From positions 1 through 36,942 of the forward strand of contig JAGBIC010000035.1 in NCBI GenBank assembly GCA_017935185.1: 36,942 nucleotides of DNA, read 5' to 3'. Under the pieces are notes generated by a model. The model did not search any database. It was given only the letters and a program-made list of their open reading frames with translations, and was not told the origin of the DNA. The position numbers and the translations under genes were made by a program. The stretch comes from Alistipes sp. (GTDB lineage Bacteria; Bacteroidota; Bacteroidia; Bacteroidales; Rikenellaceae). This document shows, one piece after another, positions 1 through 36,942 of the stretch (the first letter of the stretch is position 1; every line of letters begins with the position of its first letter).

Positions 1-95
1 AAAATTATAATGTATTGTTAGAGTCCTGACTACTTCTCTTCCTTTAAAGGAATTGACAGATAAATACTACATTTTCTCTCAATTATATAACCAGT

Positions 96-107
96 AAATC
101 AAAGAAC
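96..107 (-). promoter_or_regulatory. boxA-like antitermination element of a probable rRNA leader
   Basis: Read on the minus strand this is GTTCTTTGATTT, about 45 nt downstream of a strong TAnnTTTG promoter and following a GC stem-loop (CGCTTC at 122-127 with GAAGCG at 135-140). A GTTCTTTGA-type element is known in Bacteroidota 16S leaders as the counterpart of boxA. The minus-strand transcript leaves the window at position 1 with no start codon in a good context, which fits an rRNA operon to the left. The 16S gene itself is not visible, so this is inference from the leader. Confidence 0.45.
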
Positions 108-150
108 CGTTTGAAAAACTTCGCTTCGTTTTTTGAAGCGGAAAGTGGTG

Positions 151-182
151 CAAAGGTAAAACAACTTTTTTAATCCACCAAA
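151..182 (-). promoter_or_regulatory. Minus-strand promoter P2 (TTTG-N20-TACCTTTG), probable rRNA operon
   Basis: The minus strand reads TTTG at 182-179, 20 nt, then TACCTTTG at 158-151, a full match to the Bacteroidota housekeeping promoter. The upstream DNA is rich in A and T tracts, as in strong rRNA promoters. It drives transcription out of the left edge. Confidence 0.7.
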
Positions 183-288
183 TTTTTCAAGAACTTTTTT
201 GCAACTTTTTTTTCAGGCCCTTTTCGCAACTCCCTTTTTTGGAGCTATTCTTCGGCGTTAAGTGCCCTATTTTTCTTATTTGCGGATG

Positions 289-319
289 CAAAGGTAGGGA
301 TAATTTTGATACGTGCAAA
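289..319 (-). promoter_or_regulatory. Minus-strand promoter P1 (TTTG-N19-TACCTTTG), tandem with P2
   Basis: TTTG at 319-316, a 19-nt spacer and TACCTTTG at 296-289 on the minus strand form a second perfect promoter 138 bp upstream of P2. Tandem promoters of this strength without an intervening gene are typical of rRNA operons. No coding frame lies between P1 and P2. Confidence 0.7.
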
Positions 320-454
320 CTTTTTCGACTATTTTTTTAAGATTTTTTACTTTTTCTGCATTTATAGGGGTTTATACCTATATATATAATAATATAGGGA
401 AGCTCTATTTTTCGGGCGACACCTACCTTTTGCGAGCCACAATTCTCAATTATG

Positions 455-486
455 ATTGGCATATTACCATTTTTTGAATATCTTTG
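455..486 (+). promoter_or_regulatory. lspA promoter
   Basis: ATTG at 455-458, a 20-nt spacer and TATCTTTG at 479-486 match the Bacteroidota promoter on the plus strand. Transcription should begin near 493, about 10 nt before the lspA ATG at 503, so the leader is very short. Confidence 0.65.
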
Positions 487-502
487 CACAAAATGATAAA
501 GT

Positions 503-1114
503 ATGAAATTGCGTAATACGGTAATTCTGGCAACGGTGCTTATTCTGCTCGACCAGATTTTGAAGATATGGGTCAAGACAAACATGTGTCTTGATGAGTC
601 TATCGAGATATTCCCATGGTTTCAACTCCATTTTGTCGAAAACAACGGCGCTGCCTTCGGCATGCAACTCAATATGGGCGGCAACTTCGACTGGGGCAAA
701 CTGCTTTTAAGTGTATTTCGCATCGTCATGATTGGGTTACTGGGATACTATATTTATTACCTCACCCGTAATGAGCGTAAAACCCCAAAGGGCGTTCTTA
801 TCGGCCTTGCATTGATTTTGGCGGGTGCCATCGGCAATCTGGTAGACTCGATGTTCTATGGCATGATATTCACCGCATCTACACCGATGACAGTGGCCAC
901 ACTGGGTGAGGGTTACAGCACATTCCTTATGGGCAAGGTTGTTGACATGTTCTATTTCCCCCTGTTCCAATGGGAAAATGTGCCGAGTTTCCTATCGTTT
1001 CTGGTAGGCTACGACAACTATTTCTTTGGTGCAATATTTAATCTTGCCGACGCATATATCTCGGTGGCAGTGGTTTATCTGGCAATTTTCCACTATAAAT
1101 TCTTCCAGGAATAG
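503..1114 (+). CDS. lspA: Lipoprotein signal peptidase (signal peptidase II)
   Basis: Inner-membrane aspartyl protease that cleaves the signal peptide of diacylglyceryl-modified prolipoproteins. The 203-residue product has four hydrophobic segments and the family motifs: the Asn motif VENNGAAFGM near residues 45-54, GNLVD near 111-115, and the two catalytic aspartates as VVDMF (D148) and FNLAD (D183). About 34 residues separate the catalytic aspartates where the Pseudomonas enzyme has 19, so the loop between them is longer. The protein is also longer than the roughly 160-170 residues of proteobacterial enzymes. The ATG at 503 lies just behind its own promoter. It stands alone, with a tRNA gene next on the same strand. 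Confidence 0.95.
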   Translation: MKLRNTVILATVLILLDQILKIWVKTNMCLDESIEIFPWFQLHFVENNGAAFGMQLNMGGNFDWGKLLLSVFRIVMIGLLGYYIYYLTRNERKTPKGVLIGLALILAGAIGNLVDSMFYGMIFTASTPMTVATLGEGYSTFLMGKVVDMFYFPLFQWENVPSFLSFLVGYDNYFFGAIFNLADAYISVAVVYLAIFHYKFFQE

Positions 1115-1199
1115 GCGCAACGCCACCGCAGCAACTATCGCCACACAACAAACAACGTGGGTCGGCAACACAAAATTCTCAAAAAAAGAGTATAAAAAC

Positions 1200-1229
1200 A
1201 TTGCAGAATAAAAAAAAGTAGTACCTTTG
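1200..1229 (+). promoter_or_regulatory. tRNA-Leu promoter
   Basis: ATTG at 1200-1203, an 18-nt spacer and TACCTTTG at 1222-1229 lie directly before tRNA-Leu. The expected start is near 1236, leaving a leader of about 17 nt. Confidence 0.65.
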
Positions 1230-1252
1230 CACATCGAAACGATGTTCACTAG

Positions 1253-1333
1253 GCCCAGGTGGTGAAATGGTAGACACGCTCGTTTCAGGTGCGAGTGCTT
1301 CGCGGCATGTAGGTTCGAGTCCTATCCTGGGCA
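1253..1333 (+). tRNA. tRNA-Leu (anticodon CAG)
   Basis: The acceptor stem pairs GCCCAGG (1253-1259) with CCTGGGC (1326-1332), and A1333 is the discriminator base. The D arm, a CTCGT/GCGAG anticodon stem around anticodon CAG at 1286-1288, a long variable arm (GTGCTTCGCGGCAT region) and a TTCGAGT T-loop make it a class II tRNA reading CUG. CCA is not encoded. The 3' acceptor bases form part of a 21-bp inverted repeat that also makes the terminator. Confidence 0.93.
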
Positions 1334-1374
1334 CAAAAAAAAGAGAGGAATACTCCTCTCTTTTTTTTGTGCCC
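1329..1374 (+). terminator. tRNA-Leu terminator within a perfect 21-bp inverted repeat
   Basis: Positions 1329-1349 and 1354-1374 are perfect reverse complements around a 4-nt loop: GGGCAC, eight A, GAGAGGA, then TCCTCTC, eight T, GTGCCC. The GAGAGGA/TCCTCTC stem followed by the T run is an intrinsic terminator. The arms continue outward into the acceptor end of the tRNA, which is unusual. Confidence 0.85.
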
Positions 1375-1683
1375 GTGGGGCAACCATATTGACATTCCCG
1401 CCAAACCTCCCTTTGAAAAAGGGAGGCTATAAATGAGTTTATGACTATTACTTCCTAAAAAAATTGATACACCCTTTCACAAATCGATGAGCAGATTTAT
1501 TCCTCTCTTTTTTTTGTGCCCGTGGGGCAACCATATTGATATTCCCGCCAAACCTCCCTTTGAAAAAGGGAGGCTATAAATGGGTTTATGACTATTACTT
1601 CCTAAAAAATTGATCCATCCTTTCACAAATCGATGAGCAGATTTATTCCTCTCTTTTTTTGTGCCCGCGGGGCAACCATATTA
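1354..1683. repeat. 147-bp tandem repeat behind tRNA-Leu (two full units plus a partial third)
   Basis: Units start at 1354, 1501 and 1647 with the same TCCTCTC, T-run, GTGCCC block, the right arm of the tRNA terminator. Units one and two differ at only a few positions (for example GACATT against GATATT). The third stops at about 1683, near the end of cca. Each full unit holds an internal hairpin, CCTCCCTTT-GAAA-AAGGGAGG, and a GCCCGTGGGGC element. There is no convincing reading frame. It fills most of the gap between tRNA-Leu and cca. Confidence 0.9.
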
Positions 1684-1713
1684 TTCTGAAACAACTTTTA
1701 TACGAGCTGCTAC

Positions 1714-3156
1714 CTACTGTATATCAGCCTGTTTCACGTCGCACACTTTCCGCAGTCCATGCTCCTCAGCAAGGCGCTCCATCAGAGCATAAGCATCGTC
1801 AAAGTCGTTATGTATTTCGCCGTCGAGGATGGCATTTTTTATCACCTCTTTAATCTCGCCGATAACGCTACATGGCTTTAAATCGTAGCACCTCATAATG
1901 ATATCGCCCGTAATGGGAGGCTGGAAGTTTCGTACACGGTCACGCTCCTCCAAATCCTTCATCTTACGGCGCACAAGTTCAAAGTTGGCCAGATAGCGTT
2001 TCACCTTAGCATCTATACCCGAGGTTATATCGGCCTCGCAAAGCGTCATGAGCGACTCGACGTCATCACCCGCCTCAAAGAGCAGTCGCCTTACAGCCGA
2101 ATCGGTAACCATATCCTCCGAGAGAATTATAGGTCGCAGGTGCAAGTAGACCATCTTCTGAACAAACTTCATATGCTCGTTCATAGGCAACTTCATGCGG
2201 CGGAAAATATCACGTACCATCTTCGAGCCAACCACCTCGTGCTGATGGAATGTCCATCCGATTTTTCTATCGTAAGCCTTCGTGAGCGGTTTGGCGATAT
2301 CGTGCAACACCGCCGCCCAGCGCAGCCACAAATCGTCACTACGACGTGCCACATTATCCAACACCTTTAGGGTGTGCCTGAAATTATCTTTATGGGCATG
2401 ATTACCCACCTTCTCCACTCCGCACAAGCGTTCCATCTCGGGGAAAATCAACTCCAGCAGACCCGAAGCGTGCAACAAATCGAAGCCCATAGAGGGCACG
2501 GGCGAGAGGATTATTTTATTGAGTTCTACGATGATGCGCTCCTTCGATACGATTTTTATGCGCTCCTTGTTGCGCTCGATGGCCTCGAAGGTTTCATCGT
2601 CGATATCGAAGCCCAACTGTGTGGCAAATCTCACAGCACGCATCATGCGCAGGGGGTCATCCGAGAAGGTGATATCGGGGTCACAGGGAGTACGTATAAT
2701 ACAGTCATCAAGGTCGTACATCCCCTCGAAAGGATCGACAAGTTCACCAAAGCGATCTCCGTTCAGACACCACGCCATGGCATTTATGGTGAAATCGCGC
2801 CTGCGTTGATCATCCTCCAGCGTACCGGCCTCAACAATAGGTTTTCGGGAGTCGTGGGTGTAGGACTCCTTGCGAGCTCCGACAAACTCCACCTCGGTAC
2901 CATGGGCTCGCACCATAGCCGTTCCGAATGTTTTGAATACCGACACTTTGCCCTTCACCTCACGGCCCAAAGCCTCAGCAACCTCTATACCGCTACCGAC
3001 CACCACAACATCAATATCGGTGGAGGGACGACGCAGATAATAATCACGCACATAACCGCCAACGACATAGGCCTCAACGCCCAACGAATCGACTATGGCC
3101 GAGATTTTACGAAACAGGGGATTTGCGAGTGGGGCAAAAACTTCTTCCATCGGCAA
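1714..3156 (-). CDS. cca: CCA-adding tRNA nucleotidyltransferase (class II, with HD domain)
   Basis: Adds or repairs the 3'-terminal CCA of tRNAs, which fits the tRNA genes here that do not encode CCA. The N-terminal nucleotidyltransferase domain has GGYVRD (33-38) and the metal-binding pair DID (D47, D49), followed by RRRDFTINAM (about 118-127), the RNA-binding helix region with DDPLRMMRAVRFA, and a C-terminal HD domain with HTLKV and LHDIAKP. The 480-residue length fits the Bacteroidota HD-containing form; a poly(A) polymerase role is the alternative for this superfamily. A second ATG two codons in (MEEVF) is possible. It starts 3 bp after the pdxJ stop, so the two are co-transcribed. Confidence 0.93.
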   Translation of the reverse strand: MPMEEVFAPLANPLFRKISAIVDSLGVEAYVVGGYVRDYYLRRPSTDIDVVVVGSGIEVAEALGREVKGKVSVFKTFGTAMVRAHGTEVEFVGARKESYTHDSRKPIVEAGTLEDDQRRRDFTINAMAWCLNGDRFGELVDPFEGMYDLDDCIIRTPCDPDITFSDDPLRMMRAVRFATQLGFDIDDETFEAIERNKERIKIVSKERIIVELNKIILSPVPSMGFDLLHASGLLELIFPEMERLCGVEKVGNHAHKDNFRHTLKVLDNVARRSDDLWLRWAAVLHDIAKPLTKAYDRKIGWTFHQHEVVGSKMVRDIFRRMKLPMNEHMKFVQKMVYLHLRPIILSEDMVTDSAVRRLLFEAGDDVESLMTLCEADITSGIDAKVKRYLANFELVRRKMKDLEERDRVRNFQPPITGDIIMRCYDLKPCSVIGEIKEVIKNAILDGEIHNDFDDAYALMERLAEEHGLRKVCDVKQADIQ

Positions 3157-3159
3157 CTT

Positions 3160-3885
3160 TTATTTATTTGTTGCGGCGAGGCAACGGCGATATAGTTGTA
3201 CGGTGTTTTCCAAACCATAATAGAGCGCATCGGCTATTAGCGCGTGACCGATAGATACCTCGTCACACCATGGAATACGCTCGGCAAAATAGGTCAGATT
3301 CTCAAGGCTCAAGTCGTGACCGGCATTCAGGCCCAGCCCCACGCGACGAGCCGCCTCGGCAGCCTCGACATAGGGAGCAATAGCCGCCTCGCGGTTGGCT
3401 GCATAGCCCGATGCATAGGCTTCGGTATACAACTCAACACGCTGAGCGCCACACAATTTTGCACCTTCAACCATCTCAACAACCGGATCTACAAAAATAG
3501 AGGTGCGAATACCTGCTTCGTTAAAACGACCACATACATCCACCAAAAAATCACGATGGCGAATAGTATCCCAGCCGGCATTTGAGGTGATTGCATCCTC
3601 GGCATCGGGCACCAAAGTAACCTGTGCGGGTTTCACCTCCAGCACCAAATCGATAAACGAAGGAATGGGATTTCCCTCGATATTCAGTTCGGTTGAAATC
3701 ACAGCCTTCAAATCACGCACATCCTGATAGCGGATATGGCGTGCATCGGGACGCGGATGGACAGTTATACCCTCGCCACCGAAACGCTCGATATCGAGCG
3801 AGGCCCTAACCACATCGGGCACATTACCGCCACGTGAATTACGCAGAACGGCAATCTTATTTACATTAACACTCAGTTTTGTCAT
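3160..3885 (-). CDS. pdxJ: Pyridoxine 5'-phosphate synthase
   Basis: Condenses 1-deoxyxylulose 5-phosphate with 3-amino-2-oxopropyl phosphate to pyridoxine 5'-phosphate, the last step of the DXP-dependent vitamin B6 pathway, in the cytosol. The 241-residue TIM-barrel protein shows the family pattern: [13 protein letters not shown] at the N-terminus, [16 protein letters not shown] near 36-51, LNIEGNP near 67, LVPD near 91, and [10 protein letters not shown] near 189-198. The usual length is about 240. Its ATG lies 115 bp from that of the divergent nadK, and the cca frame starts 3 bp after its stop. Confidence 0.96.
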
Positions 3886-3894
3886 AAAATCGTT

Positions 3895-3902
3895 ATCTTT
3901 GC
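3895..3902 (+). promoter_or_regulatory. Probable nadK promoter -7 box
   Basis: TATCTTTG on the plus strand matches the Bacteroidota -7 element. No well-spaced -33 TTG is visible. It lies only 10 bp from the pdxJ start codon, so it would sit inside the divergent pdxJ leader. It would give nadK a leader of about 90 nt containing a TGCATC/GATGCA hairpin near 3924-3948. Confidence 0.45.
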
Positions 3903-4000
3903 ATCATAAAGAGCCTGCCACCAATGCATCTTCATAGTGTGGATGCAATGACGAAAGAGCTTTTGACGATGTAAAGTTACTCATTTTTTTCTACTCGAAG

Positions 4001-4870
4001 ATGAAAATCGTACTTTTTTCCCGTCCGCAGATGTCACATCGCGCCGACGACATACAACAATTACTGCCGCTAATCGAGCAATATGGCTTCGACTATGCGA
4101 TAAATCAGGAGTTTGCCACGGTTGTGGAAGAACTTGCCGGCATTGAAATCGATGCCTCAAAAATCTACACCGACACCATCGGACAACAACCGTGCAAGAG
4201 CGTTATGCTCTGCTGCGGCGGCGACGGCACGCTGCTCGAGGGAATACATCGTCTGCGGGATAAATCGATACCCGTTGCAGCCATAAATTTCGGACATCTG
4301 GGATTCTTAAGCTCGGCAACACGCAACGATATCAAGGCTCTGTTTGACGACATTGCAGCCGGTACATTACACATACAACCCCGAACAATGCTGAAAGTTA
4401 GCGGTTTGGAAGGCGAGTGCGTCACTGCCTTGAACGAGGTTACGGCACACCGTCTTGAGGCGACGATGATTCAGGTCGAGGCGCAGGTGAATGGCCAGAC
4501 CGTTGCACATTACAACGGCGACGGAGTAATCGTAAGCACCCCGACAGGCTCTACCGCCTACTCACTGAGTGCCGGTGGGCCGGTTATGGCTCCCGAATGT
4601 GCCTGCATGCTCTTGACACCATTGGCGCCCCACAATTTCGGCATGCGCCCGCTGGTTGTTCCCGACACCGCCGAGGTGAAGCTGCTCATCCGCACCCGCC
4701 ACGGCAGCGCAATGCTCTCGGTAGACAACCGCACGTTTAGAATTGAGGATGGTTGCAGCATAACCATCAGCCGCGCCGACGAGACTATTTTATTGGCGCA
4801 GCCACACAATATATCGTTTTACGAGACGTTACATAATAAAATGATGTGGGACGTAGACATCAGAAATTAA
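4001..4870 (+). CDS. nadK: NAD kinase
   Basis: Phosphorylates NAD to NADP in the cytosol. The 289-residue product has the family signature CGGDGTLLEG (GGDG at 73-76), NFGHLGFL (96-103), LNEV (144-147) and the NAD-binding segment NGDGVIVSTPTGSTAYSLS (172-190), followed by AGGP. Length fits bacterial NadK (about 290). The ATG at 4001 gives the normal N-terminus MKIVLFSRPQ. uppS follows on the same strand after about 120 bp with its own promoter. Confidence 0.96.
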   Translation: MKIVLFSRPQMSHRADDIQQLLPLIEQYGFDYAINQEFATVVEELAGIEIDASKIYTDTIGQQPCKSVMLCCGGDGTLLEGIHRLRDKSIPVAAINFGHLGFLSSATRNDIKALFDDIAAGTLHIQPRTMLKVSGLEGECVTALNEVTAHRLEATMIQVEAQVNGQTVAHYNGDGVIVSTPTGSTAYSLSAGGPVMAPECACMLLTPLAPHNFGMRPLVVPDTAEVKLLIRTRHGSAMLSVDNRTFRIEDGCSITISRADETILLAQPHNISFYETLHNKMMWDVDIRN

Positions 4871-4975
4871 CTCGCACAACGATATTTGGGAGGTTCGAGA
4901 GCAGAAAAAACCACTTAACAACGCTCTTTTTGAGATAAAAACCCGAAAATCCTTTAATTTCCGAGTAAAATTGTC

Positions 4976-4983
4976 TACATTTG
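4976..4983 (+). promoter_or_regulatory. uppS promoter -7 box
   Basis: TACATTTG matches the -7 element exactly. Its last base is only 8 nt before the ATG at 4992, so the mRNA would be leaderless or nearly so. This rules out the TTG at 4971 as a start, since it lies upstream of the transcription start. Confidence 0.6.
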
Positions 4984-4991
4984 CAAGTTAT

Positions 4992-5705
4992 ATGAGCGAG
5001 AATAAGCAAATACCACAACATATTGCCATAATAATGGATGGCAACGGACGATGGGCCAAGCAACGAGGTAAAGATCGTAGCGAGGGTCATTTTGCCGGTA
5101 TGATGGCGCTGCGCGAGACGGTAAAAAGCGCCGCACACAGAGGTGTTAAATACCTGACGGTCTATGCCTTTTCGACCGAGAATTGGGGTCGTCCTCAGGC
5201 CGAGGTTGACGCCCTGATGGAGTTGGTTTGCAAAGGTGTGGAGATGAACACCCCCGAACTTAGGCAGGAGGGCGTAAAAGTTGCAGTGATTGGCGACCGC
5301 AGCCGTTTTTCCGAGAGTGTGAACAGCGCGCTGGATCGTATCATAAGCCAAACTGCCGAGGGTGAGAAGATGACTCTGGTGCTGGCACTGAACTACTCGT
5401 CACGCAGCGAGATAACCGCCGCCGTGCAGGCCATAGCGCGCCGCATCGCCACCGGAGAGTTGAAGGCAGAAGATATTGACGAGCAGCTGATTAGTGCTTC
5501 ACTATACACAGCCTCGCTGCCCGACCCCGACCTGATTATTCGCACCAGCGGCGAGTGCCGTTTGAGCAATTTTTTGATGTGGCAGGCAGCTTACGCCGAG
5601 TTCTACTTCACCGATGTTCTGTGGCCCGATTTCGGCGATGAGCAGCTGGCTGAAGCAATCAAGGCGTTTGGAGCTCGTGACCGCAGATACGGATTGGTAA
5701 AATAA
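4992..5705 (+). CDS. uppS: Undecaprenyl diphosphate synthase (cis-prenyltransferase)
   Basis: Makes the C55 undecaprenyl diphosphate carrier for peptidoglycan and other envelope glycans by adding isopentenyl diphosphate to farnesyl diphosphate. From the ATG at 4992 the product is 237 residues. It has HIAIIMDGNGRWAK with catalytic D16, YAFSTENWGRP, and the C-terminal substrate motif IIRTSGECRLSNFLMWQ followed by AYAEFYF. Length is normal for the family. A TTG codon 21 nt upstream is in frame, but it precedes the promoter -7 box, so I chose the ATG. bamA starts about 50 bp downstream on the same strand. Confidence 0.95.
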   Translation: MSENKQIPQHIAIIMDGNGRWAKQRGKDRSEGHFAGMMALRETVKSAAHRGVKYLTVYAFSTENWGRPQAEVDALMELVCKGVEMNTPELRQEGVKVAVIGDRSRFSESVNSALDRIISQTAEGEKMTLVLALNYSSRSEITAAVQAIARRIATGELKAEDIDEQLISASLYTASLPDPDLIIRTSGECRLSNFLMWQAAYAEFYFTDVLWPDFGDEQLAEAIKAFGARDRRYGLVK

Positions 5706-5752
5706 AGCCCAAAACGGGTTAAAACATATTGTTAGCAGATAATTATAGTTAA

Positions 5753-8308
5753 ATGAAATACTTTAGCAAGACTCTTATAATGGCTTTGGCTATGTTATTT
5801 ACAGCCATAATGCCTGTTGCAGCACAGAACAACGCCGAGAGTGCCGAGGCGGCAGAGCAGCCCGACTCGGTGACTTTTGATGTGAACGCTCCGATAATGA
5901 GCAATAGCGAGAACCCCCGCCTATATCGTATACGCAAGGTTAACATTCATGGTGTTGAGCATATGAACACCAACCTGTTGCGTACGACATCAGGACTTAT
6001 CGAGGGTGACTCGATTTACCTGCCCAGCAGCTACATCTCAAACGCCATCACCCGTCTTTGGGGTCAGCGTTACTTCTCTGATGTGAAGATTGGTGCAGTA
6101 ATCGAGGGCGACAGCGTCGATCTGGAGGTATTCCTCAAGGAGCGCCCCCGCGTATACCGTTGGGATTTCGCCGGCGAAGGTATCGGCCGCAGCAAGCAGA
6201 AAGACCTGCTGGAGAAACTTAAACTGAAACGAGGTTCCGAGCTTTCGGATTATATCATCGACAAGAATGAGCGCCTTATCAAAAAGCACTTCATCGAGAA
6301 GGGTTTCCGCAATGTGGAGGTTAGAACCGAAGTCGAGAACGACACCCTTATGCAGAACTCGGTGAACGTGGTGTTCCACATCGATCGCAAGAATCGTGTG
6401 AGGGTTGGCGAGATCACATTCGAGGGTAACAACGAGTTCTCAGACAAGCGATTGATGCGTACATTCAAGACTACCCACAAGCGCAACATCAACATCTTCC
6501 GCAACTCGAAGCTCAAGGATGATGAGTATGAGGAGGATAAGGAGTTGCTGGTGGACTTCTACAATTCACGAGGTTTCCGCAATGCCACAATCCTGACTGA
6601 CTCGATATACAAAATCAACGACGATCGTATAGGTATTCACCTCAAGCTCACCGAGGGCGAGAAGTTCTATATCCGCGATGTGAAGTGGATTGGCAACTCG
6701 GTCTACACCACTGAGGATTTGCAGCGTATGTTCGGCGTCAAGAAGGGTGACACCTATGATAAAAAATCAATGCACAAGCGACTCGGTGTGGGCAAGGAGA
6801 TGGACCCCGAGGGCGAGTCGGTATCGAATATATATCAGAACAACGGTTATCTGATGTCGCAAATCGAGCCTTCGGAGATTGTTGTTGGCAAAGACTCTAT
6901 TGATCTTGAAATCAAAGTGTTCGAGGGTAAGCCTTTCACCATCAACGAAGTCGGCATCACAGGTAACCAGCGAGTAAACGACGAGGTTATCCGTCGTGAG
7001 CTTAACATCTACCCCGGACAGCTATATGACCGTTCAATGTTGATGTACTCATTGCGTCAGCTGATGAACATGGGCCACTTCGACCCCGAGCAGTTGCAGC
7101 CCGATATTCAGCCGGTGAGCGACGAACTTGTAAACGTTAATTTCCCCCTTGCCGAGCAGGCCAGCGACCAATTCAATATCGCAGGAGGTTGGGGTTCAGG
7201 TTCGTTCGTAGGTTCGGTGGGTATTACGCTCAACAACCTCTCTACACGAAACATCTTCAAGAAGGGTGCGTGGACTCCCTACCCCGCAGGCCAGAACCAG
7301 AAGTTCTCGATTTCGGGTCAATCTAACGGTACATATTATAAAGCTCTTTCGGCCAGCTTCACCGACCCGTGGGTTGGTGGTCGCAAGCCCAACTCGCTCA
7401 CAATCTCGGCTCACTGGTCAGAGCAGAACAATGCATACTACATCTGGCAGAAGTCTACAATGCACTTCCGTACATTGGGTATTGCAGCAGGTTTGGGTAA
7501 GCGTCTGCGTTGGCCCGACCCCAACTTTACCCTCTATATGGAGGCACAGTACCGCCGCTATGCGCTTAAGAACTGGAACTATTTCATCATGACAAATGGT
7601 GTGGCAAACGAGTTCTCGGTGAAATTTGCATTTGGCCGTTCTACCGTTGACCAGCCGATATTCCCCCGCCGCGGATCGGATTTCTCGATAACAGCATCAT
7701 TCACACCGCCCTACTCGGCTTGGGATGGTCGTGATTACAGCGACAAGTCTATGCCTGACCAGATACGTTACAAGTGGATTGAGTATCACCGTTGGCACAT
7801 GAAGGGCCGCTGGTTCCAGGCGCTCACCCGCAACAACAACCTGGTGTTGATGGCAAGTGCCGAGATGGGATTCTTGGGCCACTACAACAAAAACAAACTT
7901 TCTCCTTTCGAGCGCTTCGAGGTCGGAGGAGACGGTATGAGTGGATATACCATCTATGGTGTTGATATCATCGGTCTGCGTGGTTACGACGACGGAGCCC
8001 TCGACCCCATTAACGGCAACTACTCAATGGCCTACAACAAATACACCATGGAGTTGCGATACCCCTTGATTCTTAAGCAGTCGTCGCAGATTTATGCCCT
8101 TGCATTCCTTGAGGGAGGTAGCGGTTTCAACTCATGGAAGGAGTTCTCGCCCTTTAAGATCAAGCGTTCGGCAGGTGTGGGTGTACGACTCTATCTGCCT
8201 ATCGTAGGTCTGCTCGGACTTGATTGGGGATGGGGCTTCGACTCACCGATGGGTCAGACCAAGAAGAGTGGCAGCCACTTCCACTTCACCATGGGTCAAT
8301 CATTCTAA
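5753..8308 (+). CDS. bamA: BamA/Omp85 outer-membrane protein assembly factor
   Basis: Central pore of the complex that folds and inserts beta-barrel proteins into the outer membrane. The 851-residue product has a signal peptide (KYFSKTLIMALAMLFTAIMPVAAQ) and then a run of POTRA-like segments to about residue 450. Examples are IRKVNIHGVEHM near 61, VGEITFEGNNEFSDKRL near 218, IRDVKWIGNSVYTTEDL near 307 and INEVGITGNQRVNDEVI near 398. The C-terminal half is a 16-strand-type barrel with a surface-antigen motif (VGGDGMSGY near 724) and a final aromatic residue (GQSF), the usual outer-membrane signal. Two OmpH/Skp periplasmic chaperone genes follow directly, the normal Bacteroidota order. Confidence 0.96.
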   Translation: MKYFSKTLIMALAMLFTAIMPVAAQNNAESAEAAEQPDSVTFDVNAPIMSNSENPRLYRIRKVNIHGVEHMNTNLLRTTSGLIEGDSIYLPSSYISNAITRLWGQRYFSDVKIGAVIEGDSVDLEVFLKERPRVYRWDFAGEGIGRSKQKDLLEKLKLKRGSELSDYIIDKNERLIKKHFIEKGFRNVEVRTEVENDTLMQNSVNVVFHIDRKNRVRVGEITFEGNNEFSDKRLMRTFKTTHKRNINIFRNSKLKDDEYEEDKELLVDFYNSRGFRNATILTDSIYKINDDRIGIHLKLTEGEKFYIRDVKWIGNSVYTTEDLQRMFGVKKGDTYDKKSMHKRLGVGKEMDPEGESVSNIYQNNGYLMSQIEPSEIVVGKDSIDLEIKVFEGKPFTINEVGITGNQRVNDEVIRRELNIYPGQLYDRSMLMYSLRQLMNMGHFDPEQLQPDIQPVSDELVNVNFPLAEQASDQFNIAGGWGSGSFVGSVGITLNNLSTRNIFKKGAWTPYPAGQNQKFSISGQSNGTYYKALSASFTDPWVGGRKPNSLTISAHWSEQNNAYYIWQKSTMHFRTLGIAAGLGKRLRWPDPNFTLYMEAQYRRYALKNWNYFIMTNGVANEFSVKFAFGRSTVDQPIFPRRGSDFSITASFTPPYSAWDGRDYSDKSMPDQIRYKWIEYHRWHMKGRWFQALTRNNNLVLMASAEMGFLGHYNKNKLSPFERFEVGGDGMSGYTIYGVDIIGLRGYDDGALDPINGNYSMAYNKYTMELRYPLILKQSSQIYALAFLEGGSGFNSWKEFSPFKIKRSAGVGVRLYLPIVGLLGLDWGWGFDSPMGQTKKSGSHFHFTMGQSF

Positions 8309-8340
8309 TGAGTTTTGGCAATAAATTTGAAATATTTTCG

Positions 8341-8348
8341 TATATTTG
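8341..8348 (+). promoter_or_regulatory. ompH promoter -7 box
   Basis: TATATTTG lies 30 nt upstream of the first ompH ATG and just after the bamA stop. A TTTG at 8314-8317 is a possible but wide-spaced (23 nt) -33 element. It would allow the two chaperone genes to be expressed apart from bamA. Confidence 0.5.
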
Positions 8349-8377
8349 TAAAAAGAGTAACTTAAAACCTGCAAATT

Positions 8378-8887
8378 ATGAAACGTCTGATTCTAACATT
8401 GGCCCTCATGATGGGTCTTGCCACTATGGCTTCGGCACAAAATTATGCAGTGGTAAACAGCGAAAAGATTTTCAAATCGATAGAGGCCTACAACACAGCT
8501 CTCGCAGAGCTTGATCGACTGGCTAACGAGTACCAGAAACAGGTAGACGAAAAATTCGATGCAGTAGAGGCTATCTACAACGCATATATGCAACGCCGCT
8601 CACAGCTTTCAGCTGCCTCGCAGCAGGCCAATGAGGAGAATATCCTCAAGAAGGAGCAGGAGGCCACCGAGTTTCAGGAGTCAATTTTCGGCACCGAGGG
8701 CTCGTTGATGAAAAAACGTATAGAGATGATTCAGCCCATTCAGCAGAAGGTTTTTGCAGCCATCGAGGAGTATGCAAAACAGAAGGGTTACGACATGATT
8801 ATTGATGTGGCACAAAATGCCACCATGCTCTACTACTCGCCCAAAGCTGACCATACCGAAGCAATAATCGCCATACTTAAGAAATAG
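8378..8887 (+). CDS. OmpH/Skp-family periplasmic chaperone (first copy)
   Basis: Holdase of the Skp family, which keeps unfolded outer-membrane proteins soluble on their way to BamA. The 169-residue product has a signal peptide (MKRLILTLALMMGLATMASA, cleaved before QNYAVV), a short beta strand with the family pattern YAVVNSEKIFKS, a long charged helical region (about residues 45-120) that would form the coiled-coil arm, and a C-terminal strand ending VAQNATMLYYSP. It follows bamA by 69 bp and precedes a second copy by 30 bp. Confidence 0.9.
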   Translation: MKRLILTLALMMGLATMASAQNYAVVNSEKIFKSIEAYNTALAELDRLANEYQKQVDEKFDAVEAIYNAYMQRRSQLSAASQQANEENILKKEQEATEFQESIFGTEGSLMKKRIEMIQPIQQKVFAAIEEYAKQKGYDMIIDVAQNATMLYYSPKADHTEAIIAILKK

Positions 8888-8917
8888 CAACAATAAATTA
8901 CACACATATAACAAATT

Positions 8918-9436
8918 ATGAAAAAAGTATTGAAACTAACCCTTGCGGTCGCTTGCGTAATGTGCTCAACATCGCTCTTCGCTCAGAAGATTGGCCGCAT
9001 CAACACACAGGACGTTATTGTAAACATGGCCGAGTTCAAGGATGCCCAGACTCAGCTGGAGGCTTTTGCAAAGGATTTGCAGGCACAGGCCGAGACAATT
9101 CAGGTGGAGTTCAACACCAAGTTGCAGGAGTATCAGAAGGGCGAGACTACCATGACCGACGCTGTTAAGCAGCTTAAGGAGAAAGAGCTTACTGACCTTC
9201 AGACCCGTTATCAGGAGTTCCAGCAGGTAGCACAGCAGGACTTGGCAAAGAAGGAGCAGACTTTGATGGAGCCCGTTCAGAAGAAGGCTGTAGACGCTAT
9301 CAACGAGGTTGCTAAGGCCGGTGCTTACACCGTTATCCTTGAGAGCGGCTCAATGATATATTTCGACGAGGCCAACGTTAAGGACATCACCCCCGATGTT
9401 AAGACCAAGTTGGGTATCACTGCTACTGCACAATAA
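8918..9436 (+). CDS. OmpH/Skp-family periplasmic chaperone (second copy)
   Basis: A second Skp-like chaperone of 172 residues. It has a signal peptide (KKVLKLTLAVACVMCSTSLFA), the strand KIGRINTQDVIVNM, a Gln- and Glu-rich helical arm (about 45-120), and the closing strand YTVILESGSMIYFDEANVKDIT. It differs clearly from the first copy in the helical arm, so the two are old paralogues and may hold different clients or form mixed trimers (inference). A strong terminator stands about 25 bp after the stop and ends the bamA-ompH-ompH unit. Confidence 0.9.
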   Translation: MKKVLKLTLAVACVMCSTSLFAQKIGRINTQDVIVNMAEFKDAQTQLEAFAKDLQAQAETIQVEFNTKLQEYQKGETTMTDAVKQLKEKELTDLQTRYQEFQQVAQQDLAKKEQTLMEPVQKKAVDAINEVAKAGAYTVILESGSMIYFDEANVKDITPDVKTKLGITATAQ

Positions 9437-9460
9437 TAGAATTTACAACAAACAACATCA

Positions 9461-9490
9461 AGCCATCTCTAAAGAGGTGGCTGTTTTTTT
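9461..9490 (+). terminator. Intrinsic terminator after the bamA-ompH-ompH unit
   Basis: AGCCATCTC (9461-9469), a TAAA loop region and GAGGTGGCT form a 9-bp stem with one G-T pair, followed by seven to eight T. Confidence 0.85.
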
Positions 9491-9535
9491 AGCATCATAC
9501 GCAGAATAAATGTGCCGGCATAAACGAAAAATTTG

Positions 9536-9543
9536 TATCTTCG
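9536..9543 (+). promoter_or_regulatory. Probable promoter -7 box (TATCTTCG)
   Basis: TATCTTCG differs by one base from TAnnTTTG and lies 21 nt before the ATG at 9565, after the terminator of the upstream unit. No clear -33 element was found. Confidence 0.4.
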
Positions 9544-9564
9544 CAAAAACAAATCATTTGGCAT

Positions 9565-10701
9565 ATGAGAACAAAATACCTACTGGCATTATGTAGCGCC
9601 ATCACAGTATTATTTATTGGCATAACCGCGCAAGCGCAAAACACCCTACCCGCATCTATCGAATCAGGTCCCTTCGACACAGGCCACATTCAAGGTATAG
9701 CGGTAGACACGCAGCACGGGTACATCTACATGTCATACACCACCATACTCATAAAGGCCGACATGCAGGGAAATGTGATAGGCTCGGTTACGGGTCTGCT
9801 CGGACACCTCGGCGATTTGGACTTCAACGAAGCCGACGGGCGTGTTTACGGCTCATTGGAGTACAAGAATGACGCTATCGGCAAGGGTATTTTAGCCAAA
9901 GAGAAAAGTAGCCAAAAGTTCGACAATGCATTCTACATTGCCATATTTGATGTTCAGCGCATCAACCGCATGGGCATGGACGCCGAGAAAGACGGGATAA
10001 TGACTTCGGTCTATCTGCCCACAGTCCTGGAGGATTATCTCGCCACAGTAGAAATCGATGGCAAGCAGGTGAAACATCGCTTGGGGTGCAGCGGCATCGA
10101 CGGTGTTGCCTTCGGCCCAAAATTCGGCAAAAAGGATGGGAAACAGTATCTGACAACTACCTATGGTATATATAGCGACACCAAACGTAGCGACAACGAC
10201 TATCAGGTGATTCTTCAATACGACATCAGCAAATGGCGCAAATATGAGCGCACGCTCTCGCAGGAGAAGATGCACCGGTCAGGCCCTGCACGCCCCGATG
10301 GAGAGTATTTTGCCTACACAGGCAACACCAACTACGGAGTACAGAATCTGGAGTATGACCCCGACCTGAATGTGTGGTGGATGGCCGTATACAAAGGCAA
10401 AAAGGAGCACTTCCCCAACTACACGCTCTTTGCCGTAGATGGCTCGGCAAAGCCTATAAAGAGCGCACTGAAGGGTGTGCCATACCTTTCGAAAGGCAAT
10501 ATCGTTTCGCTTTGGCCAAACGCAAATACCGAGATTTCAGGATGGAATTTTGCTGTCGGCTCAACAGGAATAGCCTATGTTGGCAATGGCCTCTACTACT
10601 TCTCGCACAACTATAAAAACGACAAGGGGCAAGGCAGCAGTATAAAGCTTTATAAATACTCAGGAGCAGAGGCCGACGTACCGTTCTCGCAGGCTAAATA
10701 G
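9565..10701 (+). CDS. Secreted protein of unknown function, possible beta-propeller
   Basis: I do not recognise a named family with certainty. The 378-residue product has a clear signal peptide (RTKYLLALCSAITVLFIGITAQA, cut before QNTLP). It then shows strand-rich segments of a kind seen in propeller-like proteins: IQGIAVDTQHGYIYMSYTT near 36-54, HLGDLDFNEADGRVYGSLEY near 80-99, CSGIDGVAFGPKF near 175-187, NLEYDPDLNVWWMAVY near 262-277 and GSTGIAYVGNGLYYFSH near 332-348. There is no lipobox, so it is probably periplasmic or exported further. The downstream gene starts 6 bp after its stop, so the two are probably one transcript. Confidence 0.8.
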   Translation: MRTKYLLALCSAITVLFIGITAQAQNTLPASIESGPFDTGHIQGIAVDTQHGYIYMSYTTILIKADMQGNVIGSVTGLLGHLGDLDFNEADGRVYGSLEYKNDAIGKGILAKEKSSQKFDNAFYIAIFDVQRINRMGMDAEKDGIMTSVYLPTVLEDYLATVEIDGKQVKHRLGCSGIDGVAFGPKFGKKDGKQYLTTTYGIYSDTKRSDNDYQVILQYDISKWRKYERTLSQEKMHRSGPARPDGEYFAYTGNTNYGVQNLEYDPDLNVWWMAVYKGKKEHFPNYTLFAVDGSAKPIKSALKGVPYLSKGNIVSLWPNANTEISGWNFAVGSTGIAYVGNGLYYFSHNYKNDKGQGSSIKLYKYSGAEADVPFSQAK

Positions 10702-10706
10702 CATTT

Positions 10707-11309
10707 ATGAATCGACAACAGGCCATACAAGAGCTTGAGTGGTATCTGAAGCTGACAAAAAACAAGCTTCGCTATTGGGGTGGCGACCTGCCCCAGAAGA
10801 GTGCGCGCGCACTAGTGAAAAACATAGAAGATGTCATCGAGTGCGGCGAGGAGCTTGTATTCCGGCAGGACAAAGATGGCTACTACATTGGTCAGGTTGA
10901 CGAGGAGCAGATGCGCCACGGATATGGAGTCTACACCCACACCACACATGATAAAGACCGTTGGGTGATGCAGGCAGGATATTGGAACGAGGAGCGAGCC
11001 GTGGGTCTGCACACACTATACGATAGCGATTGTCCAAAGAGCCGCCACTATATCGCCGCAGTGGAATTTACCGGCAACCGCCGTCGTGAACACGGTATGG
11101 TACAGTTTTCGCTCTCGGAACGAGGTATAGACGCGCGCCAAAGGAAGTACCGCCGATGGGAGGGTTTCTCGCTATCGACACTGATTGTGGGGTCGGCAAT
11201 GGTTTATCTCTTATTGTTCGCCTTCATGCGAAATGCCCGCATAGCATTTTACATTGTCGGCGTTATAATTTTGCTATACCTCATTGGAGTGTGGCGCGGC
11301 AGGCAGTAA
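10707..11309 (+). CDS. Hypothetical protein with a MORN-like motif and two C-terminal membrane helices
   Basis: A 200-residue protein without a signal peptide. The N-terminal part is soluble; YYIGQVDEEQMRHGYGVYTH near 54-73 and the following MQAGYWNEERAVGLHTLYD resemble MORN repeats (G-x-G-x-Y/x pattern). The C-terminus has two hydrophobic segments (about 153-171 and 175-193) and a basic tail (WRGRQ). This predicts a cytoplasmic domain anchored to the inner membrane. It begins 6 bp after the secreted-protein gene. The function is unknown; the MORN assignment is a pattern match only. Confidence 0.7.
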   Translation: MNRQQAIQELEWYLKLTKNKLRYWGGDLPQKSARALVKNIEDVIECGEELVFRQDKDGYYIGQVDEEQMRHGYGVYTHTTHDKDRWVMQAGYWNEERAVGLHTLYDSDCPKSRHYIAAVEFTGNRRREHGMVQFSLSERGIDARQRKYRRWEGFSLSTLIVGSAMVYLLLFAFMRNARIAFYIVGVIILLYLIGVWRGRQ

Positions 11310-11351
11310 AGCTTATGCCTCTGATTGTCTTCTATATTCACATATTATTTT

Positions 11352-11359
11352 TATATTTG
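11352..11359 (+). promoter_or_regulatory. Promoter -7 box for the DUF4954 gene
   Basis: TATATTTG lies 67 nt before the ATG at 11426. The transcript would start near 11366, so the TTG at 11399 is inside the leader and is a less likely start than the ATG. Confidence 0.5.
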
Positions 11360-11425
11360 TAACTCGAAAGCCCCTACCACCGAACTTGCAGTGGCTTTTT
11401 GAACCGTAAAATCCATAATAGAAAC

Positions 11426-13411
11426 ATGAGTTACAGACATCTTACCTACAACGAAATTTCACAACTTGAGCTACAAGGTTGCCAAGCCGAGGATTGGAAT
11501 TTGGTAACGGTGAAAGATAATTTTTCGCCACAACATCTAAAGAATGTGTGTTTTTCATCGCGCATACGTCTGGGCATTTTCGAAACTCAATTCACCCTGC
11601 CGTGCGGACTAAAATACCACGCGGGCATAGAGAATGCCACTCTGCACAACACCACCGTTGGCGACAACTGCCACATAAAAAATATCCACAACCACATAGC
11701 CAACTATACTATTGGTGACAACTGCATAATCGAGAATGTCAAGCGACTCGAGGTCACAGGCCGCTCGTCATTCGGAAACGGTGTTGCCGTAGCGGTGTTA
11801 AACGAGATGGGAGGGCGCGAGGTCTACATAAACAACAAACTATCGGCGCATTTGGCATATATTGCTGCGCTCTACCGCCACCGACCGGTGCTTATCGAGC
11901 GCATTAAGCAGATAACCGACTACTACACCAACAAACACTCGTCGGATGTCGGCACAATAGGCAACAATGTCAAAATATCGAATAGCGGCATACTCGAGAA
12001 TCTTTATATAGGCGACAACTGCCACATCGAGGGGGCAAGCCGCCTACGCAACGGCAGTATCAACAGCAACGCATCGGCACCGGTACACATCGGCGACAAT
12101 GTTATAGGCGATGATTTTATCATCTCAAGTGGCTCGGATATTGACGATGGCACAATGATTACCCGCTGCTTTGTGGGGCAGGCCTGCAAACTTAAACACA
12201 ACTATTCGGCTTCAGATTCGCTCTTTTTCAGCAACTGTCATGGCGAAAACGGCGAGGCGTGTGCAATATTTGCCGGCCCGTTCACCGTCACACACCATAA
12301 ATCGACCCTGCTCATTGCCGGAATGTTCTCGTTTATGAACGCCGGTTCGGGCTCAAACCAGAGCAACCACATGTATAAACTCGGGCCAATACATCAAGGC
12401 ACTCTGGAGCGTGGCGCAAAGACCACCTCCAACTCCTATATCCTGTGGCCGGCACGAGTGGGAGCCTTCTCGCTGGTTATGGGACGCCATGTGAATAACT
12501 CCGACACCACAAACCTGCCGTTCTCATATCTTATCGAGCAGAACAACACCACATATCTTGCTCCGGCAGTCAATCTGCGCTCGGTGGGCACGATTCGCGA
12601 TGCACAGAAGTGGCCCAAGCGTGACAAGCGCACCGACACCACACTTTTGGACTATATCAACTACAATCTGCTGAGTCCCTTTACGGTGCAGAAGATGTTC
12701 AAAGGGCTTGAGACGCTCAACAACCTGCGCTATGCCAGCGGTGAACTCTCGGACTTATACTCTTTCCACAGCGCAAAAATCAAAAATTCGTCGCTCAAGA
12801 AGGGAATAAAGCTATATGAGATTGCCATCCATAAATTCCTCGGCAACTCAATAATAAAACGCCTTGAGGAGATTCGTTTCACCTCAAACGAGCAGATTCG
12901 GCAACGACTGCGCCCCGACACCACAATCGGAAGCGGCGAATGGGCCGACATCTCGGGGCTTATTGCCCCCAAAAGCGAGATTGATCGCCTGATGGATGGC
13001 ATAGAGTCAGGCGAGATCAACCGCCTGAAATATATCAATGCCGAGTGGGAACGCATGCACCGCAACTACTATACCTACGAGTGGCGCTGGGCATATGAGA
13101 AGATTGAACAGTTTTATGGTATCGACCCCGAGAAGATTACCGCAGCCGACATAATCTATATCGTCGAAAAATGGAAAGAGGCTGTTGTAGGGCTCGACAA
13201 CATGTTATATGATGATGCCCGCAAGGAGTTTTCACTCGCCTCACGCACAGGATTTGGTGCTGACGGCTCGCGTGCCGACAAAGACCTCGACTTCGAGCAA
13301 GTGCGAGGCGACTTTGAGAATAACCCTTTTGTGACGGCAGTATTGGAGCATATCAAGGTAAAAACAGCTTTGGGCAACGAGCTGATAGAACGCATCAAAC
13401 ATTTAGCTTAA
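11426..13411 (+). CDS. DUF4954 family protein with left-handed beta-helix repeats
   Basis: Large cytosolic protein conserved in Bacteroidota, 661 residues from the ATG at 11426. Residues about 60-290 carry hexapeptide-type repeats of the left-handed beta-helix class (TVGDNCHIKNI, TIGDNCIIENV, TIGNNVKISNSG, YIGDNCHIEGA, HIGDNVIGDDF). These are found in acyl- and nucleotidyl-transferases of sugar metabolism. The rest includes HMYKLGPIHQGTLERG and LWPARVGAFSLVMGRH, which I associate with DUF4954, and a helical C-terminus. A sugar-nucleotide transferase activity is possible but not shown. A TTG nine codons upstream was set aside because the ATG gives a normal start. Confidence 0.8.
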   Translation: MSYRHLTYNEISQLELQGCQAEDWNLVTVKDNFSPQHLKNVCFSSRIRLGIFETQFTLPCGLKYHAGIENATLHNTTVGDNCHIKNIHNHIANYTIGDNCIIENVKRLEVTGRSSFGNGVAVAVLNEMGGREVYINNKLSAHLAYIAALYRHRPVLIERIKQITDYYTNKHSSDVGTIGNNVKISNSGILENLYIGDNCHIEGASRLRNGSINSNASAPVHIGDNVIGDDFIISSGSDIDDGTMITRCFVGQACKLKHNYSASDSLFFSNCHGENGEACAIFAGPFTVTHHKSTLLIAGMFSFMNAGSGSNQSNHMYKLGPIHQGTLERGAKTTSNSYILWPARVGAFSLVMGRHVNNSDTTNLPFSYLIEQNNTTYLAPAVNLRSVGTIRDAQKWPKRDKRTDTTLLDYINYNLLSPFTVQKMFKGLETLNNLRYASGELSDLYSFHSAKIKNSSLKKGIKLYEIAIHKFLGNSIIKRLEEIRFTSNEQIRQRLRPDTTIGSGEWADISGLIAPKSEIDRLMDGIESGEINRLKYINAEWERMHRNYYTYEWRWAYEKIEQFYGIDPEKITAADIIYIVEKWKEAVVGLDNMLYDDARKEFSLASRTGFGADGSRADKDLDFEQVRGDFENNPFVTAVLEHIKVKTALGNELIERIKHLA

Positions 13412-13414
13412 AAC

Positions 13415-13450
13415 AACAAGGAGTATGATTGACATACTCCTTGTTTGTTT
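13415..13450. terminator. Bidirectional terminator between convergent genes
   Basis: AACAAGGAGTATG (13415-13427) and CATACTCCTTGTT (13433-13445) form a perfect 13-bp stem with a 5-nt loop and T-rich sequence on both sides. It serves the DUF4954 gene on the plus strand and the GlsB-like gene on the minus strand. Confidence 0.85.
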
Positions 13451-13460
13451 AATATCGACC

Positions 13461-13709
13461 CTACGGCTTTCGGCGGGTGACAAGGCCGACTATAAGCAGC
13501 AATACGACAGCACCTATCACCGAAGATATGATTGTACCGAAAGTCCCGACAGGAAACCACCCCATCATACCGACCAGCCAGCCGCCGAGCACGCCGCCAA
13601 CAATACCAACAATAAGATTTACAACAAGTCCCGAGCCACTGCCTCTGACTATAAGGCTGGCGAGCCATCCTGCCACCAGACCAATGAGCAAATACCATAA
13701 AAAGAACAT
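13461..13709 (-). CDS. GlsB/YeaQ/YmgE family small membrane protein
   Basis: An 82-residue, very hydrophobic protein with three predicted membrane segments and the family's glycine pattern: WYLLIGLVAGWLASLIVRG, then LIVGIVGGVLGGWLVG, then FGTIISSVIGAVVLLLIVGL. The family is also known as transglycosylase-associated protein. It is usually induced by general stress; its biochemical role is not established. The ATG at 13709 gives the standard start. The spacer 13710-13943 contains no exact promoter for it (a TAACTTTTG near 13749 is one base too long). Confidence 0.9.
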   Translation of the reverse strand: MFFLWYLLIGLVAGWLASLIVRGSGSGLVVNLIVGIVGGVLGGWLVGMMGWFPVGTFGTIISSVIGAVVLLLIVGLVTRRKP

Positions 13710-13872
13710 AGCTTACAATTTTATTGATTTACCTATCATACAATGCAAAAGTTATGCCCTGCGGTATTAGCGCATCCAACACCAACCAGCCACATAAGCA
13801 AATTACAGCCAACAAGAACGATTCAACAATCACAAAAGCACCAAAGGCATAGATAATTCCGATATTTCTCGC

Positions 13873-13880
13873 TATATTTG
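13873..13880 (+). promoter_or_regulatory. Promoter -7 box for the GH2-family gene
   Basis: TATATTTG lies 63 nt before the ATG at 13944. A small hairpin (CTCC-TACTTAA-GGAG, about 13894-13908) falls in the leader. No TTG is seen at the right -33 distance. Confidence 0.45.
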
Positions 13881-13943
13881 TAAACAGCGCACTCCTACTT
13901 AAGGAGTATGCGTATTCACCCCGCAAATTAAAAACTAATCTAT

Positions 13944-16868
13944 ATGAAAAAACTATTCCTCTTATTTCCGACCCTTATGCTCGCTATTGGGCTCTCAGCC
14001 CAGCAGCAGATAACCACTTTCGAGATGCGTTACCTGAAAAGCGATGCAAAAGCCAACGGCATCACCGACTTCCATGGCGAGACTGAGGTATTCGATACCG
14101 AACAGAGGATAGCTCTGCTCGACAAATATGCCGACTATGCCTCTAAATTTTGGGGCGACGAGGAGCTGAACACCCCACTCTTTACCGACGAGGAGGTTCG
14201 CAACAGAGTTGCACAGATAAAGCCGCAGCCAACGACCTCGGTACGACGTACCCTTGCGCTGAACGATTGGCGGGCCTATGGCTACAAAACGGGCAAAGAG
14301 CAGGCGAAAGCAGCAAAGTGGCAAGAGTGGAGTGCCAAAGGAGCCTCGGTGAGCGATGGCAAGTTGATTCTTGACGGTGCAGAGAGCGTAATGCCCATCG
14401 AACCTATCGACTGGCGTTTCAGATTGAAATATTGGATGGAGCAAACACCCTCGGCGTTTGACATCACCTTCGGCGGCGAAGGTGGCGGAGCTATAAAGAC
14501 TACATTTGGTGATGGCAAAGCAAAGGTGCAGATTGCCGACAAGTCGTATGCAGCACCGACAGGCGAACTTAAATATTTCGAGATTTATGGTGATTTGGTA
14601 AATCATCGTATATTCCTCTCGTCTGCCGACAAGACGATTATTGAAGCCCCCTTTGGCGAGACCATAGGCGACAAGATAACATCGTTCTCGATGTCGGCCC
14701 GCGATGGCAAAGCAGCAATCGACAAACTCTCGTTCTATGCTTTTGTGCGTAACGAGGAGAATCCCAATATGCCATATATCAGCAAGCTCTATTTCGATGA
14801 GGATTTTAACGATATTCCATCGATGGTGAATTGGACAGGGGCTGTTTACGACGACTCGCAGTGGAGTCCTGTAACGCTGCCATCGGTGCATGGTGGCCAG
14901 AGCGTGGCAGGCGAGAGCTATTACCTACGCACAAAGGTCAAGGTTGGCGATTTCAAATACGCTGAACTTCAGCTCGACGCTCTCGATCCGGGTGGCGAGG
15001 TTTGGATTAACGGCGTTCCCGCCGCTGTTCTAAAGGGCAAAGAGCCGAAGAGCATAGAGGTTGGGGAGTATCTGATTCCAAATGCAGAGAACACCATCGC
15101 TGTAAGAGTAAAGCCCTACTACTCAAAGTACCCGATGCACCACGCTCCGTCAGACAGATATGTCGGTTGGTTCTTGGGTCGTACAAAATTGATTTTGACC
15201 GAAAATCAGGCTCACATCACCGAGAGCTTTGCACACACAATATCGCTCACCTCGAATGAGGCGGTGCAGGCACACAAGATTGAGGTCCGCAGCGAAGATG
15301 TATACGCAAAATACGGAGAGCTGGAGATTAACTACTACCCATGGTTCCCCAACGACGGTGAGCGTGTGGCAACAGCATCAAGCAAGGTGTTGATTCGCCC
15401 CAACGTAAAAAACATATATAAGCTTGATGTTAAGCTCGATGCCCCGAATGTATGGTCGCCCGCGACTCCACAACTATATCGTGTGGAGGTAGTACTGAAA
15501 GACGACAAGGGCAACCCGATTGATGACTATGTGACAACGACAGGCGTGCGCATAATCAAGCAAGAGAATGGAGTGCTCTACATTAACAACAAGCCCGAGA
15601 TGCTTAACGGTGTGCAGATTTTCGGCCATCGTCTGCCCATCGAAAATATAGCAAAATATATACGTTGTGCCACCGACGAGATGGTCATGCGCGACTTTAT
15701 GATGATAGAGCCAATCGGTGGCAACATGTTGCGTATTCACGTTCATGCCGAGTATAATATCTCGGAGGGCATAAACGACCCCCGCTATGCCGAGTATGCC
15801 GACCAGCTCGGATTCTACATCCTGTGGCAGAGTGCCGGCTGGGTGCGCGAAGGAAACGCATGGAATGTTGATATCGAACATTTCCCCGCCTACATGAGGA
15901 GGGTATACAACCACCCCTCGATTGTTATGTGGGAGGCAAGTAACCACCCCAACCGATTCAAGCAGTGGCCACTATCTGAAACAGAGGATTACTTCAGCGA
16001 CATCATCTCGACAATCATTCAGACCGACACCAGCCGTTTGGTATCTCCCACATCGTTCTGGGAGCACTCTCACTATGGCAACTACGACGGCACAAAGGAC
16101 TACAAGGGCAACGACGTTGCACCCAACCCCCTGCTTATGCACCGAAAGATGACCCGAGGCAGTCAGGATGCCTACACAGGATATGGCGCAAAGTGGACAA
16201 AACTTCGCAACTTCCCCAGCGCTTGGGCTAAATCGTGCCTTGAGGCCAAAGATTTGTGCTATTTCAATTTCGAGCATGAGGAGTCGGCAGCACAACCCAA
16301 CTGGGAACTCGCGCGCAAAGAGCCGTGGTACCAGGTGCAATCATACGAATGGGACTACGAAAAAGGCAGCATAGGTCGCAATCTGCAATGTGACGAGTGG
16401 CGTGCAAGTCAGGCATTCCAAGCCTTCTCGGCATGGGAATCTATGAAGGTACAGACCCTCGGTGGCGTGAGCGGATTTTCGTGGTGTACGCTCGAATCAG
16501 GCCCGAATATGTGTACCTATCAGAAACCATTGGTCGATGCCTTCTATGTGCCGAAATTGGCATACCACGCCAACAGAATGGCTTTCAACAGGATATGGGC
16601 AGCCAGCGATAATGTTGATGTTGTTTACGGCCCGCAGGATGAGATTTGCCCCGTTATTTTCAACCTCGGGGAGGGTTGTGTAGTCAATCTCACCGTTGAA
16701 CTTCAGAACGAGGCCGGCCGCATTGTTGAGCGTAAACTCTTTAAGGAGATTACCGTTGCAGAGGGTCGTAGCGTAACCCGTTTGAAGCCATTCCAATTCC
16801 GCACCAAACGCGAAGGTTGCTACTTTGTGGTATACAGACTTCAACCTAATGGTCAAAAATTTCTTTAG
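13944..16868 (+). CDS. Secreted glycoside hydrolase family 2-like protein with an altered acid/base site
   Basis: A 974-residue exported protein (signal peptide KKLFLLFPTLMLAIGLSAQ). It has an N-terminal extension, then a GH2-type sugar-binding beta-sandwich (about 290-410, with YYLRTKVKV and GGEVWINGVPAAVLKG), an immunoglobulin-like domain (to about 545), and a TIM barrel beginning near RIIKQENGVLYINNKPEMLNG. In GH2 enzymes the acid/base is the Glu of an Asn-Glu pair after HPS. Here the motif is HPSIVMWEASNH, with N667-H668, so the usual Glu is missing. The nucleophile region is probably FEHEES (E777, E779 or E780). It could be a family member with shifted catalysis or a binding protein. Substrate is unknown. 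It has its own promoter. Confidence 0.8.
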   Translation: MKKLFLLFPTLMLAIGLSAQQQITTFEMRYLKSDAKANGITDFHGETEVFDTEQRIALLDKYADYASKFWGDEELNTPLFTDEEVRNRVAQIKPQPTTSVRRTLALNDWRAYGYKTGKEQAKAAKWQEWSAKGASVSDGKLILDGAESVMPIEPIDWRFRLKYWMEQTPSAFDITFGGEGGGAIKTTFGDGKAKVQIADKSYAAPTGELKYFEIYGDLVNHRIFLSSADKTIIEAPFGETIGDKITSFSMSARDGKAAIDKLSFYAFVRNEENPNMPYISKLYFDEDFNDIPSMVNWTGAVYDDSQWSPVTLPSVHGGQSVAGESYYLRTKVKVGDFKYAELQLDALDPGGEVWINGVPAAVLKGKEPKSIEVGEYLIPNAENTIAVRVKPYYSKYPMHHAPSDRYVGWFLGRTKLILTENQAHITESFAHTISLTSNEAVQAHKIEVRSEDVYAKYGELEINYYPWFPNDGERVATASSKVLIRPNVKNIYKLDVKLDAPNVWSPATPQLYRVEVVLKDDKGNPIDDYVTTTGVRIIKQENGVLYINNKPEMLNGVQIFGHRLPIENIAKYIRCATDEMVMRDFMMIEPIGGNMLRIHVHAEYNISEGINDPRYAEYADQLGFYILWQSAGWVREGNAWNVDIEHFPAYMRRVYNHPSIVMWEASNHPNRFKQWPLSETEDYFSDIISTIIQTDTSRLVSPTSFWEHSHYGNYDGTKDYKGNDVAPNPLLMHRKMTRGSQDAYTGYGAKWTKLRNFPSAWAKSCLEAKDLCYFNFEHEESAAQPNWELARKEPWYQVQSYEWDYEKGSIGRNLQCDEWRASQAFQAFSAWESMKVQTLGGVSGFSWCTLESGPNMCTYQKPLVDAFYVPKLAYHANRMAFNRIWAASDNVDVVYGPQDEICPVIFNLGEGCVVNLTVELQNEAGRIVERKLFKEITVAEGRSVTRLKPFQFRTKREGCYFVVYRLQPNGQKFL

Positions 16869-16885
16869 CCTACGATGGCTGAGAT

Positions 16886-16987
16886 TAAAAAGAATGGTGG
16901 TGATTGCTGGCAACAATCACCACCTTGTTAGGTTAGTTAGGTTAATGAGAAGTGAGGGTTGCCCCTCGGTGGGTTACCCCACATTGC
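16886..16987 (-). ncRNA. Candidate small RNA with two GNRA hairpins and an intrinsic terminator
   Basis: On the minus strand a consensus promoter (17022-16993) predicts a transcript from about 16987. It begins UAUUAGCAAU and holds two adjoining 5-bp hairpins with GNRA tetraloops: GUGGG-GUAA-CCCAC (16982-16969) and GAGGG-GCAA-CCCUC (16967-16954). A pyrimidine- and A-rich single-stranded linker (ACCUAACUAACCUAAC) follows. It ends in an 11-bp stem, GGUGGUGAUUG/CAAUCACCACC (16924-16896), followed by AUUCUUUUU. The hairpin is a terminator only in this direction. No reading frame of note lies inside. The about 100-nt RNA lies between the convergent GH2 and AraC genes. I do not recognise it as a known family. 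Confidence 0.55.
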
Positions 16988-16992
16988 TAATA

Positions 16993-17022
16993 CAAAGATA
17001 ACACTTTTTTCTAATAAGCCAA
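16993..17022 (-). promoter_or_regulatory. Promoter of the candidate small RNA
   Basis: On the minus strand, TTG at 17022-17020, 19 nt, then TATCTTTG at 17000-16993. The upstream DNA is rich in A/T tracts. It lies downstream of the AraC gene stop and no protein-coding gene starts behind it on this strand. Confidence 0.6.
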
Positions 17023-17108
17023 GCGAATTTTGTATTTTTTTAGATTTTTAGTTGAAATATGGCCTGTCTTAATAAAAAAATAATAAATATTCACTCTCAC
17101 ATTGCAAT

Positions 17109-18029
17109 CTATGCACCTTGACAGGCCACCGCAGGTACCATATCTGAAATTTTAACGCTCTGGCCTGACATAGTCACACTACCGCAATGACTGTTGCGAT
17201 AAATCGCGGGCGTTAAGCCATACTCCTTCTTAAACAGTTTGATAAAATGCGATGTGTTGGGAAAAGCGCACTCATTACCAATTTCTGATATAGACTTCGA
17301 GGTGGAGATAAGCAGAAGACGCGATTGCATCAATCGTTGACGAATAAACCATCGGTGCGGCGGAATAAGAAAATACCGTTTAAACTCCTTTTTGAATGAG
17401 GTGAGGGAGCGATGGCAGATTGAGGCAAGCTCCTCGATAGAGATATCACTAAAAATATGTGAATAAATAATCAGTTCGAAATTATCTCGCAGAGAGTCCA
17501 TGTTGCTCAGCACCTTACTCTTAAAACATCCATCTTCCTGCGATACAATCAGATATATAAGCTCGGTCATTTTGATATTTTCGGCAGCAGCATCGTGCAT
17601 GAAATTATCTTCGTGGAGATAACAACCCGCATGGGTGAACAGACTCCGAAGAGTCGGTGAGGCAGGTACTGCAACATGATTCAGACGACGACAACGCTCA
17701 CAGCTATGAGAATTGGTGACATTGATAGAGAAATTCATATTTAGATTCAATAAGATTCTCTTGAGCTGCTCGGGAGAATAATAGACCACAATTTGCTCGA
17801 ATGGCCTACCCTCCTCGGGAATATCCTCGATATAATGGTTACCAACTCCCAGATAGAAGAGGTCACCTTTAGAGATTGTGTGACGAGCGTCACCATAGTA
17901 GATGTTCTTTGCGCCACGCTGCACATAGCCGATGGCACAACGCGATAGTTTCAGCAACTGGATCCCTCCATAGTTCGCCTCCACATACTTTACGACAGTT
18001 GGCTGACTATCGTTTTCGATTTGTTTCAT
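17109..18029 (-). CDS. AraC-family transcriptional regulator
   Basis: A 306-residue protein with an N-terminal cupin-like sensing domain (about 1-170; GDARHTISKGDLFYLGVGNH near 46-65) and a C-terminal double helix-turn-helix AraC domain (about 200-290). The latter shows ISIEELASICHRSLTSFKKEF and the second-helix signature ISEIGNECAFPNTSHFIKLF followed by KKEYGLTPAIYR. It should bind DNA in response to an unknown ligand. The neighbours, a convergent GH2 gene and the ExbB/ExbD operon, do not point to a clear target. The C-terminus has an extra tail of about 25 residues. A GGCCTGTC/GACAGGCC inverted repeat (17061-17068, 17120-17127) spans its stop codon. Confidence 0.92.
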   Translation of the reverse strand: MKQIENDSQPTVVKYVEANYGGIQLLKLSRCAIGYVQRGAKNIYYGDARHTISKGDLFYLGVGNHYIEDIPEEGRPFEQIVVYYSPEQLKRILLNLNMNFSINVTNSHSCERCRRLNHVAVPASPTLRSLFTHAGCYLHEDNFMHDAAAENIKMTELIYLIVSQEDGCFKSKVLSNMDSLRDNFELIIYSHIFSDISIEELASICHRSLTSFKKEFKRYFLIPPHRWFIRQRLMQSRLLLISTSKSISEIGNECAFPNTSHFIKLFKKEYGLTPAIYRNSHCGSVTMSGQSVKISDMVPAVACQGA

Positions 18030-18076
18030 AAAATATGGTTTTGAATAAAAAAGATGTTTGTCTGCATCTGAATACT

Positions 18077-18108
18077 CAAAGTTAGAAATAATTAGCCAAT
18101 ATATACAA
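18077..18108 (-). promoter_or_regulatory. Promoter of the AraC-family gene
   Basis: The minus strand has TTG at 18108-18106, 21 nt, then TAACTTTG at 18084-18077. The start would be near 18070, about 40 nt before the ATG. The rest of the spacer to 18235 contains no gene. Confidence 0.5.
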
Positions 18109-18235
18109 TGTTTTCTATGATTTATTCAATATTTTGTTGGAATTAGGCATTATTAAAACTTAGGTTGGTATTTTCGCAGGAGAAGGAATGAGTTTTCTGA
18201 CTTACCAACTCGGATTTGGCACACGCCACAACACA

Positions 18236-18265
18236 TAAAAAAAGACCCCCGCCAAAGCGGAGGTC
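18236..18265 (-). terminator. Terminator of the ExbB/ExbD operon
   Basis: On the minus strand GACCTCCGC (18265-18257), a TTTG loop and GCGGGGGTC (18252-18244), then a run of seven T. Confidence 0.85.
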
Positions 18266-18286
18266 TCAATATTATTAGTTGAAATA

Positions 18287-18757
18287 CTAATAACCCTCTG
18301 ATTCAATAGCAGCATAAGAGATACGCAGAGCATTAGCACGACGAAGCTCCTGCTTAACGTCAGTAATGATACCCATCTTAGTATACTGATCGGCCTTGAT
18401 ACTAACTGTCATCTGGGCACGGTCAGACTCGTTGAGCTGCTCACGCTCGGCACCGATGAAATCACCGATATCCTTAGCGGTCTTGAACGAATCGTTCAAC
18501 TGAATTCGGGGAGCTGTACCAAACTTGGCCTGCATGTGAGTTACAGGAACACCAATATTGATGTAGCTAACCAAACTCTTCTTCTCAAGCTTCTGCACCT
18601 CGGTAGCCTCGGGGAGCTTGTAACGAACCAACACCTCCTGATCACGCATGGTGGTAGACACCATGAAGAAGAACAGGATCATAAAGATAACGTCAGGAAG
18701 TGATGCTGTAGAGATAGCGGGCAATTCCTTGTTGCCCTTTTTCTTCATTACTGCCAT
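18287..18757 (-). CDS. ExbD/TolR-family biopolymer transport protein (distal copy)
   Basis: Stator subunit of a proton-driven ExbB/ExbD-type motor that energises TonB- or Tol-dependent outer-membrane work. The 156-residue product has a short basic cytoplasmic start, one membrane helix with the essential Asp (LPDVIFMILFFFMVST, D22) and a periplasmic domain ending in IKADQYTKMGIITDVKQELRRA. It starts 2 bp after the stop of the other exbD. It is the last gene of a four-gene operon. Confidence 0.93.
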   Translation of the reverse strand: MAVMKKKGNKELPAISTASLPDVIFMILFFFMVSTTMRDQEVLVRYKLPEATEVQKLEKKSLVSYINIGVPVTHMQAKFGTAPRIQLNDSFKTAKDIGDFIGAEREQLNESDRAQMTVSIKADQYTKMGIITDVKQELRRANALRISYAAIESEGY

Positions 18758-18759
18758 AA

Positions 18760-19359
18760 CTATTTCTTTATTGCTTTACGCGGCTCAGCCTCAGAAATCT
18801 GCTGCGGAACTGCAGTGGTTATTACTTTACGCTCCTCCTCGTTAAGATCAGCGAAGGGGCTGCCAAACTTGCTCTGCGCAACCTCATCACGAATCTCATT
18901 AAATACGCGGGTAAGCTCATTCTGTACCATGATATAGGTCTCGTAAGCCGTGTCACGAGTGGTCTGAAGCGAGATAACGCCCTTACTTCTCTTATAAACC
19001 CACTTAGTGCCATCGGGCATATCGATCTCCTTATCCTCCTTCTCGGGCATATCCTCGTCATCGGTAATATTTACGATAAACTCCTTTGCACGATCCTTGA
19101 GGTTGCGAATATCGACGAACTCATCGCCAACCATCAACTGGCCTGCACCATTAACGAATACCAACAATACATTACGCTCTTTCTGCTTCTGGTCCTCCAC
19201 CTTAACATCCTCGGGGGGAATAGGGGGAAGCACACGAGAAAGACCCTTGTCGGTGTTCATAGTAGTAGCGACGAGGAAGAATACGAGCAACAAGAACGCA
19301 ATATCAGCCTGTGAGCTGGCGTTAATATCCGGTGTCTTTCTTTTATTTCCTCCTGCCAT
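18760..19359 (-). CDS. ExbD/TolR-family biopolymer transport protein (proximal copy)
   Basis: Second ExbD paralogue, 199 residues. The N-terminus KRKTPDINASSQADIAFLLL carries the conserved Asp (D19) in the single membrane helix, followed by FFLVATTMNTDKGLSRVLPPIPP. The periplasmic part is longer than usual, with a charged insertion (DDEDMPEKEDKEIDMPDG near 98-115). Two different ExbD proteins suggest a mixed ExbD dimer in the stator, as seen in other Bacteroidota clusters (inference). Confidence 0.92.
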   Translation of the reverse strand: MAGGNKRKTPDINASSQADIAFLLLVFFLVATTMNTDKGLSRVLPPIPPEDVKVEDQKQKERNVLLVFVNGAGQLMVGDEFVDIRNLKDRAKEFIVNITDDEDMPEKEDKEIDMPDGTKWVYKRSKGVISLQTTRDTAYETYIMVQNELTRVFNEIRDEVAQSKFGSPFADLNEEERKVITTAVPQQISEAEPRKAIKK

Positions 19360-19374
19360 AAAAGTCTCCTTTCA

Positions 19375-19812
19375 TTATTTGAGTGCATCAGAAACAGCTG
19401 AATAGATAGCTGCAACGATAGCACCGGCAAAAACTACATAAGTAAACAAGATGCTGGCATCGGTGATAACAGTCTCTGTACGCTCAAAGTAACCCATAGT
19501 GCTGAGGTCTACAATCTGATAGTCGTGACCGTTTGCAACTACATAAGCAACAACTGCAATAGCTACAATAGCAATAAGAGACAAGAGAGCGCCCTTGATA
19601 CCCGTAGGCTTCTGAATCAAATCCCATGCTGCGCCGAAAATGGCAGCAACGATGGCTGCAGCCAACAGAGCATAACCCCAATAGAGGTTCATGCCCACAG
19701 CTGTTGCATTAGCGGTAGTAGGATCCTCGGGAGTAGTGAATACTGCCCAGAAGACCAAGGCTACCGAAACAGCCATGAGTGCAACCAATGCATATTTTAA
19801 TATTTTCTCCAT
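19375..19812 (-). CDS. Small membrane protein within the ExbB/ExbD operon
   Basis: A 145-residue protein with about four hydrophobic segments: YALVALMAVSVALVFWAVF, WGYALLAAAIVAAIFGAAW, ALLSLIAIVAIAVVAYVVA and LFTYVVFAGAIVAAIYSAV. No named family is recognised. Its fixed place between exbB and the exbD pair suggests an accessory membrane subunit of this motor, but the sequence alone does not prove it. It starts 27 bp after the exbB stop. Confidence 0.85.
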   Translation of the reverse strand: MEKILKYALVALMAVSVALVFWAVFTTPEDPTTANATAVGMNLYWGYALLAAAIVAAIFGAAWDLIQKPTGIKGALLSLIAIVAIAVVAYVVANGHDYQIVDLSTMGYFERTETVITDASILFTYVVFAGAIVAAIYSAVSDALK

Positions 19813-19839
19813 TGTGATAAATCTCTTTAGGGGTAAAAA

Positions 19840-20568
19840 TTACTTCTTGTAAACGGTCAAAATATCAACCAAAGTGATAGAAGCGTCCTCCATTGCGTTC
19901 ACCAAGTTATCAATCTTAGAGATGATATAGTTATAGAACAACTGGAGAATCACAGCAGCGATAAGACCCATCAAAGTGGTCAACAACGCAACCTTGATAC
20001 CACCTGCTACAACGGTCGGAGAGATATCACCAGCAGCCTGAATCTGGTCGAATGCCTCGATCATACCTACTACAGTACCCATGAATCCCAACATAGGAGA
20101 AAGAGCGATGAACAAACCAATCCAAGAAAGACCTGACTCCATCTGACCTGTCTGAACTGAACCGTAAGAAACAACAGCCTTCTCAACAGCGTCCATACCC
20201 TGATCCAAACGATCAAGACCCTGATAGTAGATAGATGCGATAGGACCACGAGTGTTGCGGCAAAGATCCTTGGCAGCCTCAACGCCCTCATTCTTCAAAG
20301 TAGCCTCAAACTTCTCAACAAACTTCTTAGTGTTGATGTTAGAGAATGAGAGGAACAACATACGCTCAATAGCAACGGCCAAACCGATTACCAAGCAAAC
20401 CAACACGGGCAACATCCAAGCCCAACCACCCTCAAGGAACTTCTGCATCAAAACCTGGTGCATGGTATCACCTGCGAGCTCAGTCTCAGCTGCAACGGCA
20501 GCCTCCTGTGCGAAAGCGTTTACAGTGCCAAGTACGGCAACTGCCAAAAACATAAGATTTTTTTTCAT
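19840..20568 (-). CDS. exbB: MotA/TolQ/ExbB proton channel family protein
   Basis: Proton-channel stator subunit that pairs with the two ExbD proteins. The 242-residue product has a signal-like hydrophobic start (KKNLMFLAVAVLGTVNAFA), an extra N-terminal stretch, a first membrane helix (WMLPVLVCLVIGLAVAIERML), a cytoplasmic loop, and the two closing helices with the family signature SWIGLFIALSPMLGFMGTVVGMI (near 148-170) and VVAGGIKVALLTTLMGLIAA. It is first in the operon with a leader of about 250 nt. Whether it serves TonB or a Tol-like system cannot be decided here. Confidence 0.93.
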   Translation of the reverse strand: MKKNLMFLAVAVLGTVNAFAQEAAVAAETELAGDTMHQVLMQKFLEGGWAWMLPVLVCLVIGLAVAIERMLFLSFSNINTKKFVEKFEATLKNEGVEAAKDLCRNTRGPIASIYYQGLDRLDQGMDAVEKAVVSYGSVQTGQMESGLSWIGLFIALSPMLGFMGTVVGMIEAFDQIQAAGDISPTVVAGGIKVALLTTLMGLIAAVILQLFYNYIISKIDNLVNAMEDASITLVDILTVYKK

Positions 20569-20826
20569 AGCTGTTTTTAATAAATTTAATTAGTGTTTTG
20601 TTTTTTAGTTTTAGTTTATGTCTTTTAAAATTTTTATCGCAAAAAATCCTTTCTTATCCTTTATAATCGCCCACTACACACAACAAACCACTCGCTCCGG
20701 TCTAATTGGAGCAGCAGAATGTTTTTCACAAGGGCATTTCTTCAACACTTTGAAACACAACCAATTGAACCATCATTCAGGCATTTTGAGCCACGAAACA
20801 GATAGTTTTGGTAGAGTTTACGGACC

Positions 20827-20857
20827 GAAATATACGCATTATTTTTTTTATACGCAA
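20827..20857 (-). promoter_or_regulatory. Possible promoter of the ExbB/ExbD operon
   Basis: Minus strand: TTGC at 20857-20854, 19 nt, then TATATTTC at 20834-20827, one base off consensus. It lies just behind the ansA stop. If used, the leader is about 250 nt; I found no strong structure in 20569-20826. Confidence 0.4.
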
Positions 20858-20861
20858 GTCC

Positions 20862-21920
20862 TTAAAGGGTAAATTCTCCACGAAGTGGTTTTTGCATGAG
20901 TTCTTTACTCTGCTCCAACGAAAGATTTTTGCCCAAAACATACATCAATTTTGTTATCGCAGCCTCGGTTGTCATATCGTAGGCCGACAGCACTCCCGCC
21001 GAGCGCAGGCGTTGCCCCGTCTCATAGAGTTGCATCGCCACCGAGCCATTGTCGCACTGTGTGACATTGACCACCAGCACCCCTCGCTCGACAGTCTCGT
21101 GCATAAGATCGAGAAACCACCCTGCTGTGGGAGCGTTTCCTGCACCGTAGGTCTCCAACACCACTCCACGCAGGCCGTCCACCGAGAGAATGGCTCGCAG
21201 AGTGTATTCACCTATACCCGGGAAGAGTTTGATAATCGCCACACCCTCGCTCATCATCGTAGCAATTTGCAACGGCCCTGCATCGGGCTCATACGGAGCT
21301 ATGGCGGCGCGGTTATAGGTGATATTCACACCCACCTCGGCAAGCGAAGGATAGTTTGGCGACGAGAATGCGTCAAGCTCCTCAGCACTGCTCTTACGTG
21401 TACGGTTGCCGCGACACAACCTGCTATGAAACAGCAATGCCACCTCGGGGACAATGGGGCGACCGGCCTCCCGCGCACCGGCAATTTCGATGGCAGTTAT
21501 AAGGTTTTCACGACCATCTGTTCGCAACATTCCGATAGGAATCTGGCTACCCGTAAATATCACCGGCTTTGCAAGATTTTCGAGCATAAAACTCAACGCC
21601 GAGGCTGTGTACGACATGGTATCGGTTCCATGCAAAACAACAAAACCGTCATACTTCTCATAGTTGGCCTGAATCACCTCGGCGATGGCACACCAATCCG
21701 ACGGACGCACATTCGACGAGTCGATAAGCTTGGGCATGGTATGCACCCCGATATCAACCTTCAGGCGACGCACGGCGGGGAACTCCTCATATATGCCGCT
21801 GAAGTCGAACGGCACCAGCGCACCCGTATTCTCATCGGTTTTCATGCCGATGGTTCCGCCGGTATATATTATAAGTATGGATGAACGGCTACCCTGAGAA
21901 CTCATTACACTCTGCTCCAT
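20862..21920 (-). CDS. ansA: Type I (cytosolic) L-asparaginase
   Basis: Hydrolyses asparagine to aspartate and ammonia. The 352-residue product has both catalytic signatures: [10 protein letters not shown] (about 17-26, with T20 and T23) and [20 protein letters not shown] (about 96-115). It has no signal peptide, so it is the cytosolic type I form; length agrees (about 340). A second ATG five codons in (MSSQGSR) is an equally good start. It follows tatD by 20 bp and is part of a dprA-tatD-ansA run on the minus strand. Confidence 0.95.
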
Positions 21921-21940
21921 TTTACAAAAATTACCTTATA

Positions 21941-22759
21941 TTAAATAGAAAACATACGTCTTGCGTTGTGGCTTGTAATCTCGGCCACCTGCTCGGGGCT
22001 CATGCCCTTAAGTTCGGCTACCTTGTCGCACACATGGCTAACATAGGCCGACTCGTTGCGCTTGCCACGATGCGGCACAGGGGTGAGATATGGACAGTCG
22101 GTCTCCAGAACAATGTCCTCAATGGCCATCTCTGCCACAGCGGCAGCCACAACACTCTTTTTATAGGTCACAACACCGCCTATACCAAAAAGCCAGTCGC
22201 CACACCCCTTCATGCGGTGATAGAGCTCCGCCGACTCCGAGTAGGCGTGCAACACACCCCTCAGGCGCTCGCCACGCTCCGCAGCACGAGCTGTCTCGGC
22301 CTCCAGAATCTCACACATATCCTCCCACGCCGCACGAGTGTGAATAGCCACGGGCATATCGAGGCGCGCCGCCATCCTGCACTGCGCAATAAAGGCTTCA
22401 CGCTGCTCTGCCACATAATCTCTGCTCCAATAATAGTCGAGGCCTATCTCACCCACACCACAGAACTTCAGTCCTTCGGGCGGCTCGGCCAAATAACGCT
22501 CAACCATCGCCAACTCCTCACGCCATCGCGGATTCTCGTTCACCGAGGTGGGATGCAGTCCCATCATCGGGCGACACATCTCCGGCTCGGCAACGGCAAG
22601 GTCGATAAGTCTTTGATGGCTCTCGCTGTCGATGGCCGGCAATAACAGATATTCCACACCACGCTCCCGCGCACGAGCAAGCGCCTCGCCACGGTCTTCG
22701 TCGAACTCCTCGGCATAGATATGTGAATGAGTATCAATCAACTGCATAATATTCATCAT
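21941..22759 (-). CDS. TatD-family metal-dependent hydrolase (YcfH type)
   Basis: Cytosolic amidohydrolase-fold enzyme of the TatD DNase family. The product of up to 272 residues has the metal-binding LIDTHSHIYAEEFDEDR at the start, GEIGLDYYW (about 124-132), the HTRAAWEDM region, LHAYSES, and VLETDCPYLTPVPHRGKRNES near the end. Three ATGs lie close together (22759, 22756, 22747); the last gives MQLIDTHSH, the more usual family start. It follows dprA by 30 bp. Confidence 0.94.
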   Translation of the reverse strand: MMNIMQLIDTHSHIYAEEFDEDRGEALARARERGVEYLLLPAIDSESHQRLIDLAVAEPEMCRPMMGLHPTSVNENPRWREELAMVERYLAEPPEGLKFCGVGEIGLDYYWSRDYVAEQREAFIAQCRMAARLDMPVAIHTRAAWEDMCEILEAETARAAERGERLRGVLHAYSESAELYHRMKGCGDWLFGIGGVVTYKKSVVAAAVAEMAIEDIVLETDCPYLTPVPHRGKRNESAYVSHVCDKVAELKGMSPEQVAEITSHNARRMFSI

Positions 22760-22789
22760 TAAGGTGTCAGCTACAAAATTTCACGCCTA

Positions 22790-23890
22790 TCATCTGCACT
22801 TCTCATACATCTTTCCGGGCAGTTGGCGCAACAACCCCGCAAACTCCAGATTCATCAGATGCAACGACAACTCTCCCGCCGAAAATCCACCACACTCCAA
22901 CAGTTTGTCAATGCCGACAGGGTCGCTGTCGAACATCGCCAGCAACCGCTCCTCGGCAGGCGACAAAACAACAGTCTCCGCGGACATACTCTCCACAACA
23001 AGCTCCTCGGGCACATCCCACATAAGCTCCGCCGCCACATCATAGCCCGACAAGACAAGTTGTGCTTTGCGATTACGAATAAGCAGATTACACCCCAACG
23101 AATTGCTATCGCCAACACGCCCCGGCACAGCCATCACTGCACGATTATAGCCATCAGCAAATGCAGCTGTCGAGAGCGAGCCTCCCGACTCGGGCGACTC
23201 AACCACAACCGTGCCGGCCGCAAGAGCCGCGATAATACGATTTCGGGAGATAAAGACACGGCCATTCTGCTTGGTCTGTGAGTTCAGCTCGCTGACGATA
23301 GCCCCATGCGAAGAGAGAATATCCTCAGCCAAAGCACGATGCGCCGCAGGGTTTACCGCAGGCAGGGTATTCGCCAGCACCGCGACAGTCGTCATGCCAT
23401 TTGCAAGTGCCGCACGATGCGATGCTCCATCAACACCGAAGGCAAGGCCACTCACCACAACGGCATCGGAGGCCACCTGACCGAGTTCACCCACTATTTT
23501 GTCGCACATACGCTGACCGTATGACGATATTTTTCGTGTACCGACAAATGCCACCGACCTGCGATGCAGAGCCTCAACATCACCCCTGACATACAACACA
23601 GCAGGAAAATCCTCCGCCTCACGCAACAGTGGCGGATAATCGTTGCTGTCGGCTGCCACTGCCTTGATTCCATACTTGGCACAATAGGCCAACTCACGCT
23701 CGGCCTCAGCAAAGCCTGCATGTGAGAGGATTCTGCGAACAATATCCTCACGCAACGCACCCCGCCCGCGCAACTCGTCTGCCGTGGCGGCATAAACCGC
23801 ACGTGCCGAACCGAAACAATCCAGCAGATAGGCGGCTCCGCGCACCCCGAGGTTGGGGACAAAGGTCAACGCTATACTCTCAAGAGGCAT
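22790..23890 (-). CDS. dprA: DprA (DNA processing protein A)
   Basis: Binds incoming single-stranded DNA and loads RecA during transformation; it is widespread also in species not known to be competent. The 366-residue product has an N-terminal helix-hairpin-helix region, the Rossmann-like core with VAFVGTRKISSYGQ (near 113-126), VVSGLAFGVDGASHRAAL (near 144-161), and VVVESPESGGSLSTA. A C-terminal winged-helix domain starts near residue 305 (DPVGIDKLLECGGFSAGELSL). First gene of a dprA-tatD-ansA run. No exact TAnnTTTG promoter was found upstream. Confidence 0.95.
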   Translation of the reverse strand: MPLESIALTFVPNLGVRGAAYLLDCFGSARAVYAATADELRGRGALREDIVRRILSHAGFAEAERELAYCAKYGIKAVAADSNDYPPLLREAEDFPAVLYVRGDVEALHRRSVAFVGTRKISSYGQRMCDKIVGELGQVASDAVVVSGLAFGVDGASHRAALANGMTTVAVLANTLPAVNPAAHRALAEDILSSHGAIVSELNSQTKQNGRVFISRNRIIAALAAGTVVVESPESGGSLSTAAFADGYNRAVMAVPGRVGDSNSLGCNLLIRNRKAQLVLSGYDVAAELMWDVPEELVVESMSAETVVLSPAEERLLAMFDSDPVGIDKLLECGGFSAGELSLHLMNLEFAGLLRQLPGKMYEKCR

Positions 23891-24020
23891 AAATTACTCG
23901 TATTCACAAAAAAACATTGGCAACATTCGGCATTTTGGCACTTTTTTAGCCCACAAACGCCAAATTCTGTAATGTAAAGTTAATAAATTTTACGAAAATG
24001 CACGAAACTTGCCCCGAAGT

Positions 24021-24051
24021 TTTGCCATAAATAGATTTTTTTATATATTTG
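24021..24051 (+). promoter_or_regulatory. tRNA-Cys promoter
   Basis: TTTG at 24021-24024, 19 nt, then TATATTTG at 24044-24051. The transcript would carry about 50 nt of leader before the tRNA, including an inverted repeat TCCGAA (24055-24060) and TTCGGA (24083-24088). Confidence 0.7.
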
Positions 24052-24106
24052 CACTCCGAATGGGCTGATGTACGAATTATTTTTCGGATGTAGCACATGA
24101 AAATAT

Positions 24107-24178
24107 GGTCCGATGGATGAGTGGTTTAGTCACCGGTCTGCAAAACCGTCTACAGCGGTTCGAATCCGCTTCGGACCT
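24107..24178 (+). tRNA. tRNA-Cys (anticodon GCA)
   Basis: The acceptor stem pairs GGTCCGA (24107-24113) with TCGGACC (24171-24177), T24178 is the discriminator, typical of tRNA-Cys. The anticodon GCA is at 24140-24142 in a CTGCAAA loop, and the T-arm is GCGGTTCGAATCCGC. The outermost anticodon-stem pair is a C-T mismatch. CCA is not encoded. Confidence 0.92.
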
Positions 24179-24190
24179 CATTCTTTTAAG

Positions 24191-24235
24191 AAAACGCCTT
24201 TGTAAATCAAGTATTTACAAAGGCGTTTTTCTTTT
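24191..24235 (+). terminator. tRNA-Cys terminator
   Basis: AAAACGCCTTTGTAAAT and ATTTACAAAGGCGTTTT form a perfect 17-bp stem with a 5-nt loop, then a T-rich run. Confidence 0.9.
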
Positions 24236-24265
24236 TACATACAGATTTGGAGCGGATGAAATAAA

Positions 24266-24308
24266 GAGCCTGCCTAACAAAAAACTTGTTAGGCAGGCTC
24301 CTATTTTT
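24266..24308 (-). terminator. Terminator of the DUF1080 gene (may act both ways)
   Basis: GAGCCTGCCTAACAA (24266-24280) and TTGTTAGGCAGGCTC (24286-24300) form a perfect 15-bp stem. T-rich DNA follows on both strands. Confidence 0.85.
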
Positions 24309-24324
24309 GATTGTCGTAAGCTAA

Positions 24325-25104
24325 TTACATCTTACGAATCCAGATATTACGGTAGCTGATAGGTGCGCTGGGGTCACCATGGCTCTGCAAGCGGATGGGA
24401 GCATCGCCGTGAGGAATAACCTGCGGATGACCGATATACTGTGTTGTACCGCGGATAACGTAGTTGTTGAGCAACACGATACCGTTCTGAATAACGGTTA
24501 CAACAGGAGCAGCACGGAAAGTACCATCCTCGTTAAATACGGGAGCAGTGTAGATAATGTCGTAAACATTCCACTCGCCGGGCTTACGCATAGCGTTTGC
24601 CAAAGGAATAACCTGCTTGTAAACACTACCTGTCTGACCGTTGGCATAGGTCTCGTTCTGGTAGCAGTCGAGAATCTGAATCTCATACTTGTCCTGCAAG
24701 AATACACCGCTGTTCCCACGACCCTGGCTTGTGCCGGTGATACCCTCGGGGATGCACCACTCGATGTGGAGCTGGAAGCTGCCGAAGCTCTCGCGGGTCT
24801 TGATGTCGCCCTTGCGCTTGTTTACCGTGAATACGCCATCGTGAACATCCCACTCGGCAGCCTCGCCTGTGCGTGCGCTGCACCATGCGTCGAGATTCTT
24901 GCCATCGAAAAGGATGATAGCGTCTGACGGAGCAGAGTTTGTAGCCTCGTCACCCGGGGTAACAACCTTCGGCTGGGGAAGCCAGAACTCTGTCATTGCG
25001 GGGCGCATTGCCTCGGGCTTCGGATACTCCTTCTTCTCGGCCTCCTGTGCCACAACAACGGCAGCACACATAAGCATCATTGCTGAAAGAAAAAACTTTT
25101 TCAT
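24325..25104 (-). CDS. Secreted DUF1080 (3-keto-disaccharide hydrolase-like) protein
   Basis: A 259-residue exported protein with a signal peptide (KKFFLSAMMLMCAAVVVAQ) and a single DUF1080 concanavalin-like domain from about residue 62 (DAIILFDGKNLDAW). Further marks are QLHIEWCIP, GRGNSGVFLQDKYEIQILDCY and a C-terminal PIRLQSHGDPSAPISYRNIWIR. The family is found with sugar and polysaccharide degradation genes in Bacteroidota and Planctomycetota; some members act on 3-keto sugars. The substrate here is unknown. The GH97 gene upstream suggests a carbohydrate role, though each gene has its own promoter. Confidence 0.9.
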   Translation of the reverse strand: MKKFFLSAMMLMCAAVVVAQEAEKKEYPKPEAMRPAMTEFWLPQPKVVTPGDEATNSAPSDAIILFDGKNLDAWCSARTGEAAEWDVHDGVFTVNKRKGDIKTRESFGSFQLHIEWCIPEGITGTSQGRGNSGVFLQDKYEIQILDCYQNETYANGQTGSVYKQVIPLANAMRKPGEWNVYDIIYTAPVFNEDGTFRAAPVVTVIQNGIVLLNNYVIRGTTQYIGHPQVIPHGDAPIRLQSHGDPSAPISYRNIWIRKM

Positions 25105-25207
25105 GCTAAATACTATTTTCGTTAAACATTAGTTAAAGGTTCGTTTGACACAGAGGTCGTTTGTCGGATTTAGGGCTATACTGCGAATTTCGCAAATTTT
25201 CACATTA

Positions 25208-25238
25208 CAAAAATAGAAAAAAATTATAAATGTGCAAA
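25208..25238 (-). promoter_or_regulatory. Promoter of the DUF1080 gene
   Basis: Minus strand: TTTG at 25238-25235, 19 nt, then TATTTTTG at 25215-25208, a full consensus match. The leader is about 95 nt. Confidence 0.65.
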
Positions 25239-25255
25239 TAAATATTACAATTTCT

Positions 25256-27217
25256 TTATCTCTGCACAATCAATCCGCCGTTTGGCTGAATAACAACCTT
25301 CAGTTCGCCCTTGGCATTCACCTTATCCGACTTTAGCTCGGCTTGGGCAAATTTTTCACCCTCCTTAAGCGGCTTGTCGCAGTAGACCGATACCTGCTGA
25401 CCTGCAAACATATCGAGGTCGAGGGTGAGCTTCAGCGGCTCTTTCAACGCATTCAGTCCCACAACATACCATCTCTCGCCGCTACGGCGTGCCAGCACTG
25501 CATATTTGCCCGGATAGCCGTCAATAAATAGCGTTTCGTCCCATCTTGTCTGCAACTGCTTGAGCCACTCCACCTCGAATTGCGGTATGTCGGTGAGGTT
25601 GTTGGGGCACATCGACACACACTGCATAGCTGTCTGATTCATAATTCCCGAAGCCATCTCGAAGATGTCGGTTGTGCGGCGGGCGTGGCGGCTTTTGTTG
25701 TCGCGCGAGAGATATTTATTCATAATCACACCACCCCAATCCATCGTGGCCACGCTGTTGCGGCAGAACGGATGCATGGTCAGTTCGAAGGGCTGCTGCT
25801 CGGCGTGGTGGGTGGTGAATATCACCTGCTCGGAGGCTATCACCGCCTCTGAAGAGAGGTAGTTGGGATACATCCTCTCCCAGCCGCGGGGCAGTGTGCA
25901 GCCGTGGAATATCACCTGAATACCATAGTCGTTTGCATCAGATAGAATATCCTCGTAGAGTTGCATGGTGTGCTGCTTGTCGCCGCCGAAGAAGTCGACC
26001 TTGATACCCTTCACGCCCATCTTCTTGAGCCATGCCATCTCGCGCTTGCGGTTTATGGCGGTATCCATACCCCCTTTCGGCCCTTGCGGGGCATCGTTTT
26101 CATAGCCGTTTGAGTTGTACCACAACATCAGTCCGACACTCTTTGTCTTGGCATAGGCAGCCAGCTGCTCAATCTTTTCGCGACCTATGTTCCTGTCCCA
26201 ATTGCAATCGACAAGGCAATATTCATAACCCATCGCCGAGGCCAGATCTATAAATTTCACTTGGTCATCGTAGTTTATAGAGTTGTCCTGCCACACAATC
26301 CAGCTCCATGTGTAGCGCCCGCAGTCATACTCCTCGCTCGGCTCGTAGAGGGGCTTTACAACATCGAAGGCGACGGTGGTCTCAACAATCGGCTTCAGCG
26401 TCTGGCCAACGGTTATTGTACGCCACGGTGTAGCCCCCGGGAGGCGCACTCCGGCACTTGTCGAGCCAATGCCGTTGGCTTCGCCCTCCATCGGGAAGGC
26501 TATCCGGTAACCCTCTTCGGCAGAGTAGTCGCTCAAATGACAACCCACATAAGCTCCGTTTGTGCCTGTCTCGCTGATAAGTACCCATCCCTGATCGCCA
26601 ACTCGGAAGAGGCAGGGGAAGGTGTAGCCATTGCCATATTGTGATTTATCGCCCATGGCGGCATCGGCCTTATACTCCTCCTCATAGCTCGGTTTTGTGC
26701 GTTTCCATCCCGACATGGCGTTGGCCTGCGGAGTGAGGAATGTGGTTGTCTGCTCGGGCAGGCGGAACGATGTCTGCTCGCCACTCACCACCATGCAGGC
26801 CCTCTCGCCTATCTGGGGGAATGAGTAGCGGAATGCCACATCGTTGTTGGCCACGTTGAACGTTATCACCATTTGGTGGCGTTGCCCGCTTTCGTAGGTC
26901 AGGTTGAGCTGATTGGCGGTATAATGCACCTGCGAGCGCTTCGCTGTGCGAAGTGTGTAATGCTCGTCGATTTGGCTCTGCTCGACATTTTTCAGGGTCA
27001 GATTGCTGCTGAAGTCTGCTATGTCGGATTTCAGTCCGAGTGCCGAACGCTCGACCATAGTCGTGTTGTTATAGATAACCGAGTAGAAGACCTTGCCTTG
27101 CTCATTGTCGATTTTCACCATGAGCTTGCCGTCGGGCGAGCTTACTGTGAGCGACTCGGCAGCCATAGCAGAGATTGAAAATAACGATAGAAAAATTGTT
27201 AGTAGCAGTATTCTCAT
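25256..27217 (-). CDS. Glycoside hydrolase family 97, retaining (alpha-galactosidase-like) type
   Basis: A 653-residue exported enzyme from the ATG at 27217 (signal peptide RILLLTIFLSLFSISAMA). It has the GH97 layout: an N-terminal beta-super-sandwich (to about 285), a TIM barrel with YTWSWIVWQDNS, YCLVDCNWD and GIKVDFFGGD, and a C-terminal all-beta domain. In the retaining subgroup the nucleophile is the Asp of a KVDF-type motif and the acid/base Glu lies 55 residues later (D415 and E470 in BtGal97b). Here D408 and E463 have the same spacing. It therefore fits the retaining type rather than inverting SusB; the exact sugar is unproven. An in-frame ATG 51 nt upstream lies upstream of the promoter -7 box. 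Confidence 0.92.
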   Translation of the reverse strand: MRILLLTIFLSLFSISAMAAESLTVSSPDGKLMVKIDNEQGKVFYSVIYNNTTMVERSALGLKSDIADFSSNLTLKNVEQSQIDEHYTLRTAKRSQVHYTANQLNLTYESGQRHQMVITFNVANNDVAFRYSFPQIGERACMVVSGEQTSFRLPEQTTTFLTPQANAMSGWKRTKPSYEEEYKADAAMGDKSQYGNGYTFPCLFRVGDQGWVLISETGTNGAYVGCHLSDYSAEEGYRIAFPMEGEANGIGSTSAGVRLPGATPWRTITVGQTLKPIVETTVAFDVVKPLYEPSEEYDCGRYTWSWIVWQDNSINYDDQVKFIDLASAMGYEYCLVDCNWDRNIGREKIEQLAAYAKTKSVGLMLWYNSNGYENDAPQGPKGGMDTAINRKREMAWLKKMGVKGIKVDFFGGDKQHTMQLYEDILSDANDYGIQVIFHGCTLPRGWERMYPNYLSSEAVIASEQVIFTTHHAEQQPFELTMHPFCRNSVATMDWGGVIMNKYLSRDNKSRHARRTTDIFEMASGIMNQTAMQCVSMCPNNLTDIPQFEVEWLKQLQTRWDETLFIDGYPGKYAVLARRSGERWYVVGLNALKEPLKLTLDLDMFAGQQVSVYCDKPLKEGEKFAQAELKSDKVNAKGELKVVIQPNGGLIVQR

Positions 27218-27239
27218 GGCTCTTGAATTTTTATTCACA

Positions 27240-27268
27240 CAAAGATACAATTTTTTGTGATATTGCAA
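27240..27268 (-). promoter_or_regulatory. Promoter of the GH97 gene
   Basis: Minus strand: TTG at 27268-27266, 18 nt, then TATCTTTG at 27247-27240. Transcription starts near 27233, 16 nt before the chosen ATG, which excludes the ATG at 27268. Confidence 0.6.
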
Positions 27269-27310
27269 CCCGATATTGCATTTGTGTTCTGCATGTGGCT
27301 ACTGCTGTAT

Positions 27311-27318
27311 GATATTTG
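27311..27318 (+). promoter_or_regulatory. Possible promoter -7 box for the PepSY-like lipoprotein gene
   Basis: GATATTTG is one base from TAnnTTTG and lies 36 nt before the ATG at 27354, divergent from the GH97 promoter. Confidence 0.35.
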
Positions 27319-27353
27319 CTATGGTAGGAGTGAATCATAAAAGCCTTTATATT

Positions 27354-28178
27354 ATGAAAAAGTACATTTTATTGCTCTTTGCAGCCGCTGCACTTGCGGC
27401 TTGCGATGATGACGAGAATTGGAGCGTGAGCCAGCCGGCTCTCGATGCCTTTGAGGTGCAATATCCCACAGCGCAGGATGTGCAGTGGATGCGTTGGCGA
27501 GGCTACTATGTGGCCGATTTCAACCAGAGTGTTGAGTCGTTGCCCACCGACAACCTTGCGTGGTATGATGGCAGCGGAGTGTGGTATCTCACCCAGAGCG
27601 ACATCCCCTTTGCCCTGCTGCCGAAGCCGGTGAGCGATGCCTTTGCCGCAAGTGAATATTCGGCATGGCAGGTCGAGGATGTCGAGAGTGCCGAACGTGC
27701 CGACATTCCTGCTGTCTACACCATCGAGTGCGAAGGGGCATACAACGACATGCTGCTCTACTACACCGCCGACGGCCTATTCATCAAAGCTGTCGACAGC
27801 AGTATCGACCCCATCGTTGTGCCACTTCGCCTTGACGGGTCGATCAAGAATTTCCTCAATCGCTACTACTCTGGGGCAACCATACTGAATGTTGCCCTGT
27901 ATGGCTACAACACCGTTGTCGATATACTCGATGAGGATGTGGTGCGTGAACTGCTCTTCAACGGGCGTGGCTATTGGGTTATGACCCAAAGCCGTATCGC
28001 GCCTGATGAGCTGCCTGCGGCGGTGGTGCAGGCCATTGCTTCGAGCCAATACGCTTCATGGCAGGTCGAGGCCGCCTCACTTATCGATACCAACAGCGGC
28101 AGCTACTATCAGGTCAAACTCGATGGCGGCAAGAACGAGGTTGTTCTGCGCATATCTCTATCGGGTCAGATAATATAG
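27354..28178 (+). CDS. Lipoprotein with duplicated PepSY-like domain
   Basis: A 274-residue lipoprotein from the ATG at 27354, with the lipobox LAAC and acidic residues behind the Cys (CDDDE). Asp after the Cys is compatible with outer-membrane or surface export in Bacteroidota. The mature part shows two related halves: GVWYLTQSDIPFALLPKPV followed by FAASEYSAWQVEDVES, and GYWVMTQSRIAPDELPAAV followed by IASSQYASWQVEAAS. This pattern matches the PepSY-like (DUF2874, BLIP-like) domains of Bacteroidota. Function is unknown. An upstream in-frame ATG at 27276 would bury the signal peptide and was set aside. A bidirectional terminator follows. Confidence 0.8.
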   Translation: MKKYILLLFAAAALAACDDDENWSVSQPALDAFEVQYPTAQDVQWMRWRGYYVADFNQSVESLPTDNLAWYDGSGVWYLTQSDIPFALLPKPVSDAFAASEYSAWQVEDVESAERADIPAVYTIECEGAYNDMLLYYTADGLFIKAVDSSIDPIVVPLRLDGSIKNFLNRYYSGATILNVALYGYNTVVDILDEDVVRELLFNGRGYWVMTQSRIAPDELPAAVVQAIASSQYASWQVEAASLIDTNSGSYYQVKLDGGKNEVVLRISLSGQII

Positions 28179-28220
28179 AACAGAAGGGGTGCAGCCCCAT
28201 ATTACCCTACCCTGCATAAT

Positions 28221-28259
28221 AAAATCACCCTGACCTTTTGCGGGTCGGGGTGATTTTTG
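28221..28259. terminator. Bidirectional terminator between the lipoprotein gene and the urease operon
   Basis: AATCACCCTGACC (28223-28235) pairs with GGTCGGGGTGATT (28243-28255) through 13 bp with one T-G pair, with T or A runs on both flanks. It ends both the plus-strand lipoprotein gene and the minus-strand urease-transporter operon. Confidence 0.85.
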
Positions 28260-28306
28260 TTTGTCGGCGTGCGACGCAGAAAAAGTCGTATCGAAAATCT
28301 TTTGAC

Positions 28307-29092
28307 CTATGGACGCATGCCCGATACCTGCTCTATCGACCACTCCATGCCATCGGGGTATTGCGAGGCAACCAATGATGCCGAGGCGGCAATGAGTAGT
28401 GCCATTGCGGCAATGACAGCCAGCGTGGAACGCTTTATCGGGGCAAACTCCTCGTTCATCTCGCCGAGCATCTCGGGGCGCAGGCGGAACACCAGCCCGA
28501 GGGCGAGGGCAGTTATCAAACCTTCGGCAAGACCTATTAGCAGGTGGACTTGCAACATATACGGCATAAACTCTCCCAGCGGCATTGTGCCCGAGAGTGC
28601 TGTCATAACCGAGAGTGATGCAGCTCCTAAGAGCAGGGCAGCCACCGAGGCGAATATCGAGCCCATTACAATCCCCGTCATATTTTTGCGACGGAGCAGA
28701 GGTCGCATCAGAATCGGATAGACAACCATGCAGGGTATCACCGCCATGTTGATTATGTTACAACCCAGAGCCATTATGCCCCCGTCGCCCATGAGCAGGC
28801 ATTGCAGCGTGATGACCGCCGCCATTGTGAGCGTTGAGGCCCACGGCCCTATCAGCGAGGCGAGCAGTATGCCGCCTATGAGGTGGCCGCTGACCTCTGT
28901 CCCCGGCAGCGAGAAGTTGAGCATCTGTGCAGCGAATATAAATGCGGCCGAGACTGCCATCATGGGTGCCATTTTGCGGAGTGGCAGGTTGCTGCGGCGC
29001 AGTTTCACAATGGCGTAACCCACTAGTGCGGCAGCTGTCAGATTGGTCGCGGCGCATACCGCCGGCGAGACCATAGCATTGAACATGTGCAT
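28307..29092 (-). CDS. CbiM/NikM-family nickel (or cobalt) transporter component with a short PDGLE tail
   Basis: Membrane substrate-binding subunit of ECF-type Ni/Co importers, 261 residues. It keeps the N-terminal Met-His (MHMFNAMVSP, H2), which binds the metal in the family, plus SLPGTEVSGHLIGG with H70 and GDGGIMALGCNIINM (about 102-116). The usual IPDG after Met-His is replaced by MFNA. The C-terminus has a membrane helix and QYPDGMEWS (PDGME 246-250), the mark of the PDGLE/NikN part, but stops about 11 residues later, so this part is short. No CbiQ or CbiO gene follows. As last gene of the urease operon it most likely brings in nickel for urease. Confidence 0.85.
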   Translation of the reverse strand: MHMFNAMVSPAVCAATNLTAAALVGYAIVKLRRSNLPLRKMAPMMAVSAAFIFAAQMLNFSLPGTEVSGHLIGGILLASLIGPWASTLTMAAVITLQCLLMGDGGIMALGCNIINMAVIPCMVVYPILMRPLLRRKNMTGIVMGSIFASVAALLLGAASLSVMTALSGTMPLGEFMPYMLQVHLLIGLAEGLITALALGLVFRLRPEMLGEMNEEFAPIKRSTLAVIAAMALLIAASASLVASQYPDGMEWSIEQVSGMRP

Positions 29093-29128
29093 AAAACAAA
29101 TAATTTAAGGTTAAACAAAGATTTATAA

Positions 29129-30139
29129 TCATTTACGTCTGTGCCAAGATGAGTGGTCGGCACTCTGCTTGTCGATTTTGAGCATGGGCAACAGGAATAT
29201 CCATGTCGTAAGGCAGAACGGAGCTGTCAGGGTGGCTATTCCGTGGGGCATTATCGTATTCATCGCAGCCTGCACGAATACCGTTGTGACGATTCCCAGC
29301 AGAGCCCACAAAGCAGTACGCCAGCAGGGGCGATAAAATGTCGAACCGAGGGCTATGGCGGTGAGTACTGCGCTGAAGGCATAGAGCCCATGCGCGATTG
29401 ACCCCATTGGGGCCCCGAGGGCAAATGCAGTAAGTGATGAGATTGCCGAGCCGATAACCGCCCAGACAAATGCCCAGCGGCTGCATACAAGCAGTCCCAA
29501 AAGCATGAATGCGCCTGCTACCCACGAATCGATAAGAAAGACCTGTGATACGCCCCGCAGCACTACCTCTGCCATATACCGCACATCGCCCGTAAAGAGT
29601 ATATGTTGCATGTGTTGCAGATGGTGGTGCGCATGGTGTACCTCGTGAATCCCCGCAAGGCCATGCATGGCGTGGGCGGCAAGCAGAAAAATCCATGTGC
29701 AGGCCACAAAGGGAAAGGTGAAAGAGTTGATTTTCCACTGCTTCATCATGTTGTTCATTCCTGTGCGTACCCAAGTGGTGAGCCCGGCACATAGCACCAG
29801 CGAGAGCCACATCCAGATGTTATTGCCCAGAAAGGTCGGGAAGGCGCAACCTACCAATATCCCGTTGAAGCCCCACAAGCCATGCTCGCCCTCTTCGTCG
29901 GGCATATTCAAGATAAAACCCGTAAAAGTTGAGACCAGCAGGCCGAGGAGCGCACCCCACGCCACCAGAGGTGTGTGCGAGGAGTAGGCTCCCCAGAATA
30001 TGCCGACCAAAAAGAAGAGCCCTGTCCATGCGCTCCCCTGAAACATCACCTGCCCTGCGCCGCGCAGCAGGATTTTGGCAAATCCGAAGAATCCTCTGTC
30101 GGAGATTGTTGTTTGAGATTTTACAACCATAATATTCAT
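29129..30139 (-). CDS. Urea transporter (UT family) with a His-rich loop
   Basis: Channel-type urea transporter in the inner membrane, 336 residues with about ten hydrophobic segments in two homologous halves. Each half carries the UT hallmark around a Pro-Phe and Thr-Trp: SFTFPFVACTWIFLL (about 139-153) and TAPFCLTTWIFLLP. The middle loop HEVHHAHHHLQHMQH (165-179) has eight His in fifteen residues, which is unusual for the family and could bind nickel or other metal (inference). It lies 22 bp after ureD and before the nickel transporter gene. A start at 30130 (MVVKSQ) is also possible. Confidence 0.9.
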   Translation of the reverse strand: MNIMVVKSQTTISDRGFFGFAKILLRGAGQVMFQGSAWTGLFFLVGIFWGAYSSHTPLVAWGALLGLLVSTFTGFILNMPDEEGEHGLWGFNGILVGCAFPTFLGNNIWMWLSLVLCAGLTTWVRTGMNNMMKQWKINSFTFPFVACTWIFLLAAHAMHGLAGIHEVHHAHHHLQHMQHILFTGDVRYMAEVVLRGVSQVFLIDSWVAGAFMLLGLLVCSRWAFVWAVIGSAISSLTAFALGAPMGSIAHGLYAFSAVLTAIALGSTFYRPCWRTALWALLGIVTTVFVQAAMNTIMPHGIATLTAPFCLTTWIFLLPMLKIDKQSADHSSWHRRK

Positions 30140-30161
30140 TTTTTATGTTGTTTTACAATTG

Positions 30162-31088
30162 TTATCGCCATGCAAATTCGTTGGGCAGCGGCCGACCCTT
30201 GACGAGTGTACGCACCTGCGAGCAAAACTCTCTTATCAGATGCTTTACAGCCATCGTGCCGTGCCCCAGAACCCTGTATTCCACCCCGCAATCCCCCTCA
30301 AGCAGAAGCGCTCCTGCGGCGGTGTGGTTTTGCAGGTCAATTTTTGTGGGACTGTTCTGGTAGAGGGTTCGGCAGTTGTCGGGTGAGCTGAAGACCAGAG
30401 CCGTTCCCATTATTTTGTAGTCGGCCATAGCGCCTATTGTAGCGGGGTGCTGCCGGTGTGGCTCGATAATCAACTTCTCGCAAAAGAGCTGCCGATTGTC
30501 GGGGCGAAAAGCCGAAACCTTCATCGAGAGCAGGTCGTAATCGAATACCTCGCCCATGTGGTATTGTCGTCCGCAATGCAGAATCTCGGAGTAGAAGAGC
30601 GTGGCCGAAGCGTCGATATATATTGTTGTCTCCGACAGAAATCGGGCGTGGCGGCAGGGGATAATCGGTTCGGGGAGATACTCCAGATAGCTCTCGGCAG
30701 CCAAATGAAAACTCTGCTGCATGGCCGAATAGTTGTGCTGCATCTCGGCAAGTTTTGTCGCTGCTCCTGTCGAGATGTGGGCATAAGAGCCCTCCCCCAG
30801 CGAGAAGTGCTGCTCATAGCGATCGCCATCGACATTCGGCCCTCCTGCCGAGAGAATATAAACGCACGGCATCTGCGGCATCATCTCGTCGAAATATAAT
30901 TCCTGCTGCACAATCAGTGGCGCGCGGCGCTCGATGCGACGTAATATGCTGCGACCCGAGCCGTCAAGTTCGAAGTGCAGCCGCGCCACACCATGTTTGC
31001 CGTGTGTGCCTGCTCCCATGCGTGGCGTGGCGGAGTAGGGGCGCATCTCGGGCGGAGTGTCGAGGTTGGGCAAATTGTTGTAATCCAT
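30162..31088 (-). CDS. ureD: Urease accessory protein UreD (UreH)
   Basis: Scaffold protein that binds apo-urease and, with UreF and UreG, guides nickel into the active site. The 308-residue product shows the family pattern: HGVARLHFELDGSGRSILRRIERRAPL near 32-58, YILSAGGPNVDGDRYEQHF near 76-94, a THISTGAATKLAEM-like segment (AHISTGAATKLAEM), LEYLPEPIIPCRHARF near 136-151, and YDLLSMKVSAF near 183-193. It lies 15 bp after ureG in the operon. UreD is poorly conserved, but context and motifs agree. Confidence 0.92.
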   Translation of the reverse strand: MDYNNLPNLDTPPEMRPYSATPRMGAGTHGKHGVARLHFELDGSGRSILRRIERRAPLIVQQELYFDEMMPQMPCVYILSAGGPNVDGDRYEQHFSLGEGSYAHISTGAATKLAEMQHNYSAMQQSFHLAAESYLEYLPEPIIPCRHARFLSETTIYIDASATLFYSEILHCGRQYHMGEVFDYDLLSMKVSAFRPDNRQLFCEKLIIEPHRQHPATIGAMADYKIMGTALVFSSPDNCRTLYQNSPTKIDLQNHTAAGALLLEGDCGVEYRVLGHGTMAVKHLIREFCSQVRTLVKGRPLPNEFAWR

Positions 31089-31103
31089 CTGCTATGAGAG
31101 TTA

Positions 31104-31751
31104 TTATACCTCTGTTGTCTGTTTAGCCTGCTCGGTCTGCTCGAAGAGGGCGTTTCGCCTGATAAGGTTCACAAGCTGGTCGATACCCTCGCCCGTGAAG
31201 CAGTTGGTGAAGATGAAAGGTTTTTCGCCCCGCATCTTTTTCGAGTCGCGCCGCATCACCTCAAGGTCGGCCTTAACGTAAGGCGCAAGGTCGGTCTTGT
31301 TTATCACAAGAATGTCGGAATGTGAAATCCCGGGCCCGTCTTTACGGGGTATCTTGTCACCTGCCGCCACATCGATTACATAGATAAAGAAATCGACAAG
31401 TGCAGGGCTGAATGTGAGTGTGAGGTTGTCGCCTCCCGACTCAATCAACACCACATCGCCATCGGGGAAACGGTCTTCCATCTCCTCCACGGCGGCGAGG
31501 TTCATCGAGGGATCCTCTCTCACGGCGGTGTGAGGGCATGCGCCTGTCTCAACGCCTATGATGCGTTCCTCGACAAGAATGCCTTTGAGCATGCGCCTGA
31601 CATGCTCGGCATCCTCGGTGGTGACCACATCGTTGGTGATGATTAAAACTTTATGCCCCAAATCCAGCAGGCGGGGTGTTATCGCCTCGATTATCGCTGT
31701 TTTGCCCGACCCCACGGGGCCGCCAATGCCTATTCTGCAAGTGTTGCTCAT
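31104..31751 (-). CDS. ureG: Urease accessory GTPase UreG
   Basis: SIMIBI-class GTPase that couples GTP hydrolysis to nickel insertion into urease. The 215-residue product has the P-loop [14 protein letters not shown] (about 7-20), the metal-binding Cys-Pro-His ([13 protein letters not shown]), the switch segment [15 protein letters not shown], and the guanine-specificity motif NKTDLAP. Length is normal (about 200-215). It has no His-rich N-terminus; in this operon that role would fall to UreE. It lies 13 bp after ureF. Confidence 0.97.
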
Positions 31752-31764
31752 TGCTCAATTTTTA

Positions 31765-32460
31765 TCAGTTCATAAACATTCGTCCCCGCCCTTTCTCGTG
31801 CAGAGCCGCCAAGATGTCGATTTGCGGGGCAAAGGTGTGCATCTGCTCTATTTTCAGACTGGTGGCCTGACTGTAAAGTTGGTCGATGATAGCTGCTGTG
31901 TCGAACAGAATCTGCTGTGTCTGAAAGTGGCTTATGCGCAATAGTCGCAGCGCAGCATTCACAACCGTCGAGGCCGAGCCGTAGCAGAGCGAGGCAAAGA
32001 GCGCCTCCGCCTGAATCTCGCAGGCGGCGGCCACAACTCCCATCGACACAGGATAGGTTCCTGCCGCCTTGCCCTCCTGAATGTCGGCGTGGCGGTGCTG
32101 CAGCCACTTGTGTGGCGAGAGTTTTGTCGCAAGCTCGACAATCTTGCGACCCATGCGTTGGCTCATGCGTCGCTGCTCGGTCGAAGGTTTGAAACATAAC
32201 AGACGGCTGTCATACTCCAGCGTGAGCGAGTAGTCGTGGCCGATGTTGCGTAGTGTGTTGAGCGCCGCCACTCCATCGGTGAATGCAGTCTGCCGCACCA
32301 CCTGACGGGTAAATTCGCCCAGCGAGGCGGCATCCGTCACAACTCCCCACTCGACAGCACTCTCCAGCGTGTTTGAGAAGGAGAATGCCCCCACAGGCAG
32401 TGCCGAGTCGGAGAGTTGCAGCAGATACATGATGTGGCGCAGGCTACTATCGGTGTGCAT
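31765..32460 (-). CDS. ureF: Urease accessory protein UreF
   Basis: Regulates UreG activity in the UreD-UreF-UreG complex. The 231-residue product from the ATG at 32460 begins MHTDSSLRHIMYLLQLSDSALPVGAFSFSNTLE-like sequence, typical of UreF (LLQLSDSALPVGAF, SNTLESAV). It continues with TDGVAALNTLR, HADIQEGKAAGTYPVSMGVVAA near the middle and LRISHFQTQQIL near the end. The start codon overlaps the ureE end by 14 nt, which suggests coupled translation. A longer open frame to 32565 exists but would replace the normal family start with an Arg/Trp-rich tail. Confidence 0.92.
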   Translation of the reverse strand: MHTDSSLRHIMYLLQLSDSALPVGAFSFSNTLESAVEWGVVTDAASLGEFTRQVVRQTAFTDGVAALNTLRNIGHDYSLTLEYDSRLLCFKPSTEQRRMSQRMGRKIVELATKLSPHKWLQHRHADIQEGKAAGTYPVSMGVVAAACEIQAEALFASLCYGSASTVVNAALRLLRISHFQTQQILFDTAAIIDQLYSQATSLKIEQMHTFAPQIDILAALHEKGRGRMFMN

Positions 32461-33010
32461 GGTGGTGGTTGTCTGTGTGAATATGCTGCCCGCTGCTCCC
32501 CAGCAGCCGGCGCACCTCGTGGGGCGCCAGATATGGAATGATCTGCGAGGCGGGGCGAAAGGCATAGGCTATATGTTCAAAGGCGTGGGTGCGCATGACG
32601 CTCTGCATCACCTTGCGGTCGGTGGTCAGAGGCACCAGAATCTTATCCTCGTGCACCACCGCAGGCCAATGCTGGTTGCCGAGTGCGTGTCCAATCTCAA
32701 CGGCAAGCCGTACCGCCGAGCGAGGGTCGAGATGAGAAAGAGCCCCCAGCTCAATTACCATAATATCGTTTAGTTGCAGTCGCACAACTGCCATCTTCTC
32801 ATTGTCGCAGTAGATTATATCGCCATCCCTCAAGGGTGTTTTGCGTTCAAGAGCTATGGCATAGCTGTTACCCCTCGAACCCTCGGCAATCATGCGATGC
32901 CGTTGAGCCATCCATTGGTCGAGAGGAATCTCTTCGAGCGATAACTTGCGGCTGCGCTCCAACCATTCGTCAGAAGAGATATTTCCCAGAATATGAGTCA
33001 CTTTTATCAT
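32447..33010 (-). CDS. ureE: Urease accessory metallochaperone UreE with His-rich tail
   Basis: Nickel chaperone that dimerises and passes nickel to UreG. The 187-residue product from the ATG at 33010 (MIKVTHILGNIS) has the N-terminal peptide-binding domain and a C-terminal metal-binding domain with IGHALGNQHWPAV, the family's GNxHxx motif. It ends in GQHIHTDNHHHAHR, a tail with seven His. The overlap with ureF runs through the last codons of this tail. It starts 11 bp after ureC. Length is a little above the classical 150-160. Confidence 0.93.
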   Translation of the reverse strand: MIKVTHILGNISSDEWLERSRKLSLEEIPLDQWMAQRHRMIAEGSRGNSYAIALERKTPLRDGDIIYCDNEKMAVVRLQLNDIMVIELGALSHLDPRSAVRLAVEIGHALGNQHWPAVVHEDKILVPLTTDRKVMQSVMRTHAFEHIAYAFRPASQIIPYLAPHEVRRLLGSSGQHIHTDNHHHAHR

Positions 33011-33021
33011 ATCTGACCTCT

Positions 33022-34740
33022 TTAGCTGAACCAATATAGCTGTCCCAATGCCACCTGCTTGGCAGGTTTTATGTCGCAGCGCATGCCATCGATGCTCACG
33101 TCGAAACTCTCGGGATTTACGTCGATGCGGGGCGTGGCATTGTTGTAGACCATGTCGTATTTGCTCAACTGTCGGGTGCGTCTGACGGGAATTGTCATGC
33201 GGCAAAGCCCTAATCGCTCCCTGATGTTGTTCTGGCAAGCAGCTTGTGAGAGGAAGGTGATACAACTCTGCGGCATAATTTTGCCAAAGGCTCCGAACAT
33301 GGGTCGGTAAATTGATGGTTGCGGGGGTACGAGCGAGGCGTTGGGGTCACCCATGTTGGCCCAATTTATCATGCCGCCCTTTATCACCAATTTGGGCTTT
33401 GCCCCAAAGAATTGCGGCTCCCAAAGCACCAAATCGGCCACCTTGCCCGGCTCGACAGAGCCTATATGGTCACTCACGCCAAAGCATATGGCGGGATTTA
33501 TTGTCACCTTGGCTATGTAGCGCAAGACACGGAAGTTGTCGTTTTCGTTACTGTCTTCGTGCAGGCGGCCGCACACATCTTTCATGTAGGAGGCTGTCTG
33601 TATGGTACGCATAAACGACTCGCCCACACGCCCCATCGCCTGTGAGTCGGAGGTAATCATCGAGAGCACTCCCAAATCGTGGAGGATATTCTCGGCTGCC
33701 TGCGTCTCGGGGCGTACACGGCTCTCGGCGAATGCCACATCGGAGGGGATTTGCGGATTCAGATTGTGGCACACCATAATCATGTCGAATAGCTCGGCCT
33801 GCGAATTTATTCCAAAAGGCAGTGTCGGATTTGTCGAAGAGGGCAGCACAAAGGGCATCGAGGCCATCTTTAGCAGGTCGGGGGCGTGGCCGCCGCCTGC
33901 ACCCTCGGTGTGATAGGTGTGGATTGTGCGACCATCGATGGCGGCAATTGTATCCTCCACATAACCACTCTCGTTAAGCGTGTCGGTGTGGATGGCCACC
34001 TGCACATCGTAGTTGTCGGCGACTTTTAAAGCGGCACGTATCGCCGCAGGGGTCGAACCCCAATCCTCGTGTATCTTCAGCCCGCAAGCCCCCGCCTCGA
34101 CCTGCTCGATGAGAGATTTTTTGCCCGAGCAGTTGCCTTTGCCCAGCAGACCTATGTTTATGGGCAGTCCCTCGATGGATTTCAGCATTGCTTCGATGTT
34201 CCAGCGGCCCGAAGTGATGGTAGTGCCGTTGGTACCGTCGGTAGGGCCTATACCGCCACCGAAGAGTGTGGTGATGCCGTTGCTCAGTGCAGCGTATGCC
34301 TGCTGTGGCGATATGTAGTGAACATGGCCGTCGATAGCTCCGGCGGTGAGTATGAGATGTTCACCCGAGATAGCGTCGGTGGAGGCTCCCGTAACCAGAT
34401 TTGGCGAGACGCCATCCATTGTGTTGGGGTTGCCCGAGCGCCCTATGCCTGCTATGCGACCATCCTTTATACCCACATCGGCCTTTACCACGCCGAGCAT
34501 GGGGTCGACGATGGTCACATTTGTGATTACCATATCGAGCGAACCCTCGTCAGAGGATATGGTGTTCGCCAGCCCCATGCCGTCACGCAGGGTCTTGCCG
34601 CCGCCATATACCACTTCGTCGCCATAGCCACGCAGGTCACGCTCAATTTCGATGTATAGATTGCTGTCGCCCAAGCGAATCTTGTCGCCCACGGTAGGGC
34701 CAAAGAGATTGTTGTTCTCTTGTCTTGATATCTTTGCCAT
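33022..34740 (-). CDS. ureC: Urease subunit alpha (catalytic)
   Basis: Catalytic subunit hydrolysing urea to ammonia and carbamate at a di-nickel site. The 572-residue product from the ATG at 34740 (MAKISRQ) matches the Klebsiella enzyme with a constant offset of five: nickel ligands H139, H141, carbamylated K222 (CGLKIHEDWG), H251, H277 and D365 (TSDSQAMGRVGE). The flap has C324 and H325 (MVCHNLNP); the next residue is Asn where many ureases have a second His. The full set of residues indicates an active enzyme. An open frame extends to 34908 but overlaps ureB and lacks family sequence. Confidence 0.98.
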   Translation of the reverse strand: MAKISRQENNNLFGPTVGDKIRLGDSNLYIEIERDLRGYGDEVVYGGGKTLRDGMGLANTISSDEGSLDMVITNVTIVDPMLGVVKADVGIKDGRIAGIGRSGNPNTMDGVSPNLVTGASTDAISGEHLILTAGAIDGHVHYISPQQAYAALSNGITTLFGGGIGPTDGTNGTTITSGRWNIEAMLKSIEGLPINIGLLGKGNCSGKKSLIEQVEAGACGLKIHEDWGSTPAAIRAALKVADNYDVQVAIHTDTLNESGYVEDTIAAIDGRTIHTYHTEGAGGGHAPDLLKMASMPFVLPSSTNPTLPFGINSQAELFDMIMVCHNLNPQIPSDVAFAESRVRPETQAAENILHDLGVLSMITSDSQAMGRVGESFMRTIQTASYMKDVCGRLHEDSNENDNFRVLRYIAKVTINPAICFGVSDHIGSVEPGKVADLVLWEPQFFGAKPKLVIKGGMINWANMGDPNASLVPPQPSIYRPMFGAFGKIMPQSCITFLSQAACQNNIRERLGLCRMTIPVRRTRQLSKYDMVYNNATPRIDVNPESFDVSIDGMRCDIKPAKQVALGQLYWFS

Positions 34741-34750
34741 GATTACCTGT

Positions 34751-35332
34751 TTAGTTATTGGATTTCTCTGCACTCTTGCACGATTTCTCTTTATGGTGCG
34801 TGTCGCAAGCCGAATCTTTGCACGATGTCTTGAACCCCGTGTGGCGAATCTTGCGCAAGGCGTGGGCGTGTACGGGATAATATGTGGGTGCATCCTCGGT
34901 GCCGGCATAACCCATCACCAGATTGTTGAACCCAATTATACGCCGTTTGCCGCCGAAGGCCACCAGCTCCACCTCGCGCTTGTCGCCCGGCTCGAAGCGG
35001 ATGGCTGTGGTGGCAGGGATGTTCAGGTGGCAGCCGAAAGCGGCATTGCGGTCAAACTCAAGGTAGCGGTTCACCTCGAAGAAGTGGAAGTGCGAGCCTA
35101 CCTGTATCGGTCTGTCGCCCGTATTCACAACCTCGATACGCACCACCTCCTTGTAGGCGTTATACTCAATATCTCCACGGCCCAAAATCACCTCACCCAC
35201 GGTGGCAGAGTGCTTGGGCGTGAAACCCTTGTCGTTGGGGTACAGCGAGCCGCCCTGCTTCGGATGAGAACCTTTGTGGGGCTCTTTGGGTTGATTACCC
35301 GATTTCGTTGTTATATCGTTTTTCATGCGCAT
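34751..35332 (-). CDS. ureB: Urease subunit beta with long N- and C-terminal extensions
   Basis: Structural urease subunit, 193 residues against about 100-125 in most three-subunit ureases. The core lies at about 41-136: [48 protein letters not shown] and [20 protein letters not shown]. An N-terminal extension of about 35 residues is Lys/Pro/Gly-rich and hydrophilic. The C-terminal extension (from about 145) holds H155, H157, H164, C171, C176, H179, H180 and C185 and ends in a Lys/Ser tail. It might bind metal or make assembly contacts (inference). It starts 3 bp after ureA and ends 10 bp before ureC. Confidence 0.95.
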
Positions 35333-35335
35333 AAT

Positions 35336-35638
35336 CTATTTTATGGGGTGATGAATACTTACCAGCCGCGTGCCGTCGGTGAAAACAGCCTCGACCTGAA
35401 GGAGCGAAATCATGTCGGCCACACCCTCCATAACATCCTTTCGGGTGAGTACCGATGCGGCGTCGGTCATTACCTGCTCGACGCTCTTTCCCTCGCGTGC
35501 GCCTTCGAGTGCCGCCGAGGTGATGTATGCCACCGCTTCGGGGTGGTTGAGTTTAAGCCCTCGCTTGAGCCGTCGCTCGGCAATCATGCCCAAGGTGAGC
35601 AGTTTCAGTTTGTCAATCTCTCGTGGTGTTAAATGCAT
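35336..35638 (-). CDS. ureA: Urease subunit gamma
   Basis: Small structural urease subunit, 100 residues, the canonical length. It begins [20 protein letters not shown] and has [19 protein letters not shown], followed by [32 protein letters not shown] and a closing VSIHHPI. The frame is open to an ATG at 35692, but the family start at 35638 and the candidate promoter between them favour the shorter form. It is the first gene of the operon ureABCEFGD, urea transporter and CbiM. Confidence 0.97.
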
Positions 35639-35674
35639 AGTGATAAATTTTTTGATGATTTGTTCTGCCATGGG

Positions 35675-35703
35675 CAAAATATGTGCCAACATTTCCCTCG
35701 CAA
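35675..35703 (-). promoter_or_regulatory. Possible urease operon promoter
   Basis: Minus strand: TTGC at 35703-35700, 18 nt, then TATTTTG at 35681-35675, one base shorter than the consensus -7 box. It would start transcription near 35668, 30 nt before ureA. No consensus promoter was found elsewhere in 35639-35847, so the operon may need an activator. Confidence 0.3.
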
Positions 35704-35847
35704 TATGGTATATTAATTAGGCATCTGCAGGCCGTTGATGTGGCTGCGGACGCTATTTGGCGACCTCGGCGGGGCGGAAGAAAAAATGGCATTGATTTTG
35801 AATTGTTGTGAGCAGATTTTTTTGTTGTATAATTAAAACCAAAAAAT

Positions 35848-36225
35848 ATGCTTAAAGCTATGCTTCTGGCCGGCATGGGTGGCTTCGTCGGTACCTGCCT
35901 GCGTTTTATAGTTGGAAAATTGTGCCACGCAATTGCTGTGACCACCTTTCCATGGGGAACTTTTGTGGTGAATGTTGTCGGCAGCCTGCTGATAGGAATC
36001 TTCTTTGGCCTTGCCGAGAGGGGTAATGTCATCTCGGCCTCGATGAATGTGTTTCTGATTACGGGCTTCTGCGGCGGCTTTACAACTTTTTCGTCTTTCT
36101 CCGATGATATCTATCTTCTGTTGCAGCAACGCCATTGGGTGCTGGGGGCGGTTTATGTGGTGTCGAGCCTCGCTTTGGGCCTCGCGATGGTGTGGGCAGG
36201 ACGCGATATTGTCAGTGGCAAGTAG
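35848..36225 (+). CDS. fluC: Fluoride channel FluC (CrcB)
   Basis: Dual-topology fluoride exporter of the inner membrane. The 125-residue product has four membrane segments and the family motifs GGFVGTCLRF (near 11-20), FPWGTFVVNVVGSLLIG (near 34-50) and GFCGGFTTFSSFSDD (near 73-87). It is divergent from the urease operon across a 209-bp spacer. I looked for a fluoride riboswitch there and did not see one. A TTGTGA-N16-TATAAT sequence ends at 35833, but that is not the normal promoter type here. Fluoride inhibits urease, so the pairing may be meaningful (inference). Confidence 0.95.
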   Translation: MLKAMLLAGMGGFVGTCLRFIVGKLCHAIAVTTFPWGTFVVNVVGSLLIGIFFGLAERGNVISASMNVFLITGFCGGFTTFSSFSDDIYLLLQQRHWVLGAVYVVSSLALGLAMVWAGRDIVSGK

Positions 36226-36343
36226 AGTATGGCGGCGGTGCTTGTTGTGGCCCTGCTGCGCATCTTTGGAAGAAGACTTTTGCGCAGTTCAGGGCATGTC
36301 TGAATGAAAAAAAGAGAAATAATCGAAAAAAAAGTGCAAAAAT
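36226..36343. other. Spacer between fluC and tRNA-Gly
   Basis: I see no gene or clear site here. A 24-codon frame at 36229-36303 starts 3 bp after the fluC stop and encodes a hydrophobic stretch followed by Arg-rich residues. It has no ribosome-binding or conservation evidence. Confidence 0.5.
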
Positions 36344-36374
36344 TTTGCAGAATAAAATTTTTGCTCTATCTTTG
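36344..36374 (+). promoter_or_regulatory. tRNA-Gly promoter
   Basis: TTTG at 36344-36347, 19 nt, then TATCTTTG at 36367-36374, a full consensus match; about 40 nt of leader precede the tRNA. Confidence 0.75.
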
Positions 36375-36421
36375 CACTCGCAATCCGATAGAAATATTGA
36401 TTGCAACGTCCAAAACATCTT

Positions 36422-36494
36422 GCGGAAATAGCTCAGTTGGTAGAGCACAACCTTGCCAAGGTTGGGGTCGCGAGTTCGAGTCTCGTTTTCCGCT
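36422..36494 (+). tRNA. tRNA-Gly (anticodon GCC)
   Basis: The acceptor stem pairs GCGGAAA (36422-36428) with TTTCCGC (36487-36493), T36494 is the discriminator. The D-arm is GCTCAGTTGGTAGAGC, the anticodon stem CAACC/GGTTG holds GCC at 36455-36457, and the T-arm is GCGAG-TTCGAGT-CTCGT. CCA is not encoded. The 3' 19 nt plus three following bases recur twice downstream. Confidence 0.95.
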
Positions 36495-36502
36495 CAAACG
36501 AA

Positions 36503-36530
36503 AAAAGGTTGGCTAAATGCCAGCCTTTTT
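36503..36530 (+). terminator. tRNA-Gly terminator
   Basis: AAAGGTTGGC (36504-36513), loop TAAAT, GCCAGCCTTT and further T; one T-G pair. Confidence 0.8.
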
Positions 36531-36657
36531 GATTTTAGGATATCAGGCTCGCACGAAGCGACCCCAATAATCTCCCCTTTCAGGGGTGGGGGTGTAAATA
36601 TAGTTCGCGAGAAATGCCTACGCGAAGCGTGGGCTCGAGTCTCGTTTTCCGCTCAAG

Positions 36658-36690
36658 CGAAGAAGCAGTCCAAAAGGGCTGCTTTCTTCG
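36658..36690 (+). terminator. Terminator-like hairpin behind the second tRNA-Gly tail
   Basis: GAAGAAGCAGTCC and GGGCTGCTTTCTTC form a long stem with one bulge around an AAAA loop, ending in T-rich DNA. It sits at the same place as the tRNA-Gly terminator but differs in sequence. Confidence 0.65.
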
Positions 36691-36821
36691 TTTGACACGA
36701 TGACACGCCCGAAGCGACCCCAAGTTGCCCCCTGTCAGGGGGTTAGGGGGTGTAAATATAGATCGCGAGAAATTGCCCACGAGCAACGTGGGTTTCGAGT
36801 CTCGTTTTCCGCTCAAAAATC

Positions 36822-36852
36822 AGGCAGTTACGAACGTGGCTGTCTTTTTTTT
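36822..36852 (+). terminator. Terminator-like hairpin behind the third tRNA-Gly tail
   Basis: AGGCAGTTAC (36822-36831), loop GAAC, GTGGCTGTCT (36836-36845) with several G-T pairs, then a run of T. Confidence 0.7.
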
Positions 36853-36894
36853 GTGTTTGAAAATGGCTTATAAAGTGCCTATTTAGGGCAAAAT

Positions 36895-36942
36895 ATGTTA
36901 CCATTTATGTTACCACTTTTGGCAATATTCACAGTTAAACAC
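36895..36942 (+). CDS. Possible start of a coding region cut by the window edge
   Basis: From the ATG at 36895 (or 36907) sixteen codons are open to the edge, giving MLPFMLPLLAIFTVKH. The end, FTVKH, is compatible with the N-terminal arm-binding domain of Bacteroidota tyrosine recombinases, and the position just inside repeated tRNA 3' ends is where an integrase gene would lie. Two direct copies of ATGTTACCA (36895-36903, 36907-36915) lie here and may instead be a binding site. The evidence is thin. Confidence 0.25.
   Translation, partial: MLPFMLPLLAIFTVKH

Follow-up and report, generated by a model that had tools for sequence, protein, structure and literature searches.

A candidate small RNA gene of Alistipes-group gut bacteria with a nearly frozen single-stranded core and predicted targets in nitrogen and C4 metabolism

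Within the window, that is, the whole stretch of 36,942 nucleotides of Alistipes sp. DNA that was analysed, an intergenic locus on the minus strand looks like a real, previously unlisted small RNA gene of Alistipes-group gut bacteria. Sequence comparison is enough to establish the gene, its structure, its conserved core and the complementarity of this core to leaders in two gene families. The locus is more than a chance arrangement, because homologues in many species have the same parts. Its product is, in our judgement, fairly likely to be a trans-acting antisense small RNA (sRNA) that represses mRNAs of nitrogen and C4 metabolism.

The gap that holds the locus lies between two convergent genes, one for a glycoside hydrolase of family 2 (plus strand) and one for an AraC-type regulator (minus strand), which confirms the setting described in the first-pass annotation. 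The promoter, read from the sequence (16993..17022, minus strand), consists of TTG at 17022-17020, a spacer of 19 nt and TATCTTTG at 17000-16993. The predicted sRNA of about 102 nt follows at 16887..16988 (minus strand), its ends being placed from the promoter and the terminator. Its first element is a hairpin, GTGGG-GTAA-CCCAC (16969..16982, minus strand), of which the family keeps the stem and not the loop, followed by a second hairpin, GAGGG-GCAA-CCCTC (16954..16967, minus strand), an addition that none of the other 112 sequences of the family is seen to have. Next comes the core UUCUCAUUAACCUAACUAACCUAAC (16927..16951, minus strand), the CTAACC linker that we propose as the seed, which is unpaired in the predicted fold. 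The intrinsic terminator, a hairpin with a U-run seen both in the fold and in a terminator scan, closes the transcript (16886..16924, minus strand); its hairpin spans 16924-16896, with 13 pairs by the scan and 11 in an uninterrupted stem, and is followed by ATTCTTTTTA. All these parts lie on the minus strand where they had been placed, and the scan matched the locus on that strand only, as expected from the claim that the terminator works in one direction. The RNA also folds in the layout first described, with a free energy of -38.5 kcal/mol as compared to -22.2 ± 3.3 in 200 shuffles (z -4.9, better than all 200).

Relatives of the locus were first gathered by a DNA search within the same genus. 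They share a common design formed by a TTTG-N19-TAnnTTTG promoter, a 5′ hairpin, the near-invariant 20-mer CAUUAACCUAACUAACCUAA and a terminator that keeps its pairing despite wide differences in sequence among them. When up to two mismatches were allowed, the 20-mer core was recovered in 121 of 180 genus genomes and in 57 of the 70 most complete among these (at least 90% complete and at most 5% contaminated), against 0/180 for the reversed control. A few of these matches sit outside sRNA genes, and most copies are exact even under this tolerance. An exact scan of named genomes returned 112 stretches, and among the matches listed (80 of the 112) all titles are Alistipes, Tidjanibacter or Rikenellaceae. 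The -7 box is present in 113 of 118 distinct sequences, the other five being second copies that lack it, and TTTG is found at a window-like distance from TAnnTTTG in 74 of 109 aligned sequences, with A-rich tracts around. The conservation of these A-tracts suggests that the promoter may drive strong expression. Downstream of the core, a hairpin of at least 10 pairs is found in every one of 113 sequences (median -18.1 kcal/mol), with a median of 6 T in the 8-nt tail that follows. Because these sequences were selected by an exact core, the invariance of the core within the set of 113-118 is by construction. This comparison identifies a stand-alone gene with its own promoter and terminator, and so bears out the proposal of an unannotated minus-strand sRNA of about 100 nt.

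The covariation check over homologous regions came out in favour of the structure, since the stems of both the 5′ hairpin and the terminator covary. A first covariance model (R1), obtained with RNAalifold on a MAFFT alignment, gave only 5 pairs and was therefore replaced by a second one (R2), the structure of which was chosen from pair counts. Built from 39 sequences, R2 matched 85 of the 85 sources searched, the 39 included, and scored the window, itself among the 39, at 64.6 bits. In the covariation alignment, which was fitted to R2 and favours the modelled structure, 90.6% of cells were paired, against 69.9% when shuffled and 44-54% after slides of 1-3 columns. Doubly changed cells numbered 350 where 94 were expected, and 18 of 20 pairs showed double changes. 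Helix 1, the 5′ hairpin, had 98.4% of cells paired and double changes in 5/5 pairs; helix 3, the terminator, 92.6% and 10/10; helix 2, the outer end of the terminator, was weaker (78.1% and 3/5). The first-pass annotation knew of no family with this layout and the Rfam search agrees with it: the window had no match at the gathering score, its matches at E ≤ 10 were far below cut-off and belonged to unrelated families, and no Rfam sRNA family passed the cut-off in 20 related loci. One homologue (L010) is overlapped by a weak match to the BTnc060 model (RF04184), at 32.4 bits against a gathering score of 228.9, in an alignment that spans promoter and sRNA and misses the core.

A covariance search across the order gave matches in 16 of 393 genomes. 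One is the genome of the window itself, four belong to other genera of its family and show the full design, and the remaining 11 are weak. The latter (E 3e-4 to 0.01) were rejected as homologues outside Rikenellaceae for want of the full design, and three of them (L239, L243, L246) read as a hairpin, a G-poor leader and an AUG. Viral carriage was likewise rejected: the 20-mer occurs in 6 viral contigs, but the sRNA is not recognised there, the model giving 22-33 bits. Within the family, five second copies of the core (L082, L085, L117, L119, L154) lie 264-422 bp downstream of the full one; four of the five are partial, and each matches the terminator stem of its own species as far as the copy extends, suggesting recent or concerted duplication, perhaps via a mobile element. 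A subtype (L035, L172, L175, L215-L218, L220, L222) has a large conserved loop, CACAUCUCGAAUAAUUCUCAUGGACACACCAAUU, which repeats the UUCUCAU motif of the core; a short ORF considered in this subtype was discarded, as the frame breaks in L220 (read by eye). In two genomes a core-like CATTAAACCTAACCTAACCAACC immediately follows a stop codon and precedes a terminator hairpin (L535, G127:C56; L536, G100:C230). These stretches lie at the 3′ end of a gene and are not copies of the sRNA gene, and may perhaps be a derivative or 3′-UTR form of the sRNA.

The gene for the AraC-family regulator (17109..18029, minus strand) lies directly upstream of the sRNA on the same strand and is a common neighbour. 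Of the 94 loci whose upstream flank reaches 1300 nt or more, 57 have an AraC homologue immediately ahead of the sRNA on its own strand, and 50 of these 57 are more than 45% identical to that of the window. In other loci it is presumably another membrane protein that precedes the sRNA, or rsmH that lies nearby. Because some loci have neighbours other than AraC, the sRNA has changed location and is probably trans-acting. Pairing with the leader of the neighbouring AraC gene was tried and rejected (57 leaders, mean z +1.1), and so was pairing with 16S/23S rRNA, where the longest exact complement was 7 nt against a shuffled mean of 8.3 (two rRNA operons). Within the window, exbB, a 145-aa gene, two exbD genes and the AraC gene stand in a row ahead of the sRNA (17109-20568); parts of this exbB-exbD-AraC order are kept in some relatives, exbD1 being found in 26 of 112 loci in the limited flank available.

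The complement of the core, GGUUAGUUAG, is found in the leaders of gltB, argR, proB, pckA, a carboxylase gene, peptidases, transporters and a Cro-type regulator, which lends support to the suggestion that the free CUAACC linker could pair with mRNAs. In the genome of the window, a 13-nt exact complement, GGTTAGTTAGG, precedes an aminotransferase gene (outside the GGTTAGTTAGH search below), and 9 nt of complement (11 with a G-U) precede the carboxylase gene. In 10 window-clade genomes, exact GGTTAGTTAG, the complement of CUAACUAACC, occurs at 9 places outside the sRNA gene, 7 of which are sense-strand leaders, as compared to 49 places for the reversed word GATTGATTGG, with 0 leaders among the 41 contexts classified. 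This enrichment is partly trivial, as GGTTAGTTAG brings stop codons into two of the three frames whichever strand is read. The same stop content, affecting most frames, makes the reversed word an unfair control, and leader complementarity is better judged from the tests on orthologues described below. The rarity of GGTTAGTTAG relative to its reversed word could stem from its stop-codon content or from avoidance of off-target pairing. Outside the sRNA, GGTTAATGAG alone is not enriched (29 places vs 26), and 14-mer matches with at most one mismatch are about as frequent as the reversed control, as judged by eye from unsummed counts.

Across the genus we used the word GGTTAGTTAGH, which leaves out the sRNA itself. 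It occurs at 84 places in 58 of 180 genomes, or 82 distinct sites given that L396 and L400 repeat L386. A script classified these 82 as 23 sense leaders, 20 leaders on the opposite strand, 17 antisense, 5 in sense within genes and 17 others, and reading added six sense leaders (gltB in L481, L482, L483 and L486; the Cro-type regulator in L450; the SNF symporter in L464). Sense leaders recur for gltB (5 genomes), the carboxylase (4), argR (3), the M28 peptidase (3) and the SNF symporter (2), with single cases for pckA, proB, an M16 peptidase, metG and the Cro-type regulator. Counting against this reading, four sense leaders precede genes without an assigned identity (L388, L402, L460, L472). 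A lipoprotein is also found in 3, though there the site precedes a promoter-like box. As to the proteins, PckA, ProB and ArgR score above NCBIfam equivalog cut-offs; the carboxylase passes a pyruvate carboxylase subunit B domain model but does not reach the oadA cut-off; GltB and MetG, present as N-terminal fragments, fall short of equivalog cut-offs; and the aminotransferase of the window's genome passes a general PLP model, aspartate aminotransferase being our guess. A widespread antiporter target was considered and rejected: among the leaders fetched, complements of at least 13 nt are present only in G160, G190 and G075, and no other of the 30 has an exact 8-nt complement. In L221 (G128:C12) and L220, a lipoprotein-like leader and the variant sRNA core found in that genome have 22 nt in common, in complementary orientation on the mRNA.

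Leaders of orthologous genes provide the stronger test. For the Cro-type regulator (an HTH_26 match), nine leaders taken by protein identity (L252-L260) were more complementary to the core than to shuffled cores, with a combined p of 1.8e-9 that is, like all p values from orthologues given here, too small because related leaders are not independent. For 16 other Cro-type homologues p was 1.0. The set of nine excludes L262, L267 and L272, which form part of a set of 12 and were added after GGTTA had been seen in them; in the run on 12, the L257 leader was cut short, ranked 0.57 and gave no support. The GGTTA that the orthologues have in common is lengthened to GGTTAGTTAG in some and to GGTTAATGAG in others; each word is complementary to the core, in a register of its own. 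The M28 peptidase switches in the same way, three genomes carrying GGTTAGTTAG and one more GGTTAATGAG.

Carboxylase leaders were fetched by protein. In 10 near-clade genomes, all with a core match, a complementary block lies between a small 5′ hairpin and the AUG, at one place, while the flanks or the downstream leader diverge; two near-clade genomes with the core lack the site. The eight leaders that had played no part in choosing the gene gave a combined p of 7.6e-6, two without the site included. No excess complementarity was observed in 7 near-clade genomes without a core match (p 0.98), nor any site in 11 leaders from outside the clade of the window in which a core match is present (p 0.90). 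Two of the seven core-less genomes are G100 and G127, which hold the core-like stretch mentioned above, and a missing core may reflect an incomplete assembly. Site and core, tabulated by hand, co-occurred with p 0.07 over all 30 orthologues and with p 0.003 (strict) in the 19 nearest, a subset picked afterwards. Complementarity to mRNAs of other loci is thus conserved in held-out leaders of two gene families and is limited to clades; the other gene families are supported by recurrence.

We infer from these features that the RNA is expressed, pairs with leaders in the cell, represses, and serves a regulon wider than these two families. A stand-alone, trans-acting sRNA of about 85-100 nt would be made from the locus, and its short 5′ hairpin and terminator would hold open a near-invariant single-stranded stretch of 20-25 nt, 5′-UUCUCAUUAACCUAACUAACCUAAC-3′. 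This linker would act as the seed, different targets using different registers of it, and pairing would most likely block translation initiation, by analogy with GibS and FopS in Bacteroides. Several leader sites lie 30-50 nt before the AUG, which is far for simple ribosome blocking and counts against this step. The predicted regulon covers nitrogen, amino-acid and C4 metabolism, in a set that differs between clades: glutamate synthase, ArgR, ProB, PckA and the oadA/pyruvate-carboxylase-B-like carboxylase, together with the PLP aminotransferase of the window's own genome, peptidases, the SNF symporter, an AspT/YidE antiporter and the Cro-type regulator. The seed is unusually long, repeated and nearly frozen. 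We see about even chances that the sRNA is a Rikenellaceae-wide regulator of nitrogen and C4 metabolism whose seed is frozen by many leaders in several registers, while targets turn over between clades and sites drift and vanish with loss of the sRNA.

GibS and FopS combine a conserved single-stranded seed with start-codon pairing and repression (PMC7366714, PMC11697453). This family of B. thetaiotaomicron shares with the Alistipes sRNA a Bacteroides-type promoter, a conserved single-stranded seed and an intrinsic terminator; pairing in leaders near the start codons of metabolic mRNAs is also common to both, as a prediction in the case of Alistipes. The seed of GibS/FopS is at the 5′ end whereas that of the Alistipes sRNA lies between two hairpins, and FopS has 14 copies whereas the Alistipes sRNA is mostly one gene per genome, is found in Rikenellaceae and has other predicted targets. 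The Alistipes sRNA has no Rfam match over cut-off, in a copy that may or may not hold GibS/FopS; FopS has been deposited in Rfam according to the same source (PMC11697453). The resemblance would thus lie in the predicted mode of working, and kinship is not implied. MasB (BTnc201) is likewise an sRNA of about 100 nt that represses its target via the 5′ region of the mRNA; its conservation is described as narrow, and its predicted pairing (MasB 41-50 and 69-74) falls about 40 nt downstream of the start codon (PMC10994844).

An RNA that pairs with the same leaders might instead mainly activate or stabilise its targets, by covering 5′ ends or opening structure. We regard this as unlikely, if the best of the alternatives: many sites do lie in the 5′ part of the leader, some of them 30-50 nt from the AUG (carboxylase, argR), but those of proB, SNF, gltB and the M28 peptidase are 0-20 nt before it, the antiporter site abuts it, and the characterised Bacteroides sRNAs of such kind repress, as far as the accessible parts of the papers tell (PMC7366714, PMC11697453, PMC10994844).

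It is somewhat less likely again that the core is a protein-binding site or a leader mimic, so that the RNA would titrate an RNA-binding protein (for example, an RRM protein) or compete with leaders of the same sequence. The very strong conservation of the core would fit, and GGTTAGTTAGH is also frequent upstream of genes in the opposite orientation (the 20 sites above), where purB and a lipid A acyltransferase recur in a way that the antisense model leaves unexplained. Same-sense UAACCUAACUAAC or CUAACUAACC recurs among orthologues a short way ahead of the start codon, both at folD-purB (L208, L211, L223-L225, L401, L408, L456, L461, L476) and at the acyltransferase (L403, L440, L442, L479). 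Similar G-poor leaders exist in distant Bacteroidales and viral contigs, and FopS and GibS bind RbpB, which prefers single-stranded regions (PMC11697453). Such a role leaves unexplained, however, both the complementary sites that switch register in orthologous leaders and their absence from near relatives without a core match, and the finding of the identical 20-mer, in the same sense, in viral leaders that are unrelated suggests composition as the source of such words.

We find it improbable that the shared element acts as DNA, as an operator for the AraC neighbour or the Cro-type regulator present in the transcript and in target promoters. The adjacency of AraC in 57/94 loci, the 9-bp direct repeat that makes up the core and the position of sites, often within about 40 nt of a -7 box, would suit an operator. 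Against it, the sRNA is also found in places without AraC, the element lies between two RNA hairpins and downstream of the promoter, the RNA stems covary, and target sites follow either register of the seed, which is not expected of an operator.

Finally, docking of the twin GNRA hairpins to an RNA receptor or protein, as suggested in the first-pass annotation, is hardly credible, and comparison does not support these loops as the functional core: both loops of the window fit GNRA, but predicted folds give a pair of 5′ hairpins for one sequence out of 113, that of the window, and a GNRA 5′ loop for 17 of 113, GUUCU being the commonest (36). The twin layout is a local quirk and is not conserved. 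The region upstream of the core is 23 to 48 nt long across the family, and the 5′ hairpin seems to be a cap with a free loop sequence.

Our limited literature search turned up no paper with an Alistipes or Rikenellaceae sRNA as its subject, though some may exist beyond its reach. The available parts of the Bacteroides sRNA papers (PMC7366714, PMC11697453, PMC10994844) make no mention of Alistipes, and that of a study of fecal small RNA names it three times, for abundance and the overall bacterial sRNA signal (PMC6749105). The comparison literature on Bacteroidetes sRNAs is that of Bacteroides thetaiotaomicron; if our reading is true, the antisense RNA of Alistipes would add a second gut family with a widely conserved sRNA, one that, as far as can be told from sequence, probably tunes amino-acid and central-carbon genes. 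Its predicted regulon is directly testable, and some 180 species would allow seed, targets and losses to be compared in a natural system.
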